From contig NZ_RKHK01000001.1 of assembly GCF_003752405.1 (NCBI RefSeq), positions 186,001-250,000 of the forward strand: a stretch of 64,000 nt of DNA. Direction: 5' to 3'. Below, piece by piece: positions 1 through 64,000 of this stretch; the stretch's first letter is position 1, and each line of letters opens with the position of its first letter. Both the position numbers and the translations under genes were made by a program. The stretch is from Bogoriella caseilytica (GTDB lineage: Bacteria > Actinomycetota > Actinomycetes > Actinomycetales > Actinomycetaceae). The notes under the pieces are model-generated. The model did no database searches. It was given only the letters and a program-made list of their open reading frames with translations, and had not been told where the DNA came from.

Positions 1-1335
1 GGCCACGGAGAAGTAGATGATCAAGCCGAGGGTGTCCACGATGGTCGCGATGAAGGGCGCCGAGACGATCGCCGGGTCCACCCCCACCTTCCGGGCGGTC
101 AATGGCACCGCTGATCCCGCCGTGGTCGCGAGGGTACAGACGGCGACCACGGTGATCGCCAGGACGACAGCGATCGGGGCGCCGGCCACCAGCATCGCGG
201 GCAGGAAGCCCACGGTGGCCAGGGTGGCGCCGAGCATGGCGCCGACCAGCACCTCGCGGCCGACCACGCGCAAGATGTCGCCCGGGGTGACGTGCTCGAC
301 CGCCATCGCCCGTACGACCGTGGTGGCGGCCTGAGCACCGGCGTTACCGCCGGTGCCGATGAGCAAGGGGATGAACAGCGCCAGTGCGACGACCGTGTCG
401 AGTTCCTCCTCGAAGAAGGACTGCACGCCCACCGTCAGCGATGCGGCAACAATGAGTACAAGGAGCCACACCACACGTGCCTTGACCAGGCCGAACAGCG
501 AGGTCGACAGGTAGGGCCTGCGCAGTGGCTCGGTACCACCGGATCGGGCGGCGTCCTCGTCTTCTTCGTCCTCGAGGATCTCCATGGCGTCGTCGACGGT
601 GAGTACGCCCACCAGGCGCGACTCGTGGTCGACGATCGGGATCGCGATGAACCCGCCCTCACGCACCTGCCGGGCGGCATCCTCCTGGTCGTCCGTGGCC
701 TCGGCCCACACCGGCTCGGACATGATCTCCCCCAGCGGCGTCGCGGGGTCGGAGAGCAGCAGGCGGCGCAGCGAGACCACGCCGACCACCCGGCGACCCT
801 CGGCGAGGACCGGCACGGAGTAGATCGTCTCGGCCGCATCGCCGTAGGCGCGCAACCGCTCGATCGCGCGTCCTGCCGTCATGTCCACCGGCAGCCAGGC
901 CACCTCGGGGGTCATCCGCCGCCCGGCGGAGTTCTCCGGATAGCCGAGCAGGGTGGTGGTCATCGAGCGTTCACTGGGGCTCAAGCCGGAGAGGAGTTTC
1001 GCGACCAGTCCGGCGGGCAGCTCGTCGAAGAGCCGCGCCCGGTCGTCGGGATCGAGGCCGGCGACAAGATCCGCGATGGTCTCCTCACGCAGCTCATCGA
1101 TCAGTTCGGACTGCAGCGCGGGATCGAGGTTCTCGAAGACCTCGAGCGCCTCGCCCTTGGGGAGCAGGCGGAAGGCGATGGCGCGCTCGTCATTCGGCAT
1201 TCGCTCGATGACGTTGGTGGCCTCAGCGGGATCGAGAGCGGCGAGCCGCGCACGCAGCGCGCGCAACTCCGCAGCGTCCGCCCGTGGGTGGTGCTGCTCG
1301 GGGGGAGGATGCTGCCCTGGGGTACTTGCGACCAT
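1..1335 (-). CDS. mgtE: Magnesium transporter MgtE, 3' end cut by window edge
   Basis: Mg2+ channel of the inner membrane. Translating the minus strand gives 445 codons without a stop. Order: a helical MgtE N domain (about residues 25-130, with repeated L-P-x-x-x-A/D motifs), a CBS pair (about 135-255, with SVPVL and VVSLRRLL), then membrane helices rich in A, G, V to the edge, ending GLIIYFSVA, the usual last helix. The family is about 450 aa, so only a few residues are missing. ATG at 1335 is preceded by AAGGGG six bases upstream; a GTG one codon earlier is possible. In the family the cytosolic domains close the pore when Mg2+ is plentiful. Confidence 0.93.
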   Translation of the reverse strand, partial: MVASTPGQHPPPEQHHPRADAAELRALRARLAALDPAEATNVIERMPNDERAIAFRLLPKGEALEVFENLDPALQSELIDELREETIADLVAGLDPDDRARLFDELPAGLVAKLLSGLSPSERSMTTTLLGYPENSAGRRMTPEVAWLPVDMTAGRAIERLRAYGDAAETIYSVPVLAEGRRVVGVVSLRRLLLSDPATPLGEIMSEPVWAEATDDQEDAARQVREGGFIAIPIVDHESRLVGVLTVDDAMEILEDEEDEDAARSGGTEPLRRPYLSTSLFGLVKARVVWLLVLIVAASLTVGVQSFFEEELDTVVALALFIPLLIGTGGNAGAQAATTVVRAMAVEHVTPGDILRVVGREVLVGAMLGATLATVGFLPAMLVAGAPIAVVLAITVVAVCTLATTAGSAVPLTARKVGVDPAIVSAPFIATIVDTLGLIIYFSVA

Positions 1336-1395
1336 CACTCGCCCCTTCCTGCTCGGTACCGGCTCCTCACCCTAGTTCAGGAGCGAGCACTTTCC

Positions 1396-4300
1396 TCAGC
1401 TGGCGATGGTCAGGCAGCTGGGCCCGAGCAGGGCCTTGAGATCGCCGTACAGCGCCGGGGTGGGATCGACGCGGAGCTGATCGGCCAGGGACAGCACGAT
1501 CGCCTTCCCGGGCCTGGTCAGGTGCACCCGCACCTCCGACTGGCCAGGGTGGTTGCTCAGGATTCCCCGGAGCTGCTCCACCACGGGTGTGGTGCAGCGG
1601 TTCTCCGGCAGCGTCACGCTCACCGGCCCGGAGTCCGCCGCGGACACATCCGGCAACGTCATCTCCTGGGCATAGATCGTCGGCACCTCATCGCGCCGGT
1701 TCACCCGGCCCCGCACCGTGATGATGGTGTCCTCCGCCAGCATGGTCGAGACCGTGGCGTAGGTCTGCGGGAAGAACAGCGCCTCAACCGACCCGGTGAG
1801 GTCCTCCACCACCGCAATGGCCCAGGGATTGCCATTCTTGGTCATCTTGCGCTGCAGGGAGGTGATCAGGCCGGCGATCTGCACGTTGGCGCCGTCGGGG
1901 ACCGTCTCCCCGTCGAGCAAGGTGGCTACCTGTGTGTCGGCCACCCGCCCGAGCACGTGCTCCATCCCGGCCAGCGGGTGATCGGAGACATACAGGCCGA
2001 GCATCTGGCGCTCGAAAGCCAGTTTCTGTTTCTTGTCCCACTCCGGCAGATCGGGGATCTCCACGGTGAAGCCGTTGCCCATCCCGCCGTCCTCGTCACC
2101 CAGCCCGGCGAAGAGATCGAACTGCCCGACCGCCTCGTTGCGCTTGACGTCCACGACCGCGTCGACCGCCTCCTCGTGGCGGGCCACCAGTGCCCGGCGT
2201 ACGTGACCGAGGGAGTCGAAGGCACCGGCCTTGATGAGCGACTCGATGGTGCGCTTGTTGCAGACCACGGCCGGGACCTTGTCGAGGAAGTCGGTGAAGG
2301 AGGTGAACTTCCCCTTCTCCTGGCGGGCCTCCACGATCGCCTTGACCACGTTGGCCCCCACGTTGCGGATGGCGGCCAGGCCGAAGCGGATGTCGGGGCC
2401 CACGGGCGTGAAGTCCGCAGCGGAGGTGTTGACGTCCGGGGGCAGGACGGTGATGTTCATGTGCCGGCACTCCCCCAGGTAGAGCGCCATGCGGTCCTTG
2501 TTCGCCTGGCTGGAGGTGAGCAGGCCGGCCATGTACTCGGTGGGGAAGTTGGCCTTGAGATAGGCCGTCCAGTAGGAGATCAGGCCGTAGGCCGCCGAGT
2601 GGGCCTTGTTGAAGGCGTAGTCCGAGAAGGGCAGCAGGATGTCCCATAGGGTCTTGACCGCGCCCGCGGAGTAGCCGCGCTCGAGCATGCCGGCCTCGAA
2701 GCCGACGAACTGCTTGTCCAGCTCGGCCTTCTTCTTCTTGCCCATCGCGCGGCGCAGCAGGTCGGCCTGACCGAGGGTGAAGCCGGCCACCTTCTGTGCG
2801 ATGGCCATCACCTGCTCCTGGTAGATGATCAGGCCGTAGGTGGTGCCGAGGATCTCCTCGAGCGGCTCGGCCAGCTCGGGGTGGATCGGGGTGATCTCCT
2901 GGCGGCCGATCTTGCGCAGGGCGTAGTTGGTGTGCGAGTCCGCGCCCATGGGACCGGGGCGGTAGAGCGCGATGAGCGCCGAGATGTCCTCGAAGTTGTC
3001 CGGCTTCATCAGCCGCATGAGCGATCGCATGCCACCGCCGTCGAGCTGGAAGACGCCGAGGCTGTCCCCCCGGCCGAGCAGCTCGTAGGCCTTGCGGTCC
3101 TCCAGGCCGAGTGTTTCCAGGTCCGGCGGGGTCTTGCCGTTGCGCTCGATGTTGCGCAGCGCGTCGTCGATCACCGTGAGGTTCCGCAGACCGAGGAAGT
3201 CCATCTTCAGCAGTCCGAGCCCCTCGGCGGTGGGGTAGTCGAACTGGGTGATGATGGCGCCGTCCTGGGGGCGGCGCATGAGCGGGATGATGTCGATCAG
3301 CGGGTCGGAGGACATGATCACCGCGCAGGCGTGCACCCCCCACTGGCGTTTCAGGCCCTCCAGACCCTGGGCGAGCTCCACGACCTTCTGCACATCCGGA
3401 TCACTCTGGTGCAGCTGGCGGAACTCCTCGGCCTCGGCATAGCGCTTGTCCGTGGTGTCGAAGATTCCCTTGACGGTGATGTCCTTGCCCATCACGGTCG
3501 GCGGCATGGCCTTGGACAGCTTCTCGCCCATGGCAAAGGGATAGCCGAGCACCCGGGAGGAGTCCTTGAGTGCCTGCTTGGCCTTGATCGTGCCGTAGGT
3601 GACCACCTGGGCCACCCGGTCGTCGCCGTACTTGGCGGTGACGTAGTCGATCACCTCGCCGCGGCGGCGCTCGTCGAAGTCGACGTCGAAGTCCGGCATC
3701 GAGACACGGTCGGGGTTGAGGAACCGCTCGAAGATCAAGCCGTGCTCCAGCGGGTTCAGGTCGGTGATGCGCAGGGCATAGGCCACCATCGAACCAGGGC
3801 CGGAACCACGCCCGGGCCCGACGCGGATACCGCGCTCCTTGGCCCACTTGATGAAGTCCGCCACCACCAGGAAGTACCCCGGGAAGCCCATCTGGGTGAT
3901 GACGCCGACCTCGTACTGGGCCTGGCGGCGCGCATCGTCGGGAACCTCGCCGGAGAAACGGTACTGCAGTCCGCGTTCCACCTCTTTGACGAACCAGGAG
4001 TTCTCGTCCTCACCGGCGGGCACGTCGAAGCGAGGCATGTAGTTCGCGCCCTCGGCCGCGGTGCGGAAGGAGACCTCACACTGCTCGGCGACCAGCAGGG
4101 TGTTGTCGCAGGCCTCGGGGAAGTCGGCGAAGACCTGCCGCATCTCGGCGGCCGAACGCACGTAGTAGGTGTCGCCGGTGAAGGAGAAGCGGTCGGGATC
4201 GGCCAGCGTGGACCCGGAGTTGATGCACAGCAGCGCATCGTGAGTGTGGTTGTCGCCGGCGCGGACGTAGTGCGAGTCGTTCGTGGCCAACAGCGGAGCG

Positions 4301-4947
4301 CCGATGTGCTGGGAGAGCTTGACCAGCTCGGGCAGTACCCGCTTCTCCAGGTCGAGCCCGTGGTTCATCAGCTCGACGTAGTAGTTCTCCTTGCCGAAGA
4401 TGTCCTGGAACTCCGCGGCTGCCCGGACCGCCTCATCCCACTGGCCGAGCCGCAGACGGGTCTGGACCTCACCCGAGGGGCAGCCGGTGGTGGCGATCAG
4501 GCCCGTGCCGTAGGTCTGCAGCAGCTCGCGGTCCATGCGCGGGGCCTTGCCCATCTGGCCCTCCAGGGAGGCCAGGGAGCCCAGCCGGAAGAGGTTGTGC
4601 ATCCCTTCGGTGGACTGGGCGAGCATGGTCATGTGCGTGTACGAACCACGCGCGGAGACGTCGTCGGAACGCTGGTGGTCCTCGCCCCACGTCACCCGCG
4701 TGCGATCGTGCCGGGAGGTTCCCGGAGTCAGGTAGGCCTCGATGCCGATGATCGGCTTGATCCCGTACTTCGTGCCCGTGGCCCAGAAGTCGTAGGCGCC
4801 AAACATGTAGCCGTGATCGGTCATCGCGATGGACTTCTGGCCGAGCCGCTGGACCTCCTCGAAGAGCGGGTCTAGCTTGGCCGCTCCGTCGAGCATCGAG
4901 TACTCGGTGTGAACGTGCAGATGCGCGAAGTCCTCCGAGCCAGCCAT
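1396..4947 (-). CDS. dnaE: DNA polymerase III alpha subunit (DnaE)
   Basis: Replicative DNA polymerase, 1183 aa, normal for DnaE1. The N-terminal PHP domain starts HLHVHTEYSMLDG (residues 9-21). The catalytic palm motif PDFDVDFDERRR lies near residue 415 and carries two of the three catalytic aspartates. An OB-fold region (near VQIAGLITSLQRKMTKNG) and a C-terminal tau-binding part follow. It lies downstream of rluD with a 40-base gap, as in many actinobacteria. The ATG has no Shine-Dalgarno site but has TAGACT exactly six bases upstream, so it is probably also transcribed leaderless from its own promoter. Confidence 0.97.
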   Translation of the reverse strand: MAGSEDFAHLHVHTEYSMLDGAAKLDPLFEEVQRLGQKSIAMTDHGYMFGAYDFWATGTKYGIKPIIGIEAYLTPGTSRHDRTRVTWGEDHQRSDDVSARGSYTHMTMLAQSTEGMHNLFRLGSLASLEGQMGKAPRMDRELLQTYGTGLIATTGCPSGEVQTRLRLGQWDEAVRAAAEFQDIFGKENYYVELMNHGLDLEKRVLPELVKLSQHIGAPLLATNDSHYVRAGDNHTHDALLCINSGSTLADPDRFSFTGDTYYVRSAAEMRQVFADFPEACDNTLLVAEQCEVSFRTAAEGANYMPRFDVPAGEDENSWFVKEVERGLQYRFSGEVPDDARRQAQYEVGVITQMGFPGYFLVVADFIKWAKERGIRVGPGRGSGPGSMVAYALRITDLNPLEHGLIFERFLNPDRVSMPDFDVDFDERRRGEVIDYVTAKYGDDRVAQVVTYGTIKAKQALKDSSRVLGYPFAMGEKLSKAMPPTVMGKDITVKGIFDTTDKRYAEAEEFRQLHQSDPDVQKVVELAQGLEGLKRQWGVHACAVIMSSDPLIDIIPLMRRPQDGAIITQFDYPTAEGLGLLKMDFLGLRNLTVIDDALRNIERNGKTPPDLETLGLEDRKAYELLGRGDSLGVFQLDGGGMRSLMRLMKPDNFEDISALIALYRPGPMGADSHTNYALRKIGRQEITPIHPELAEPLEEILGTTYGLIIYQEQVMAIAQKVAGFTLGQADLLRRAMGKKKKAELDKQFVGFEAGMLERGYSAGAVKTLWDILLPFSDYAFNKAHSAAYGLISYWTAYLKANFPTEYMAGLLTSSQANKDRMALYLGECRHMNITVLPPDVNTSAADFTPVGPDIRFGLAAIRNVGANVVKAIVEARQEKGKFTSFTDFLDKVPAVVCNKRTIESLIKAGAFDSLGHVRRALVARHEEAVDAVVDVKRNEAVGQFDLFAGLGDEDGGMGNGFTVEIPDLPEWDKKQKLAFERQMLGLYVSDHPLAGMEHVLGRVADTQVATLLDGETVPDGANVQIAGLITSLQRKMTKNGNPWAIAVVEDLTGSVEALFFPQTYATVSTMLAEDTIITVRGRVNRRDEVPTIYAQEMTLPDVSAADSGPVSVTLPENRCTTPVVEQLRGILSNHPGQSEVRVHLTRPGKAIVLSLADQLRVDPTPALYGDLKALLGPSCLTIAS

Positions 4948-4953
4948 GGCCCG

Positions 4954-4959
4954 AGTCTA
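4954..4959 (-). promoter_or_regulatory. Probable leaderless -10 element of dnaE
   Basis: Minus strand reads TAGACT, then CGGGCC, then the dnaE ATG. The TANNNT-N6-start geometry puts the transcription start at or next to the A of ATG. No clear -35 box is seen. Inference from pattern only. Confidence 0.55.
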
Positions 4960-4987
4960 GTGGCCCGGCGAGCCTCGCAGGGGCGGG

Positions 4988-5929
4988 CTAGCTCACGGCG
5001 CGCATGCGCTCCAGGGCCGCAGAGAGATCCTCGGGATACTCGCTGCTCACCTCGAGCCACTCCCCCGTGCGGGGGTGCGGCAGGCCCAGGCGCAGGGCAT
5101 GCAGCCACTGCCGGGTCAGGCCCAGACGCGCACCCAGGGTCGGATCCGCGCCGTAGGTGGTGTCACCCACACAGGGGTGACGCACCGCCGCCATATGCAC
5201 CCGGATCTGATGGGTGCGCCCGGTCTCGAGATGAATCTCGAGGAGCGAGGCGCCCGGCATTGCCTCCAGGGTCTCGTAGTGCGTGATCGATTCCTTGCCG
5301 CCGGCGATCACGGCCATCTTGTACGAGTGCTGCGGGTGCCGGCCGATCGGCGCATCGACCGTGCCCTCGGAGGGATCCGGATGCCCCTGGACGAGCGCGT
5401 GGTAGATCTTCTCCGGGGTGCGCTCCTTGAAGGCCCGCTTGAGCGCCGTGTAGGCCAGGTCGGACTTGGCCACGGCCATCAGACCGGAGGTTCCCACGTC
5501 CAGGCGGTGGACCACGCCCTGTCGTTCGGCCGGCCCGGAGGTGGAAAGCCGATAACCGGAGGCCGCCAGTGCTCCGATCACTGTGGGGCCGTCCCAGCCG
5601 GGTGACGGGTGCGCGGCCACGCCCACCGGCTTGTCGACCACGAGGAGGTCGTCATCCTCGTAGACCACTGCCATGCCAGGAACAGGCTGGGGCGGAAGCT
5701 GGGACGGCGTGGGCGCCTCGGGCAGGGTGACCTCGAGCCAGCCGCCGGCGGTCAGCCGATCGGACTTGTCCAGCGCTCGCCCGTCGAGCAGCACCGAACC
5801 CGCGGCGGCGAGTTCTGCAGCCCGGGTGCGGGTCAGGCCCAGGAGGCGGGAGATCGCGACGTCGGCCCGTTCTCCTGCCAGCCCATCGGGCACCGGTAGT
5901 GCGCGCTGCTCAGGCACCGGATCGCTCAT
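4988..5929 (-). CDS. rluD: RluD-type pseudouridine synthase
   Basis: Converts uridines in 23S rRNA (helix 69 in the family) to pseudouridine. 313 aa from the chosen ATG. An S4 RNA-binding domain (about 18-70) is followed by the RsuA/RluA catalytic domain with [11 protein letters not shown], Asp144 being the catalytic residue. An in-frame upstream start would give 344 aa but lies deep inside lspA; the chosen ATG overlaps the lspA end by 20 bases, typical of coupled genes. The lspA-rluD pairing is common in bacteria. Confidence 0.93.
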
Positions 5930-6647
5930 CGGGAGAGGCGCCGGTGTCCTCGTCCGACTCGACCTCGGCGGCGCTCTCCGTGCTCTCTCCCGGCCCGGCG
6001 CTATGGGGCCCGGTGTCCTCACCGGCCGGCTCCTCGCTCACCTGGCCTGCAGCGGTGTCCGGCTCCCGCTTCTCGGCGTCGGCGTGGCGCGTGCCGTCGA
6101 TCTCCCGGCCGGCCAGGGCGAGGATGACGATCAGCCCGGCCGCCACCACGATGGCGATGTCGGCGACGTTGCCGATGAACCATCCGTTGTAGTTGATGAA
6201 GTCCACGACGTGCCCGCGGCCGATCCCGGGCTCGCGTGCGAGACGGTCGTAGAGGTTGCCCAGGCAGCCACCGAGCAGCAAGCCGAGGGCCACCGCCCAG
6301 GTGAGCGAGCCCAGCTTGCGTGCAAAGCGCACGACCGCCAGGGCCACCGCGATCGCCACGATGGTCAGCACCCAGGTCAAGCCATCGGCCAGGCCGAAGG
6401 CGGCGCCGGAGTTGTAGACCAGCTGGAGGCCCAGATAGTCATCCCACAACGAGACGAAGACGCCGTCGTCCAGCCGCGCTTCCGCCAGGTACTTGGTGGC
6501 CTGATCGCTCCCGAGCACCACGACCGTCAGGACGGCCACCAGACCGATCAGCCGGCGCCGACGTCGCGGGTGAGCAGCAGGAGCCGTCGTGCGGCGCTGC
6601 TGGCGGAGTTCGCTCCGCGACGGCAGCGCCGCCTGCTCGTCACTCAT
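5910..6647 (-). CDS. lspA: Lipoprotein signal peptidase (signal peptidase II)
   Basis: Aspartyl membrane protease that cleaves prolipoprotein signal peptides before the lipidated cysteine. 245 aa with four membrane segments (about 33-48, 89-107, 114-130, 160-180). Catalytic aspartates are Asp134 in GNLYDR and Asp163 in NVADIA. Two extensions are unusual: a basic N-terminal tail (about 30 residues) and a roughly 65-residue acidic, Ser/Glu-rich C-terminal tail; the usual length is 160-200 aa. A likely substrate in the window is the lipoprotein at 58457. Confidence 0.94.
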
Positions 6648-6668
6648 GGCGAGAAATACGTGCGGTGA

Positions 6669-7310
6669 TCAGATGCCGTCCGAGTTCGAGACTCCCGAAC
6701 CAGACTCCACGTTGTGCAGCAGGGACTCGAGGTAGCTCTTCAGGCGCGTGCGGTAGTCCCGCTCGAAGGTCCGCAGCTCGTCGATCTTCCGCTCCAGCAT
6801 GGAGCGCTCCTGGTCGAGCTGCTTGATGGTGCGCTCGTGCTTGTCCTCGGCCTCACGGACGATGCGCTCACCCTCGGACTGCGCCTCGGCCACCAGGCGC
6901 TCGGCCTCGGCCTTGCCGTCCTCGATGTACTTGTCGTGCAGCTGCTCCGCCATGGCGAGCATGCCGACGGCGCTCTGCGGGCCGGCAGCACCCGGTGCGT
7001 CGCTGGCCTCGGTGACGGGGGCCTGGACCGGCTCCGGTTCCGGCTCCGGTTCCGGGGTGGGCTCGACTGCCGCCGCGGGCTCAGCCGGCAGAGCCGCAGG
7101 CACAGCAGCGCCTCCGGCCTCGAGTTCGGCGATCCGGTCCTCGGCCGCGGTGAGCTTGGCCTGGAGTTCTTCCTTCTCACCGGTCACCGTGCGAAGGGTG
7201 TTCACGACCTCGTCGAGGAATTCGTCGACCTCGTCCTGGTCATAGCCCTCGCGGAACTTCGTCGCCTGGAACTCTTTACGCAGGACGTCGTCCGCCGTGA
7301 GCAGCGCCAT
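6669..7310 (-). CDS. divIVA: DivIVA/Wag31 polar growth coiled-coil protein
   Basis: Scaffold that marks negatively curved membrane and organises polar growth in actinobacteria. 213 aa. The N-terminal DivIVA domain starts MALLTADDVLRKEFQ and is followed by FREGYDQDEVDEFL (residues 19-32), the lipid-binding and first coiled-coil part. A Pro/Glu linker (EPTPEPEPEPEPV) separates it from a long C-terminal coiled coil rich in E, R, A. ATG 7310 is chosen over one nine codons upstream because AGAGGTGA sits four bases before it and the family starts exactly here. It is the last division gene of the cluster. Confidence 0.95.
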   Translation of the reverse strand: MALLTADDVLRKEFQATKFREGYDQDEVDEFLDEVVNTLRTVTGEKEELQAKLTAAEDRIAELEAGGAAVPAALPAEPAAAVEPTPEPEPEPEPVQAPVTEASDAPGAAGPQSAVGMLAMAEQLHDKYIEDGKAEAERLVAEAQSEGERIVREAEDKHERTIKQLDQERSMLERKIDELRTFERDYRTRLKSYLESLLHNVESGSGVSNSDGI

Positions 7311-7490
7311 CTCGTCACCTCTGAGTCGTTCGGTCATATCTGTGGCCCGTTCCGATGCGCCGTTGCTGGGCGAACGTCACGGCTTGCCGGTTCTCGACCG
7401 GCACTGTGCTGACAGTAACTGGCCGGGGCGTGCGAGGCGAAACCAGACTCGCGGGAATAGTGTGACTCATGCTTCGCCATCGTGCGGCGA

Positions 7491-7511
7491 AACCGGGAGC
7501 CCAACCCGGTT
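7491..7511 (-). terminator. Hairpin at the yggT stop codon
   Basis: Perfect 7-bp inverted repeat AACCGGG/CCCGGTT with a 7-base loop that overlaps the yggT TAA and is followed on the minus strand by TTTCG. The tail is too short for a classical intrinsic terminator; it may partly end dcw transcription before divIVA. Confidence 0.45.
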
Positions 7512-7824
7512 ACAGCAGCGAGGCGAGGAAACCAAAGACGATCGGGAGCACGATCGCGCGGGTGAGGGAGATGCCGAGGACCAGGACCAGGAAGCTCAGG
7601 TCCAACTGCATTCCCCCCAGGGGAAGCGGCTTGATCCAGCGCCGCAGGAAGCGCAGCGGCGGATCGGTGAGCGAGTAGATCACGTTGGCGATGACCAGCA
7701 GCAGGCCACTGGGGCGCCATTCGCGGGCGAAGACCTGAATCCAGTCCAGCGCCAGCCGCCCGAAGAGCAGGAGCATGTAGAGCAGCAGGGCCAGCTGGAC
7801 AGTCTGGTAGACGAAGGAGAGCAC
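7510..7824 (-). CDS. YggT-family membrane protein
   Basis: Small membrane protein of unknown biochemical role, conserved between sepF and divIVA in Gram-positive bacteria. 104 aa, with an N-terminal hydrophobic helix (residues 3-22), the family stretch PPLRFLRRWIKPL in the middle and a second hydrophobic segment to the C-terminus. It begins 12 bases after the sepF stop. The GTG start has no Shine-Dalgarno site but has TACCCT six bases upstream. Family known; function unknown. Confidence 0.88.
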   Translation of the reverse strand: MLSFVYQTVQLALLLYMLLLFGRLALDWIQVFAREWRPSGLLLVIANVIYSLTDPPLRFLRRWIKPLPLGGMQLDLSFLVLVLGISLTRAIVLPIVFGFLASLL

Positions 7825-7830
7825 CTAGCG

Positions 7831-7836
7831 AGGGTA
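7831..7836 (-). promoter_or_regulatory. Possible leaderless -10 element of yggT
   Basis: Minus strand TACCCT, six bases (CGCTAG), then the yggT GTG. Same geometry as at dnaE, dapF and nrdR. It lies directly after the sepF stop, so it would be an internal promoter; chance is possible. Confidence 0.4.
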
Positions 7837-8334
7837 TTAGTCCTGGGCGAAGACGGGGGACGCCAGGTCACGCTCGTGCCCGCCGCCGACCTCGACCGAG
7901 GCCGGGGAGAGCAGGAAGACCCGGTTGGTCACACGCTCCATCGTCCCGCGCAGACCCAGCACGAGGCCGGCGCTGAAGTCGACCATGCGCTTGGCATCCG
8001 GTTCAGCCATGCCGGTGAGGTTGACGATCACCGGGGTGCCCGAACGGAAGGATTCGCCGATCACGCGCGCCTCGTTGTAACCCGAGGGGTGCACGGTGAC
8101 GATGCGTCGCAGATCCTCAGCGGGAGCGTTCTCCGCCTGGAAGGCCGCAGCACTGGAGATCGGCGTCACCGGAGCGCGGTGCTCCTGTGCCTCGCGCCGG
8201 TGGTGACCGTCGCCGAGCTCACTGCGACGTTCCTCACCACGGTGCTCGGCGCCAGCGGTGGCCTCGTCCTCATAGTCGTCATGGGGCTCGGCGAGTGAGA
8301 GGTACTCCATCATCTTGCGCATCGTGCTGGCCAT
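7837..8334 (-). CDS. sepF: Cell division protein SepF
   Basis: FtsZ membrane anchor and bundling protein. 165 aa, standard layout: an N-terminal amphipathic membrane-binding helix ([14 protein letters not shown]), a charged linker, and a compact SepF domain (about 80-152) with [19 protein letters not shown] and [17 protein letters not shown] sits five bases before the ATG. Usually two genes (pgeF/yfiH and yggS) separate ftsZ and sepF in actinobacteria; here sepF follows ftsZ directly, 120 bases away. Its partner motif is the FtsZ C-terminal tail. Confidence 0.95.
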
Positions 8335-8454
8335 CGCTGCTCCTCGTCGTCACTGACCCCTGGGGAAGGATGGGGCAGGGGGTCTGCTGCTGTGATGACG
8401 CTATGCCAGCCACCGCCGCGCTCTCCGGCACTGCTTCGGCGTGTCGCGCCGCGT

Positions 8455-9723
8455 TTACTTGAGGAAGTCGGGGATGTCCAGGTCCTCATCGCGCTCCCGG
8501 TCACGGCCGCGGCCACGGTCGCGGTCCTCCGGCAGCACCGGAGGCACCTCGTAGGCGCGCTGCCTGCCGGTGTTCTCCATGCTGTCGTCAACCGCTGCCA
8601 CCGGCTCGGGGGCCGAGGCCGCCGGCTCCGGTTCCGGAGCGGGCTGGGTGGCCGGCTCTGCGGCCGAGGAGGCCACCTGGCCCACGGGCCGGCCAGCAGG
8701 TGCTGCCGGAGCTGCGGTAGCTGCCGGTGCGGCCTGCGCGGCAGGCTTCTCGGCGCGGTTGCTGTGGGTGGGGCCGGCCCCCTCGTCGAAGCCGGCCGCG
8801 ATGACGGTGACACGCACCTCGTCGCCGAGGGCGTCGTCGATGACCGCACCGAAGATGATGTTCGCCTCGGGGTGGGCCGCCTCCTGAACCAGACGGGCCG
8901 CTTCGTGGATCTCGAACAGCCCCAGATCCGAACCACCCTGGATCGAGAGCAGCACGCCGTGTGCTCCGTCGATGGACGCTTCGAGCAACGGCGAGGAGAT
9001 CGCCAGCTCGGAGGCCTGCACGGCGCGGTCCTCGCCGCGAGCCGATCCGATGCCCATCAGGGCGCTCCCGGCATCCTGCATCACGGACTTCACGTCGGCG
9101 AAGTCCAGGTTGATCAGGCCCGGGGTGGTGATCAGGTCGGTGATGCCCTGCACACCGGAGAGCAGCACCTGGTCGGCGGACTTGAAGGCGTCCAGGACCG
9201 AGACGGCGCGGTCGGAGATCGAGAGCAGCCGGTCGTTGGGAATGACGATGAGCGTGTCGACCTCGGCGCGGAGCGCTTCGATCCCGGACTCGGCCTGCAC
9301 CGAGCGACGGCGACCCTCGAAGGTGAAGGGCCGGGTGACCACACCGATGGTCAGCGCACCGAGCGAGCGCGCGATCCGGGCGACGACGGGTGCACCGCCA
9401 GTGCCCGTTCCACCACCTTCGCCGGCGGTCACGAAGACCATGTCGGCTCCACGCAGGACCTCTTCGATCTCCTCGGCGTGATCCTCGGCCGCTTTCTTGC
9501 CGACCTCGGGGTCCGCGCCGGCTCCCAGCCCTCGGGTGAGGTCACGTCCGACGTCGAGCTTGACGTCGGCGTCGGACATCAGCAGGGCTTGAGCGTCGGT
9601 GTTGACCGCGACGAACTCCACGCCCTTCAGCCCGACCTCAATCATGCGGTTGACGGCGTTGACGCCGCCGCCGCCGATGCCGACCACCTTGATAACCGCC
9701 AGGTAGTTCTGCGGTGCCGCCAT
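8455..9723 (-). CDS. ftsZ: Cell division GTPase FtsZ
   Basis: Tubulin-like GTPase that forms the Z ring. 422 aa. The nucleotide-binding loop [10 protein letters not shown] is at residues 101-110 and the T7 catalytic loop [11 protein letters not shown] at about 205-215. A Pro/Ala-rich linker leads to the C-terminal tail DLDIPDFLK, the partner-binding peptide for SepF and others. The chosen start [13 protein letters not shown] matches the family and has AGAGGGG six bases upstream; an in-frame ATG ten codons earlier lacks this. It has its own 165-base leader after ftsQ. Confidence 0.98.
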
Positions 9724-9751
9724 GCCGGGCCCCTCTCGTGGAGTGTCACTC

Positions 9752-9776
9752 AACCCTCAAGCTCAGGCTGAGGGTT
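9752..9776 (-). promoter_or_regulatory. Hairpin in the ftsZ leader
   Basis: Perfect 8-bp inverted repeat AACCCTCA/TGAGGGTT with a 9-base loop, ending 28 bases before the ftsZ start, inside the 165-base ftsQ-ftsZ spacer. It could be an operator or an mRNA structure affecting ftsZ translation or processing. No T run follows, so it is unlikely to be a terminator. Confidence 0.45.
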
Positions 9777-9888
9777 AGACTTATGTCATATCTGCCACCC
9801 GTGACGCTAAGTGCCGCATGCCAGGCGGGCAATCACCTCGGGGGGTGTGTTGGTGCCCGGATCTGTGGACTTTGCCCTGCGGCTCGTC

Positions 9889-10869
9889 TCAGGGGCGCGT
9901 GGCAGGGCTGCTCGGCACCGAGACGTCGTAGTATGAGGCGCTGCGTTCCTCCAGGAGCACCTCAAGGACGGCGGCCTTGTACGAGTTCTCCACCGCGCTG
10001 CCCCATCGGACTGTGGCCCCATTGCTCAGCTCCAGCGTCACCTGGGCGGTCCCGGTGGCCCCGGCCTCCCCTACCTGCTCCAGCAGGCTCTCCGGCAGCT
10101 CTCCCAGCACGGTCAGCACCGCCTCGACTGCAGCCGAGGTGCGGCCGGCCTCATCGAGCGGCACGTCGACCTCGGGAAGATCCTCCGGCGCCTCGGAGCG
10201 CGTCGCGACCTGGATACCGTCGGCGTCGATCAGCACCCAGCGCGCGCCGTCCTCGGTGGCCGCCACCGGGGTGCGCGAGACCAAGGTCACGGCCAGGCCA
10301 TCAGGCCAGGAACGCGTGACCGCGACGTCGGCGACGGCGTCGAGATCCTGGATCTGCTCAGCGATCTCTCCTGTGTCCACACGTAACAGCGGCGTGCCCA
10401 CGTGCGGGGCCAGCGCAGCCTCCACGGACTCCGCCGGCACGTACTCGCTCGCGCCGGTGATCTGCACCGACTCGCGGTCCAGGGCGAGGAAGGACGAGGC
10501 GAGCAGGACCCACGCCACCGCCAGCAGGGCAGCGAGCACACCGATGACGATCGCGGAGCGGCGCCAGGCCAGCCGGCGTCCGGCATCGTGGCGTTCGGCC
10601 AGGCGCGCACGGAAGGCCTGGCTGACCCGGGCGGTCGCCGAGAGCCCTGCCCTCGCACTGGGCTGAGCATCCCGTGCTCGCGCCATGGGCTTGCTCCGGC
10701 TCGCGCGCCGGGCCAGGCCCTGCTTCGCCGCGGGCTTCGAGGCCGCAGGCTTTCTCGCGGCCGGCTCCTTCTTGGCACGCTTCTTCGCGGTCTTCTTCGC
10801 CGGCTTCACCGCGCTCTGGGGCGTAGCCGATCGCACGGCGGGACGGCGGGGAGTCGCCGGGGGCCTCAT
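9889..10869 (-). CDS. ftsQ: Cell division protein FtsQ
   Basis: Bitopic divisome protein linking FtsL/FtsB-type proteins with FtsW/FtsI. 326 aa: a long cytoplasmic tail (1-104), one membrane helix (about 105-127), then the extracytoplasmic POTRA domain (about 131-200) and FtsQ domain. The tail is unusual: residues 20-62 are almost only Lys, Ala, Arg, Pro and Ser in KKTAKKRAKKEP-like runs, resembling a histone H1 tail. The stop overlaps nothing downstream; its own start overlaps the murC stop by 4 bases. Confidence 0.92.
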   Translation of the reverse strand: MRPPATPRRPAVRSATPQSAVKPAKKTAKKRAKKEPAARKPAASKPAAKQGLARRASRSKPMARARDAQPSARAGLSATARVSQAFRARLAERHDAGRRLAWRRSAIVIGVLAALLAVAWVLLASSFLALDRESVQITGASEYVPAESVEAALAPHVGTPLLRVDTGEIAEQIQDLDAVADVAVTRSWPDGLAVTLVSRTPVAATEDGARWVLIDADGIQVATRSEAPEDLPEVDVPLDEAGRTSAAVEAVLTVLGELPESLLEQVGEAGATGTAQVTLELSNGATVRWGSAVENSYKAAVLEVLLEERSASYYDVSVPSSPATRP

Positions 10870-12272
10870 GCTGAGCCCGCCTGTGCCTCCTCGCGGCCTC
10901 GCAACCGGTCGAGGATCTCGGGCACGAGTTCGGTGACGTCACCCGCTCCGATGGTGAGCAACAGGTCTCCCGGCTCAGCCTCATCGGCCACGGTCCTCGC
11001 CGCGGCGTGACGATCAGCCACATAGCGTGCGCCCTCGATCTCCGAGGTGATCAGCGCGCCGTCGACGCCCGGGATCGGGTCCTCGCGGGCGGCGTAGACA
11101 TCGGTGACGACGACGACATCCGCAGCCGAGAGCGCCTGGGCGAAGCGCTCGGCGAAGGCCTGGGTCCGCGAGTAGAGATGGGGCTGGAACAAGGCCACTA
11201 CGCGGCCTCGCCCGGCCTGCTCACGCGCGGTGATCAAGGTGGCTTCGATCTCAGTGGGGTGGTGGGCATAGTCATCGACCACGCGGATCCCGGCCACGGT
11301 GCCGCGCGACTCGAAACGCCGGCCAGTACCGGTGAACACACCGAGCGCCGCAGCCATCGCCTGTGGTTCCACTCCGAGTTCCACACCGGCCGTCCATGCC
11401 GCGGTCGCGTTGAGCAGCATGTGCCGGCCGGGGACCTGCAGGTGGAGTGTGGCCACGGCGTCGGAGACTGCCGGGCGGCGCAAGGTGAGCGTCCCGTCAC
11501 CGCCGAGCATGACGTGCGCCTCGATGCCCGGGGCCTCGGCGAGCCCGACGGTGCCGCCGTAGGTGATGACTCGGGTGCCAGCGGCGGCCGCATGACGAGC
11601 CAGCGCGGCGGCACCGGCGTCGTCGGCGCAGGCCACCAGCAATCCGCCAGGCTCGATCAGAGCGGTGAACTCCTCGAAGGAGCGGCGGAAGGCCTCCTCG
11701 CTCCCGTAGTGGTCGAGGTGGTCGGGCTCGATGTTGGTGACCACGGCGATCCGTGGCCGGTAGTTGAGGAAGGAGCCGTCCGATTCATCGGCCTCGGCCA
11801 CGAAGGCGCGTCCCTGCCCCAGGTGCGCTCCGGTCCCCCGCCCCATCACCGTGCCCCCGATTGCATAGGAGGGTTGCTGGCCGGCCGCCTCCAGGGCGAC
11901 GGCGAGCATGGCCGAGGTCGAGGTCTTGCCATGGGCGCCGGCCACGGCCACGAAGTCACGATCCGCGGCTGCCCGTGCCAGGGCCGCCGATCGGTGGATG
12001 ACCGCCAGCCCGCGAGCACGAGCTGCGACCAGTTCCGGGTTGGTCTCCCGCACCGCCGTGGAGACCACCACGGTGGCGCTCTCCGGGAGTGCCGCCACGT
12101 GGTCGGCGTCGTGGCCCACGTGGGCAGTGATGCCGAGCCGGCGCAGGTGGGAGATCATCGGGCCCTCTGCCTGGTCGGAGCCGGAGACCTGGTGCCCGGC
12201 CGCGGCCAGCAGCTCGGCGATGGCCGACATGCCGGCCCCGCCGATACCGAGGAAGTGGAAGGGCTCGCTCAT
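10866..12272 (-). CDS. murC: UDP-N-acetylmuramate-L-alanine ligase
   Basis: First amino-acid ligase of the peptidoglycan precursor pathway: adds L-Ala to UDP-MurNAc using ATP, in the cytosol. 468 aa. The N-terminal Rossmann motif GIGGAGMSAIAELL is at 9-22 and the Mur ATPase loop AGAHGKTSTS at about 115. ERTS-type central and C-terminal domains follow (VDDYAHHPTEI, about 320). Start and stop each overlap the neighbours by 4 bases, so translation is probably coupled from murG to ftsQ. Confidence 0.97.
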   Translation of the reverse strand: MSEPFHFLGIGGAGMSAIAELLAAAGHQVSGSDQAEGPMISHLRRLGITAHVGHDADHVAALPESATVVVSTAVRETNPELVAARARGLAVIHRSAALARAAADRDFVAVAGAHGKTSTSAMLAVALEAAGQQPSYAIGGTVMGRGTGAHLGQGRAFVAEADESDGSFLNYRPRIAVVTNIEPDHLDHYGSEEAFRRSFEEFTALIEPGGLLVACADDAGAAALARHAAAAGTRVITYGGTVGLAEAPGIEAHVMLGGDGTLTLRRPAVSDAVATLHLQVPGRHMLLNATAAWTAGVELGVEPQAMAAALGVFTGTGRRFESRGTVAGIRVVDDYAHHPTEIEATLITAREQAGRGRVVALFQPHLYSRTQAFAERFAQALSAADVVVVTDVYAAREDPIPGVDGALITSEIEGARYVADRHAAARTVADEAEPGDLLLTIGAGDVTELVPEILDRLRGREEAQAGSA

Positions 12273-13420
12273 GCGCGCTCTCCCGGAGTCTGTCGCACTC
12301 CCGCGATGAGCTCGACCAGGCGCTGGGCACCGTCGGTCACCCCCGAACGCGCCGCCGCCTCCCCCATCTCCTGGAGCCTGGCCGGCTGAGCGAGCAGGGC
12401 GGCGATCTCACTGGCAACGTATTCGGCGTCCAGGTGGGCGTCCGCCACGAGGCGCCCGCCCCCGGCAGCGACGACATCGGCGGCATTGAGCCGCTGTTCG
12501 CCGTTCCCGATGGGCAGGGGCACGTAGATGGCTGGAAGGCCCAGCGCCGCGAGTTCGGCCACCGTGCCCGCTCCGGAGCGGCACAGCACGAGGTCGGCCA
12601 GGGCATAGGCCTGGTCCATGTCGCCCAGGTAGTCCCGTACCTGGTAGCGCTCCCCCGCAGCGCCGGCGTCGGACAACCTCCGGCGCACGGCCTCGTCCTT
12701 GCCCCGGCCGGTCAGGTGCAGCACCTGGGCTCCCGCGGCCAGCAGTTCCACCGCAGCCCCGGCGGCTGCCTCGTTGATCCGCTGTGCTCCCAGCGAGCCC
12801 CCCGTGATGAGCAGGGTGGGGCGTTGCGCGTCGAGGCCCAGAGCCGCAGCGGCCTGCTCCCGGCGCCGTCGGCCTCCCTCGGCGGTGGTGCGGTCAGCGG
12901 CCAGCGCGGCCACCGGCCCTCTGAGGGGAAGCCCTGTGGTCCGTGTGCGGCCGTGCTTGGCCGCCAGCGGTGTCGACGCGAAGGTCAGGGCCACGACCGC
13001 AGCGTGGCGGGCTCCCAGCCGGTTGGCGATGCCGGGCCGGGCGTTCTGCTCGTGGATCACCACGGGCAGGCCGCGCCGCTTCGCAGCGCGGTAGGCGGGC
13101 ACCGCCACGTATCCGCCGTAGCCCACGACGACGTCGGCCCTCAGATCATCCATGGCCTGCCCGGCGGACCGGACCGCGTGGCGGAGCCGGCCCGGAAGGC
13201 GCAGCAGATCCAGCGAGGGGCGGCGGGGCAAGGGCACGCGCGGAACGTGATGCAGGGCGATCCCGGCGGCCGGCACCAGCTCGGCCTCCAGCCCCTCGGC
13301 CGTGCCGAGGGCCGCCACCTCGGCGCCCTCTTCGCGCAAGGCGACCGCCGTGGCGAGCAGAGGATTCACGTGGCCGGCGGTGCCGCCACCGGCCAGCAGC
13401 ACACGCAGCGGCTCAGCCAC
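12269..13420 (-). CDS. murG: UDP-GlcNAc transferase MurG
   Basis: GT28 glycosyltransferase that adds GlcNAc to lipid I to form lipid II on the inner face of the membrane. 383 aa. The N-terminal glycine-rich loop AGGGTAGHVNPLLA (10-23) is the family hallmark. The C-terminal half holds the UDP-GlcNAc site with GGSLGAQRINEA and CRSGAGTVAELAALG-like segments. Overlaps ftsW upstream by 8 bases and murC downstream by 4. Confidence 0.97.
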   Translation of the reverse strand: MAEPLRVLLAGGGTAGHVNPLLATAVALREEGAEVAALGTAEGLEAELVPAAGIALHHVPRVPLPRRPSLDLLRLPGRLRHAVRSAGQAMDDLRADVVVGYGGYVAVPAYRAAKRRGLPVVIHEQNARPGIANRLGARHAAVVALTFASTPLAAKHGRTRTTGLPLRGPVAALAADRTTAEGGRRRREQAAAALGLDAQRPTLLITGGSLGAQRINEAAAGAAVELLAAGAQVLHLTGRGKDEAVRRRLSDAGAAGERYQVRDYLGDMDQAYALADLVLCRSGAGTVAELAALGLPAIYVPLPIGNGEQRLNAADVVAAGGGRLVADAHLDAEYVASEIAALLAQPARLQEMGEAAARSGVTDGAQRLVELIAGVRQTPGERA

Positions 13421-14783
13421 GGCGCCCCTGGCCCATCACCGCGAGGGAGCGGGCCACCACTGAGGGCCGCGAGGTGGCGGCGCGGCGGGCTCCAGGTTCG
13501 TCCCGTGCGAAGGCCAGCACGATGCCCAGGGCAAGCAGCGTCGCAAGCAGCGAGGAGCCGCCAGCCGAGACTAGGGGCAGCGGCACCCCGATGACGGGCA
13601 GCAGATTCACCACCACGCCGATGTTGATGAGCGCCTGGCCCAGGATCCACGCGGCAATACCCCCGGTGGCGATCTGGACGAAGGGGTCCCGGTGGCGGCG
13701 GATCACCCGGAAGAGACCCACCGCCAGAGCCGCGAAGAGCAGGATCACCACGAGAGTGCCGAGCAGGCCGAGTTCCTCACCGATGATCGCGAGAATGTAG
13801 TCGGTCTCCGCCTCGGGCAGGTAGGCCCACTTCTCACGGGAGGCTCCCAGGCCGACTCCACTGACACCGCCCGTCCCGAGGGCGCGCAGTCCGTGGGTGA
13901 CCTGGTACCCCAGGCGAGCGATGACCTCGGGGTCATCCTCCATGCCCAGGAAGAACCGGATGCGGTCCATCCGGTAGGGCGCGGCGATCAGCAAGAACGC
14001 GAGGGCGCCCGATCCCAGCACGCCCGCCGCGGCGAACCAGCGCATCGGCAGGCCGGCCACGAAGTAGGCACCGACGGTCAGCGTGACCACCACGAGCATC
14101 GTGCCGAGGTCACCTCCCAACACCACGAAGAGCGCGGCCACCCCGGCCATGAGGGCGCCCGGCACGAGCACGTGCCTCCAGTCGTGGAGCTGATGCGCCT
14201 TACGGGCCAGGACCAGCCCGAGGAAGAGGGCAAGACCGAGCTTGAGGAACTCCGCGGGCTGGATGATCTGGTTGACACCCGGGATCCACAGCGAGTTGCG
14301 GTTACCGCCGCCGTAGACGCCATAGGGCGTGTAGACCGCAGCCTGCAGGGCCAGACCGGCGATCACCGCGGGCCAGGCGAGCTTGCGGTACAGGGCCACG
14401 GGCAAGCGGGAGGCGATGGCCCCGAGCACAATCCCGGCGATGGCAAAGATGATCTGGCGCTGGCCACCGAGGTAGGGATTGCCCTCATTGCCGTGCATCG
14501 AGTCGATGATCGAGGCGGAGAAGACCATGGTGACGCCGATGATGACGAGCAGGACCGAGGAGCCGGCGATGAGGTAATAGCTCAGGGCACCCTGCGCGTC
14601 GTGCTGGGCCTGCTCGGCATTCCCGCCGGCCCGGGTCGACGCGGACTGCTTCGAGGCGGGCTGTTTCGACCGGGACTGCTTCGTGGTCGCTGGCGTCTTC
14701 GAGCTGGTACTGCGCGCGCGTGCCGTGGCGGGTGCACCCGGCCGGCGCGGCGTGCTGGGACGCCGGGTCCCGAGGCTGGTCAC
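13413..14783 (-). CDS. ftsW: SEDS glycosyltransferase FtsW
   Basis: Polymerises lipid II into septal glycan together with FtsI. 456 aa: a 65-residue cytoplasmic tail rich in S, K, T, Q with repeated SKQ units, then about ten membrane segments. SEDS landmarks are visible: QPAEFLKLGLALFLG near the catalytic loop region, and GVPLPLVSAGGSSLLATLLALG near the C-terminus. The C-terminus is short and basic. Division rather than elongation type is inferred from its place between murD and murG. Confidence 0.95.
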   Translation of the reverse strand: MTSLGTRRPSTPRRPGAPATARARSTSSKTPATTKQSRSKQPASKQSASTRAGGNAEQAQHDAQGALSYYLIAGSSVLLVIIGVTMVFSASIIDSMHGNEGNPYLGGQRQIIFAIAGIVLGAIASRLPVALYRKLAWPAVIAGLALQAAVYTPYGVYGGGNRNSLWIPGVNQIIQPAEFLKLGLALFLGLVLARKAHQLHDWRHVLVPGALMAGVAALFVVLGGDLGTMLVVVTLTVGAYFVAGLPMRWFAAAGVLGSGALAFLLIAAPYRMDRIRFFLGMEDDPEVIARLGYQVTHGLRALGTGGVSGVGLGASREKWAYLPEAETDYILAIIGEELGLLGTLVVILLFAALAVGLFRVIRRHRDPFVQIATGGIAAWILGQALINIGVVVNLLPVIGVPLPLVSAGGSSLLATLLALGIVLAFARDEPGARRAATSRPSVVARSLAVMGQGRRG

Positions 14784-16273
14784 TGGGCCTCCTGCCGGGC
14801 CCGGACCGCCGCCGCGAAGGCCTCGCCGCGGGCGGCGTAGTTCCGGAACTGATCCATGGAGGCGCTGGCAGGGGCCAAGAGCACGGTGTCGCCCTGCTGA
14901 GCGAACCGCGCTGCCCGAGTGACTGCCTGCGCCATGACCTCATCCTGGCTGGCCTCGATCTCGACGACCGGTACGTCAGCCGCGTGTCGGGCGAGTGCAT
15001 CACGCAGCGGAGCGCGGTCGAGGCCGATGAGCACCACGGCACGCAGCTTGTGCCGGTACGCGCCGACCAGGTCGTCGAACTGTGCGCCCTTGGCGAGCCC
15101 TCCGGCGACCCACACCACGGATCCGTCGGGGAGAGCGCCGAGCGAGGCAGCAGCGGCGTGGGCGTTGGTGGCCTTGGTGTCGTCCACGTAGGTCACGCCC
15201 GCCACGGTGGCCACCGTGGCGATGCGATGCGCGCCGGGCTGCATGGCGCGCAGGCCGGCGCTGACCGCCTCGGCGGGCACACCGTGCGCGCGGGCCAGGG
15301 CGGCGGCGCTGAGGGCGTTGGCCAGGACATGATCCGGTGCTGTGCGCGCCGCTCCGGGCGCCAGGTGCGCCAGGTCGGCGACCTCCGCGAGTTCGACCGC
15401 ACCGCGCTGGCGCTCGCGCAACGGGGCGCCGAAAGCACGGTCGCACAGCACCTCACCGGCGAGCCCGAGCTGACCGACCTGCGGGACCGCGAGGGTGGTG
15501 CCTACCGCTCGGCACCCCTCGGCCACGTCGGCCTGCTCCACCATCTCGCGGGTGACGGGGGCGTCCGCGTTGTAGATACAGGCGCTCGTGGTGCGTTCGT
15601 AGACGCGTGCTTTTGCCGCGCGGTACTCGCCGAAGCCGCCGTGCCAGTCCAGATGGTCGTCGGCGAGGTTCAGGCAGGCGCTGGCCTGTGCGGCCACAGT
15701 ATGGGTGGCGTGGAGCTGGAAGCTGGAGAGCTCCACCGCAAGCACGTCGATGGCGCCTGAGGCCGACACCCGGACCACCGGATCGCCCACGTTGCCCACC
15801 GCGGGCGCGCGCTCACCTGCCGCAGTGAGGATCGAGGAGAGCATCTGCACCGTGGTGGTCTTGCCGTTGGTGCCGGTCAGGGTCAGCCACGGGGCGCGAG
15901 ATCCATCCGCGCGCCGTGCCTGGACGCGCCAGGCGAGTTCGATCTCGCTCCAGACCTCCAGTCCGGCTGCCGCGGCGCGCTGATGGAGCGGACCGGTGGC
16001 CGGGAAGCCGGGTGAGACCACCAGCACGTCCGGTGCCTCCGCCACGATCCGTGCGGCGAGCTGGGCGCCATCGGCCTCGGCATGCCACCGCACGCCCGGT
16101 GGGACCTCACCGCTGGAGCGGGCCGACTCGATCGCAGCCTCGGAAGCGTCGTAGCCGATGAGTTCGCGGGCACCCGAGACGGTGGCGAGCACCTCCAGCG
16201 CCGCGCGGCCCGAGGCCCCGAGCCCGGCGACGGCGACCCGTGCGCCGTCGAGCAGGCGACCGTGCTCACTCAT
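14780..16273 (-). CDS. murD: UDP-MurNAc-L-Ala-D-Glu ligase
   Basis: Adds D-Glu to UDP-MurNAc-L-Ala. 497 aa, longer than the usual 440-480. N-terminal [19 protein letters not shown], the ATPase loop [14 protein letters not shown] (about 130), [11 protein letters not shown] (central domain) and [12 protein letters not shown] (C-terminal domain) are all present. The upstream in-frame ATG would run 105 bases into mraY; the chosen ATG overlaps the mraY stop by 4 bases, matching the cluster pattern. Confidence 0.96.
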
Positions 16274-17379
16274 GAGGGAGTCACCGCCACCCATTCGCCG
16301 TAGAACAAGCCCAGGCCCAGCGCGGCGCAGAGCGCGGCGATGATCCAGAAGCGGACCACGATGGTGACCTCGTTCCATCCCTTGAGCTCGAAGTGATGGT
16401 GCAAGGGGGCCATCTTGAAGATCCGTCTGCCCTCCCCGGAGACCCGTTTGGTGATCTTGAAGCCGGCGACCTGGAGCACGTCGGAGAAGACGATGACCAC
16501 GAAGAGGCCGCCGATGACGACGGCGAGGAACTCCGTGCGGGTCAGGATCGACAGGCCTGCCAGCGCCGCCCCCAGGGCCAGCGAGCCGGTGTCACCCATG
16601 AAGATCTGGGCGGGCGAGGTGTTCCACCACAGGAAACCGAAGCAGGCACCCACGATAGCGGCGGTGATGATCGCGAGATCGCGCGGGTCGCGGACCTCGT
16701 AACAGCCCGGTCCGGGCTGGGTGAGGTACTGGCAGGACTGGTTGGACTGCCAGATGGTGATGATCGTGTACGCACCGAAGACGAGCATCGAGGTGCCGGT
16801 GGCCAGGCCGTCGAGACCGTCGGTGAGGTTGACGGCATTGGACCAGGCGGTGATGAGGAAGTTGGCCCAGATCACGAAGAGCACGAGCCCCACGGCGGCA
16901 CCGGCGAAGGCCAGGTTCAGCCCGGTGTCGCGGATGAAGGAGATCTGCGTGGAGGCCGGCGTGCGGTAGTTCTCGTTGGCGAACTGCAGGGCGAGCACCG
17001 CGAAGGTGATGCCGACGACCGCCTGGCCGAGAATCTTGCCCTTCTCGCTCAGACCCAGCGATCGCTGGCGGGAGATCTTGATGTAGTCGTCGAGGAAGCC
17101 GACGAAGCCCATGCCGACCATGAGGAAAAGCAGGAGCAGCCCGGAGACATTCGGGAGGCGCCCGGCGGAGATGTTGGCCACGGCGTAGCCGATGACGGTG
17201 GCGGCAATGATGACCACGCCGCCCATGGTCGGCGTGCCGCGCTTGGTGAAGTGACCGGTGGGGCCGTCCTGGCGGATGAACTGGCCGTAGTTCTTCTTCA
17301 CCAGCAACCGGATGAACAGGGGCGTGCCCGCCATGGACACCACGAGCGCGACGGCTCCGGAGATGAGCACGGACATCAT
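16270..17379 (-). CDS. mraY: Phospho-MurNAc-pentapeptide translocase MraY
   Basis: Integral membrane enzyme that transfers phospho-MurNAc-pentapeptide to undecaprenyl phosphate to give lipid I. 369 aa with about ten membrane segments. Family motifs: the GTPTMGG loop (about 48), [15 protein letters not shown] with catalytic Asp residues (about 190), and [13 protein letters not shown] near the C-terminus. Both ends overlap the neighbours by 4 bases. Confidence 0.97.
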
Positions 17380-18824
17380 CGCTGATCACCTGCCTGGGTT
17401 GCGCGCTCGGCCACGAGGCCGGGGAGCCGGTCGGCCAGTCGCCACACTCCGGTGCCCAGCGATCCCTTGACGAGCACCACGTCACCGTCCTGCAGATGTG
17501 GGACGAGCAGCTCACCGGCGTGCTCGACGCTCGACGCTCGCAGCACGCTGACGCCGGCGAGTTCGGCTGCCGCGCCGAGTTCTGCGGGCGCCGCCACGCT
17601 CACAAGGAGGTCCACCCCGGTACGTGCGGCCTCCGCGCCGATCGAGGCGTGCTCTGCTGCGGAGGCCTCGCCCAGTTCGAGCATCTCGGCGAGGACCGCC
17701 ACGGTGCGGCGGCCCGCCCCGATGCGCGCCATGGTGGCCAGCGCGGCCCGGACCGCCGTGGGGTTGGCGTTGTAGGAGTCATCGATCAGGGTGATGCCAC
17801 CGTCCAGCTCACCTACGGCCATCCGGTGGGGGCTTGCGGGCTCAGCCAGGGCCAGCCCGGTGGCCACCGCGGGCAGCGGGACGCCCAGGTGTAGTGCGAC
17901 AGTCGCCGCGGCCAGGGCATTGCCCACCTGATGCTCACCGGTCAGCGCCAACTCGACAGCGGCCTCCCCGGAGGCACCGGGCACGCTCGAGAGGATCCGG
18001 AAGTTCGCGCGCCCATCAGGCCCAGCCGAGATGTCCGCAGCGCGCACCGTGGCCTGCGCCCCGGCACGCGAGAAGGTCAGCACCTCGCGTCCACCCGCGA
18101 GCTCGCTCATGGCGGCTACGCGGGGGTCGTCGATGTTGAGCACGCACACGGCGTCCGGCAGTGATCCCGAGATCAGCTCACCCTTGGCGATTGCCACGTT
18201 CTCGATGCTGCCGAAGCCCTGGAGATGCGCGGCGCCGACAGCGAGCTCTATGGCCACGTCTGGCGGTGCGATGGAGGTGAGGTAGGTGAGGTCACCCACC
18301 GCGTCCGCGCCCATCTCGAGGACGAGCACGTCGGTCTTGGTGTCGGCGCGCAGCACGGTGAGGGGCAGCCCCACCTCGCTGTTGAAGGAGCCGGCGGGCG
18401 CGAGCACCGTGCCGAGTGGCTGGAGGATCTGGGCGAGCAGGTCTTTGGTGGTGGTCTTGCCGTAGGAACCGGTCAACCCCACCACGCGCAGATCCGGGCG
18501 GCGGCGGCGCAGCTCTGTGAGCGCGTGCCGGGCCAGGGCGCCGAGTGCCACGGTCACATCGGCCACCAGGATCTGGCGGCCGGCGGGGACCCCAGGCACT
18601 TCCCGGGTGACCATCGCACCCACGGCGCCGGCCTCCAGCACGGAGGGGACGAAATCGTGGCCGTCGGAGCGCGCACCGGTGATGGCGGCGAACAATGCCC
18701 CCGGGGTGACGGCTCGAGAATCCGAGACGACGGCGGCGACCGTGGCCTCGGCAGCTGGGTCTGCGGGATCGGCGAGCCGGCCCCCGGCGGCTCGGGCGAC
18801 CTCGGCGAGAGTCATGGCAATCAT
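17376..18824 (-). CDS. murF: UDP-MurNAc-tripeptide-D-Ala-D-Ala ligase
   Basis: Adds the D-Ala-D-Ala dipeptide to complete the cytosolic pentapeptide precursor. 482 aa. The ATPase loop is [12 protein letters not shown] (about 117), with [11 protein letters not shown] after it and [15 protein letters not shown] (about 340) in the C-terminal domain. MIAM offers two starts; the first gives the 4-base overlap with the murE stop. Confidence 0.96.
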
Positions 18825-20392
18825 CGGGACGATCTTCCCTCACCCGGGCCGGCTGCACCGCCGGCACTCGCCTGCAGGGCGGAGCGGACTTCCTCACGGT
18901 CGTCGAGATGGTGCTCGACGCCGGCGATCTCCTGGACGGTTTCGTGCCCTCGGCCGGCGATGAGCACGGTGTCTGCCGGGTCAGCGCCGGTGATGGCAGC
19001 GCGGATCGCTACGCGGCGGTCACCAATCTCACGGACGAGGCTTCCTGCTGCAGCAGCACGCGCCGGGCCGAGCAGATCCGCACGGATGGCCGCGGCGGGC
19101 TCGTCGTGCGGATCGTCATCGGTGATCGTGACCTCATCGCAGTAGCGCACGGCCAGCTCAGCCATCTCGGCACGCTTGCCTGCATCGCGGGATCCGGCCG
19201 CCCCGAAGACCACGTGCAGCCGGCCCTCGGTGGAGCCTCGCAGGGCCGAGAGCACGACGGCGAGGCCTCCGGGGTTGTGGGCGAAGTCCACGATCACCCG
19301 CGGCGCCGTGGCCAGCAGCTCCATCCGCCCCGGGATCACCGGGCTCAGTCCGCCGGCGTGGGCGAGCGCCTCCTCGAGGACGGCGGGATCGGTGCCGGCG
19401 GCCAGCAGCATCACCACGGCGAGGCTGGCGTTGGCCACGTTGAAGGCCCCGGGCAGAGCGGTGGTGAAACACAGTTCCTGTCCTGCGCCGCGGAGCGTGA
19501 CGCGAGAACCGGTGCCGTCCGGGACCGCAGCGATCACCTGCCAGTCGGCAGCGTTCGCCTCGTCGGTGCCCACGCTGCTCATGGCGTAGCCGGCCGGACG
19601 GGAGGCGGCGAGCCTCTGGCCCCACTGGTCGTCGACCATGCTGACGCCCTGGGCCGAGCGTTGCGGGGTGAAGAGCGCCTCCTTGGCAGCAAAGTAGCCC
19701 TCCATGCTGCCGTGATGGTCGAGATGATCCTGGGTGAGGTTGGTGAAGCCGGCGACGTCGTAGAGCACCGAGTCCACCCGGCCCAGATCCAGCGCATGGG
19801 AGGAGACCTCCATCGCCAGGTCCGTCACGCCCTCGGCGACCATCTCGGCGAGCAGAGCCTGCAGATCCGCCGGCTGAGGAGTGGTGAGCTGAGCGGGCAC
19901 GGCGCGTAGCTCGGGGGTCCGGGTCCGGACCTCCACGGTGCCGATCAGCCCGGTGGAACGCCCCAGTGCCGCCAGCGCGTGCTCCAGGAAGTAGCAGGTG
20001 GTGGTCTTGCCATTCGTGCCCGTGACCGCGAAGGTGCGCAGCTGCTCAGCGGGGCGTCCATAGATCTCTGCTGCGAGGCGACCGAGGACGGCGGGAACGT
20101 CCGGAGCCACGAGCACCGGCGTCCCCTCAGCCAGGGCATAGGCCGGGTCGGCAAGGATCGTCAGCCCTGCCTCGTCGGTCAGCACAGCCACCGCTCCGGA
20201 GGCCACGGCGGCCCTCGCGAAGAGCGCACCGTGCACACGGCCGCCGGTGTGCCCCGCGAAGAGATCGCCGCGACGGATCAGCCGGTTGTCCGCACGCACG
20301 CCGCCCACCACAGTGGTGGCCCAGGAGTCGCGCGTGCCGGGGGCAGGCGAGATGGGCAGGCCGGGAATCACCTCGGCCAGAGGGCGCGCCAT
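18821..20392 (-). CDS. murE: UDP-MurNAc-dipeptide ligase MurE
   Basis: Adds the third stem-peptide residue. 523 aa. The ATPase loop [10 protein letters not shown] is at about 124-133, the carbamylated-lysine region EGYFAAKEALF ends near 241, and IAGRGHE is near 479-485. The residues that select the amino acid read D426-D427-P428-H429 (DDDPHDEP), whereas meso-diaminopimelate enzymes have DNPR. The Arg that holds the second carboxylate is absent, so L-Lys (or another diamino acid) is more likely. That specificity is inference; family assignment is certain. Confidence 0.95.
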   Translation of the reverse strand: MARPLAEVIPGLPISPAPGTRDSWATTVVGGVRADNRLIRRGDLFAGHTGGRVHGALFARAAVASGAVAVLTDEAGLTILADPAYALAEGTPVLVAPDVPAVLGRLAAEIYGRPAEQLRTFAVTGTNGKTTTCYFLEHALAALGRSTGLIGTVEVRTRTPELRAVPAQLTTPQPADLQALLAEMVAEGVTDLAMEVSSHALDLGRVDSVLYDVAGFTNLTQDHLDHHGSMEGYFAAKEALFTPQRSAQGVSMVDDQWGQRLAASRPAGYAMSSVGTDEANAADWQVIAAVPDGTGSRVTLRGAGQELCFTTALPGAFNVANASLAVVMLLAAGTDPAVLEEALAHAGGLSPVIPGRMELLATAPRVIVDFAHNPGGLAVVLSALRGSTEGRLHVVFGAAGSRDAGKRAEMAELAVRYCDEVTITDDDPHDEPAAAIRADLLGPARAAAAGSLVREIGDRRVAIRAAITGADPADTVLIAGRGHETVQEIAGVEHHLDDREEVRSALQASAGGAAGPGEGRSSR

Positions 20393-20394
20393 CG

Positions 20395-22167
20395 TCAGCC
20401 GACCTCGATGGCCAGCTCGGGAGTGGGCTCCGTCGACGGCGGCACTCCCCTGTCGCGCAGCGCGAAACCCATCACCTCGGCGAAAGCCGGCCCGGCGACC
20501 GTGCCGCCGTAAGAAGGACCTGAGCCCTGGAAGACCACGACGCCGATGGCCAGCTGCGGATCCTCAGCCGGCGCCACGCCCACGAAGGAACCCAGACGGC
20601 CCTCGAGGCCACCGGCGCCGTCGGGAATCTGAGCTGTACCGGTCTTGGCAGCGACGCGATAGCCAGGGACCGCGCCCTGCGGGCCGGTTCCCGTGGGGTG
20701 GACCACGTACTCCATCATGGCCAGCAGGTCCTCGGTGGCCTCGGCGGAGGCCACCTCCACACCCTCGGGCTGTTCCGCCGGCACGTAGGTGCCATCCGGG
20801 TTGGTCACGCCGCCCACGATCCGCGGCGGCACGTACACGCCGCCGTTGCCGATGGTGGCCGCCATCGAGGTGTTCTGCAGCAGCGTCGAGGAGATGCCCT
20901 GGCCGAAGCTCGTGGTGTAGCGGGTGCGGCCGTCCCAGTTCTCGTGCGCGTGCACGATGCCGGAGGACTCGCCCGGCAACTCGATCCCACTGCGCACCCC
21001 GAAACCCAGATCCATGAACATCGCGTGACGGTCGGCGTCGGTCATCGCCTCGGCCAGCTGCACCGTGGCGGTGTTCGAGGACATCTGCAGGGCACCGGTG
21101 GCCGTCAACCGCAGCGTGGGGTGGTCGTCATTGTCGCGGAAGGTCTGTCCGTTGCTGGTCGTGTAGCGATCGGGCACCGTCATGGATGACTCCGGCCCGA
21201 TGAGGCCCTGTTCGAGCGCGAGCAGGAAGGTGGGGAGCTTGCCGGTGGAGCCCGGTTCGTAGGGCGTGGAGATGGCGCGCGATCCCCGGTCCTCCGGATC
21301 CCAGGCCTGGTAGTTCCCGGGATCCACGGATCCCGAGTCGGCCAGCGCGAGCACCCGGCCCGTTCCGATCTCCTCGACGATGAGTGCCCCCCACTGCCCA
21401 CCATGCTCGGCGACGGCGGAGTCGATCGCCTCTTGGGCGACGTTCTGCAGGTCGCGGTCGATGGTGCTGTGCACGCTGGCACCGGGGCGAGCGGGCACCT
21501 CCTCCCGGAGTCCGGTCGGGATGACCTCGCCGAGCTTGCCGATCTCCACCGTGCGGTAACCGTCCTCGCCGGTGAGGAGTTCATCCATGGTCAGCTCCAG
21601 GCCCGCGAGGCCGTGCCCTTCCCGGCCCACGTACCCGATGACGTTGCCGGCGGTGGTGCCATTGGGGTAGACGCGTTCTGACGTGCGCTCAGGCTCGATG
21701 CCGGGGATGCCGAGGTTGCTCACCTCCCGCCATTCGGCGGGGGTCAGGCCGCGCGCGAGGTAGACGAAGGTCGACTCCCCCACCATCCGGGCGCCCAGTT
21801 CATGGGGGTCGGCCCCGAGCACGGGAGCGAGCAGAGCGGCCGCTGCGGCAGCCCCGCTGCCGATCTCCTCCGCCAGGTCCGGGTCCGAGGGGACGAAGCC
21901 CCGCACCAGCTGCTGATTGACACCGACGTTGTACCGGGTCACCGAGGTGGCCAGCACCTCACCTGAGGCATCAAGGATCTCGCCTCGCGGCGCAGCGAGC
22001 GTGGTGGTCCGGGTGCGCAGATCCTGGGCCTCCTGGGCCAGGACAGGACCCTCCACGGCTTGGATCTGGACGAGCCGCCCTCCGAAGACCAGAAGGGCAG
22101 CCAGCACCAGTGCCAGAGCCACCCGGCGCCGGGTGTCCATCGCGCGCACCGCGGAGCGCGCGCTCAC
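20395..22167 (-). CDS. ftsI: Septal transpeptidase FtsI (class B PBP)
   Basis: Crosslinks septal peptidoglycan; partner of FtsW and a beta-lactam target. 590 aa. One N-terminal membrane helix (about 13-32), a PBP dimerisation domain, then the transpeptidase with the three motifs in order: STGK (active Ser near 306), SSN near 362, and KTG near 505. Two bases separate its stop from murE; its start overlaps the ftsL-like stop by 4 bases. Confidence 0.97.
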   Translation of the reverse strand: MSARSAVRAMDTRRRVALALVLAALLVFGGRLVQIQAVEGPVLAQEAQDLRTRTTTLAAPRGEILDASGEVLATSVTRYNVGVNQQLVRGFVPSDPDLAEEIGSGAAAAAALLAPVLGADPHELGARMVGESTFVYLARGLTPAEWREVSNLGIPGIEPERTSERVYPNGTTAGNVIGYVGREGHGLAGLELTMDELLTGEDGYRTVEIGKLGEVIPTGLREEVPARPGASVHSTIDRDLQNVAQEAIDSAVAEHGGQWGALIVEEIGTGRVLALADSGSVDPGNYQAWDPEDRGSRAISTPYEPGSTGKLPTFLLALEQGLIGPESSMTVPDRYTTSNGQTFRDNDDHPTLRLTATGALQMSSNTATVQLAEAMTDADRHAMFMDLGFGVRSGIELPGESSGIVHAHENWDGRTRYTTSFGQGISSTLLQNTSMAATIGNGGVYVPPRIVGGVTNPDGTYVPAEQPEGVEVASAEATEDLLAMMEYVVHPTGTGPQGAVPGYRVAAKTGTAQIPDGAGGLEGRLGSFVGVAPAEDPQLAIGVVVFQGSGPSYGGTVAGPAFAEVMGFALRDRGVPPSTEPTPELAIEVG

Positions 22168-22589
22168 CGGCCGCCTCCACTATTTCCCGTCAGCACGCTC
22201 CCGTCGCTGAGTCGCACGAAGTGCACATCCTCACCGGGGACCATGCCGAGACCCTCGGCTCGCTCGCGGAGTTCTGCCGGAGATCCTGCCCGCTCGACGT
22301 CCTCACGCAGGGAGGCTTCGGCCTCGCCGAGCTCATTGAGGTAGAGCTGTTCCTGGCGGATCTGATAGGCGGTGGCCGCCATCTGCGTGTTCAGCAGCAG
22401 CACCACGAGCATGGCTCCGGCCAGGATCGCCGTGCAGAGGAGGAGGAAGGGCGTCACGGAGCGTGGCGCCGTGGGATTGGCGACCACGGTGAGGCTGGGC
22501 CGCCACGTGGCCCGGGGAGTGGGGGCAGCGGTGCGGCTGGGGTGGGCGCGCTCGGCGGCGCTGCGGGGGTGGGCGGGGACAGCGCTCAT
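22164..22589 (-). CDS. FtsL-like divisome protein
   Basis: Probable FtsL: a small bitopic protein between rsmH and ftsI, where ftsL always lies. 141 aa: a cytoplasmic tail rich in P, A, R, T (1-46), one membrane helix (about 47-67), a short heptad stretch (75-110, [18 protein letters not shown]), then a C-terminal SVLTGNSGG tail. Sequence conservation in FtsL is too weak for a family call by eye, so the assignment rests on topology and position. Overlaps both neighbours by 4 bases. Confidence 0.8.
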
Positions 22590-23611
22590 GCGACCCTCCT
22601 CAGGTGCTCGGGGGTGGCGCGGATCCGGCGGGCGGCCCGCAGGCGCACCGAGGCGGCGCGCGGGTTGCGGGCCAGTTCCTCCTCGTCGGCGCCTTCGGCC
22701 CCGCGGGTCAGGAGTTCGAGGTACGGGCGGTTCTGCTCCGGTTCGATCGGCAGGCCCGGCGGCGCGGAACTGCGCGAGCCGCGCGTCAGGGCCGCCTTGA
22801 CGGTCTTGTCCTCCAGCGAGTGGTAGGACTCCACCACGATCCTGCCGTCGACAGCGAGCACCTCGACGGCGCGGGGCATGGCCAGTTCGAGCACCTCGAG
22901 CTCCCGGTTGACGGCGATACGCAACGCCTGGAAAGTGCGCTTGGCGGGGTTGCCGCCCGTGCGCCGAGCGGCGTGCGGGATCGAGTCCCGCACGAGCTCG
23001 ACGAGCTCGCCGGTGCGCTGCACGGGAGCCGATTCCCGGCGCCGTACGATGGCCGCGGCGATCCGGCCGGCGAACCGTTCCTCGCCGTAGACCCGCAGGA
23101 TCCGGCGCAACTCACCTTCGTCGCTCAGGGCGAGGAGCTGGGCCGCCGTAGGGGTGTCCGGGTCGGTGGCATCCATGCGCATGTCCAGGGGCGCGTCCTG
23201 TGCGTAGGCAAAGCCACGTTCGGCCTCGTCGAGCTGGAGGGAGGAGACCCCCAGGTCCATGAGCACCCCGTGGACACGCCCGTCGTTGCCGTACTGGGCG
23301 GCGACCTCGTCGATCTGGTCGTAGGTGGCGCGTACAGGGACAAAGCGGTCGCCGAACGCCTGCAGGCGCTCGCCGGCGAGGGCAAGTGCCTGCGGGTCCC
23401 GGTCGATACCGACGACGCGTAGGTGCGGGAAGCGACGTAACGCGGCCTCCGTGTGACCACCCAGGCCGAGGGTGGCATCGATCAGGACCGCGGCATCTCC
23501 GTCGAGAGCAGGTGCGAGCAGATCCAGGCAGCGCTCGAGCAGAACCGGGAGATGGCGTGCCGAGGTCGGCCGGGGGACGCCCTCGGGGCGGTCACCTGCC
23601 TGCTCGCTCAT
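22586..23611 (-). CDS. rsmH: 16S rRNA (cytosine-1402-N4)-methyltransferase
   Basis: S-adenosylmethionine-dependent methyltransferase acting on C1402 of 16S rRNA at the ribosomal P site. 341 aa. Substrate and SAM motifs visible: [25 protein letters not shown] (SAM motif I), [14 protein letters not shown] and [12 protein letters not shown] near 265. The start is set by AGGAG seven bases upstream of ATG 23611 and not by an in-frame ATG 14 codons earlier. A 174-base spacer with a strong hairpin separates it from mraZ. Confidence 0.96.
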
Positions 23612-23664
23612 CACTGACTCCTCGTTGGCCGCCGTGGGCGGGGACTGCTGCATGTCACGGGATT

Positions 23665-23691
23665 GGTCGGGCGGCCCTCCACCGCCCGACC
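23665..23691 (-). promoter_or_regulatory. Strong hairpin between mraZ and rsmH
   Basis: Perfect 10-bp inverted repeat GGTCGGGCGG/CCGCCCGACC with a 7-base loop in the 174-base mraZ-rsmH spacer. No T run follows on the minus strand. It could be a processing site, a protein site or a partial terminator that sets the level of rsmH and downstream genes. I see no ORF in this spacer. Confidence 0.5.
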
Positions 23692-23785
23692 AGGACTCCC
23701 TCCGCCTGCTCTCTGGCGCCGGGGAAGTGCGTCAGAGTGCGGGGGGAGACCTCGCCCTACGGGGGAGATCGCGCCAGTGCGGTCA

Positions 23786-24217
23786 TCAGAAGAGGCCGGG
23801 AACCACCTCCTCGGCGGTCTCGGCAAAGGCTTCCTCCTGCGCACTGAGGTAGGTGTCCCAGGCACTGGAGTCCCAGATCTCGATGCGGGTACCCGCGCCG
23901 ATCACGGCGAGCTCCCGATCCAGACCGGCGTACTGGCGGAGGTTGGCGGGGATGGTGATGCGGCCCTGCTTGTCCGGTTGATCGTCCATCGCGCCGGAGA
24001 GGAACACGCGCAAGTAGTCCCGCGCCTGCTTGGACGTCACCGGTGCCTGCCGCAGGCGGTCATGCATCTCTTCGAACTCGCGCGTGGGGAAGGCGTAGAG
24101 GCAGCGTTCCTGACCACGGGTCAGGACCACGCCAGCGGCGAGCTTCTCCCGGAACTTCGCCGGAAGGATGAGCCGGCCTTTGTCATCCAGGCGGGGCTCG
24201 AAGGTGCCCAGAAACAC
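23786..24217 (-). CDS. mraZ: Transcriptional regulator MraZ
   Basis: AbrB-fold DNA-binding protein, first gene of the dcw cluster; in characterised bacteria it represses its own operon. 143 aa with two SpoVT/AbrB-like repeats: [23 protein letters not shown] (first half, DKGR) and [13 protein letters not shown] (about 81-93). Starts at GTG with AGGAGG nine bases upstream. Its likely binding sites are the repeated TGGRG pairs upstream at 24298-24508. Confidence 0.95.
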
Positions 24218-24297
24218 GACTCATCACCTCCTGTCGACTCCGCGATCTTCCCGTTCGCCCCACAGTACTCCACTTCCCTCCCCCTGTCCCCGGTCAT

Positions 24298-24508
24298 GCG
24301 GGAGAAAGTGGGCGTGTCGCGGGCGAAAGTGCAGGTAGATGCTGGTGGAGCGAGGTGGAGGAAGAATCGACCCCAGCGGGGACGGACGTCACCAGATCGG
24401 GACGTCGACGGCGGCGACACCCCACTGCGCCGGGGGTCACGGCAGGGCAGAGCGCCGTGGTGGGGGGAAGTGGGGGGACCGGCGATGCCGCAGTGGAGGG
24501 AGGTGGAG
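24298..24508. promoter_or_regulatory. Repeat-rich mraZ control region with TGGRG pairs
   Basis: The 364-base spacer between mraZ and the DUF3040 gene holds no gene. On the plus strand it has three pairs of direct repeats, each pair exactly 10 bases apart: TGGAG at 24346 and 24356, TGGGG at 24461 and 24471 (an 8-base match TGGGGGGA), TGGAG at 24494 and 24504. A 13-base repeat GCGGG(A/C)GAAAGTG occurs at 24298 and 24319, 21 bases apart. MraZ is known in E. coli to bind TGGGN repeats separated by 5 bases, the same 10-base period. The role as MraZ operator is inference. Confidence 0.6.
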
Positions 24509-24514
24509 CATCAG

Positions 24515-24553
24515 GGCAAAGAACAAGCCGGTGACCCGAGTGGGCCACCGGCT
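24515..24553 (-). terminator. Intrinsic terminator of the DUF3040 gene
   Basis: On the minus strand a 12-bp stem (AGCCGGTG, a G-U pair, CCC) closes on loop ACTC and is followed by TGTTCTTTG. It begins about 30 bases after the DUF3040 stop. This isolates the dcw control region from upstream transcription. Confidence 0.8.
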
Positions 24554-24581
24554 GCTGGGTGACTGGAGCGGTGCGGCCCGC

Positions 24582-24962
24582 CTACTGCTGGTCGCGACGC
24601 CGCTCTTGCCAGCGGTCTTCTTGCCGCTGCATGAAGCCACCGGAGGGCTTCGGCTTGTTCGGCTTGAGCTGCTGGTCGGCCTCGGGAGCCGCGCCGTCCG
24701 AACTCGAACCACCCGTGCTCATCGCGAGCAGGACACCGCCGAGCATGGCCACGAAGCCCAGGACTCCCACAAACACGAGCTGCGTCGCCACGCCGCTGAC
24801 CAGGGCGATGAGGCCTAGGGCGAAGAGGACGATTCCCAAGGTGAGCCGGCGCGCCGAGGGGCGTGCACGCTCAGCGAGGGTGTTCGCGAGTTTGGGGTCG
24901 TCAGAGCGCAGCTGCTCCTCCATCTGGTCGAGCATGCGCTGCTCGTACTCGGAGAGAGGCAT
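24582..24962 (-). CDS. DUF3040 membrane protein
   Basis: Small membrane protein of unknown function found in actinobacteria. 126 aa. MPLSEYEQRMLDQMEEQL at the N-terminus is the family signature; a cytoplasmic segment (DPKLANTLAE) follows, then two membrane helices (about 38-55 and 60-80) and a polar C-terminal tail rich in Q, R, P, K. The start is well supported: AGGAGG lies six bases before ATG. A strong terminator follows. Confidence 0.92.
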   Translation of the reverse strand: MPLSEYEQRMLDQMEEQLRSDDPKLANTLAERARPSARRLTLGIVLFALGLIALVSGVATQLVFVGVLGFVAMLGGVLLAMSTGGSSSDGAAPEADQQLKPNKPKPSGGFMQRQEDRWQERRRDQQ

Positions 24963-25011
24963 TGGGCACCTCCTTCGTGCGGCGACCCGCCGGCGGATAG
25001 CCAGGGTCTCA

Positions 25012-26265
25012 TTAGGATATGTCGCCGGAGGCATCCGCGGTAGTCGAACGGCGCGACGTGAGCAGGGACGCAGGGAGAAGCACCTGATTGCCGAAGCGCG
25101 CTCGCACCCCGTCCATGGCACGCTCGGCCGCAGCGGAGTCCGCTCCCTCCTCAAAATCAAGCGCCATCTGCACTCCGACATCGGCATGCTGCAGCTGTTC
25201 GGCGCGCAACCCGAGCAAGCGCACGCCGCCACGCGGGAGCTGCACGGCCGCCAGCAACTCCATCGCGGCGCCGTGCAGATCGTGAGCGGTGTCGGTGGGA
25301 TCCGCCAGGGTGCGTGAGCGGGTGAGAGTGGTGAAATCCGGGAACCTCACCTTGATGGCCACCCGTCGTGCCGCAAAGCCTGCCTTGCGTAGTCGCGCGG
25401 CGCACGCATGCGCTTGGCTCAGCAGCACACGCCCCAGCTCGGCGCGATCGCTGACATCCTGCGGGAAGGTCGATTCCGTGCCGATGGACTTCTCCTCGCG
25501 CCCGGGTTGTACCGGGCGTGGATCACGCCCCCAGGCGAGGTCGAGCAGCTTACGTGCGGCAGCAGCGCCCAGGATGGAGCGCAGCTCCCCTTCAGTGGTG
25601 TGGGCGATGTCGCGGACCGTCTCGATGCCGTGAGCGGCGAGGGATTGTTGCGCTCGCTCCCCCACGCCCCAGAGCGCCCCGGCGGGCAGGGAGTGGAGGA
25701 AGTCCACCGTGGCCGCCGCGGGGATCAGGAGCAGACCGTCCGGCTTGGCATGGGCGGAGGCCAGCTTGGCCACGTGTTTCGTCGATGCCAGCCCTACCGA
25801 GGCCGGGAGGTCGAGACGGGTGTGGATCTCTCGGCGGAGCCACCGGGCGATCTCGGTCGGAGGCCCCATCCGCCGGATTGCCGGGCGCACGTCGAGAAAG
25901 GCCTCGTCGATGGAGAGTTGCTCGACCGTTTCGGTGACCTCGGACAGGATCTGCATCACCTGCCGGGATACCTCGACGTAACGGCCCCGTTGGGCGGGCA
26001 GCACGACCAGGTCGGGGCAGAGCGCTCGGGCGCGGGAGGCGGGCATCGCCGAGTGGATCCCATAACGACGCGCTTCGTAGGAGGCCGCGGCGACCACGCC
26101 GCGCTGCTGTCCCCCGACGATCACCGGGCGGCCGTGCAGCTCCGGCCGGTCCAGCAGCTCGACCGCGACGAAGAAGGCGTCCATGTCGAGATGGAGAATG
26201 GTGCAGCCGGTGTCGTCTTCGCCCCAGGAGCGGCGGGCCGCAGCAGACCGGGGAGCTCGGCTCAT
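25012..26265 (-). CDS. dinB: DNA polymerase IV (DinB, Y family)
   Basis: Error-prone translesion polymerase. 417 aa. Y-family catalytic residues are present: LDMDAFFVAVE (Asp27) and SIDEAFLD (Asp120, Glu121). HhH motifs follow (LWGVGERAQQSL) and then the little finger domain. GGAGG lies just upstream of ATG. I see no clear SOS box in the 39-base divergent spacer, so LexA control is not supported here. It shares this spacer with the divergent gene at 26305. Confidence 0.94.
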   Translation of the reverse strand: MSRAPRSAAARRSWGEDDTGCTILHLDMDAFFVAVELLDRPELHGRPVIVGGQQRGVVAAASYEARRYGIHSAMPASRARALCPDLVVLPAQRGRYVEVSRQVMQILSEVTETVEQLSIDEAFLDVRPAIRRMGPPTEIARWLRREIHTRLDLPASVGLASTKHVAKLASAHAKPDGLLLIPAAATVDFLHSLPAGALWGVGERAQQSLAAHGIETVRDIAHTTEGELRSILGAAAARKLLDLAWGRDPRPVQPGREEKSIGTESTFPQDVSDRAELGRVLLSQAHACAARLRKAGFAARRVAIKVRFPDFTTLTRSRTLADPTDTAHDLHGAAMELLAAVQLPRGGVRLLGLRAEQLQHADVGVQMALDFEEGADSAAAERAMDGVRARFGNQVLLPASLLTSRRSTTADASGDIS

Positions 26266-26292
26266 CGATCCTCCTGACGCGGTCTCGGACGA

Positions 26293-26298
26293 TAACGT
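26293..26298 (+). promoter_or_regulatory. Probable leaderless -10 element of the spermidine-synthase-like gene
   Basis: TAACGT, then six bases, then ATG 26305. No Shine-Dalgarno site precedes the ATG. The dinB ribosome site lies in the same short spacer on the other strand, so the two promoters must overlap. Confidence 0.55.
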
Positions 26299-26304
26299 GT
26301 GCGG

Positions 26305-27228
26305 ATGGCCGGACGCAGACGAGAACGTGGCACGGGATCGTCCGCTCGGACCTCGTCATCATCGCACCTGCCCACGACACCGGTCCCGACCTCGCTGGCT
26401 ACTGCGGAACTACGCTGGGATGGCCCCGACGAGGTGACGTTGCTCCTGGACGGCGCGGAGAGCTCGGCCTTGGATCTCCGCGATCCAGCGCGGCTGGTCT
26501 TCGAGTACATGCAACAGATGCGCGTCATCCTCGACGCCACCATGCCCTCCGGCGCTCTGCGCGTCATGCACCTGGGCGGGGCGGCCTGCGCCTTCCCCCG
26601 GGCAATTGACGCGGCCCGTCCGGGTTCGAGTCAGGTGGCCGTCGAGCTCGACGGGCAGCTGGCCGGCCTGGTCCGCGAGTGGTTCGACCTTCCGCGCTCA
26701 CCGCGGCTCCGCATCCGTGTCGGCGATGCTCGCGAGGTGCTGCAGGGTCAGCGGATTGGAGCGTGGCAGGTGATGGTGCGCGACGTCTTTGCCGGCACGC
26801 AGGTGCCACGGCCCGCGCGCACTCTCCAGGCTGCCCAGGCGGCACGGGCCGCGCTCGGAGCGGAGGGCCTGTACCTGGTCAACGCCGCACATCGCCCGCC
26901 CGCGGTGGATGTGCGGGCGGAGATCGCCGCCCTCCAGCAGGCCTTCGGTGCCGAACCTGGCCAGGTGCTCGCCGTGACCGATCCCGGCATCCGGCGAGGG
27001 CGCCGCCACGGCAACGTCGTGCTCGCCGCCGCCAGCACTGGACTCCCCGTCGCCGAGATCGAACGCGGGCTGCGGCGCCTGCCGCTGCCGGCGGGACTGA
27101 TGACGGGCCATGATCTGGACCGGTTCCGCGCCGGGGCCGCGTCCACCCAGGACCGCCCCGGCCGGGCGCCGGCGACGCCTGGCGAACGAGCGGAGACTCC
27201 CGCCGCGGTCGCGCCCCCAGCATCCTGA
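26305..27228 (+). CDS. Spermidine-synthase-like methyltransferase-fold protein
   Basis: Class I SAM-fold protein related to polyamine synthases; the true substrate is unknown. 307 aa. VMHLGGAACAFPRAI (about 86-100) corresponds to the glycine-rich nucleotide motif, RIRVGDAREVL to motif II/III, and VMVRDVFAG to the substrate-site loop; but the D-x-Y catalytic segments of true spermidine synthases are not obvious. The last 35 residues are low-complexity A, P, T. Such proteins are widespread in actinobacteria as orphans. A GTG two codons earlier is a possible start. Confidence 0.75.
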   Translation: MAGRRRERGTGSSARTSSSSHLPTTPVPTSLATAELRWDGPDEVTLLLDGAESSALDLRDPARLVFEYMQQMRVILDATMPSGALRVMHLGGAACAFPRAIDAARPGSSQVAVELDGQLAGLVREWFDLPRSPRLRIRVGDAREVLQGQRIGAWQVMVRDVFAGTQVPRPARTLQAAQAARAALGAEGLYLVNAAHRPPAVDVRAEIAALQQAFGAEPGQVLAVTDPGIRRGRRHGNVVLAAASTGLPVAEIERGLRRLPLPAGLMTGHDLDRFRAGAASTQDRPGRAPATPGERAETPAAVAPPAS

Positions 27229-27287
27229 GATCGCGCAGTCCCGAACTGAGACCGCGCAGTCCCGGCCTGAAAGCGAGAGCAGACAGC

Positions 27288-27328
27288 GAGAGGCCCCCAT
27301 CGCGTGCACGACGCGACGGGGGCCTCTC
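27288..27328. terminator. Long hairpin between convergent genes
   Basis: An 11-bp stem (GAGAGGCCCCC/GGGGGCCTCTC) with an inner 6-bp stem TCGCGT/ACGCGA, between the end of the 26305 gene (plus) and the end of cspA (minus). It could end both transcripts. The tails are not clearly T-rich (minus: GCTGTCTGCTC). Confidence 0.6.
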
Positions 27329-27352
27329 AGTAAAGATTGAGGGTGGTTCGCC

Positions 27353-27556
27353 TCAGGCGATACGCACGTTCTCAGCCTGGGGGCCCTTGGGGCCCTGCGT
27401 GATGTCGAACTCCACGGCCTGACCGTCCTCGAGGGAGCGGTAGCCGTCAGACTGAATCGCGCTGTAGTGCACGAAGACGTCAGCGCCGCCGGCCGACTGC
27501 TCGATGAAGCCGTAGCCCTTTTCGGCGTTGAACCACTTCACGGTTCCCTGTGCCAT
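27353..27556 (-). CDS. cspA: Cold-shock protein CspA family
   Basis: Small RNA/ssDNA chaperone. 67 aa, one cold-shock domain. RNP-1 KGYGFIE (13-19) and RNP-2 VFVHYSAI are intact. AAGGA lies seven bases before ATG. A 153-base non-coding leader with two hairpins precedes it, as in other csp genes, where the leader controls translation. The MFS gene ends upstream on the same strand. Confidence 0.96.
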
Positions 27557-27709
27557 TGATTGTCCTTCCGGGACGTCGGTGGGTCAGGCCGTGTGCCTGA
27601 CCTCCTCTCGCCGCAAAACTCGTCCCACTTCCTTGCTGGGGCCTGGCAGGCCCGTACCGCTCGTCAGGGAAACGCAGATGCAACGCCTTCATCATGTCAG
27701 AGTTCGGCG
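27557..27709 (-). promoter_or_regulatory. cspA leader with two hairpins
   Basis: Spacer between the MFS stop and cspA. Two inverted repeats: GGTCAGGC/GCCTGACC at 27582-27602 (loop 5) and GGGCCTG/CAGGCCC at 27639-27653 (centre 1 base, so a smaller real stem). Long structured leaders are known for cold-shock genes. Promoter not located. Confidence 0.5.
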
Positions 27710-29050
27710 CTAGCGACCAGACCATAGACGCCGAATGTCGCTCCACAGGTCCTGCAGCATCCGCCGCAGCACTCCGCGAGCCGGTGGAACATGGATCCCG
27801 AGCGCCGCCATGCGGCGTCGTGCACGGCGCCGGGTGACGGCGATCGCGGCGATCCCGACCAGCCAGAGGACGGCCTGGGAACTCATGGCGAGCCGGTAGG
27901 CGTCGGGATCTCTGATTCCGTGAGCGTGGGCGAGATCGAGAACGGCCCCGATGAGGAAGATCGCCACCACGGCGCCGGTGAAGCCGCCCACATTGACCAG
28001 CGCAGTGGCCGTGCCCAGGCGCGGTGCGGGCACAAAGCTGCGCGCGAAGTCGAAACCGATCATCGATGCCGGTCCGCACAATCCCAGAGCCAGCGCCAGG
28101 AAGACCAGCTGCCACAGCGGCCGCGGCGCCGGGAACACCAGCACCAGGCACCAGGCCAGTACCGTCAGGCCGACAACGGCGAGCGCCATCCATGATCGGC
28201 GCAGCGGATGACGCGCGGTGAATGATCCCACCAAGGGTGCTCCGGCCAATCCACCCAGAGTGACGGTCACCAGCAGCGCGCTTGCCTCCCCCGCCGTGCG
28301 GCCTTGACCATCAGTGAGGAAGGGCACCCCCCACAACAGCAAGAAGGTCATGGGAGCGAAACCTGTGACGAAGTGCGTGCTCAGACCCAGCCAGGTTCCG
28401 GGCTCTCGCAGCACCGCGCTCACCGGCACCCGACCCGAGCGGTCCACCTGCCGGGGAACCGCGCCCGGCGGCTGATCTCGCACCAGCACCAGCGTGGTGA
28501 TCACCCCGACCGCGCTGAGTACCGCCAGGCCGGTGAAGGAAGGCGCCCAGCCGATGGTCACCAGCACGGCGAGGAAGGGCACCGCAGAGATGATCTGCCC
28601 CAGCTGACCGACCTGACTGGTGAGCTGGGTGAGCATGGGCACGCGATGGGCGGGGAACCATGCCGGCAGCAGACGCAGGGCAGAGACGAAGGTGGCGGCG
28701 TCGCCGAGCCCGACCAGCACCCTGGCGGTCACGGCCAGCGTGAGAGTCGGTGCGAAGGCGAGCAGCAGATGGCCGGCCGCGATGAGAACCCCACCCGCGG
28801 CGATCATCTTCCGTGAGCCGAGGCGGTCCAGGAGCAGCCCGGCGGGCACCTGCGCTCCTGCGTAGACGGCGAGCTGAGCGATGGCAAAGAGCGAGAGCAC
28901 CGAGGCACTGATCTCAAAACGCTCGGTCGCCTCGGTGCCACTGACTCCGAAGGAGGTCCGCGCCGTGACGGCAATGACGTAGCCGGTCAGCGCGGCCGAC
29001 CAGACCAGCGCCGCCTGCCGGCGGGGAGCAGGCGCCTGGAAAGGTCTCAC
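27710..29050 (-). CDS. MFS transporter
   Basis: Secondary transporter of the major facilitator superfamily. 446 aa with about 12 membrane helices. The loop after helix 2 reads GLLLDRLGSRKM, the family motif A (G-x-x-x-D-R-x-G-x-R-x). The C-terminal tail is basic. Start GTG 29050 is the most upstream, with only a weak ribosome site. Substrate unknown; by its compact sequence it could be an exporter or nitrate/sugar-like carrier. The PAC2 gene ends 60 bases upstream on the same strand. Confidence 0.85.
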   Translation of the reverse strand: MRPFQAPAPRRQAALVWSAALTGYVIAVTARTSFGVSGTEATERFEISASVLSLFAIAQLAVYAGAQVPAGLLLDRLGSRKMIAAGGVLIAAGHLLLAFAPTLTLAVTARVLVGLGDAATFVSALRLLPAWFPAHRVPMLTQLTSQVGQLGQIISAVPFLAVLVTIGWAPSFTGLAVLSAVGVITTLVLVRDQPPGAVPRQVDRSGRVPVSAVLREPGTWLGLSTHFVTGFAPMTFLLLWGVPFLTDGQGRTAGEASALLVTVTLGGLAGAPLVGSFTARHPLRRSWMALAVVGLTVLAWCLVLVFPAPRPLWQLVFLALALGLCGPASMIGFDFARSFVPAPRLGTATALVNVGGFTGAVVAIFLIGAVLDLAHAHGIRDPDAYRLAMSSQAVLWLVGIAAIAVTRRRARRRMAALGIHVPPARGVLRRMLQDLWSDIRRLWSGR

Positions 29051-29110
29051 CCCGCTGATCCTTGCAGAGTGCGCGGCGCAGAGTCGGTGAGTGTCGTGCC
29101 GCGGAGGCGG

Positions 29111-30085
29111 TCAGCCCTCGCGGGGATCTCCCTGCGGCATGCTGCCGTGCGGCCCGGGATCCTCCGGCTCGACCGGTTCCTCGTGGGCGAGCCCGGCGAG
29201 GAACTCCTCGAGTTCAGCACCGATCTCATCGGCTCCGGGCACTGTCTGCTCCGTGAGCAGATTGCGCTGACCGGGCTCGGCGGATGACTCCATGAAGGTG
29301 TCGTACTGCTGCTCCAGGGCGCGCACCACGGCGCCGACCTCCCCTGAACGCGCAACCTGCTCCTCGATCTCCTCCACCGTGCGGGCCGCAGCGGACTCCA
29401 GCTCCTCGACGGGAAGTGCAACCCCGGCCGAGGCGGCGATCTGGCGCACGAGAGCCGCGGCGGCCTGGGGGTACTCGTTCTGCGCGAGATAGTGCGGCAC
29501 GTTCGCAGCGAAGCCCAGCGCGTCGTACCCGGCCCGGCCCAGACGGAGCTCGAGGAGGCCAGCGACATTCCCGGGCACCTTGATCCGGCCCATCAGGTGA
29601 CGCTGGGGGTCAATGAGGCCGTCACGCGAGGCGTGCGCCGTCACGGAGACCGGGCGCGTATGCGGCACGGCCATCGGGATGCCGTGCACGCCGATGGCCT
29701 GCTGGACGCCGAGCTGGCCGGCAAGATCGAGAATCGCGGCTGTGAAGCGGTCCCACTGCAGGTCGGGCTCGAGGCCATGCAGGAGCAGGAACTCCTTGCC
29801 GGCACCGTCATCAAGTCGGTCCAGAGCGATCACCGGTTCGTCGTAGTCGGTGAAACGCCAGTCTTCGAAGGTCAGCTGCGGACGGCGGGAGCGGTAGTCG
29901 ATCAGTTCGTCGGCCACGAAGGTCGCCACCCGGCGCGCCGGGAGTTCGCCGAGCAGGTGGCGGGCCACCAGCTCTCCGGCGTGGCCAGCATCCAGCGAGC
30001 CGCGCAGCGCGTGCACCAACACGGGTACATCGCCATTCTCCAGGGCGCCGTCGTTTGCGGTGTAGAGATCTCGAGGGTCGCGCAC
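29111..30085 (-). CDS. PAC2-family protein
   Basis: PAC2 domain proteins share a fold with proteasome-assembly chaperones, but their bacterial role is not known. 324 aa. Segments seen: LENGDVPVLVHALRGSLDAG near the N-terminus, ADELIDYRSRRPQLTFED, FLLLHGLEPDLQWDRF and GIHGIPM-like VHGIPMAVPHTRP. The C-terminus is acidic. GTG 30085 is chosen for its AAGGAG seven bases upstream; an ATG 17 codons earlier lacks such a site. No proteasome genes are in the window. Divergent from helR. Confidence 0.82.
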   Translation of the reverse strand: MRDPRDLYTANDGALENGDVPVLVHALRGSLDAGHAGELVARHLLGELPARRVATFVADELIDYRSRRPQLTFEDWRFTDYDEPVIALDRLDDGAGKEFLLLHGLEPDLQWDRFTAAILDLAGQLGVQQAIGVHGIPMAVPHTRPVSVTAHASRDGLIDPQRHLMGRIKVPGNVAGLLELRLGRAGYDALGFAANVPHYLAQNEYPQAAAALVRQIAASAGVALPVEELESAAARTVEEIEEQVARSGEVGAVVRALEQQYDTFMESSAEPGQRNLLTEQTVPGADEIGAELEEFLAGLAHEEPVEPEDPGPHGSMPQGDPREG

Positions 30086-30135
30086 AGTTCCGCTCCTTCC
30101 CAAGCTGGCTGGCACTGGTGCTGTGGAGGTAACCA

Positions 30136-30152
30136 TGATCCCGGCCGGATCA
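30136..30152. promoter_or_regulatory. Palindrome between the PAC2 gene and helR
   Basis: TGATCC-5 bases-GGATCA, 17 bases, in the 169-base divergent spacer. A possible operator for either gene. Nothing else is visible in this spacer except the helR -10 element. Confidence 0.35.
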
Positions 30153-30192
30153 TTCCGCGCGCACCACGCGCCACAAGGCGTGTCCGGTGGCT

Positions 30193-30198
30193 GATAAT
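30193..30198 (+). promoter_or_regulatory. Probable helR -10 element
   Basis: GATAAT, one base from TATAAT, preceded by CT. A transcript starting near 30205 would give a leader of about 50 bases to the GTG at 30255, which has GAGGAGGG eight bases upstream. No clear -35 box. Confidence 0.5.
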
Positions 30199-30254
30199 AG
30201 ATGGCCGTACTCGGCGAGAGAACGGGTACACCGACGACGAGGAGGGCGCCCGCA

Positions 30255-32594
30255 GTGACTGGCCCCCGCAGCACCGACCGTCCGGCCGAGGCCCTCCAGG
30301 AGGCCATCGCGCGGGAGCAGCAGCAGGTCGACGCCGTGTATGGACGGCTCGATGAGCTGCGCGCCACCTACCGGGAGCGTCTGACCGACGTCCGCAGCAC
30401 GGGGGCCGTGGGGACCCACCAGAACCGCTCGGAGCGGGATGCCTTCGCAGCCCACTACGAGGATGCCCTGGGCCGACTCGAGGCGGTGGAGAACCGGCTG
30501 GTCTTCGGCCGGCTGGACCTGCATCAGGGCGAGCGCCCGCGGTATGTGGGGCGCATCGGCCTGTCCGAGCCGCACGGTCGCCGTCAGCTGCTGGTGGACT
30601 GGCGCGCCCCGAGCGCTCAGCCCTTTTACCAGGCGACGGCAGCACAGCCCGGGGAGGTCATCCGGCGTCGCCACCTCATGACCCGGGGGCGCGAGGTGGT
30701 CAGCCTGGAGGATGAACTGCTCGATGGCGAGGCTGCCGCCGATGTCGGCTCGCTCGCCGGGGAGGGGGCGCTCTTCGCGGCCATGGCGGCTGCACGCGAG
30801 GGCCGGATGAGCGACATCGTGGCGACGATCCAATCGGAGCAGGACACGGTGATCCGCTCCCCCCTCGATGGCGTGCTGGTGGTTCAAGGCGGACCCGGGA
30901 CCGGCAAGACCGCCGTGGCCCTGCACCGGGTGGCCTTCCTGCTCTACGAACACCGCTCTCGCCTGGAACGCTCCGGAGTGCTGCTGGTCGGCCCCTCACG
31001 CGCGTTCCTGCGGTACATCGAGCAGGTGCTGCCCTCCCTGGGCGAGACCGATGTGGTCACCACGACGATGGCCGAACTCCTGCCGGGCACCACCGCCCGT
31101 GGCCACGACCGGCCCGAGGTCGCTGAGCTCAAGGGCCGAGCCACCATGGCGCGCCTGGCCGAGCGAGCGGTGCGCGGGCTGCAGCGCGTCCCCAGCGAGA
31201 CCCAGAAGCTCGACGTCGAGGGCGTCACCATTGAGCTGCGGCCAGAGGCGGTCCGGCGGGCGATCTCTCGTGCACGCCGAACCGGTTACCCGCACAACCA
31301 GGCGCGCGAGACCTTCGCCCTGACGATGCTCGAAGACCTCATGCGGCAGTACGGCCGGGCGCGCGGCCGGGAGCGGGGCGGCGAGGACGAGGAGAAGACC
31401 TTCGACGCGGAGGACCGCGCTTGGCTCCAGGAGGATCTGCGATCGACGCCGGCGGTTCGCCGTGCGGTCAACCTCTGCTGGATGCCCACCACCGCCCATG
31501 ACCTGCTCGAACGGCTCTATGCCCGCCCGGACCTGCTGGCCCACCATGCGCGCGGACTGGGCCTGAGCGCCCGGGACCGGGAGCTGCTCCGACGGGACAA
31601 GGGGGCGCCCTGGACCGAGTCCGACATACCGATCCTCGACGAGCTCGCGGAGCTTCTAGGAGGTCACGAGGGCGCGGAGTCGGCCCGGGCCGCCAGCCAG
31701 GAGCGCCGCCGCCGGGAGGAGGAGGTGCAGTTCGCTGCGGAAGCGATCGAAGCGCAGGATCTCGGCGAAGGCATCGTCTCGGCGGAGATGCTCGCCGGGC
31801 GCTTCGCCGCCACCGGCCCGCGCCTGACCACCGCTGAGCGTGCCGCAGAGGACCGGACCTGGACCTACGGCCACATCGTGGTCGATGAGGCGCAGGAACT
31901 CACCGACATGGCGTGGCGCGCGCTGCTGCGCCGCTGCCCGACCCGCTCGATGACCGTGGTGGGCGATCTGGCCCAGCGCAGCGCGCCGGGGCAGCCGGGC
32001 TCGTGGGGAGAACTCCTCAGCGGCGCCGGCGGGGGTGTGCGCGAGGCCGTCCTGACGATTTCGTATCGCACGCCGGCCACGGTGCTGGACTCCGCGGTCG
32101 CAGTGGTCTCGGCTGCCGGTTCGCCACCGCCGTACCCGGTGACCGCGGCGCGCGACCTGCCGGGGGCCTTGGCCGTCACCCACAGCGGTGGGCCCAGCGC
32201 TGAAGGGCTCTTACAAGCCGTCGCCGAGGTCGTGGCGCACGAACTGTCCGCATTGGACGACGAACTCGGTGCAGGGGCCGGCAGGCTCGCGGTGCTCTGC
32301 GCTCAGGACCGGGTGGCGCACCTGGCCGCAGAGCTGCGGACGCAACCGCGATCCGCCCAGGCCTTCACCCAGGGCGGCACTTCGCTGGACGCGCGAGCGG
32401 CCGTCCTCACCGCCGTGGAGGGGAAGGGCCTCGAGTTCGATGTGGTGGTGTTGGTGGAGCCGGCCGAGATGCTCAGGCGGAGCGCCGGCGACCTGTACGT
32501 CGCGATGACCCGCCCGACCCGCCGATTGCACGTGGTCCACGCTGGCGACCTTCCAGCAGGTCTTGAGACGGATTCGACAGCCCGGCCCGAGTAG
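30255..32594 (+). CDS. helR: HelR/HelD-like RNA polymerase recycling ATPase
   Basis: UvrD-like superfamily 1 motor that removes stalled RNA polymerase from DNA; the actinobacterial HelR form can displace rifampicin from RNA polymerase. 779 aa. An N-terminal coiled coil (AIAREQQQVDAVYGRL...) precedes Walker A GGPGTGKTAVAL (about 216-227); VVDEAQELTDMAW is the Walker B/DEAx box; YVAMTRPTRRLHV is motif VI near the end. An ATG 54 bases upstream would sit only 2 bases after the -10, so GTG 30255 is preferred. Assigned as helR rather than uvrD for its long N-terminal coiled coil. Confidence 0.85.
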   Translation: MTGPRSTDRPAEALQEAIAREQQQVDAVYGRLDELRATYRERLTDVRSTGAVGTHQNRSERDAFAAHYEDALGRLEAVENRLVFGRLDLHQGERPRYVGRIGLSEPHGRRQLLVDWRAPSAQPFYQATAAQPGEVIRRRHLMTRGREVVSLEDELLDGEAAADVGSLAGEGALFAAMAAAREGRMSDIVATIQSEQDTVIRSPLDGVLVVQGGPGTGKTAVALHRVAFLLYEHRSRLERSGVLLVGPSRAFLRYIEQVLPSLGETDVVTTTMAELLPGTTARGHDRPEVAELKGRATMARLAERAVRGLQRVPSETQKLDVEGVTIELRPEAVRRAISRARRTGYPHNQARETFALTMLEDLMRQYGRARGRERGGEDEEKTFDAEDRAWLQEDLRSTPAVRRAVNLCWMPTTAHDLLERLYARPDLLAHHARGLGLSARDRELLRRDKGAPWTESDIPILDELAELLGGHEGAESARAASQERRRREEEVQFAAEAIEAQDLGEGIVSAEMLAGRFAATGPRLTTAERAAEDRTWTYGHIVVDEAQELTDMAWRALLRRCPTRSMTVVGDLAQRSAPGQPGSWGELLSGAGGGVREAVLTISYRTPATVLDSAVAVVSAAGSPPPYPVTAARDLPGALAVTHSGGPSAEGLLQAVAEVVAHELSALDDELGAGAGRLAVLCAQDRVAHLAAELRTQPRSAQAFTQGGTSLDARAAVLTAVEGKGLEFDVVVLVEPAEMLRRSAGDLYVAMTRPTRRLHVVHAGDLPAGLETDSTARPE

Positions 32595-32610
32595 GCGGAC
32601 GATAGGCGCC

Positions 32611-33825
32611 GTGACTCGCGCCCTGCTGCTGGAGAATCCGCATCCCAACGCCGATCCGATCCTGGCTGGCTCAGGCTTGGAGATCACCCGCCATGCCGGC
32701 GCCCTGAGCGAGGACGAGCTCATCGGCGCACTCGACGGCGTGGACGTGCTCGGCATTCGTTCGACCACCCAGGTCACCGAGCGCGTCCTGGACGCCCATC
32801 CCTCCCTGGTGGCCATCGGGGCCTTCTGCATCGGCACCAACCAGATCGACCTCTCTGCCGCCACGCGACGCGGCATCGCGGTCTTCAACGCACCCTTCTC
32901 CAACACCCGCTCGGTGGTCGAACTTGCCATCGCTGAGATCATCGCCCTGCTGCGCCGTCTGACGGTGCGCGACAAGGCGCTGCACGCCGGCGTGTGGGAC
33001 AAGTCTGCCGCCGGCAGCTTCGAGGTGCGGGGCAAGACTCTAGGGATCGTCGGATACGGCAACATCGGCACCCAGCTCTCGGTCGTGGCCGAGGCACTGG
33101 GCATGCGGGTGGTCTTCTATGACACCGCCGAGAAGCTCGCCTTGGGCAATGCCCGGCGGATGACGAGCTTGAACGATCTACTCTCCACGGCCGACATTGT
33201 CACGCTGCATGTGGACGGGCGGTCGGGCAACGCCGGCATGTTCGGCCGTCGGCAATTCGAGGCCATGCGGCCGGGGGCCGTCTTCCTCAACCTCTCGCGA
33301 GGCTTCCTCGTCGATTACGGGGCTCTGCGGGAGAAGATCGAGAGCGGGGCGATCGCCGGTGCAGCGATCGACGTCTTCCCCTCGGAGCCTCGCAGCACGG
33401 GAGATGCCTTCGACTCCGAACTCCGTGGCCTCCCGAACGTGATCCTCACTCCCCACGTCGGCGGTTCCACCCAGGAAGCACAGGAGTCGATCGGTAACTT
33501 CGTGGCGGGCAAACTAGCCCGCTATGCCGGTACCGGGTCGACCGACCTCTCGGTGAATCTGCCGCGACTCACGCTCCCGGACTCCGAGTCCGGGCGCTAT
33601 CGGTTGGCCTTCATCCACCGCAACACTCCCGGCGTCCTGGCCCTGGTGAACCAGACCTTTGCCGAGCACGGCGCCAACATCGAGGGCCAGATCCTGGGCA
33701 CGCGCGGTGAGACCGGCTACGTGATCACCGACATCAGCTCCGAGCTGCCCGTGGAGGCCGTCGCGGCCATCCGGGAAATGGAAGACACCCTGCGCCTGCG
33801 GGTACTGCCCATTCAGGGTCGGTAG
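32611..33825 (+). CDS. serA: D-3-phosphoglycerate dehydrogenase, short ACT type
   Basis: First step of serine synthesis: 3-phosphoglycerate to 3-phosphohydroxypyruvate with NAD. 404 aa. NAD loop GIVGYGNIG (about 145-153), catalytic His in LTPHVGGS (about 287-294), and one C-terminal ACT domain (about 330-400). This is the E. coli-like short form; most actinobacteria have a 530-aa form with an extra domain. Starts GTG 16 bases after helR, with a weak GACGAT seven bases upstream. A single ACT domain implies serine feedback control (family knowledge). Confidence 0.93.
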   Translation: MTRALLLENPHPNADPILAGSGLEITRHAGALSEDELIGALDGVDVLGIRSTTQVTERVLDAHPSLVAIGAFCIGTNQIDLSAATRRGIAVFNAPFSNTRSVVELAIAEIIALLRRLTVRDKALHAGVWDKSAAGSFEVRGKTLGIVGYGNIGTQLSVVAEALGMRVVFYDTAEKLALGNARRMTSLNDLLSTADIVTLHVDGRSGNAGMFGRRQFEAMRPGAVFLNLSRGFLVDYGALREKIESGAIAGAAIDVFPSEPRSTGDAFDSELRGLPNVILTPHVGGSTQEAQESIGNFVAGKLARYAGTGSTDLSVNLPRLTLPDSESGRYRLAFIHRNTPGVLALVNQTFAEHGANIEGQILGTRGETGYVITDISSELPVEAVAAIREMEDTLRLRVLPIQGR

Positions 33826-33860
33826 TCACTACCCGTTTCGAGGTACCGGAGCAAGAAAAA

Positions 33861-33904
33861 CGCCGCTGGTGGAGACGGCTTCCCCTCCGTCTCCACCAGC
33901 GGCG
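33861..33904. terminator. Bidirectional terminator between serA and nrdR
   Basis: Perfect 18-bp stem (CGCCGCTGGTGGAGACGG arm) with an 8-base loop. On the minus strand it is followed by TTTTTCTTGC, a good intrinsic terminator for nrdR; on the plus strand it follows serA by 36 bases. Confidence 0.85.
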
Positions 33905-33942
33905 GTCTGTGAGCCGGGCGGCTAGGTGGTGTGCCCCACGTC

Positions 33943-34464
33943 CTAGGTGGTGTGCTCCACGTCATCGGCAGCCTCAGCTTCCGACAGACTAGCCGACGCC
34001 GTCGCCCCTTGTCCCTGGTTGCGCTCCATCCGCAGGGTGGCAATCGCCAGTTCGAAGTCCTCGAGGGAGCAGAATGCGGAATAGACGCTGGCGTAACGCA
34101 AGTAGGCGACCTCATCGAGGCTGCGCAGGGGGTGGAGTATGGCCCGGCCGATCTCATCGGCCTCGACCTGTGCCGCTCCGGTCGACCGCACGGCTTCCTC
34201 GACCTCCTGAGCCAGCCGCGCCAGATCGGCATCGGAGACTGGCCGACCCTGGCACGCCTTGCGTACCCCGGCCACGATCTTCTCCCTGCTGAACAACTCG
34301 GTCGCGCCGGATCGTTTGGTGACGGTCAGGCTGGCGGTCTCCACTGTGGAGAATCGCCGGCCGCACTCAGGGCACTGGCGGCGGCGGCGGATCGCGGATC
34401 CGTCGTCGGCCGTGCGTGAGTCGACCACACGGGTGTCAGCGCGCCGACAGAAGGGACAGTGCAC
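33943..34464 (-). CDS. nrdR: Transcriptional repressor NrdR
   Basis: Zn-ribbon/ATP-cone repressor of ribonucleotide reductase genes. 173 aa. Zn ligands are Cys3, Cys6, Cys31, Cys34 ([14 protein letters not shown]). The ATP-cone follows ([16 protein letters not shown], about 48-63). The C-terminal tail is long and acidic. Start GTG 34464 begins exactly at HCPFC, as in the family; an upstream start is not needed. No ribosome site, but TACCGT lies six bases before GTG. No reductase genes in the window. Confidence 0.94.
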
Positions 34465-34470
34465 CAGCGC

Positions 34471-34476
34471 ACGGTA
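34471..34476 (-). promoter_or_regulatory. Probable leaderless -10 element of nrdR
   Basis: Minus strand TACCGT, GCGCTG, GTG. Exact TANNNT-N6-start geometry. Confidence 0.55.
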
Positions 34477-34529
34477 GTTCCGTGAGCACTTCAGGCGCAA
34501 ATGTCACACCGGCATCAGCACAGCGAGGC

Positions 34530-35003
34530 TCAGCCACGCGGAACGCGGAGTTCCTGACCAGCGCGCAGCGTCTCACTCGGAAGGTCGTTCAACGCCGCGA
34601 TCTGCGCAAGGACCTCGCGCACATCCTGGCCCGGTTGCGCACTGGCAGAGGCGATCGACCACAGGCTCTGGCCGGGCTCGACAGTCACGACCGCAACGCT
34701 CTCCACGGCGGGCTGGCCGGCCGCCAGGGACCCCACCCCAGCACCCACGCCCACCGCCAGGACCGTCGCCAGGACGAAGGCCAGTGCGCCGAGCACCTGC
34801 CGGCCGCGCTGGGTCAAGACCAGACGATCCTGCCTGCGCACCGTGGGCGCCTTCGAACCAGCCGGCTCAGCGACGGCTGCTTGCCCGAAGTCGTCACCGA
34901 CGAGAACCAGATGGCCACGGCGACGGGTTCGAGTCACGGGCGAGGGACGCACCGGCACGCCTGGGATGGCCGGACCTGCCGGGTGAATGGTGAGTGCCGC
35001 CAT
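34530..35003 (-). CDS. LysM membrane protein, candidate SOS division inhibitor
   Basis: Divergent from lexA. 157 aa: a cytoplasmic basic tail, one membrane helix (about 67-93), then an outside LysM domain (about 101-155: VEPGQSLWSIAS, LNDLPSETLRAGQELRVP) that binds peptidoglycan. Layout and position match YneA of Bacillus and the LysM protein beside lexA in mycobacteria; these are damage-induced and block division. GAGGAG lies five bases before ATG. Two LexA-type boxes lie upstream. Division inhibition is inference. Confidence 0.8.
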   Translation of the reverse strand: MAALTIHPAGPAIPGVPVRPSPVTRTRRRGHLVLVGDDFGQAAVAEPAGSKAPTVRRQDRLVLTQRGRQVLGALAFVLATVLAVGVGAGVGSLAAGQPAVESVAVVTVEPGQSLWSIASASAQPGQDVREVLAQIAALNDLPSETLRAGQELRVPRG

Positions 35004-35053
35004 GATCTCCTCCTCGTTGTAACCGCGTACGCCATGCTTCGGACATATGTTCG

Positions 35054-35069
35054 TCGAACGCCTGTACGT
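35054..35069. promoter_or_regulatory. LexA-type SOS box 1 (LysM side)
   Basis: TCGAACGCCTGTACGT; against TCGAAC-N4-GTTCGA it has two mismatches in the right arm. About 50 bases upstream of the LysM ATG. It shares the core CGAACGCCTGT with the recA box at 48044. Confidence 0.7.
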
Positions 35070-35094
35070 ACAGTAGCGCGAGTTCGACACGCTG

Positions 35095-35110
35095 TCGAAC
35101 GGGTGTTTGA
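35095..35110. promoter_or_regulatory. LexA-type SOS box 2 (lexA side)
   Basis: TCGAACGGGTGTTTGA, one mismatch to TCGAAC-N4-GTTCGA. It overlaps the predicted lexA -35 box, the usual arrangement for autorepression. Confidence 0.8.
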
Positions 35111-35135
35111 TATGCGTGTCTGGTCGCTCTACGCT
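35107..35135 (+). promoter_or_regulatory. Predicted lexA promoter
   Basis: -35 TTGATA (35107-35112), 17 bases, -10 TACGCT (35130-35135). The leader to ATG 35179 is about 37 bases and carries GGGAG. Confidence 0.6.
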
Positions 35136-35178
35136 GACGAGCAGCAGCACATCAGCCACCACTGACATGGGAGCCCGC

Positions 35179-35871
35179 ATGACCACGAGCAGCGCAGCCG
35201 GGGCCACCGGAGAAGGCCCGGAGGAGCTCACCGCACGGCAGGAGCGGGTGCTGGCAACCATCCGGCAGGCGGTGGCGGCTCGCGGATATCCGCCATCCAT
35301 GCGCGAGATCGGCGAGTCGGTCGGACTGACCAGCCCTTCCTCCGTCAAGCACCAGCTCGAGGCACTCGAGCGCAAGGGGTATATCCGTCGCCCCGCGAAT
35401 CGGCCGCGCGCCATCGAACTCACTCAGGCCGGAGCCGGACTGACCCCGGTGGCCCATGAGGAGCTTGCCGCTGAAGGGCGCTCAGCGTCCGGCAGCGAGC
35501 CGGCCTACGTCCCTGTGGTGGGACGTATCGCTGCTGGCGGGCCGCTGCTGGCCGAGCAGGCAATCGAGGACGTCTTCGCCCTGCCCAAGCAGCTCGTGGG
35601 CGAAGGTGAGCTGTTCCTGCTCAAGGTCGTGGGCGATTCCATGGTCGAGGCCGCCATCTGTGACGGCGACTGGGTCGTTGTCCGCCGTCAGGAAGTGGCC
35701 GAGAACGGGGAGATCGTGGCCGCGCTGCTTGATGACGAGGCCACCGTCAAGACGCTCAAGCGCACACCGGAGAAGGTGTGGCTGCTCCCGCACAACCCGG
35801 CCTACTCCCCCATTGACGGCGATCACGCTCGCATTCTAGGCCGCGTGGTCTCGGTGCTCCGCGCGCTCTGA
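35179..35871 (+). CDS. lexA: SOS repressor LexA
   Basis: Represses SOS genes; RecA filaments trigger self-cleavage. 230 aa. Winged-helix DNA-binding domain (14-75, [21 protein letters not shown]). Cleavage bond Ala119-Gly120 (RIAAGGPL). Catalytic Ser154 (GDSMV) and Lys191 (TVKTLK). ATG 35179 is chosen for GGGAG six bases upstream; earlier in-frame starts lie too close to or upstream of the promoter. An SOS box covers its -35 box. Confidence 0.96.
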
Positions 35872-35915
35872 GCACTGCCGGCGCGGCCGGCGGCCGCTAC
35901 CGGTGCAGCCGGCGG

Positions 35916-37988
35916 CTATCCGCGCAGCCGCTCCAGGGCCCGGAGGGTCAGCTCGGTATCGGTGGTGCGCCACAGCGGCGGCATGGAGCGGGTGAGGAAC
36001 CCGCCGTAGCGGGCGGTGGCCAAGCGCGGATCGAGCACGGCCACCACACCGCGATCGTCGAGGCGCCGGATGAGGCGCCCGGCTCCCTGGGCGAGCAGCA
36101 GGGCCGCATGATGCGCCGCCACGGCCATGAAGCCATTCCCCCCGGAGGCCGCGACCGCCTCGGTTCTGGCCGAGCGCACAGGATCGTCCGGGCGGGGAAA
36201 GGGAATCCGGTCGATGATCACCAGGCGGCAGGTCCGGCCAGGGACATCGACCCCCTGCCAGAGGGACAGCGTGCCCACCAGCGTGGCCGACTCGTCTGCG
36301 GAGAAATCGCGGACCAGGGTGGGTAGCTGGTCATCGCCCTGACAGAGGACGGGAGTCTCGAGTTCGGTGCGGAGCCGCTCCGCGGCCCGTTCCGCCCCCC
36401 TGCGCGAGGAGAACAACCCCAGCGCACCGCCGCCGGAGGCGCGCACCAGCTGCACGAGTTCCCGCAGGGACTCGTCCGAGGGGCCGTCCCGGCCGGGCTG
36501 GGGCAGATGGCGTGCCACGTAGAGGATCCCCTGGCGTGGGTAGTCGAAGGGGGAGCCGGCGTCGACGCCCTGCCAGCCCGCCTCGGCGAAGCTCACGCCC
36601 ATGCTGCGCGCCATGGGCTCGAAAACGCCGCCCAGGGCGAGGGTGGCTGAGGTGAAGATGCCGGTGCGGCCCTCGAGTAGGTGCGTGGCGATCGGGCTGG
36701 CGACATCCAGGGGCGCGACCTTCAACCGCGGGGGCTCCACGCCCTCGCGTGGCCGCTCGCACCAGATGACCTCGACCGCCTTGCCCCGCCCCTCCTCAGT
36801 GCGCTCGCCCGCGCCGTCGGTGGCATGGAGCAGGCGCTCGGTCACCTCGTGCAGGGCGGTCATCGCGGCCTTCGCGGTGGCCAGGGCCCCCTTGGCTTCC
36901 TGGGCGGCACCGGCCTCCGGGGCCATAGCGGAGAGCGCTTCACGGACGGCCGCCTCCAGGAGGGAGACGGCCTCGGTCAGTGCCTCCGGCATCCCCTGGC
37001 GCATCCGTCCGTCCGCCGTGGCCTCCAGCCTGGCGCGCAAGGCCCGGACGCCCTGATCCACTCGTTCGGTGGCCTGGGGCGATCCTGCGAGGTGAGTGCG
37101 GGCCAGCCGCAGGGTGCGCTCCACCACGCCGACCGAGAGCTCCCCCGTGGTCTGCGCGGTGACGCGGTCCACGAGCTCATGAGCCTCGTCGACGACCAGA
37201 ACGTCATGCTCGGGCAGCACCGGAGTGTTGCCCGTGGACGCAATCCCGAGCATCGCGTGGTTGGTGATGACGACATCGGCCTGATGCGCGCGTTGGCGGG
37301 CCGCCTCAGGGAAGCACTCGGCGAGCATCGGGCACGCCTGGCCCAGGCACTCCAGTTTCGAGACCGACACCTGCCGCCACGCGCGTTCACTCACGCCGGG
37401 GGTCAGATCGTCCCGGTCGCCACTGTCGGTCTCCTCCGCCCAGGAACGCAGCCGCAGCACCTGCTCGCCGAGCGAACTGGATCCGGAGGGCTCCGGGGTG
37501 GGCCGGTCGGCCGGCCCGCCGCCGGGTGCGTCGAAGAGCCCCGGTTCGGTGCCGGGATCCTCACTCCCGGCGGGAAAGCCGCCGGCGAGCTTGTGCTTGC
37601 AAAGGTAGTTGCTCCAGCCCTTAAGCAGGGCGATGTCCGGCACCGCTCCGGTGTGTTCGCGCACCACGCCCGCCACGATCGGCGCATCGTGGCTGAGGAT
37701 CTGGCGCTGCAGCGCCAACGTGGCCGTCGACACCACGGCGCGGCGTCCTGAGGTGACGGCATCGGCGACCACGGGTACCAGATAACCCAGCGACTTCCCC
37801 GTGCCGGTTCCGGCCTGAACGAGCAGGTGTTGCTCCGTCTCCAGTGCGGTGGCCACCGCCTGGGCCATCCGCTGCTGCCCCGAGCGTTCGCGACCACCCA
37901 CGGCCGCCACTGCTGCGGCGAGCAAGGCCTCACGATCGAAGGAACGAGAGGTCGTCGCCGCCTCGGGCTCGCGGTTCTGCTCCTCCAT
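35916..37988 (-). CDS. dinG: DinG-family ATP-dependent DNA helicase
   Basis: Superfamily 2 5'-3' helicase of the XPD/DinG group, resolving D-loops and other structures. 690 aa. Walker A QAGTGTGKS (58-66), DEAH box (267-270), and late motifs with GAGRLIRR. Four cysteines that could bind a 4Fe-4S cluster are C130, C214, C219, C225 (NYLC; ECLGQACPMLAEC). ATG 37988 has only a weak ribosome site. Convergent with lexA, 44 bases apart; follows hflX by 34 bases. Confidence 0.92.
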   Translation of the reverse strand: MEEQNREPEAATTSRSFDREALLAAAVAAVGGRERSGQQRMAQAVATALETEQHLLVQAGTGTGKSLGYLVPVVADAVTSGRRAVVSTATLALQRQILSHDAPIVAGVVREHTGAVPDIALLKGWSNYLCKHKLAGGFPAGSEDPGTEPGLFDAPGGGPADRPTPEPSGSSSLGEQVLRLRSWAEETDSGDRDDLTPGVSERAWRQVSVSKLECLGQACPMLAECFPEAARQRAHQADVVITNHAMLGIASTGNTPVLPEHDVLVVDEAHELVDRVTAQTTGELSVGVVERTLRLARTHLAGSPQATERVDQGVRALRARLEATADGRMRQGMPEALTEAVSLLEAAVREALSAMAPEAGAAQEAKGALATAKAAMTALHEVTERLLHATDGAGERTEEGRGKAVEVIWCERPREGVEPPRLKVAPLDVASPIATHLLEGRTGIFTSATLALGGVFEPMARSMGVSFAEAGWQGVDAGSPFDYPRQGILYVARHLPQPGRDGPSDESLRELVQLVRASGGGALGLFSSRRGAERAAERLRTELETPVLCQGDDQLPTLVRDFSADESATLVGTLSLWQGVDVPGRTCRLVIIDRIPFPRPDDPVRSARTEAVAASGGNGFMAVAAHHAALLLAQGAGRLIRRLDDRGVVAVLDPRLATARYGGFLTRSMPPLWRTTDTELTLRALERLRG

Positions 37989-38022
37989 CACCGAGCCATT
38001 GTGCCCGCTCGGAGAGGTTGCG

Positions 38023-39651
38023 CTAGGAGGCCGTACGGGTGGCGCCCAGGTCGTTGCCCGATTCACCGCCATCGACACCGCGCAGTTCCGTGGCTAGCTC
38101 GGGGCGGACCAGCGCGTGCAGGCGAGTGCCGTCCGCCTCGTAGGACTCGGACAGGATCTCGCCGTCGGTGTGCACCCGCGAGACCAGGTCGCCGCGGTCG
38201 AAAGGCACGAGGACCTCGACCTCCTCGGAGGGACGGGGCAAGCGCTCGGCGACCGCGTCCGCCAGTTCTTTGATGCCAGCGCCCGTGCGGGCCGAGACCG
38301 CGATGGCCTCGGGGAAGCGGGTGCGCAGCGCCATGAGGTCTTCGGGGGCGGCGAGATCCGCCTTGTTCAGCACGATGAGTTCCGGCACCTCGGAACCGCC
38401 GGGCAGGGAGGAGACCACCTCGCGCACGGTGCGGACCTGGCCTTCCGGATCTGGGTGCGCGGCATCGACGACGTGCAGCAGCAGATCGGCTTCAGTGGCC
38501 TCTTCGAGCGTGGAGCGGAAGGCTTCGACCAACTCGGTGGGCAGTGAACGGACGAAACCCACCGTGTCGGCCAGGGTGTAGACGCGGCCATCCTCAGTCT
38601 CCGCGCGGCGCACTGTCGGGTCCAGGGTGGCGAAGAGGGCGTTCTCCACCAGCACGCCGGCGCCGGTCAGCCGGTTCAGCAACGAGGATTTCCCCGCGTT
38701 GGTGTACCCCACAATGGTGACCGAGGGGATCTGCCGGCCGCGCCGCGAACCACGCTTGGTCTCGCGCGAGGGTGCCATGTCCTTGATCTGGCGGCGCAGC
38801 TTCGCCATCCGGTTGCGGATCCGGCGCCGATCCAACTCGATCTTGGTCTCACCCGGGCCGCGCGAACCGATACCGGCACCGCCTGCTACCCGTCCACCGG
38901 CCTGACGAGACATCGACTCACCCCAGCCACGCAAGCGGGGCAAAAGATACTCGAGCTGGGCAAGCTCGACCTGCGCCTTCCCCTCACGGGACTTCGCGTG
39001 CTGGGCGAAAATGTCGAGGATCAGCGCCGTACGGTCAATGACCTTGACCTTGACCACGTCTTCGAGCGCACGGCGCTGGGAGGGCGCGAGGTTACCGTCG
39101 ACGACCACGGTGTCCGCGCCGACCGAGGCCACGATGTCGGCCAGTTCCGCGGCCTTCCCGGATCCGAGGTACGTACCTGGATCGGGATTGTTGCGGCGCT
39201 GGAGAATGCCGTCGAGCACCAGGGATCCCGCCGTCTCCGCGAGAGCGGCGAGTTCGCGGAGAGATACTTCGGCGTTCTCGGCGGTGCCGGTGGACCACAG
39301 GCCGACGAGCACCACGCGCTCCAGGCGCAGCTGCCGGTACTCGACCTCGCTGACGTCCTCGAGCTCGGTGGACAATCCGCCCACACGGCGCAGCGCGGCG
39401 CGCTCCTCGCGGTCGAACTGATCGCCGTCGAAGTCGGTTCCGTCATGGCCGGCCACCTGCAGGGCGGTGCCCTCGGCAGTGAAGCGCACGCCGTCCGGGA
39501 CAGATCCGTGCTCGGTGCCGGTCGTACCGTGCCGGGCAGTGGTGCCGGCGCGGGCGAGGATCCGGGCGACAACGTCCTCCGCTGCGCGATGGTCCGCGTC
39601 GCTGCGGCCGGCGTCTGATGAAGCGGGGACGTGCTGGTCGCGCTGGGTCAC
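38023..39651 (-). CDS. hflX: Ribosome-splitting GTPase HflX
   Basis: Splits stalled or hibernating ribosomes under stress. 542 aa. N-terminal HflX domain (GGxGS linker with GGAGIGSRGPGETKIE), G1 GYTNAGKSS (about 312-320), G3 DTVGF, G4 NKAD. GTG 39651 is chosen, with GAGGA five bases upstream, over another GTG four codons earlier. A first-part acidic and Thr/Gly-rich tail precedes the domain. Runs into dinG; divergent from the methyltransferase at 39780. Confidence 0.94.
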   Translation of the reverse strand: MTQRDQHVPASSDAGRSDADHRAAEDVVARILARAGTTARHGTTGTEHGSVPDGVRFTAEGTALQVAGHDGTDFDGDQFDREERAALRRVGGLSTELEDVSEVEYRQLRLERVVLVGLWSTGTAENAEVSLRELAALAETAGSLVLDGILQRRNNPDPGTYLGSGKAAELADIVASVGADTVVVDGNLAPSQRRALEDVVKVKVIDRTALILDIFAQHAKSREGKAQVELAQLEYLLPRLRGWGESMSRQAGGRVAGGAGIGSRGPGETKIELDRRRIRNRMAKLRRQIKDMAPSRETKRGSRRGRQIPSVTIVGYTNAGKSSLLNRLTGAGVLVENALFATLDPTVRRAETEDGRVYTLADTVGFVRSLPTELVEAFRSTLEEATEADLLLHVVDAAHPDPEGQVRTVREVVSSLPGGSEVPELIVLNKADLAAPEDLMALRTRFPEAIAVSARTGAGIKELADAVAERLPRPSEEVEVLVPFDRGDLVSRVHTDGEILSESYEADGTRLHALVRPELATELRGVDGGESGNDLGATRTAS

Positions 39652-39767
39652 GTAGTTCCTCACGTGTCGGGTGTCTGAGGACTCCTACAGTGGCATGTGC
39701 TGCGTACCATCGCGAGCCTTTAAGCCCAGGGCTGAGCGGCGCCGGGCCGGTCCGGCGCCCGCCGGGC

Positions 39768-39773
39768 TACCGT
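39768..39773 (+). promoter_or_regulatory. Probable leaderless -10 of the RsmC-like gene
   Basis: TACCGT, six bases, GTG 39780. No ribosome site. Confidence 0.55.
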
Positions 39774-39779
39774 TCTCGG

Positions 39780-40391
39780 GTGAGCCAACACGAGCATTAC
39801 TTCTCCGCCGAACCCGCCTCCCGCGGGGAGCTGCGCACGCTGCGTCTGCACCTGCGCGGCCGCGAGGTCGCCGTGCAGGTCGCCGGCGGGGTCTTCTCTC
39901 CCGACCGTCTGGATCTGGGGACCCGGGTGCTGCTCGACGCCGTACCCGATCCGGCAACGGAAGGCCTCCTGCTGGATCTCGGCTGCGGTTGGGGGCCGAT
40001 CACGCTGGCGCTGGCCATGGCTTCCCCGGCGGCACGGGTGCTCGCGGTCGATGTCAATGCACGAGCCCGCGACCTCACCGCCCGCAATGCCGCCGATCTG
40101 GGCCTGCAGAACGTCGAGGTCCTCACCCCCGAAGAGGCGGTCGCGGCCGTTGATGCCGCAGGTGGCCTGACCGAGTTGTGGTCGAATCCGCCGATCCGGA
40201 TCGGGAAGCCCGCACTGCACGAACTGCTGCTGACCTGGCTCCCACGCCTGCATGCCGAGGGTCGGGCGCAGCTGGTGGTGAGCAAGAACCTCGGCGGGGA
40301 CTCACTCCACCGCTGGATGCAGAAGCAAAGTTGGACCGTGGACCGGATCTCCAGCTCCAAAGGCTTCCGCATCCTGACCGTGCGCCGATAG
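39780..40391 (+). CDS. RsmC-like small methyltransferase
   Basis: SAM-dependent methyltransferase of the MTS (RsmC/RsmG-like N-terminal) family; probable target rRNA guanine, but not certain. 203 aa. Motif I LLLDLGCGWGPITLALA (about 59-75); the catalytic NPPIR motif (about 137-141) marks an N2-guanine or similar enzyme. Starts HEHYFSAEPASRGELRT, typical of the family. The last codons (TVRR stop) lie inside the first copy of a 15-base tandem repeat that runs past the stop. Confidence 0.88.
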   Translation: MSQHEHYFSAEPASRGELRTLRLHLRGREVAVQVAGGVFSPDRLDLGTRVLLDAVPDPATEGLLLDLGCGWGPITLALAMASPAARVLAVDVNARARDLTARNAADLGLQNVEVLTPEEAVAAVDAAGGLTELWSNPPIRIGKPALHELLLTWLPRLHAEGRAQLVVSKNLGGDSLHRWMQKQSWTVDRISSSKGFRILTVRR

Positions 40392-40465
40392 CCCGTGTGC
40401 CGATAACACGTACGCCGGTGGCCCGTGCGCCGGTGGCCCGTGCGCCGGTGGCCCGTGCGCCGGTA
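40376..40465. repeat. Six copies of a 15-base tandem repeat
   Basis: Unit GCCCGTGCGCCGGTG, six head-to-tail copies with drift in the first three (GACCGTGCGCCGATA, GCCCGTGTGCCGATA, ACACGTACGCCGGTG), last three nearly perfect. The first copy covers the last codons and stop of the methyltransferase gene. Probably arose by slippage of the gene end. Confidence 0.95.
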
Positions 40466-40470
40466 GCCGT

Positions 40471-40505
40471 CGCCGTCCCGGTCCCGAGTGGGAGCCGGGA
40501 CGGCG
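40471..40505. terminator. Long hairpin between convergent genes
   Basis: 11-bp stem CGCCGTCCCGG/CCGGGACGGCG, with an inner TCCC/GGGA extension and a small bulge, between the methyltransferase end and the ABC permease end. No T run; may act as a bidirectional terminator or an RNA 3' stabiliser. Confidence 0.6.
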
Positions 40506-40517
40506 AGGCCAGGTGCC

Positions 40518-41339
40518 TCAGACGAGGCTGACCTTGCGGTTCCAGGAGACGACCGTGCGCCACAGGCACGCCAGCGTCACCAGGAAGAGCGGCGGCAGGA
40601 ACCCCAAGGGCATCACGTCGGAGTTGCCGGATCCTGCGCGGACCTCCTCGATGACGTTGAAGGTCACCATGCTGAGTTGCCCATCCGCGCCGGCGAAGCC
40701 CCAGGGGATGAGCAGGAGCCCGGCGAAGACCACGATCTGGAAGACCACGTACAGGCCGACGTAGACGAGCAGAGGGCCGGCCAGACCCCAGCGGTTCAGC
40801 GGCGACTCCGCGCCGACCGAGGCGGCGAAGAACAGCTGGATCGGCGACATCATCAACAGGCCGAGGGCCAGCAGCAACCCGGCGATCAGGAGCCCTGGGG
40901 AGGCGGCGCTGGTCACAGCGCTCCACATGTCGCCGAGCATGGTGAAGGGATTGCGTTCTGCGCCGACTGTCGCCGCACCCACCGGCCAGAACGCCAGGCC
41001 GAGCACAAAACTGAGCAGAACGCCCACCACGCTGACCACTGCCGTCCACAGCAGTTTGGCGGCATAGATCGTCCCGCCACGCACCGGTATCGAATGGGTG
41101 AAGTAGCCGGTCTTGCTGTAGCTGGAGCGCCAGTACAGCACTACCAGCGCAATCTGCAGCACGGGAACCGGGCTGATCACGCCGACGAGGGCGATGAACG
41201 TGCCAAAGCCGGTGAGCACCGGCCATCCGGTGGCGGCCAGGAGCGTGCCCGCCCCGGCGAGGAGCGTCGCCGCTGCCATCACCGTACCGAGCAGGGCGCG
41301 GGTGCCGCGCCATTCGTGTTTCAGGAGGGTGGCCATCAT
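40518..41339 (-). CDS. ABC transporter permease subunit
   Basis: Membrane part of an ABC-2 type exporter. 273 aa with about six membrane helices (about 18-36, 42-68, 92-118, 145-172, 184-212, 240-262). Start MMATLLKHEWRGTR; overlaps the ATPase stop by 4 bases. With the downstream ATPase and a GntR (YtrA-type) regulator it forms one operon; homologous operons respond to cell-wall stress. Substrate unknown. Confidence 0.85.
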   Translation of the reverse strand: MMATLLKHEWRGTRALLGTVMAAATLLAGAGTLLAATGWPVLTGFGTFIALVGVISPVPVLQIALVVLYWRSSYSKTGYFTHSIPVRGGTIYAAKLLWTAVVSVVGVLLSFVLGLAFWPVGAATVGAERNPFTMLGDMWSAVTSAASPGLLIAGLLLALGLLMMSPIQLFFAASVGAESPLNRWGLAGPLLVYVGLYVVFQIVVFAGLLLIPWGFAGADGQLSMVTFNVIEEVRAGSGNSDVMPLGFLPPLFLVTLACLWRTVVSWNRKVSLV

Positions 41340-42046
41340 GAGTAGGTCTCCTTGAAGATCTGGTCCAGGCTCGCCGAGCGCTCGGCGCGCAGGTCGTCGG
41401 CGCTGCCGGAGAGGACCACCGAGCCGTACCGCATCATGACGACGGCATCCAGGAGCGGCTCGAGGTCGTGGATCAGGTGAGTGGAGATGAGCAGGAGTGA
41501 GTCCTCCCCGAGACTGCGGAGGATTCCCTGCAGGATGACCTCGCGAGCAGCCGGATCCACGCCGGAGATGGGTTCGTCCAGCAGGAAGACCTGGGCCTGT
41601 CGGGCCATGGCCAGGGTGACCTGCACCTTCTCGCGCATGCCCTTGGACATATCGCGCAGCCGCATGGACTCCTGGAGCCGGAAGAAGCCGAGGAGGTCGC
41701 GGGCTTTCTCGCGGTCGAAGTCGGCGAAGAAGTCTGCGTAGAGCTCCAGGCAGTAGCTCACACGTGCGTGATCGGGCAGGAAGGAGGTATCGGGAAGGAA
41801 GGAGACCTTCGCCTTGGATTCCGGGCCTGGCTGGTGACCAGCGATATGCACCTCGCCGCTGTAGTCGCTGACCAGGCCGGCGAGCACCTTCAGCAGCGTG
41901 GTCTTGCCACAGCCGTTCTCCCCGAGCAGCCCGACGATCTGGCCGCCGTGCAGCTGCAGGTCGAGGCCGTCCAGGGCCACCGTGGGGCCGTAACTCTTGC
42001 GCAGGTCGGCCACCTCCATGAGCGGCCGCCGGTAGTCGGGCGCCAT
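41336..42046 (-). CDS. ABC transporter ATP-binding subunit
   Basis: 236 aa. Walker A GLLGENGCGKTT (39-50), signature MSKGMREKV (variant of LSGGQ) and Walker B VFLLDEPISGVD are present, with the D-loop SGVD and H-loop STHLIHD. It pairs with the 40518 permease. The chosen ATG lies one base after the GntR stop (TGACATG), with GAGGG nine bases upstream. An alternative start inside the GntR gene would add 15 residues. Confidence 0.9.
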   Translation of the reverse strand: MAPDYRRPLMEVADLRKSYGPTVALDGLDLQLHGGQIVGLLGENGCGKTTLLKVLAGLVSDYSGEVHIAGHQPGPESKAKVSFLPDTSFLPDHARVSYCLELYADFFADFDREKARDLLGFFRLQESMRLRDMSKGMREKVQVTLAMARQAQVFLLDEPISGVDPAAREVILQGILRSLGEDSLLLISTHLIHDLEPLLDAVVMMRYGSVVLSGSADDLRAERSASLDQIFKETYS

Positions 42047-42047
42047 G

Positions 42048-42446
42048 TCAGCGTCCCTCGCCCTCGGCTGGTCTGTGGGTGTGGTGGTCATGGTGATTCC
42101 ATCTCTCCTCAATGAGCTGGCGGGCCTGATCGCTGTCCATCCCGAAGCCCTGGGCGCGTGCGATGTAGTCGTCGGCGGCTGATCCCGCCAGCTGGGACCG
42201 CAGGGCGTCGATGCGTGCCTGGTCCGAGGTCACGAAGCGTCCCGTAGTGCGTTCAGAGCGACACAGTCCGTCGCGCTCGAGTTCGGCCAGCGCACGCTGG
42301 GCGGTGTTGGGGTTCACGCCGAGCTCGGCGGCGAGTTCGCGCACCCCGGCGATCCTGGCGCCGGGTGCCCACGCGCCCACCACGATGCGGCGGGAGAACT
42401 CGTGGACGAGCTGCACCCAGATCGCAGCGGAGTTGTCGAACTGCAT
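42048..42446 (-). CDS. GntR (YtrA-type) repressor
   Basis: 132 aa. N-terminal winged helix: IWVQLVHEFSRRIVVGAW then VRELAAELGVNPNTAQRALAELERDGL (helix-turn-helix about 34-60). The C-terminal part is short and has no ligand-binding domain, as in the YtrA group. AGGAG six bases before the second ATG sets the start; the first ATG touches the site. The operator at 42467 suggests autorepression. It controls the downstream ABC operon. Confidence 0.9.
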   Translation of the reverse strand: MQFDNSAAIWVQLVHEFSRRIVVGAWAPGARIAGVRELAAELGVNPNTAQRALAELERDGLCRSERTTGRFVTSDQARIDALRSQLAGSAADDYIARAQGFGMDSDQARQLIEERWNHHDHHTHRPAEGEGR

Positions 42447-42466
42447 CCACATCTCCTTGCGTGTCG

Positions 42467-42488
42467 CTGTATTAAGACCTCAATACAG
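42467..42488. promoter_or_regulatory. GntR operator palindrome
   Basis: CTGTATT-8 bases-AATACAG, a perfect inverted repeat 21 bases upstream of the GntR start; AT-rich in a GC-rich genome. It probably lies in the promoter and binds the GntR dimer. Confidence 0.75.
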
Positions 42489-42605
42489 TAACACGGCCGG
42501 GGTGGCACTCATGATGGGGCGGTGGCGGCTCGTCGCGGGGCGCGCGCCAAAGCCCCGAGGCGCCTCAGGGTCGGTGTGGTGCCTCGACGTCCGTGCTCCG
42601 CGTGG

Positions 42606-43526
42606 TCAGCGCAGCGTGACGTCCGCGGTCAGGACAGCGGGACCGGTGAGCAGCACTCGGCGCAGCAGGCCTGGCTTGTCCTCGATGTCGACACGGACCT
42701 CACCGCCGGGCACGATCACCCGCCAGGAATCCGGAGCCTCGCTGCCGCCCCAGGCCCGGGCAGCCAGTGCCACGGCGCACGTGCCGGTCCCGCAAGATCG
42801 GGTCTCCCCCACACCGCGCTCGAGGACGCGCATGCGCACCACACCGAGGGTGCCGGAGGACGCTCCGGGGTCTGCCTGCTCCCCGAGCGGCAAGGCGAGC
42901 TCGAGGTTGGTCCCGGATTCGGGTGCGGGCTGGTAACGCGGCGCTCGGGGGCCGGCCAGCTCCAGGACGGCCTCGTCGAGGGCGGCGTCGTCCGGCAGCG
43001 CCACCACGGTGTGCGGGTTGGGCACATCGATGCGCAGGCCGGCGCGGGGGCCGTCGAGGCCGGGGATCTCCACGATCACGTCGAAGCCCTCGGTCAGTGC
43101 GCGTTCCCCTCCGGGCAGACTCCACTCCCCCATGTCCACGGTGTAGAGCGGCCCGGCATCGGTGTCGGTGACCGTGACGGCCCGCGGCCCGGAGCGAGTG
43201 CCGATCTCCACCGTGGCGCCGTCGGGCAGGTCGATCAGGCCGGTGGTGCGCAGGTAGTGCACGAAGACACGCACGCCGTTGCCGCACATCTCGGCATCGC
43301 TGCCATCGGCGTTGCGGTAGTCCATGAACCAGCGTTCGACGCCTTCGTCCGGAACCACGCGGATGAGGCCATCGGCACCGATTCCGGCATGCCGGTCACA
43401 GACGGCAGCCACGACGTCGGGGGTGAGCTCGAGTTCATCCTGCGGGTCGGCGACCAGCACGAAGTCGTTCTGCGTGCCGTGACCCGTGGTCACCGTGCGG
43501 CCGACGAGGGCTCCGAAGGGACTCAT
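42606..43526 (-). CDS. dapF: Diaminopimelate epimerase
   Basis: Converts LL- to meso-diaminopimelate, for lysine synthesis (and the wall in DAP-type species). 306 aa. The two catalytic cysteines are in MCGNGVR (about 80-86) and SCGTGTCA (about 248-255). Starts at SPFGALVGRTVTTGHGTQNDF, family-typical. TAGCCT lies six bases upstream of ATG, suggesting a leaderless start. In the usual hflX-dapF-miaA-miaB context. Confidence 0.96.
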   Translation of the reverse strand: MSPFGALVGRTVTTGHGTQNDFVLVADPQDELELTPDVVAAVCDRHAGIGADGLIRVVPDEGVERWFMDYRNADGSDAEMCGNGVRVFVHYLRTTGLIDLPDGATVEIGTRSGPRAVTVTDTDAGPLYTVDMGEWSLPGGERALTEGFDVIVEIPGLDGPRAGLRIDVPNPHTVVALPDDAALDEAVLELAGPRAPRYQPAPESGTNLELALPLGEQADPGASSGTLGVVRMRVLERGVGETRSCGTGTCAVALAARAWGGSEAPDSWRVIVPGGEVRVDIEDKPGLLRRVLLTGPAVLTADVTLR

Positions 43527-43532
43527 GGCAGC

Positions 43533-43538
43533 AGGCTA
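43533..43538 (-). promoter_or_regulatory. Probable leaderless -10 element of dapF
   Basis: Minus strand TAGCCT, GCTGCC, ATG. Exact geometry. Confidence 0.55.
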
Positions 43539-43563
43539 CGCGCCGCCGGGAGTGCTCGGGCAC

Positions 43564-44502
43564 TCACGCCTCGTCACGGTCGTCCAGGGCGGCGACGGCG
43601 CTGCGGAGCAGCTGCGGGCCAGGGCCTTCGCCGGCAGGGAGCCAGTGGATGCGCGGGTCGCGGCGGAACCACTTGATCTGGCGGCGCGCGAGTTGCCGGG
43701 TGGCCAGCGCGATGGCGTGCGTTCCTTCCGCGACGCTGAGGCGCCCGGCGAGAACATCGATGGCCTGGGAGTACCCCACGGCGCCCGAGGCGGTCCGGCC
43801 CTCCGCGAGGCCCGAGGCGAGGAGCCCCTCGGTCTCCTGCAGCAGGCCATCGTCCATCATCTGCGTGGCACGGGCGGTGATGCGCCGGTCGAGCTCCTCG
43901 CGCGGGACCTGGAGTCCGAGCTGGATGGCGGGGAGGGCGTAGGTATAGGTGGGCAGCGAGGCGGAGAACGGGCGCCCGGTCAGCTGCACGACTTCGAGTG
44001 CTCGGATGGTGCGCCGCACGTTGCGTGCGTCGATGCTGGCGGCCGCTTCCGGGTCGGCCGCGCGGAGTTCGGCGTGCAGGGCGGGGCCGCCGACCGTCTC
44101 GGCGCGCGCCTCGAGTTCGGCGCGGATGGCGGTATCGGTGCCGGGGAACTCGAGCTGATCGAGCACGGCGCGAAGGTAGAGGCCGGAGCCGCCCGCGAGG
44201 ACGGGGATACGCCCGCGGGCCCGGATGTGGGCGACGTCTGCCCGGGCCTCGCGCTGATAAGCGGCCACTGACGCCTCATCGCGCACGTCCAGGACGTCGA
44301 TCTGGTGGTGCGCGATGCCGCGGCGGTCCGCGAGCGGCACTTTGGCGGTGCCGATGTCCATGCCGCGGTAGAGCTGCATGGCGTCGGCGCTGACGATCTC
44401 CGCGGCCTCGGGCCCGCCGAGGTGGTCGACAAGATCGAGCGCGAGCTCGGACTTCCCCGAGGCTGTGGGACCGACGACCGCGATGAGTGGTGGTGCCTCC
44501 AT
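43564..44502 (-). CDS. miaA: tRNA dimethylallyltransferase MiaA
   Basis: Adds the isopentenyl group to A37 of tRNAs that read UNN codons. 312 aa. P-loop GPTASGKSELA (about 10-20), SADAMQLYRGMDIGTAK (substrate loop), GGSGLYLRAVLD. Starts 4 bases after the miaB stop, so coupled. MiaB modifies the same base next. Confidence 0.96.
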   Translation of the reverse strand: MEAPPLIAVVGPTASGKSELALDLVDHLGGPEAAEIVSADAMQLYRGMDIGTAKVPLADRRGIAHHQIDVLDVRDEASVAAYQREARADVAHIRARGRIPVLAGGSGLYLRAVLDQLEFPGTDTAIRAELEARAETVGGPALHAELRAADPEAAASIDARNVRRTIRALEVVQLTGRPFSASLPTYTYALPAIQLGLQVPREELDRRITARATQMMDDGLLQETEGLLASGLAEGRTASGAVGYSQAIDVLAGRLSVAEGTHAIALATRQLARRQIKWFRRDPRIHWLPAGEGPGPQLLRSAVAALDDRDEA

Positions 44503-44506
44503 CGGC

Positions 44507-46132
44507 TCAGCGGGGTGGGAGCGCGGGCATGCCGAGGGTGACGGGCCCGCCGGCAGGTGGGCCGCTGGGAGCACTGAGGATGGAGCCCGCACCGGGGGCA
44601 CCGAGGGCGTGGGGATCCAGCAAGCCTTCCTTGACCGCCCAGGCATCGCCCGCCCGAGTGCGTCGCAGTGCGTAGGTTCCGGCGGCGTCGGTCGCGGAGT
44701 CTGCCACCAGGTGGCTCGGAGCGCCGTGCGTGATCACGGTCGTGACCATGTCACCGGGGCGGGGGCGATCGTCCTCGGTCAGACCCTCGGGGAGAGCGAC
44801 GTGCACGAGGCGGTTGTCGGCTGCGCGCCCGGAGATGCGATGGGTGTCGGCGTCCTTGCGGCCCGCGCCGGCGGCCACAAGGACCTCGACGGTGCGCCCC
44901 ACCTGCTTCTCGTTCTCCTCCAGCGTGATTCGCTGTTGGAGCGCGACGAGTCGCTGGTAGCGCTCACTGACCACGTCGGCGGGCACCTGGGGCAGGTCTG
45001 CCGCTGGGGTGCCCGGGCGCGGGGAGTACTGGAAGGTGAAGGCCGAGGAGAACCGCGAGGCCTCCACGACCTCGAGGGTCTGCTGGAAATCTTCCTCGGT
45101 CTCGCCGGGAAAGCCCACGATGATGTCGGTGGTGATTGCAGCCTCGGGCATCGCGTCTCGCACACGGTCGAGGATCCCGAGGAACTTCCGGCTCCGGTAG
45201 GAGCGGCGCATGGCTCGCAACACTGTGTCGGAACCGGACTGGAGCGGCATATGCAGGGTGGGCATGACGTTGGACGTCTCGGCCATGGCGTCGATGACAT
45301 CGTCGGTGAAGGCAGCCGGATGCGGAGAGGTGAAGCGCACGCGTTCCAGGCCCTCGATGGACCCACATGAGCGCAAGAGCTTGGCGAAGGCCCCCCGGTC
45401 CCCGAAGCCGACCCCGTAAGAGTTCACGTTCTGCCCGAGCAGGGTGACTTCGATGGCCCCCTGGGCCACCACGGCCTCCACTTCGGCGAGAACATCACCG
45501 GGGCGACGATCGCGCTCCTTGCCGCGCAAGTGCGGGACGATGCAGAAGGTGCAGGTGTTGTTGCATCCCACCGAGATCGAGACCCACGCTGCGTAGGCGG
45601 ACTCGCGGCGCGTGGGAAGGGTGGAGGGAAAGACCTTCAGGGATTCCTCGATCTCCACTTCGGCGCGCTGGTTGTGGCGTGCCCGTTCCAGGAGGGCCGG
45701 CAGAGCGTCCAGATTGTGCGTCCCGAGGACGACATCGACCCACGGCGCCTTCTCCACAATGCCGGCGCGCATCTGTTGCGCCAGGCACCCGCCGACGGCG
45801 ATCTGCATGCCGGGCCGCTCCCGCTTCACGGCCGCGAGCTGGCCAAGGTTCCCGAAGAGTCGGTTGGCGGCGTTCTCGCGCACCGAGCAGGTATTGATGA
45901 TGACCACGTCGGCCCCGGCATCACCGGCGTCCGTGGCGCGCGCTGCGGCGTCGGGAACGTCGGTCACCGGGCGGTAACCGCGCTCGACGAGTTGGCCGGC
46001 CAACCGCTCGGAGTCGTGCACGTTCATCTGGCAGCCCAGAGTCCGCACGTGAAAGGTGCGCGGAAGCTCCTGAGAGCCGGCGGGGGCGTCGGGCATCTCG
46101 GGAGCGTGGCTGCTGGCAGCGGTGAGGGACAT
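44507..46132 (-). CDS. miaB: tRNA methylthiotransferase MiaB
   Basis: Radical-SAM enzyme that adds a methylthio group to i6A37. 541 aa. N-terminal MTTase domain ([13 protein letters not shown]), radical-SAM cluster [13 protein letters not shown] with three cysteines, C-terminal TRAM domain. ATG 46132 has no ribosome site but TAGAAT, seven bases upstream, one base off TATAAT. Overlaps nothing; recX ends 48 bases upstream. Confidence 0.95.
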
Positions 46133-46179
46133 CAGGGCGATTCTACGGACTGCCCGGTGTGCGGCGGGGCTGACCTTGG

Positions 46180-46727
46180 TCACTCCGCGTGGACTGCGCC
46201 ATCAGAATCCGCAGCTTCGTCCTGCAGCACGCTCTCGGTGACCCGGAAGCACACGCCCGGTGGGTAGCCCTTGCGACCCAAGGCCGCCGCGATCCGCCGT
46301 CTGCGCACCTCGTAGTCCAGGCCAGTGGTCGCTCGAGCCTTCTTGGCCGCCACCTGACGGGCGGCGGCGTCCTCGTCTTCGGGTTCGACCTGCGCGAGAG
46401 CCGTCTCAGCGACCTCGTCGTCGATTCCCTTGCGCCGCAACTCCAAGGCCAGGGCGCGCCGCGAGAGCCCGCGTTCGGCATGGCGCGTGCGCACAAGCAT
46501 GCCAGCGTAGGCGGCGTCGTCGATCAAACCGACCTCGGTGAAGCGGTCCAGGATCCGTACAGCGATGACCTCGGGAACCTCCTTGGCGGCGAGCTTGGCG
46601 GCGAGCTGGGCCCGGCTGCGTGGCGCTGCGTTGAGTTGCCGCAGCGCCACCTGCCGAGCCAGTTCCTCCCAATCCGCCTCGGAACGCTCCACCGCTTGCG
46701 TCTCAGAGCGACGGTTGGAGCGAGACA

Positions 46728-46728
<1 letters not shown>
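46180..46728 (-). CDS. recX: Regulatory protein RecX
   Basis: Inhibits RecA filament extension. 182 aa with three RecX helical repeats ([44 protein letters not shown]). ATG overlaps the recA TGA by one base (TGATG), giving tight coupling. Confidence 0.93.
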
Positions 46729-47846
<1,118 letters not shown>

Positions 47847-48043
47847 GAATCGTCACCTTCTCGGATCTGGGCCGCGGTTCTCCACACGGCCCGGCGGGTA
47901 CTGGGCTGGTCTCGGTCAGGTCGTGACGTCCTCTCCGGACGACCTGCAGGTGACGCTATGACCGACCACCGACATCCGTTCCTGCCACCAGCTGAGCTGT
48001 GAATCGAGCGGCAGGGACGTCGTCACCTGTGGAGGACAGTACG

Positions 48044-48059
48044 CCGAACGCCTGTTCGA
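48044..48059. promoter_or_regulatory. SOS box of recA
   Basis: CCGAACGCCTGTTCGA: 15 of 16 match TCGAAC-N4-GTTCGA. Lies about 200 bases before the recA ATG and 55 bases downstream of the DUF3046 stop region. On the minus strand a possible -10 TACTGT lies 3 bases further on. Confidence 0.85.
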
Positions 48060-48113
48060 TGCACGGTGTGGCGCGCCGCGTGTCGCAGATCCGGCCAAGG
48101 CACCCCCGGAGCC

Positions 48114-48353
48114 TCAGCGGGCGGGGCGATTCCCGGACTTCGCTTCCATCCGGTGGTGCCACCGCGCCTGCTCGCCGAGCTCCAGCTCGTCACACACGGC
48201 GTCCCACACCACTTGGGGCGGTTCACCCTCGCTCAGGGCGACCTCGGCGGTGCGGTAGCCCACGCCCGGAAGCACCAGGTCGGTCACGATCGAACGGCCA
48301 TAGGCAGCGCCCAGTACCTCGTCCACCGCTGCTCTGAACTCCGATTGCCGCAC
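48114..48353 (-). CDS. DUF3046 protein
   Basis: Small protein always upstream of recA in actinobacteria; function unknown. 79 aa. Family look: MRQSEFRAAVDEVLGAAYGRS, LPGVGYRTAEVALSEG, VWDAVCDELEL. GTG start has no ribosome site but CAGGGT six bases upstream. Confidence 0.9.
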   Translation of the reverse strand: MRQSEFRAAVDEVLGAAYGRSIVTDLVLPGVGYRTAEVALSEGEPPQVVWDAVCDELELGEQARWHHRMEAKSGNRPAR

Positions 48354-48427
48354 ACGCCCACCCTGCCACGCCGGCGCGCACCGTGTGACGACGCGGCGAT
48401 GTCACAGGCCGATGGCACGATGACGGC

Positions 48428-51400
48428 GTGAGTATCTCTGCCTTCTCTGCGCCCACCCGGGCGTGGTTCGAGGCTGCCTTCGCAGAGCCCACCCGCGCAC
48501 AGAGCGGGGCGTGGGAGGCCATCGCCTCGGGCGAGCACGCCCTGGTGGTGGCGCCCACCGGATCGGGAAAGACCCTGGCGGCCTTCCTGTGGGCCATCGA
48601 CCGCCTCAGTGGCGCGGAGGGCTCCGCCCCGGCTGATCCCGCCGCCTCCGGGCCTGCCACATCGGGCGCCGGCACCACCCGCGTCCTCTACATCTCACCG
48701 CTGAAGGCGCTGGCCGCAGACATCGAACGCAACCTCCGCTCGCCGCTGGTGGGGATCGAACGGGCCGCCGCCGGCATGGGCCGTGCCAGCCGTGACATCC
48801 GCGTCGGTATGCGCACCGGTGACACCCCGGCGGTGGAGCGCCGGCGCCTCGTCGCGCGTCCGCCGGACATCCTCATCACCACGCCGGAGTCCCTCTTCCT
48901 CATGCTCACCTCAGGAGCCCAGGAGGCACTCCGCGGTGTGGAGACGGTCATCGTCGATGAGATCCATGCCGTGGCGGGATCCAAGCGCGGTGCTCACCTG
49001 GCACTGAGCCTGGAACGGCTCGACGCGCTCCTGGAGCGGCCGGCCCAACGCATCGGCCTCTCCGCCACGGTCCGTCCCGCTGAGGTGGTCTCTTCCTTCC
49101 TGGCGGGAGCCCGCTCGGTCGAGGACGGGGGTCGACCGGTGCGCATCGTCCGCCCGGAGACGCGCAAAGAACTACACATCGACGTCACGGTGCCGGTGGA
49201 AGACCTCAGTGACCCCCGGAGCACACCACTGCGCGCCGAACTCGAAGCTCCGCAGCCCCGTGCCGAGGAGGCCGCCGGGCCCAGCACGCCGCTCAACCCC
49301 ACCGCGCTCGACCTTTCCGGGAACGCCGGCGGCACCCTGCCCGAGCAGCGCGCCCCCTCGCTCTGGCCACATCTGACCGAGCAGCTCGTCGATCTGATCG
49401 CCGCACATCGCTCCACCATCGTGTTCACCAATGGCCGCAGGACCGCGGAGCGCCTCGCCGCGTGGATCAACGAGGAGTGGGAGCGCCGGGCCGGCATCGA
49501 GGTCCCGGACGGCGGCTCCTCGTGGCCGGCGTCCATGCCCGGACAATCGGGGACAGCGGCTGCCTCCGCGCCCGGTGGCGATCCGGCGGCGCGGGTGCAT
49601 CACGGCTCGATGAGCCGCGAGGAACGCCTGATCGCCGAATCGGCGCTCAAGGCCGGCCAACTTCGCGCCGTGGTGGCCACCTCCTCCCTCGAACTCGGGA
49701 TCGACATGGGTGCCGTCGACCTGGTCGTGCAGATCGGCGCGCCGCCCTCAGTGGCTTCGGCGCTGCAGCGCATCGGACGCGCCGGGCACCAGGTCGGTGC
49801 CGCCTCCCACGGCGTCGTCCTGCCCACCCATCGAGGGGAACTGCTGGCCGCGGCCGAGACCTCCCGGCTCGCGGCCGACGGCGAGGTCGAAGCCGTGCGA
49901 GTGCCGACCACCCCCTTGGACGTGCTGGCCCAGCACATCGTGGCCATGGTGGCCGTGGAGGACCTCACCGTCGACGAACTCGCCGCCCGCATCCGGCGGG
50001 CCTGCCCATATCGCGGGCTCGGCGACCGCTCCCTGACCGCCGTACTTGACATGCTCGCCGGCCGCTATCCCAGCGAGGACTTCGCGGAGCTGCGGCCCCG
50101 ACTGGTGTGGGACCGCGAACAGGACACGCTCTCTGCCCGGCCGGGGGCAGCGCGCCTGGCGGTCACCTCGGGCGGCACGATCCCCGATCGGGGCCTCTAC
50201 GGAGTCTTTCTCGCCACCGCCGCACCGGCGCAGGATCCCGGCGATCCTGAGGCAGCCCAGGGGGAGGCCTCCGCAGCGCCCACTCCTGCTCGGCGTGGTG
50301 GGCGGCGCGTGGGAGAGCTCGATGAGGAAATGGTCTACGAGTCGCGGGTGGGCGACACGATCATCCTGGGGACCTCGAGCTGGCGCATCGAAGAGATCAC
50401 CCCGGACCGCGTCCTGGTCTCCCCCGCACCCGGCCAGGCCGGCCGTCTGCCCTTCTGGCACGGGGACTCCCCCGGCCGGCCTGCGGAACTCGGCCGGCGC
50501 CTGGGGGCCCGCATGCGGGAGTTCTCCGCCGGCGGCCCCGATGACTGGACGTCCGCGGCTGGCCTGGATGAGCGTGCGCGGGCGAACTTGCACGGGTATC
50601 TCGCCGAGCAACAAGCCGCCACGGGGCAGCTTCCCGACGATCGCACCATCGTGGTGGAGCGCTTCCGCGACGAACTCGGCGACTGGCGAGTGGTGATCCA
50701 CTCGCCGCTCGGCCGGCCGGTCCTGGCGCCCTGGGCCATGGTGCTGACCGCTCGCCTTCGGGACCTCACCGGGATGGACGTCCAGGTGATGCCCGCCGAC
50801 GACGGCATCGTCCTGCGTCTTCCCGACCTCGACGGCGGTGCCAGCGTCACCGGTGGAGACGACGACCTCACGCGAGCAGGCCATGGCACCGCGGGGGGCC
50901 AGGGGCCACTGAGCGCGGAGACGCTCCTGCTCGACCCAGGCGAGGTCTCCGAAGAAGTGGTCGCGGCCCTGGCCGGATCGGCCCACTTTGCTGCGCGCTT
51001 CCGGCAAGCCGCAGCACGATCGCTGCTCTTGCCGCGACGGCGCCCGGACCGGCGGCAGCCCTTGTGGCAGCAGCGCCATCGCTCGGCACAACTGCTCTCC
51101 GTGGCAGCGGCCCACCCGGACTTCCCGGTGGTCCACGAGGCCGTGCGGGAATGCCTGCAAGACGACTTCGACGTCCCGGCGCTCACGGAACTGATGGCCG
51201 CGATCTCCCGGCGCGAGATCCGGCTGATCGATGTGACCACGACGGCGCCGTCTCCCTTCGCCCGCTCGCTCTTGCTCGGCTACACCGGTCAGTTCATCTA
51301 CGACGGGGACACGCCGCTGGCCGAACGGCGGGCTGCCGCGCTCAGCCTCGATTCGACTCTCCTGGCCGAGCTGCTTGGCGGCGCCGCTGGTGACCTGGCC

Positions 51401-53329
51401 GACCTGCTGGATCCCGAGGCCGTGACGGAGGTGGCGGCGGCAGTGGGGCTGCGCTCCGAACAGTCCCTGGCCAAGGACGCCGAAGCCCTCTTCGACCTCA
51501 TCCGGCGCCTGGGGCCCATCACCATGACCGATCTGGCCGTGCGCTGCGCCGAGCCGGATCAGCTACGGCGCTGGCTGACGGAGCTCCACGGCTCGCGGCG
51601 CATCATCGAGATACGGGTGGCCGGAGAGGATCGCTGGGCGGCCCTCGAAGACTCTGCGCGCCTGCGTGATGCGGTCGGCGTCGCACTACCACCGGGACTG
51701 CCTGAGGCCGTGCTGGCCGGAGTGGCCGATCCTCTCGGCGATCTGATTCGCCGCTTCGCCCGTACGAACGGACCCTTCCGGCCCAGCGACGTGGCGGCCT
51801 GGCTGGGCCTGCCGCCGGCAACCGTCATGGCTCCGCTGGAGGACCTGGTCCGGCACGGAACGCTCACCTCCGGCCGGCTCGACCCCCGGCGTGCCTCTGA
51901 GCCTGCCGGCAGCCCAGGCCAGGTCACCGGCCGCATCCTGGACTACTGCGACACGGCGGTGCTGCGCCGGATCCGCCGTCGCTCGCTCACTGCCCTGCGG
52001 GCCGAGGTGGAGCCGGTTGAGGCCCGCGCCCTGGGCGTCTTCCTCCCACGGTGGCAGCAGGTCGCGCCCGTGGGGACATCGCCGAACCTCCGGGGGGCTG
52101 ACGGCGTGGCGGCGGTGATCGACCAGCTCGCCGGGAGCGTAGCTCCGGCCTCCGCCTGGGAATCGCTGATCCTGCCGGCTCGCGTGCGGAACTACGAGCC
52201 CGGCCTGCTGGACGAGCTGAGCGCCACCGGAGAGGTGGTCTGGGCCGGCGCGGGAACCTTGCCGGGCAGCGATGGCCTGATCGCTCTGCTGCCGGCGGGT
52301 GCCGAGGAGCTGCTCGGCCCGGCCGGTGAGGTTCCCGACGGTCAGTTGCACCGTGACCTGATCGCGCGGCTCTCCGGCGGCGGAGGGCACTTCTACCGCG
52401 ATCTCATCGCTGAAGGCGCTGTGGGGAACGCCCGGGCTGAGGAGGTCGCCGAGGCGCTGTGGGATCTGGTCTGGGCCGGGCTGGTCACCAACGACACCCT
52501 CGCCCCCTTGCGCACTCGCCTCGCGGGATCCTCCCGCCGCGCCGGGTCGCGCGCCGCGCCCCGCGCCCGGGCGATGCGCCGCGGACGCATGCGACCGGCC
52601 GGCGCGACCGCTCCCCCGGCGGCGGGCGGCCGATGGTCGATCATCCACCGCCCCGCCGTCCCAGCCGATCACGCACGGCCGGGCGTGGCGGAGGAACAGC
52701 TCCGCACCGAACACGCCACCGCGCTGACTGGTGCCCTCCTGGACCGTCACGGGCTGGTGGTGCGCGGCGCGTCGGGGATCGAGCGTCTCGGCTTCGGCAC
52801 GGCCTACCAGGTGCTGCGCACCATGGAGGAGTCCGGCCAGGTGCGCCGGGGTTACCTGGTAGAGGGCCTCGGTGCGGCGCAGTTCGCACTTCCGGAGGTG
52901 GTGGACCGTCTCCGTGCTGATGCCGCCGCCTCCCTCGCTCGCCGCGAGAGCGGCGCCGAGCCGCAGATCCACCTCCTTGCTGCGACCGACCCGGGCAATC
53001 CCTACGGCGCGGCCCTACCCTGGCCGGCCGCAGCTGCTGGGGAGGGGCACCGGCCCGGCCGCAAGTCTGGCGCCGTCGTGATTTTGGCCGAAGGCGATCT
53101 GGTGGCCTTCCTGGAACGAGGCGGCCGCTCACTCCTCACCTTCACCACCGAGGAGACCTCGCTCGTGGCGGCTGCGCGTACCCTGGCCGGGGCGGCTGGC
53201 CGGCTCGGTGGGCTCACCATCCGCCGCATCGATGGCACACCCGCGCTGGAGGACCGTTCGGTCATGGGCCAGTCCCTGCGAGCAGCGGGATTCACCCCCG
53301 CGCCGCAAGGGCTACGCATCCGGCCGTGA
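48428..53329 (+). CDS. lhr: Lhr-type DEAD/DEAH superfamily 2 helicase
   Basis: Large 3'-5' DNA helicase for repair. 1633 aa, normal for Lhr. Walker A APTGSGKTLAAF (about 40-51), DEIH box VVDEIHAVAGSKRG, then a second RecA domain, winged helix and the Lhr core (about 850); the C-terminal 400 residues hold the Lhr-CTD. An A/P/R-rich linker lies near 1370-1400. GTG start; CACGAT six bases upstream. Divergent from DUF3046. Confidence 0.95.
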   Translation: MSISAFSAPTRAWFEAAFAEPTRAQSGAWEAIASGEHALVVAPTGSGKTLAAFLWAIDRLSGAEGSAPADPAASGPATSGAGTTRVLYISPLKALAADIERNLRSPLVGIERAAAGMGRASRDIRVGMRTGDTPAVERRRLVARPPDILITTPESLFLMLTSGAQEALRGVETVIVDEIHAVAGSKRGAHLALSLERLDALLERPAQRIGLSATVRPAEVVSSFLAGARSVEDGGRPVRIVRPETRKELHIDVTVPVEDLSDPRSTPLRAELEAPQPRAEEAAGPSTPLNPTALDLSGNAGGTLPEQRAPSLWPHLTEQLVDLIAAHRSTIVFTNGRRTAERLAAWINEEWERRAGIEVPDGGSSWPASMPGQSGTAAASAPGGDPAARVHHGSMSREERLIAESALKAGQLRAVVATSSLELGIDMGAVDLVVQIGAPPSVASALQRIGRAGHQVGAASHGVVLPTHRGELLAAAETSRLAADGEVEAVRVPTTPLDVLAQHIVAMVAVEDLTVDELAARIRRACPYRGLGDRSLTAVLDMLAGRYPSEDFAELRPRLVWDREQDTLSARPGAARLAVTSGGTIPDRGLYGVFLATAAPAQDPGDPEAAQGEASAAPTPARRGGRRVGELDEEMVYESRVGDTIILGTSSWRIEEITPDRVLVSPAPGQAGRLPFWHGDSPGRPAELGRRLGARMREFSAGGPDDWTSAAGLDERARANLHGYLAEQQAATGQLPDDRTIVVERFRDELGDWRVVIHSPLGRPVLAPWAMVLTARLRDLTGMDVQVMPADDGIVLRLPDLDGGASVTGGDDDLTRAGHGTAGGQGPLSAETLLLDPGEVSEEVVAALAGSAHFAARFRQAAARSLLLPRRRPDRRQPLWQQRHRSAQLLSVAAAHPDFPVVHEAVRECLQDDFDVPALTELMAAISRREIRLIDVTTTAPSPFARSLLLGYTGQFIYDGDTPLAERRAAALSLDSTLLAELLGGAAGDLADLLDPEAVTEVAAAVGLRSEQSLAKDAEALFDLIRRLGPITMTDLAVRCAEPDQLRRWLTELHGSRRIIEIRVAGEDRWAALEDSARLRDAVGVALPPGLPEAVLAGVADPLGDLIRRFARTNGPFRPSDVAAWLGLPPATVMAPLEDLVRHGTLTSGRLDPRRASEPAGSPGQVTGRILDYCDTAVLRRIRRRSLTALRAEVEPVEARALGVFLPRWQQVAPVGTSPNLRGADGVAAVIDQLAGSVAPASAWESLILPARVRNYEPGLLDELSATGEVVWAGAGTLPGSDGLIALLPAGAEELLGPAGEVPDGQLHRDLIARLSGGGGHFYRDLIAEGAVGNARAEEVAEALWDLVWAGLVTNDTLAPLRTRLAGSSRRAGSRAAPRARAMRRGRMRPAGATAPPAAGGRWSIIHRPAVPADHARPGVAEEQLRTEHATALTGALLDRHGLVVRGASGIERLGFGTAYQVLRTMEESGQVRRGYLVEGLGAAQFALPEVVDRLRADAAASLARRESGAEPQIHLLAATDPGNPYGAALPWPAAAAGEGHRPGRKSGAVVILAEGDLVAFLERGGRSLLTFTTEETSLVAAARTLAGAAGRLGGLTIRRIDGTPALEDRSVMGQSLRAAGFTPAPQGLRIRP

Positions 53330-53442
53330 CCGCAGAACCCCGCAATAGCGTCGAGACGTCCACTCCGTGGCACGGGCATCCATCGAGTGAGATGTGCCGG
53401 GCGGGCTCGCCCGGCCGAGCCGCTCGCTGTCACTATGGCGTC

Positions 53443-54678
53443 ATGAGCACACCGACTGGCCAGGCAGGCCGAATCCCCGCCACGCACGCCGGCTCCCTGC
53501 CGCGCACTCCTGAACTCCTCGCTGCCAACGCCGCGCGCGAGTTCGCCGAAGACGGTTTCACCCTCCAGCGCACTCCCGAGTTCGAGCGTCTGCTCAGCGC
53601 AGCCGTGCGAGACGTGGTCGCCCGGCAGAAGGCGCATGGGATCACGATTCCCGGTGATGGCGAGTACGGGCATGCCATGAGCTCGGCCGTGGACTACGGC
53701 GCATGGTGGTCCTATATCTTCCAGCGCGTGACCGGCCTGGAGATTACCGGCGAAGACCTCTTCACCCAGCCGAACCTGGAATCCTCACCGGGCAACATTC
53801 GCCTCACCAGCTTCCCCAACCGGCGTGACTGGGTGCGCTTCCGGGAGGTCTATCAGGATCCGGAATCGGGAATCAGCACAGGCAAGACCGCCACACCTTT
53901 CCCCGCCACCACGGGCGAGCTGCGGTACACCGGCCACGAGGCCACCCGCATCGACGTCGAGAACTTGCGCGCCGCTCTTGACGCCGAGGGCCTAGAGACC
54001 GGGTTTATCACCTCCCTCTCCCCCGGCACTGCCGCGCGGGTCTCGGATCGGCACTATGGCAACGATGCCGCCCACCTTCGGGCCTGGGCTGAGGTGCTGC
54101 GCGAGGAGTACCGGCTCATCGTCGACGCCGGCCTGATCGTGCAGATCGACGACCCATCCATCGCCGAGAACTGGGATCAGATCACACCGGAGCCCTCCAT
54201 CGAGGACTACCGGGCCTTCACCCAGGCCCGGATCGACGCCCTGAACTACGCGCTCGAAGGCCTCCCGGAGGAACAGATCCGCTTCCACCTGTGCTGGGGT
54301 TCGTGGCACGGCCCGCACACCACCGACATCGAGTTCACGCACATCGTGGATCTGATGCTGCAGATCAACGCGAAATACTACTCCTTCGAGGCCGCCAACA
54401 CCCGCCATGAACACGAGTACACCGTGTGGGACGACGTCGCCCTGCCGGCCGGCAAGGTCATCGTTCCCGGGGTGGTCTCCCACGCCACCAACGTGGTCGA
54501 GCACCCCGAACTGGTCGCCCAGCGCATCGAGCGCTTCGCGGAGCGGGTGGGCAAGGAGAACGTCATTGCCTCGACCGACTGCGGTCTCGGCGGGCGGATC
54601 CACCCACAGATCGCCGCGGCCAAGCTCGACACACTGGGCGAGGGCGCGCGCCTGGCCAGCACACGGCTCTTCGGCTGA
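53443..54678 (+). CDS. MetE C-terminal-domain-like methyltransferase
   Basis: Cobalamin-independent methionine synthase II type, C-terminal TIM barrel only. 411 aa. Zn ligands: His282 and Cys284 (HLCWGSW), Glu316 and Cys380 (STDCGLGG). The MetE N-terminal domain that binds the folate is absent. May use another methyl donor or be an epoxyalkane-CoM-transferase relative; true reaction unknown. ATG has CACTAT six bases upstream. Confidence 0.85.
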   Translation: MSTPTGQAGRIPATHAGSLPRTPELLAANAAREFAEDGFTLQRTPEFERLLSAAVRDVVARQKAHGITIPGDGEYGHAMSSAVDYGAWWSYIFQRVTGLEITGEDLFTQPNLESSPGNIRLTSFPNRRDWVRFREVYQDPESGISTGKTATPFPATTGELRYTGHEATRIDVENLRAALDAEGLETGFITSLSPGTAARVSDRHYGNDAAHLRAWAEVLREEYRLIVDAGLIVQIDDPSIAENWDQITPEPSIEDYRAFTQARIDALNYALEGLPEEQIRFHLCWGSWHGPHTTDIEFTHIVDLMLQINAKYYSFEAANTRHEHEYTVWDDVALPAGKVIVPGVVSHATNVVEHPELVAQRIERFAERVGKENVIASTDCGLGGRIHPQIAAAKLDTLGEGARLASTRLFG

Positions 54679-54786
54679 ACGCCAGGGCCGGGGCGCCACG
54701 TGCGCCCCGGCCCGGCCTGCGTCAGCGCCGCAGATGCGCCGGAACGGCTACGGGGTGACCCTGAAGGGGAAAGGAGCGTGATCGAG

Positions 54787-55005
54787 ATGCCCAAGACCCG
54801 CAAGGACGGCGGCGCCAAGAAGTCCGAGATCCCCGACACCCTGCGCCGCTCCAGTGAGAAGGCGCAGCGCACCTTCACCAAGGCCTACGACTCCGCCATC
54901 GAGGAGTACGACGGCGATGAGGAACGAGCCCATCGCGTGGCCTGGTCTGCGGTGAAGGAGAACTACCGCAAGGACGACGAGCAGGACCGCTGGGTGGCCA
55001 AGTAA
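54787..55005 (+). CDS. ChaB-like small protein
   Basis: 72 aa, basic and acidic residues mixed. ChaB region: LRRSSEKAQRTFTKAYDSA, AHRVAWSAVKENY. Family of unclear role (named from cation transport). ATG 54787 has AGGAG ten bases upstream; a GTG three codons earlier is too close. Confidence 0.85.
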   Translation: MPKTRKDGGAKKSEIPDTLRRSSEKAQRTFTKAYDSAIEEYDGDEERAHRVAWSAVKENYRKDDEQDRWVAK

Positions 55006-55041
55006 GCCCACGAGCGATCGCCGGGTGCCTCGAGGCGCCGA

Positions 55042-55047
55042 TACGAT
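55042..55047 (+). promoter_or_regulatory. Probable leaderless -10 of deoD
   Basis: TACGAT, six bases, ATG 55054. No ribosome site. Confidence 0.55.
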
Positions 55048-55053
55048 CCGGGC

Positions 55054-55785
55054 ATGGCTACCCCACACATCTCCGCTGCCGCCGGGCAGATCGCTCCCGC
55101 CGTCCTGATGCCAGGCGATCCGCGCCGTGCTGACCGCATCGCTGCGCTGCTCATGCCCGAGGCCAGCGTGGTCTCCGAGGTGCGCGGCAATCGCGTCCAC
55201 ACCGGCACGGTCAACGGTCAGCCGCTGAGCGTGATGGCCTCCGGCATGGGGATGCCGTCGCTGGCGATCTATGCCACCGAGCTGTTCGATGTCTACGACG
55301 TCCAGCGGATCATCCGGGTCGGCACGGCCGGCGGCCTCTCCCCCGACGTCGCGGTCGGCGACGTGCTGATCGCGCTCGGCGCGCACACCGATTCGGCCAT
55401 GATCGACCGTCTCATACCCGGCATCCACTTCTCCGCCGTGGCCTCCTACGAGCTCATCGCCGCAGCAGTGACTGCCAGCCACGACCTGCCGCCACTCCCG
55501 GACGGCCGCGGTGGGAGCGTGCACGTGGCGCCGGTGGTTTCCCGGGACGGCTTCTACGGCAACCCGCCGGCGGAGATCGAGGCGCTGGCTGCGCACGGCA
55601 CGCTCGGGGTGGAGATGGAGGCCGCCGCGCTCTACGGCATTGCGGCCTCGCGCCGCCGGCAGGCGCTCGCGGTGTGCACCGTCTCGGACCATCTGCTCGA
55701 CGGATCGGCCGACCTGAGCCCGGAGCAGCGCGAGAAGGACTTCGAGCGCGCGCTCACCTTGGCCCTGGCGGCGGCGCACGCCTGA
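55054..55785 (+). CDS. deoD: Purine nucleoside phosphorylase DeoD type
   Basis: Phosphorolysis of purine nucleosides to base and ribose-1-phosphate; salvage. 243 aa. Phosphate site: MPGDPRRADRIA (19-30), GTAGGLS (about 90), GVEMEAAALYG (about 189-199), and SDHLLDG with the catalytic Asp (about 210-216). The C-terminus is standard. Confidence 0.93.
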   Translation: MATPHISAAAGQIAPAVLMPGDPRRADRIAALLMPEASVVSEVRGNRVHTGTVNGQPLSVMASGMGMPSLAIYATELFDVYDVQRIIRVGTAGGLSPDVAVGDVLIALGAHTDSAMIDRLIPGIHFSAVASYELIAAAVTASHDLPPLPDGRGGSVHVAPVVSRDGFYGNPPAEIEALAAHGTLGVEMEAAALYGIAASRRRQALAVCTVSDHLLDGSADLSPEQREKDFERALTLALAAAHA

Positions 55786-55860
55786 ACGCGAGACCGGGAA
55801 CGCGCCACTGCCCCCACGTGGGCCGACCGCGCCACCGACTGCTCGCGCCACCGGCTGCTC

Positions 55861-56661
55861 TCAGGCCCTGTAGGCGCCCTGCCAGACGGTGTCGAAGGGC
55901 GTCCTGGCGGAGACCCGGGCCTCGATGCCGCGCGTGACCATCTCCTTGGCCACGGCCACAGCCTCGCGCACCTCGGCGCCCTTGGCCAGCTCGGCGGTGA
56001 TCGCCGCCGCCAGCGTGCAGCCGGCGCCGGAGACGCGTTCCTCGCCGATCTTGGGCACGGAGAAGACGTGCGCCTCCTCTCCGTCCCAAAGCACGTCGAC
56101 GGCGTCCGGTCCGGGTAGTTCGGTTCCGCCTTTGGCCAGCACGTAGCGCGGGCCGAGCTCGGCGATGCGCCGGGCCGCCTCGGTGAGGTCCTCGACGCTC
56201 TCGATGCTCTCCATGCCGGACAGGGACTTGGACTCGAACATGTTCGGGGTGACCACGGTGGCGTGCGGCAGCACCTTGGCCCGCAGTGCGTTGTCGGTGT
56301 CGAGTGCGGCGCCAGGCTCCTGACCTTTGCAGATCAGGACCGGGTCGAGCACCACGTGGCGGAAACTGTGGCTCTGCAGCGCACCGGAGACGACGTCGAT
56401 GGTGGCCGGCGTACCGAGCATGCCGATCTTGACCACGTCCAGGTCGTGCGCGGACGTCGCAGCCTCGATCTGGTCGGTGATCACTTGTGGTTCGACGGGC
56501 ACGAAGCGGTGATTCCAGCCTTGCTTCGGGTCGAAGGACACGATGCAGGTGAGGGTGCCCAGGCCGTAGACGCCGAGCTGCTGGAAGGTCTTCAGATCGA
56601 CCTGGATGCCGGCACCGCCCGTGGCCTCGGATCCGGCGATGACGTAGGCGAGCTTGACCAT
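55861..56661 (-). CDS. pdxK: Pyridoxal kinase (PdxK, Cys type)
   Basis: Vitamin B6 salvage kinase. 266 aa. The CKGQE motif (111-115) and the catalytic GAGC (213-215, Cys215) match the Bacillus/Staphylococcus PdxK that looks like ThiD but phosphorylates pyridoxal through a Cys-His pair. GGAG lies six bases before ATG. No thiamine genes nearby, supporting PdxK over ThiD. Confidence 0.85.
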   Translation of the reverse strand: MVKLAYVIAGSEATGGAGIQVDLKTFQQLGVYGLGTLTCIVSFDPKQGWNHRFVPVEPQVITDQIEAATSAHDLDVVKIGMLGTPATIDVVSGALQSHSFRHVVLDPVLICKGQEPGAALDTDNALRAKVLPHATVVTPNMFESKSLSGMESIESVEDLTEAARRIAELGPRYVLAKGGTELPGPDAVDVLWDGEEAHVFSVPKIGEERVSGAGCTLAAAITAELAKGAEVREAVAVAKEMVTRGIEARVSARTPFDTVWQGAYRA

Positions 56662-56814
56662 GGATCTCCTTCACGGGGTGCAGTGGACTTCGCCCCGAGC
56701 TTACGCAGGGTGACCAGGGAGTGACCGCCGGGTGACGACCGGCCAGGTGTGCACAGTGGCGAGGCTCACCGCCGAGAACGGCGGCCGTGGTGGCCGGTCC
56801 CTGCGGCGATGATC

Positions 56815-56820
56815 TACAGT
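56815..56820 (+). promoter_or_regulatory. Probable -10 of the tRNA-Ala promoter
   Basis: TACAGT; tRNA starts 20 bases later. No convincing -35. The 179-base region between pdxK and the tRNA holds no gene. Confidence 0.45.
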
Positions 56821-56840
56821 TGTCCCTGCCCGATCAGCAC

Positions 56841-56913
56841 GGGGCTATGGCGCAGTTGGTAGCGCGCTTCCATGGCATGGAAGAGGTCGAGGGTTCGAAT
56901 CCCTCTAGCTCCA
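56841..56913 (+). tRNA. tRNA-Ala(GGC)
   Basis: Cloverleaf by eye: acceptor GGGGCTA with TAGCTCC, D arm GCGC/GCGC, anticodon stem CTTCC/GGAAG with loop ATGGCAT (anticodon GGC), T arm GAGGG/CCCTC with TTCGAAT, discriminator A. CCA is not encoded. 73 bases. Confidence 0.95.
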
Positions 56914-56939
56914 CAATGGTGATGTCGCAGGACATCGAC

Positions 56940-56970
56940 AAGGCCCGAGCCGTTCATCGGTTCGGGCCTT
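56940..56970. terminator. Hairpin terminator after tRNA-Ala
   Basis: 13-bp stem (AAGGCCCGA, a G-U pair, CCG) with loop TTCAT, between the tRNA and the convergent CGNR gene. The plus tail is CCTCATGCTT, weakly T-rich; probably shared by both. Confidence 0.65.
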
Positions 56971-56972
56971 CC

Positions 56973-57485
56973 TCATGCTTGGCGCGCCCGGCGCGCATGG
57001 GTACGCGCCTTCATCCGGTTCCCACAGGTGGCCATGGAGCACCACTTCGCCGTACCGGGCCGGCTGCGGTCGATCAGGAACAGATTGCACTCGGAGTTGG
57101 CGCAGGCGCGCAGACGCCCGGGCATCGACTCCTCCACCCGTGACCAGGCCAGCACCGACCGCGCGGCAAGCCGCTCCTCCGCCGGCACATCGAGGTGCCA
57201 TCGCACACCGTCCCGCCTGACCTCCGGGCGGAGCACCGCACTCCTGAGCGCCTCGGCGAGGCCATCAAGAGCTTCGGAGTCGCCCCGGATCGCGCGCTGA
57301 AGCGCGTCGCGCGCACGGCGCAGCGCGCGGAGCTCGCTCTCCGTGCCGAGACCACCGAAACCCTCGAGCCCGACACCACCGTCCACAGCACCGAGGAGTT
57401 CCGCGCGCACGCCGTCGGCTACTGGCGCGCTGTTGAGCACCGCCAGTAGCAGGTCCTCGTCCTCCCCCACAGCCACCTCCAGCAT
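56973..57485 (-). CDS. CGNR zinc-finger regulator
   Basis: 170 aa. N-terminal ABATE-like helical part (AVLNSAPVADGVR), C-terminal CGNR zinc finger with Cys128, Cys133, Cys149, Cys154 (CANSEC, CSMATCGNR). Putative stress-response transcription factor. Divergent from the hydrolase gene, 69 bases apart, so it may control it. Confidence 0.88.
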   Translation of the reverse strand: MLEVAVGEDEDLLLAVLNSAPVADGVRAELLGAVDGGVGLEGFGGLGTESELRALRRARDALQRAIRGDSEALDGLAEALRSAVLRPEVRRDGVRWHLDVPAEERLAARSVLAWSRVEESMPGRLRACANSECNLFLIDRSRPGTAKWCSMATCGNRMKARTHARRARQA

Positions 57486-57554
57486 CGTCCGACCCGGCTG
57501 ACGACGATCATGCTACATTCCGCTAACCAGTAACACCACTTTAAGGAGTTAGTC

Positions 57555-58436
57555 ATGTCTCGGACTCACCACCGCACCGTGTCCGTCGATGGCTGGGAGG
57601 TCTTCTACCGCGAAGCCGGCCCCGCAGACGCCCCCGTCATCGTGCTGCTGCACGGCTACCCCACGAGTTCGCACATGTTCCGCCACCTCATCCCCGCTCT
57701 GGCCGGCCGTTTCCGCGTCGTCGCTCCGGACCACATCGGCTTCGGGCGCTCCTCCGCACCGAGCACGGAGGACTTCAGCTACACCTTTGACGCCCTTGCT
57801 GAAGTCACGGCCGGTTTCCTCCGCACGGTCGGGATCACTCGCTACACCGTGTATGTCCAGGACTACGGTGCGCCGATCGCCTGGCGCCTGGCCCTGGCGA
57901 ACCCGTCCGCCGTCGAGGGTGTGATCACCCAGAACGGCAACGCCTACGAGGAGGGCTTCGTGCCCGAGTTCTGGGAGCCGATCTGGGCCTACGGCGCCGA
58001 TCCCACGGAGCAGAACGAGCAGGCGCTACGCCCCGCGCTGGACCGCGCGGCCGTGGAGTGGCAGTACACCCACGGCGTGCCCGATGTCAGCACGGTCGCC
58101 CCGGACGCCTGGGAGCACGACCTGGCCCTCCTCGCCCGGCCGGGCATCGACCGCGCGCAGCTGTCCCTCTTCGCCGACTACGCCAGCAACCGCGAGCTGT
58201 ATCCGCAGGTGCATCAGTGGCTGCGTCACTCAGCTGTGCCGGTCCTGGCGGTCTGGGGCCGGAACGACGAGATCTTCTCCCCTGCCGGAGCCACCGCCTT
58301 CGGCCGGCACGCCCCGCGGGCCCGCATCGAACTGATCGACGGCGGCCACTTCCTCCTGGAGAGCCACCTGGACACGGTGGTGTGCCTGATCAACGATTGG
58401 CACGCAAGCTCCGTGACAGGCCCCAGGCGTGACTGA
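57555..58436 (+). CDS. Alpha/beta hydrolase (epoxide/haloalkane type)
   Basis: 293 aa. HGYP oxyanion loop (33-36); the nucleophile elbow has Asp103 (VQDYG), not Ser, as in haloalkane dehalogenases and epoxide hydrolases; acid about Asp238; catalytic His265 (DGGHF). GGAG six bases before ATG. True substrate unknown. Regulated perhaps by the divergent CGNR protein. Confidence 0.85.
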   Translation: MSRTHHRTVSVDGWEVFYREAGPADAPVIVLLHGYPTSSHMFRHLIPALAGRFRVVAPDHIGFGRSSAPSTEDFSYTFDALAEVTAGFLRTVGITRYTVYVQDYGAPIAWRLALANPSAVEGVITQNGNAYEEGFVPEFWEPIWAYGADPTEQNEQALRPALDRAAVEWQYTHGVPDVSTVAPDAWEHDLALLARPGIDRAQLSLFADYASNRELYPQVHQWLRHSAVPVLAVWGRNDEIFSPAGATAFGRHAPRARIELIDGGHFLLESHLDTVVCLINDWHASSVTGPRRD

Positions 58437-58456
58437 CCCGTCACCACCCGGGAGTC

Positions 58457-58870
58457 TCAGCACACCCAGTTGTAGTCCTGCGGCTCGTCCGTGAGCCACG
58501 CCTCGATGCCGCTGTCGGACGCCCAGTGGGCCATCCCGTCTTCGTAGATCGTCAGCGTTCCGGTGTCGTCCCCCGGGCCGGGAGCGGCCACCCCGAGCAT
58601 GACTCCGCCCCACGCAGACGAGGCCGGCGTCGCGTAAGGAGCCTCCTCGAAGGTGTCCTGTTCCTCGGGGAAGAGCGGATAGAACGTCCGCCCGTCCGGC
58701 ATTTCGAGGATCTCGTTCCCGCAGGCGTAGTAGTAATCCAGATCGTCGTGGGACTCCGTGCTCGCCACAGACCCCGGTTCGGGGGGACCGCACGCTGCCA
58801 GGAGCAGCGCTGCCCCACTCGCAAACAGTGCCATCGTCGAGTGGGCGTTGCGCCCGGTCGCGTGTGCCAT
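58457..58870 (-). CDS. Small secreted lipoprotein of unknown function
   Basis: 137 aa. Lipobox LAAC with Cys27; then a D/E/Y/P-rich domain ending YNWVC. Two extra Cys (about 49 and 137) may bond. No family recognised. Start ATG 58870 gives the n-region RNAHS; other starts are possible. Divergent from the ankyrin gene. Confidence 0.7.
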   Translation of the reverse strand: MAHATGRNAHSTMALFASGAALLLAACGPPEPGSVASTESHDDLDYYYACGNEILEMPDGRTFYPLFPEEQDTFEEAPYATPASSAWGGVMLGVAAPGPGDDTGTLTIYEDGMAHWASDSGIEAWLTDEPQDYNWVC

Positions 58871-58958
58871 ACCTCGCTCATGTGTGCGGGCGCACGGATG
58901 TTGCCCGGCGCGACCGAGATCCATACGGCTCCCGGCGGCCGGCACGACCGCACGGATC

Positions 58959-58964
58959 TAGGCT
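58959..58964 (+). promoter_or_regulatory. Probable leaderless -10 of the ankyrin gene
   Basis: TAGGCT, six bases, ATG 58971. Confidence 0.5.
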
Positions 58965-58970
58965 GGCCTC

Positions 58971-59381
58971 ATGACAGCACCAGATCCTGAGGAAGGCGCG
59001 ATCGCACTCGCCCTGCAGATCGTCGAGCTGGCCCGCTCGGGCCAGACCGAGGACCTGGCGGCCTACCTTGAGGCCGGCGCCCCGGTGAACCTCACGGACC
59101 CCAAAGGCGATACCTTGCTGATTCTGGCGGCCTATCACCAGCACGGCGAGACCCTGGCCGAGCTCCTGCGGCGCGGCGCTGACGTCGAGCGCGTCAATGA
59201 CCGCGGGCAGACTGCGCTGGCAGCTGCTGTCTTCCGTCAGGACGCCGCTGGAGTCCGACAGTTACTGGACGCCGGTGCCGATCCGGACCAGGGCGACCCC
59301 TCAGCGCGCGCCACCGCCACCTTCTTCGACCTCCCGGAGATGACGGCACTACTGGAGCGCGCCAAGCGCGCGGGAAGCTAG
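58971..59381 (+). CDS. Ankyrin-repeat protein
   Basis: 136 aa, about three ankyrin repeats (KGDTLLILAAYHQHGETLAEL; RGQTALAAAVFRQDAAGV; a divergent last one). No signal or membrane segment. Protein-binding; partner unknown. Confidence 0.85.
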   Translation: MTAPDPEEGAIALALQIVELARSGQTEDLAAYLEAGAPVNLTDPKGDTLLILAAYHQHGETLAELLRRGADVERVNDRGQTALAAAVFRQDAAGVRQLLDAGADPDQGDPSARATATFFDLPEMTALLERAKRAGS

Positions 59382-59402
59382 CGGCGGCGGACACGCGCCG
59401 CT
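59380..59402. terminator. Hairpin over both convergent stops
   Basis: AGCGGCG-9 bases-CGCCGCT, spanning the end of the ankyrin gene and of the phosphatase gene. No T run. Confidence 0.4.
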
Positions 59403-60019
59403 CAGTCGACCCCGAGATTGTGCGCGCTCAGGCGCCAGGACGGCTCCCGGCCACTGTTCGGGTGGATCAGGGACCAGCCGCAGTTCGCCAGGCCGGAGAT
59501 GCCGTACCAGCGCGCAGGATCAAGGTCGAGCAGCACGGTGAGGCCGAGTCCGATCGCCGCCCCGTGGGCCACGACCACGAGCACATCCTCCGGCCCGAGT
59601 TCGGCGGCCGCTTCGCGGACCGTCTCCGCCACCCGCAGGCCACAGGCGGTGCGGGTCTCGGCGCCCACGCCGATGGGCTCTTCTCCCCGGCGCCACTGGG
59701 CATAGGCCTCCGGCCAGCCCTGTTCGATCTCGGGATGAGTGAGGCCCTCCCACGCGCCGAAGTTCCGCTCGCGCAATCGCGGCTCCGGGATCGGTTCCAC
59801 CCCGGTACGCTCGGCGAGGGCCTGCGCGGTCTGCCGAGCCCGGCTCAGGTCAGAGGTCAGGATGCGGGTGGGTTCGAAGACTGACAGAGCCGTGCCCGAG
59901 AGCGTGGCCTGACGCACGCCATCACTGTTCAGCGGGATGTCGATCTGCCCCTGCAGGCGCCCGGTGGCGTTGTAATCGGTCTGGCCATGCCGCCACAGGA
60001 CGACGGTTCCAGCGGTCAC
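59402..60019 (-). CDS. Histidine phosphatase family protein
   Basis: 205 aa. Catalytic RHG at 10-12 (LWRHGQTDYN); second His in VVAHGAAIGL; LRERNFGAWEG. Probably an acid phosphatase or phosphoglycerate-mutase-like enzyme; substrate unknown. GTG overlaps the rsfS stop by 4 bases (GTGA). Confidence 0.9.
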   Translation of the reverse strand: MTAGTVVLWRHGQTDYNATGRLQGQIDIPLNSDGVRQATLSGTALSVFEPTRILTSDLSRARQTAQALAERTGVEPIPEPRLRERNFGAWEGLTHPEIEQGWPEAYAQWRRGEEPIGVGAETRTACGLRVAETVREAAAELGPEDVLVVVAHGAAIGLGLTVLLDLDPARWYGISGLANCGWSLIHPNSGREPSWRLSAHNLGVD

Positions 60020-60429
60020 CCCTCCGTGCCCGTGGACGGCACGGCGTCATCACGACCTGGAGACTCGGTCAGATCTGCCGGCAGGTCGATCACCGGGCAG
60101 TCCCGCCACAGTCGTTCCAGCGCGTAGTACTCGCGGTCTTCCTCGTGCTGGACGTGGACGACGACGTCCCCATAGTCGAGGAGCACCCAGCGCGCCTCGG
60201 AGAGGCCTTCCTTGCGGTGAGCCTTCACGCCGTGCTGGTGCATCGCCTGATCGACGGCGTCTGCCACGGCGCGGACCTGACGCTCGTTGTCGGCGGAGAC
60301 GACCAGGAAGATGTCGGTGAGCACCAGGCGTTCGGAGACGTCGAGAGCAATGATCTCGCTAGCCTTCTTGTCCGCCGCTGCGCGTGCAGCGGCGATGGCG
60401 CGGGTGCGAGCGTCGTCCTCAGCGACCAC
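60016..60429 (-). CDS. rsfS: Ribosome silencing factor RsfS
   Basis: Binds L14 and blocks subunit joining in starvation. 137 aa. Family stretch ALDVSERLVLTDIFLVVSA and VLLDYGDVVVHVQHEEDREYYALERLW. GTG with AAGGAG five bases upstream. The usual nadD-rsfS-phosphatase order is kept, with an extra membrane protein gene. Confidence 0.95.
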   Translation of the reverse strand: MVAEDDARTRAIAAARAAADKKASEIIALDVSERLVLTDIFLVVSADNERQVRAVADAVDQAMHQHGVKAHRKEGLSEARWVLLDYGDVVVHVQHEEDREYYALERLWRDCPVIDLPADLTESPGRDDAVPSTGTEG

Positions 60430-60469
60430 GACTCTCCTTCAGGCTAGGGAAAACAGGGCGTGCAGCAGC

Positions 60470-61639
60470 CTACGTGCTCAAGGGTGGCAGCGGCAGGGCA
60501 ATCTCAGTCACATCGGGCGCGGCATCTGGCGAGTCGTCGCTGTCTGACCGCTGATCCAGCCACAGCAGGGTGATCAGCACCCCGATGAGAATGGCCGCCA
60601 GCACCAGGGCGAGCACACGGACCATCCGCACGACCGGGTTCACCGGGCCCGCCTCAGGATCCGCGGTGCTGCGCGATGGATCATCGGTACCGGGCCCTCG
60701 GGTGGCCGTCGAGCCATCGGCGACCGGTAGCGGTGCCGAGCGTTCCTCGGCAGGGACATCCATGCGGTCCCGCATCGAGCGACGGTTCGGCGCTTGACCA
60801 GGCGGGACGGTCTCCGCCGATGCGGCGGGAGAGGCCGCGGTCACCGAGCGCCAGCTCGGCTGTGCCGGGCCGGAGGGGGTTGCGGCACGCTGCGGCGGTG
60901 CGGCAGCCGGCGCTGGCCTCGCTTCCGGTTCCGACGCCGGTGGCGCAGAGGTGGATGCGGTCAGGGGGATCTCCGCGCTCACCGGGGTGAAGGTGCCGCT
61001 CCACTCAGCGGGGTTGGAGGAGGCCTCCGGGGCGTACTCCTGCGGATCCTCCTCCTCACGGACGACCGGCTGGATCCCACTCAGCGCACCGGTCTCATCC
61101 AGGGAGCGAATGGCCGATGCGGTGTGCGGGGCGCGCACCACCGGTCGCCGTCCCGTGCTGGTGATCTCCGCCGGGCGCTCGGTCGCACGGTCGCGCAAGC
61201 CCGCCGCGCGCTGGGGGGGTGGCGTGGGCGCAGCCGGCGTGGGCGCAGCCGGCGACTGTGCTGCCGGGCCGGTCTCGGAGCGCTCCGTCGAGGTGACGTC
61301 TTCCGGGCCGTCCTCCGAGCTGGTGCCAAGCTCCCGACGGCGCAACTCACGCAGTTCCCGCCGCGAGAGCTTCTGCTCGGCCGGCTCCGGTGCGGCCTCG
61401 GGCGAGTGCTCAGCCGCAGCGCCACCGCTGCCCGGCGGGCTTGCCGCCTCCATCATCGGCAGCTCCCCCGTGGCGATCGCCGCCAGGCGCGCCTCCTCCT
61501 CCAGCCGCCGGCGTCGGATCTCCTTCCGGCTCAGCGGCTCGGAAGCACCGGCCGCGCGCGCGGCCTCGGCCTCCAGCCGCCGCCGGCGACGTTCACCCAA
61601 GGAACCCTCGGCCGACGTGGCGGGCCGCTGCTCACTCAT
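60470..61639 (-). CDS. Membrane protein with long charged cytoplasmic domain
   Basis: 389 aa, no family recognised. Three charged motifs near the N-terminus ([48 protein letters not shown]), then a low-complexity P/A/S/T/E region, and one membrane helix at about 341-362 with a short outside tail. Found between nadD and rsfS in related actinobacteria. Start overlaps the nadD stop by 4 bases. Confidence 0.8.
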
Positions 61640-62244
61640 GCGGATACCTCCTCGTGGCTCGATGAACGGTAGAGGTCATGCTTGCCGATGTACTGCACCA
61701 CGCCATCGGGCACGAGGTACCAGATGGGCCGCCCGGCAGCCACGCGTAGTCGGCAGTCCGTGGAGGAGATCGCCATCGCCGGCACTTCGAGCATCGAGAC
61801 GCCGTCTTCGGGCAACCCGACGGGTTGCAGAGCATGCCCGGGGCGGGTGACGCCGATGAAGTGGGCCAGGCTCCAGAGCTCGGCGGCGTTCTTCCAGTTC
61901 AAGATCTGCGGGAGCACGTCGGCACCCGTGATGAAGAACAGTTCCACGTCGCCGAGGGACTCGCGCAGCGCGCGCAGCGAATCGATCGTGTAACTCATGC
62001 CGGGCCGCTCGATCTCCAGCCTCGACACGGTGAAGCGCGGGTTTGATGCGGTAGCGATCACCGCCATCAGGTAGCGGTGCTCGGCCGGAGCAACATCGCG
62101 CCCGGCTTTGAAGGGCTGCTGACCCGTGGGGACGAAGATGACCTCATCGAGACTGAAGGAAGCCATGACCTCACTGGCGGCCACCAGGTGGCCATGATGG
62201 ATGGGGTCGAAGGTTCCCCCCATCACGCCGACACGCCGAGACAT
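61636..62244 (-). CDS. nadD: Nicotinate-nucleotide adenylyltransferase
   Basis: NAD synthesis: nicotinate mononucleotide plus ATP. 202 aa. [12 protein letters not shown] (9-20) and SSTDCRLR (about 164-171) are the nucleotidyltransferase motifs. It ends at the start of the 60470 gene. Confidence 0.96.
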
Positions 62245-62279
62245 TGCGAGCAGCCTGGTCCTTCAGTGGTCGCAGCTGG

Positions 62280-62444
62280 TCAGAGCCGCGAGGCGACGTT
62301 GCGGAAGGCGAAGGTGAACAGCAGCATCCCGAGCAGGAGGGCCAGCACCACACCACCGACGAGGAAAGGGTTGACCTCCATGGCGGCGTGGTCCGGCGGC
62401 GCAACGTCGTCGCTGGAAGCCAGCAGCAGCAGTGAGGTCTTCAT
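62280..62444 (-). CDS. Small single-span membrane protein
   Basis: 54 aa. A short cytoplasmic/secreted N-tail (MKTSLLLLASSDDVAPPDHAA), then one helix (about 26-47) and a basic end. AAGGA lies six bases before ATG. Unknown function; found between proA and nadD in actinobacteria. Confidence 0.75.
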   Translation of the reverse strand: MKTSLLLLASSDDVAPPDHAAMEVNPFLVGGVVLALLLGMLLFTFAFRNVASRL

Positions 62445-62540
62445 CCGGGGTCCTTCCCACGTATCGATCTCCGTCGTGCCCCAGTCTCGCATGCCAGCAG
62501 CCAAGCTGCGGATTCCGGGAGAGCGCGTCAGCATGTGCTG

Positions 62541-63722
62541 GTGACCACCTCAGATCTTCACGACACCACCGTGAGCTGGCCGATCCGGCTCCGGCGGGCT
62601 TGGTCGTCCCACCCGCGCCTGGCCATGGGCGTCCGGAGCGCCATCGCCGCAGCCCTGGCGTGGGCCGTCGCCCAGATCTTGCCCGGACCTGGAGATGAGT
62701 TCCCGTACTACGCCCCCATGGGTGCGGTGATTGCCACGACGTTCACGGTCGCCGGCTCGGTGCGCGAGTCGATCCAGACAGTGGGGGCCATCGCCCTCGG
62801 CGGCACCATCGCCATTCTGATCGATCTGGTCGCGCCTGAATCCAGCCCTCTGACGGTCGGCGTCGTGGTGGCGTTGGGGGTACTCGCCGGCGGCTGGCGC
62901 CGCCTCGGCGGGGCCGGCACGTGGGTGCCGATCTCCGCGCTCTTCACCCTGGTGATCGGGCAGGGCGACGCCTTCTACGTGGGGGCCTACGCGGGACTGG
63001 TCTTTCTCGGCGCAGCGATCGGAATCCTGATCAACCTGGCCTTCCCTCCGCTACCGCTGGCGCCCCTGCGCCACACGCTCTCGCGGGTACGCCGCACCGT
63101 CCGTGATCAGCTCGGCGATCTGGCGGAGATGCTCGAGAAGGACGAACCGCTGGACCCGCAGGAGTGGGAGAAGCACGAACGCGATCTCACCCCCCAGCGC
63201 GGTGAGCTGCGGGCGGCGCTGACCACAGCTCGCGAGAGCCGGCGCGGCAATGTGCGGGCGCGACGGTACAGCCAGGATTTCGAGGCCCTGGCCCGCGATG
63301 CCCAGGCGGTGGACCGGCTCGCCCAGCACGTGGCCGAACTGAGCGATCTGCTGGCCACCGGTGAGCACTCCCAGGTGCACGAGCCGTCATTGGGGCCGAG
63401 CCTGCGGCCGCATGCCGGCCGGGTGCTGCGCGGCATGGAGTCTCTCGTGGGCCTCGCCGACTCCGGCAAAGCTGAGGAGCGCACCGACGAACTCCAACGC
63501 GTGAGAGAGGCCCTGGAGGAGTTGACTGCGGAGACCGACCGGGCCCGCCGTGCGGAGTCCCCCGGCGGCGGTGTGCTGGCGGCCGCGGCCCTGGTGACTG
63601 CCACACGTCGATGCCTGGACGAACTCGACATCCTCATCGAGGGCACGAGGGCCGAGTTGAGCGAGGAGCCCCCGAACCCCGGGCCACCAGCCGGCGAGGC
63701 GCACGGTCACACGGACGACTGA
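62541..63722 (+). CDS. FUSC/aromatic acid exporter family protein
   Basis: 393 aa. N-terminal membrane part with about five or six helices (about 28-170) of FUSC/ArAE type (FPYYAPMGAVIATTFT), then a helical cytoplasmic tail (about 180-390). GTG 62541 has CAGCAT six bases upstream; a GTG two codons earlier is possible. Substrate unknown. Confidence 0.85.
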   Translation: MTTSDLHDTTVSWPIRLRRAWSSHPRLAMGVRSAIAAALAWAVAQILPGPGDEFPYYAPMGAVIATTFTVAGSVRESIQTVGAIALGGTIAILIDLVAPESSPLTVGVVVALGVLAGGWRRLGGAGTWVPISALFTLVIGQGDAFYVGAYAGLVFLGAAIGILINLAFPPLPLAPLRHTLSRVRRTVRDQLGDLAEMLEKDEPLDPQEWEKHERDLTPQRGELRAALTTARESRRGNVRARRYSQDFEALARDAQAVDRLAQHVAELSDLLATGEHSQVHEPSLGPSLRPHAGRVLRGMESLVGLADSGKAEERTDELQRVREALEELTAETDRARRAESPGGGVLAAAALVTATRRCLDELDILIEGTRAELSEEPPNPGPPAGEAHGHTDD

Positions 63723-63830
63723 CAGCCCAGCGGCCCAATACGGGCGCAGTACGAGCCGAGGGACAACGGACGACCAGTCAGCGTGCCCCCAGCGGCTGAT
63801 CGACGTCAGGCGCAGCCGGTCGCGAACGGG

Positions 63831-64000
63831 CTAGGGCCGGATGTGCCCGTCGCCTTCGACGATCCAGGTGGTGGTCGTCAGTTCCGCCAGACCCATCGGG
63901 CCACGTGCATGCAGCTTCTGGGTGGAAATGCCGATCTCGGCGCCCAGCCCGAGCTGCCCTCCGTCGGTGAAGCGAGAGGAGGCATTCACGATGACCGCAG
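63831..64000 (-). CDS. proA: Glutamate-5-semialdehyde dehydrogenase, 3' end only
   Basis: Proline synthesis: glutamyl phosphate to semialdehyde. Only the last 56 residues are in the window; the gene continues past the right edge. [14 protein letters not shown] and [15 protein letters not shown] are the ProA C-terminal signature. Ends TAG at 63831. Confidence 0.93.

Follow-up and report, generated by a model that had tools for sequence, protein, structure and literature searches.

MraZ is the widely conserved regulator encoded by the first gene of the division and cell-wall cluster. In the accounts given by PMC8475190 and PMC7761207, it represses from direct repeats at its own promoter and is taken as an octameric ring, although the operators described consist of three or four repeats in one direction. 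The mraZ upstream region of Bogoriella caseilytica carries further repeats of this type on the strand opposite to the gene, which raises the question of whether they form part of the MraZ operator and how the ring could use them. We analyzed this region within a window of 64,000 nucleotides (window coordinates are genome coordinates minus 186000) and in relatives of the host.

Repeat pairs in the gap upstream of mraZ

The MraZ protein of the window has the D-K-G-R motif conserved in both of its AbrB-like halves, and residues D11, K13, G14, and R15 together with D82, Q84, G85, and R86 are invariant in an alignment with 17 relatives; entries for MraZ structures exist in the PDB. The limits of mraZ and of the DUF3040 gene (Table 1) leave an intergenic gap of 364 bases, in agreement with the gene-free region reported in the initial annotation of this DNA. 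A hairpin at the far end of the gap is perhaps the terminator of the DUF3040 gene, marking the end of the upstream transcription unit.

Exact TGGRG-N5-TGGRG pairs occur 34 times in the whole genome (3.24 Mb), and four of them lie inside the mraZ gap, where about 0.004 would be expected per 364 bases at the genome density (Poisson probability about 1e-11). The stricter pattern GTGGRG-N4-GTGGRG is found 10 times genome-wide, and the same four pairs account for 4 of the 10; the repeats of the gap are thus GTGG-type units at an exact 10-bp period. Three of the pairs are on the plus strand, opposite to mraZ, and correspond to all three TGGRG pairs of 10-base period that the initial annotation had listed. 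Its placement of the repeats on the strand opposite to mraZ holds for these three, but it had missed the fourth pair, which is on the mraZ strand.

By its sequence pattern, this minus-strand pair is an MraZ operator of the ordinary kind that overlaps the -10 of the promoter. The -10 hexamer TACTGT, assigned from sequence, lies inside the operator and is accompanied by a weak -35 candidate, GGACAG, while relatives carry TTGAC and TAATGT or TAAAGT at the aligned promoter positions. The promoter operator lies on the mraZ strand at the promoter, and the three plus-strand pairs lie neither on that strand nor at that position. Because the ordinary operator already sits on the mraZ strand, the three plus-strand pairs are classed from their sequence and position as extra inverted copies upstream, that is, as auxiliary sites and not as the promoter operator.

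An MraZ operator has been described in E. coli (Eraso et al. 2014, as cited in PMC8475190 and PMC7761207). The K-12 sequence reads TGGGA-aattg-TGGGG-caaag-TGGGA (TGGGAaattgTGGGGcaaagTGGGA), in the same orientation as the minus-strand pair of the gap, and its repeats bear out the 10-base period that had been ascribed to it. In both genomes, TGGRG-like units recur at 10-bp intervals on the mraZ strand immediately upstream of the gene, but the operator of the window includes the -10, and additional inverted pairs are found here 88 to 236 bp upstream of the -10 unit, with none visible in K-12. Judged from the repeats, the orientation of the operator in the gap is unchanged relative to E. coli and the inverted set is an addition. 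The earlier proposal that MraZ-type repeats reach far past a single operator is supported.

The 13-base repeat at 21-base spacing that had been noted in the same region is present as well, but it is marginal against chance, since 4 of 200 Markov-shuffled versions of the gap contained an equally good repeat. It was therefore rejected as a feature of its own; its two copies are perhaps decayed boxes.

Table 1. Features of the mraZ region (window coordinates; pair distances are measured to the -10 unit)
Feature	Position	Strand	Remarks
Match to mraW RNA (RF01746)	23672-23768	minus	between mraZ and mraW; 45.5 bits, below the cut-off of 50
mraZ	23786..24217	minus	143 aa, GTG start; Pfam MraZ PF02381, 129 bits, two stretches
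Promoter MraZ operator, GGGAG-GGAAG-TGGAG-TACTG-TGGGG	24258..24282	- (mraZ strand)	assigned by sequence pattern; exact pair 24258-24272
-10, TACTGT	24262-24267		inside promoter operator; assigned from sequence
-35 candidate, GGACAG	24284-24289		weak
13-base near-repeat, GCGGG(A/C)GAAAGTG, two copies	24298..24331	+	copies 24298-24310 and 24319-24331, 12/13 identical, 21 apart
ACCTGC, core of CTGACCTGCG	24331..24336	-	in register with relatives
Near inverted MraZ-type pair, GTGGAGCGAGGTGGAG	24345..24360	+	exact pair 24346-24360; 88 bp
Far inverted MraZ-type pair, GTGGGGGGAAGTGGGG	24460..24475	+	exact pair 24461-24475; 203 bp
Far inverted MraZ-type pair, GTGGAGGGAGGTGGAG	24493..24508	+	exact pair 24494-24508; 236 bp, and 33 bp from the GTGGGGGGAAGTGGGG pair
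12-bp hairpin	24526..24553	.	3' of DUF3040 stop; found as inverted repeat
DUF3040 gene	24582-24962	minus	neighbour upstream of mraZ, same strand

Inverted pairs across the order and the class

We collected 107 order-level mraZ upstream regions, 29 from a whole-genome search (one per genus, with the window's own included) and 78 from named genomes, including Georgenia, Cellulomonas, Cryobacterium, and Actinomyces. These regions contain 143 sense exact pairs, 142 of which are within 139 bases of the start codon, and 111 inverted exact pairs, all of which are at -139 to -523; a control with the reversed motif gave 6 pairs. Conservation in relatives, on which the initial annotation had staked its proposal, was thus observed across the order-level regions, and the genome in which the repeats precede mraZ encodes the MraZ protein. 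When the middle letter of the unit was allowed to be A, G, or T and redundancy was removed, an inverted pair was found in 69 of 89 regions of the order and in 9 of 37 regions from the remainder of the class. Within 130 bp of the -10 unit, a pair was found in 4 of the latter and in only 39 of the 89, and this low number of near pairs in the order counts against reading them as auxiliary operators. The scan covered Actinomycetota and one E. coli strain, K-12, whose upstream region was judged by eye and in which no inverted copies were seen. Outside the class, inverted pairs are present in just 4 of 24 readable regions, and 1 of the 4 belongs to the class. One large-genome genus in the class gave no MraZ match in any of the nine genomes sampled.

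The inverted pairs have the same recognition core as the promoter operator. The base that completes GTGG, which the search did not require, is 95-100% conserved in the far pairs and in the near pairs located about 88 bp from the -10 unit, whereas the two units of the near pairs at about 98 bp differ, with 100% and 69% conservation. Promoter spacers begin with TA, partly by the choice of anchor, and a TA start is found in 0 of 123 distal spacers. Because the GTGG core is kept and the distal spacers have no TA, the inverted copies resemble MraZ sites that lack a promoter.

These data also bear on what else the pairs could serve. The pairs point away from mraZ, and the upstream gene was called divergent in a good part of the relatives, as would be expected if their target were the neighbouring gene or a promoter that is divergent or antisense. 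However, the pairs occur with either orientation of the neighbour (called mechanically) and are equally present where it shares the strand of mraZ, which is the case in the window, and the missing TA start is at odds with a promoter, which would need a -10. We therefore rejected this very unlikely explanation. It is even harder to credit that the reader is another regulator or that the repeats work as a G-quadruplex. In Dietzia, the mraZ promoter region is bound by MtrA (PMC9602371), and for S. aureus a G-quadruplex ahead of mraZ has been suggested (PMC11796246), but the inverted pairs share with the promoter operator the core GTGGRG, repeated at 10 bp. In addition, the published MtrA motif, GTCACAgcg, is dissimilar to the repeats, and the four-tract motif (four tracts of at least three G with short loops) is found neither in the gap nor in any of the near sites of 43 relatives, so both candidates were rejected. 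Compensation for a short promoter operator was rejected as well, since no association was seen between inverted pairs and shorter promoter operators.

The far pairs differ between genomes in number and place. In one relative (L023), CCCCA units stand in tandem about 400 to 300 bases before mraZ, every 12 bp (CTCCCCACTGTG) and not at the usual 10.

Helical phasing and a conserved element near the promoter

The distance from the nearest inverted pair to the -10 unit, with the TA-containing unit as the anchor, is 86-90, 96-100, 107-109, or (once) 121 bp, and it is 88 bp in the window; a looser anchor had given 78 and 111 in place of 88 and 121. Among pairs within 130 bp, no values fall between these classes. 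The resultant is 0.82 at 10.7 bp in 43 non-redundant regions, and the maximum in 5000 jittered sets is 0.57. In the 98-bp class, the linker has diverged in sequence and kept its length. On the MraZ tree, most branches of which are weak, seven or more switches of distance class are counted; the independence of these changes is moderately supported, and there may be fewer than seven independent events. In the relatives, the near pair is thus located at whole helical turns from the promoter operator, with the caveat of shared descent. Between one far inverted pair and another, the steps are 22-23, 33-35, or longer, with a best period of 11.4 bp, and half-sites in the distal part are spaced at 10, 12, 22, and 34.

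The phasing and the fixed orientation are relevant to the possibility that the inverted pairs are decoys, a local reservoir that buffers free MraZ and does not act with the promoter site. The variable far pairs would suit such a role, as would the disturbance of division by MraZ overproduction in Dietzia (PMC9602371), but a decoy needs neither a kept orientation nor a kept helical phase, and we consider this explanation unlikely.

A second conserved element in the same mraZ promoter accompanies many of the near pairs. In 35 regions, the word CTGACCTGCG, with at most 2 mismatches, starts 66-68 bp ahead of the -10 unit, usually 21 bp past the start of the inverted pair, and in the 88-bp class it is placed 67 bp before the -10 unit. 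With at most 1 mismatch, it is found anywhere in the searched stretch in 43 regions, and the reversed word is found in none.

Candidate mechanism and comparison with known operators

The combination of orientation, core, and phase suggests that MraZ reads the inverted pairs together with the promoter operator. We propose that the gap is a two-part operator for MraZ autoregulation, in which actinobacterial auxiliary sites are joined to the promoter operator, probably by bridging; we regard this proposal as about evenly balanced. The promoter part covers the -10, and MraZ on it would shut off transcription of mraZ and of the dcw genes that follow. The putative auxiliary operators, mostly paired units, are inverted and upstream, with the nearest held at whole helical turns from the promoter part, and a ring of identical DNA-binding subunits could grip this near operator together with the promoter operator along a single face of the DNA. 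Such bridging would take the form of a small loop or of two rings in contact and would make autorepression cooperative, while the far pairs would raise the MraZ concentration locally. We infer MraZ occupancy, repression, and bridging at the inverted pairs from sequence, and bridging by one ring, or the contact of two, is in our judgment the likeliest reading, which could equally well hold or fail. The initial annotation had suggested that a ring could wrap the DNA, but a single ring with two grips, or a pair of rings, would fit better than one continuous wrap, because such a wrap would be expected to require every repeat to point the same way. More tentatively, in most of the order and patchily in the class, the ring may simultaneously hold a pair of dcw promoter operators that are inverted relative to each other, in a short loop of fixed helical phase, with a putative second factor bound at CTGACCTGCG inside the loop in one subgroup.

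Upstream activation is the main rival of bridging, because activator sites would be phased as well. MraZ on the near inverted site, centred at about -98 or -108 from an estimated start site, would act on the RNA polymerase face and help a promoter with a poor -35, and the promoter site would repress at higher MraZ. The helical phase relative to the -10 unit is likewise typical of upstream activators, and the -35 candidate of the window is indeed poor. However, phased sites also precede promoters with a good TTGAC -35, and activation leaves the far pairs unexplained, so that we hold this alternative to be doubtful.

Looping repressors such as those of lac and gal combine a promoter operator with an upstream operator in helical phase. 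The region in the window likewise pairs a promoter operator with a helically phased upstream operator, but its putative reader is a many-subunit ring on asymmetric direct repeats, the operators are mutually inverted, and the looping is predicted from their arrangement. Other MraZ sites are closer in sequence. As cited in PMC8475190, Mollicutes MraZ sites are AAAGTG[T/G] repeats, and the account in PMC7761207 gives those of Burkholderia cenocepacia as four 7-nt GTG repeats with 3-nt spacers. The core AAGTGG and the 10-bp period are common to these sites and the window, but the passages on them describe a single promoter array and do not mention an inverted upstream array. The open-access papers searched contained no account of an inverted second MraZ array. 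A conserved, phased, inverted second set of repeats allows a direct and simple test of the role of the remaining subunits of the ring, and it would add an unnoticed layer to division control in actinobacteria, for example in Cellulomonas, Georgenia, and Microbacteriaceae. If true, the ring-built repression loop would be of a kind not described before and would put the many subunits of MraZ to use.

The mraW RNA motif was also considered for the repeats of the gap and rejected, as the gap has no Rfam match to RF01746 and the only match is located downstream of mraZ. In C. diphtheriae, this motif has been reported upstream of the mraW start site (PMC5784534). The conserved loop of the match in the window, GCACTTCCCC, shares CACTTCCC with the same-strand inverted MraZ pairs, without the second G of GTGG, which is likely a coincidence. 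In another relative (L029), the mraZ-mraW interval seems to hold a tandem of two hairpin-like copies centred on GGGGAAGT, resembling the mraW RNA motif.
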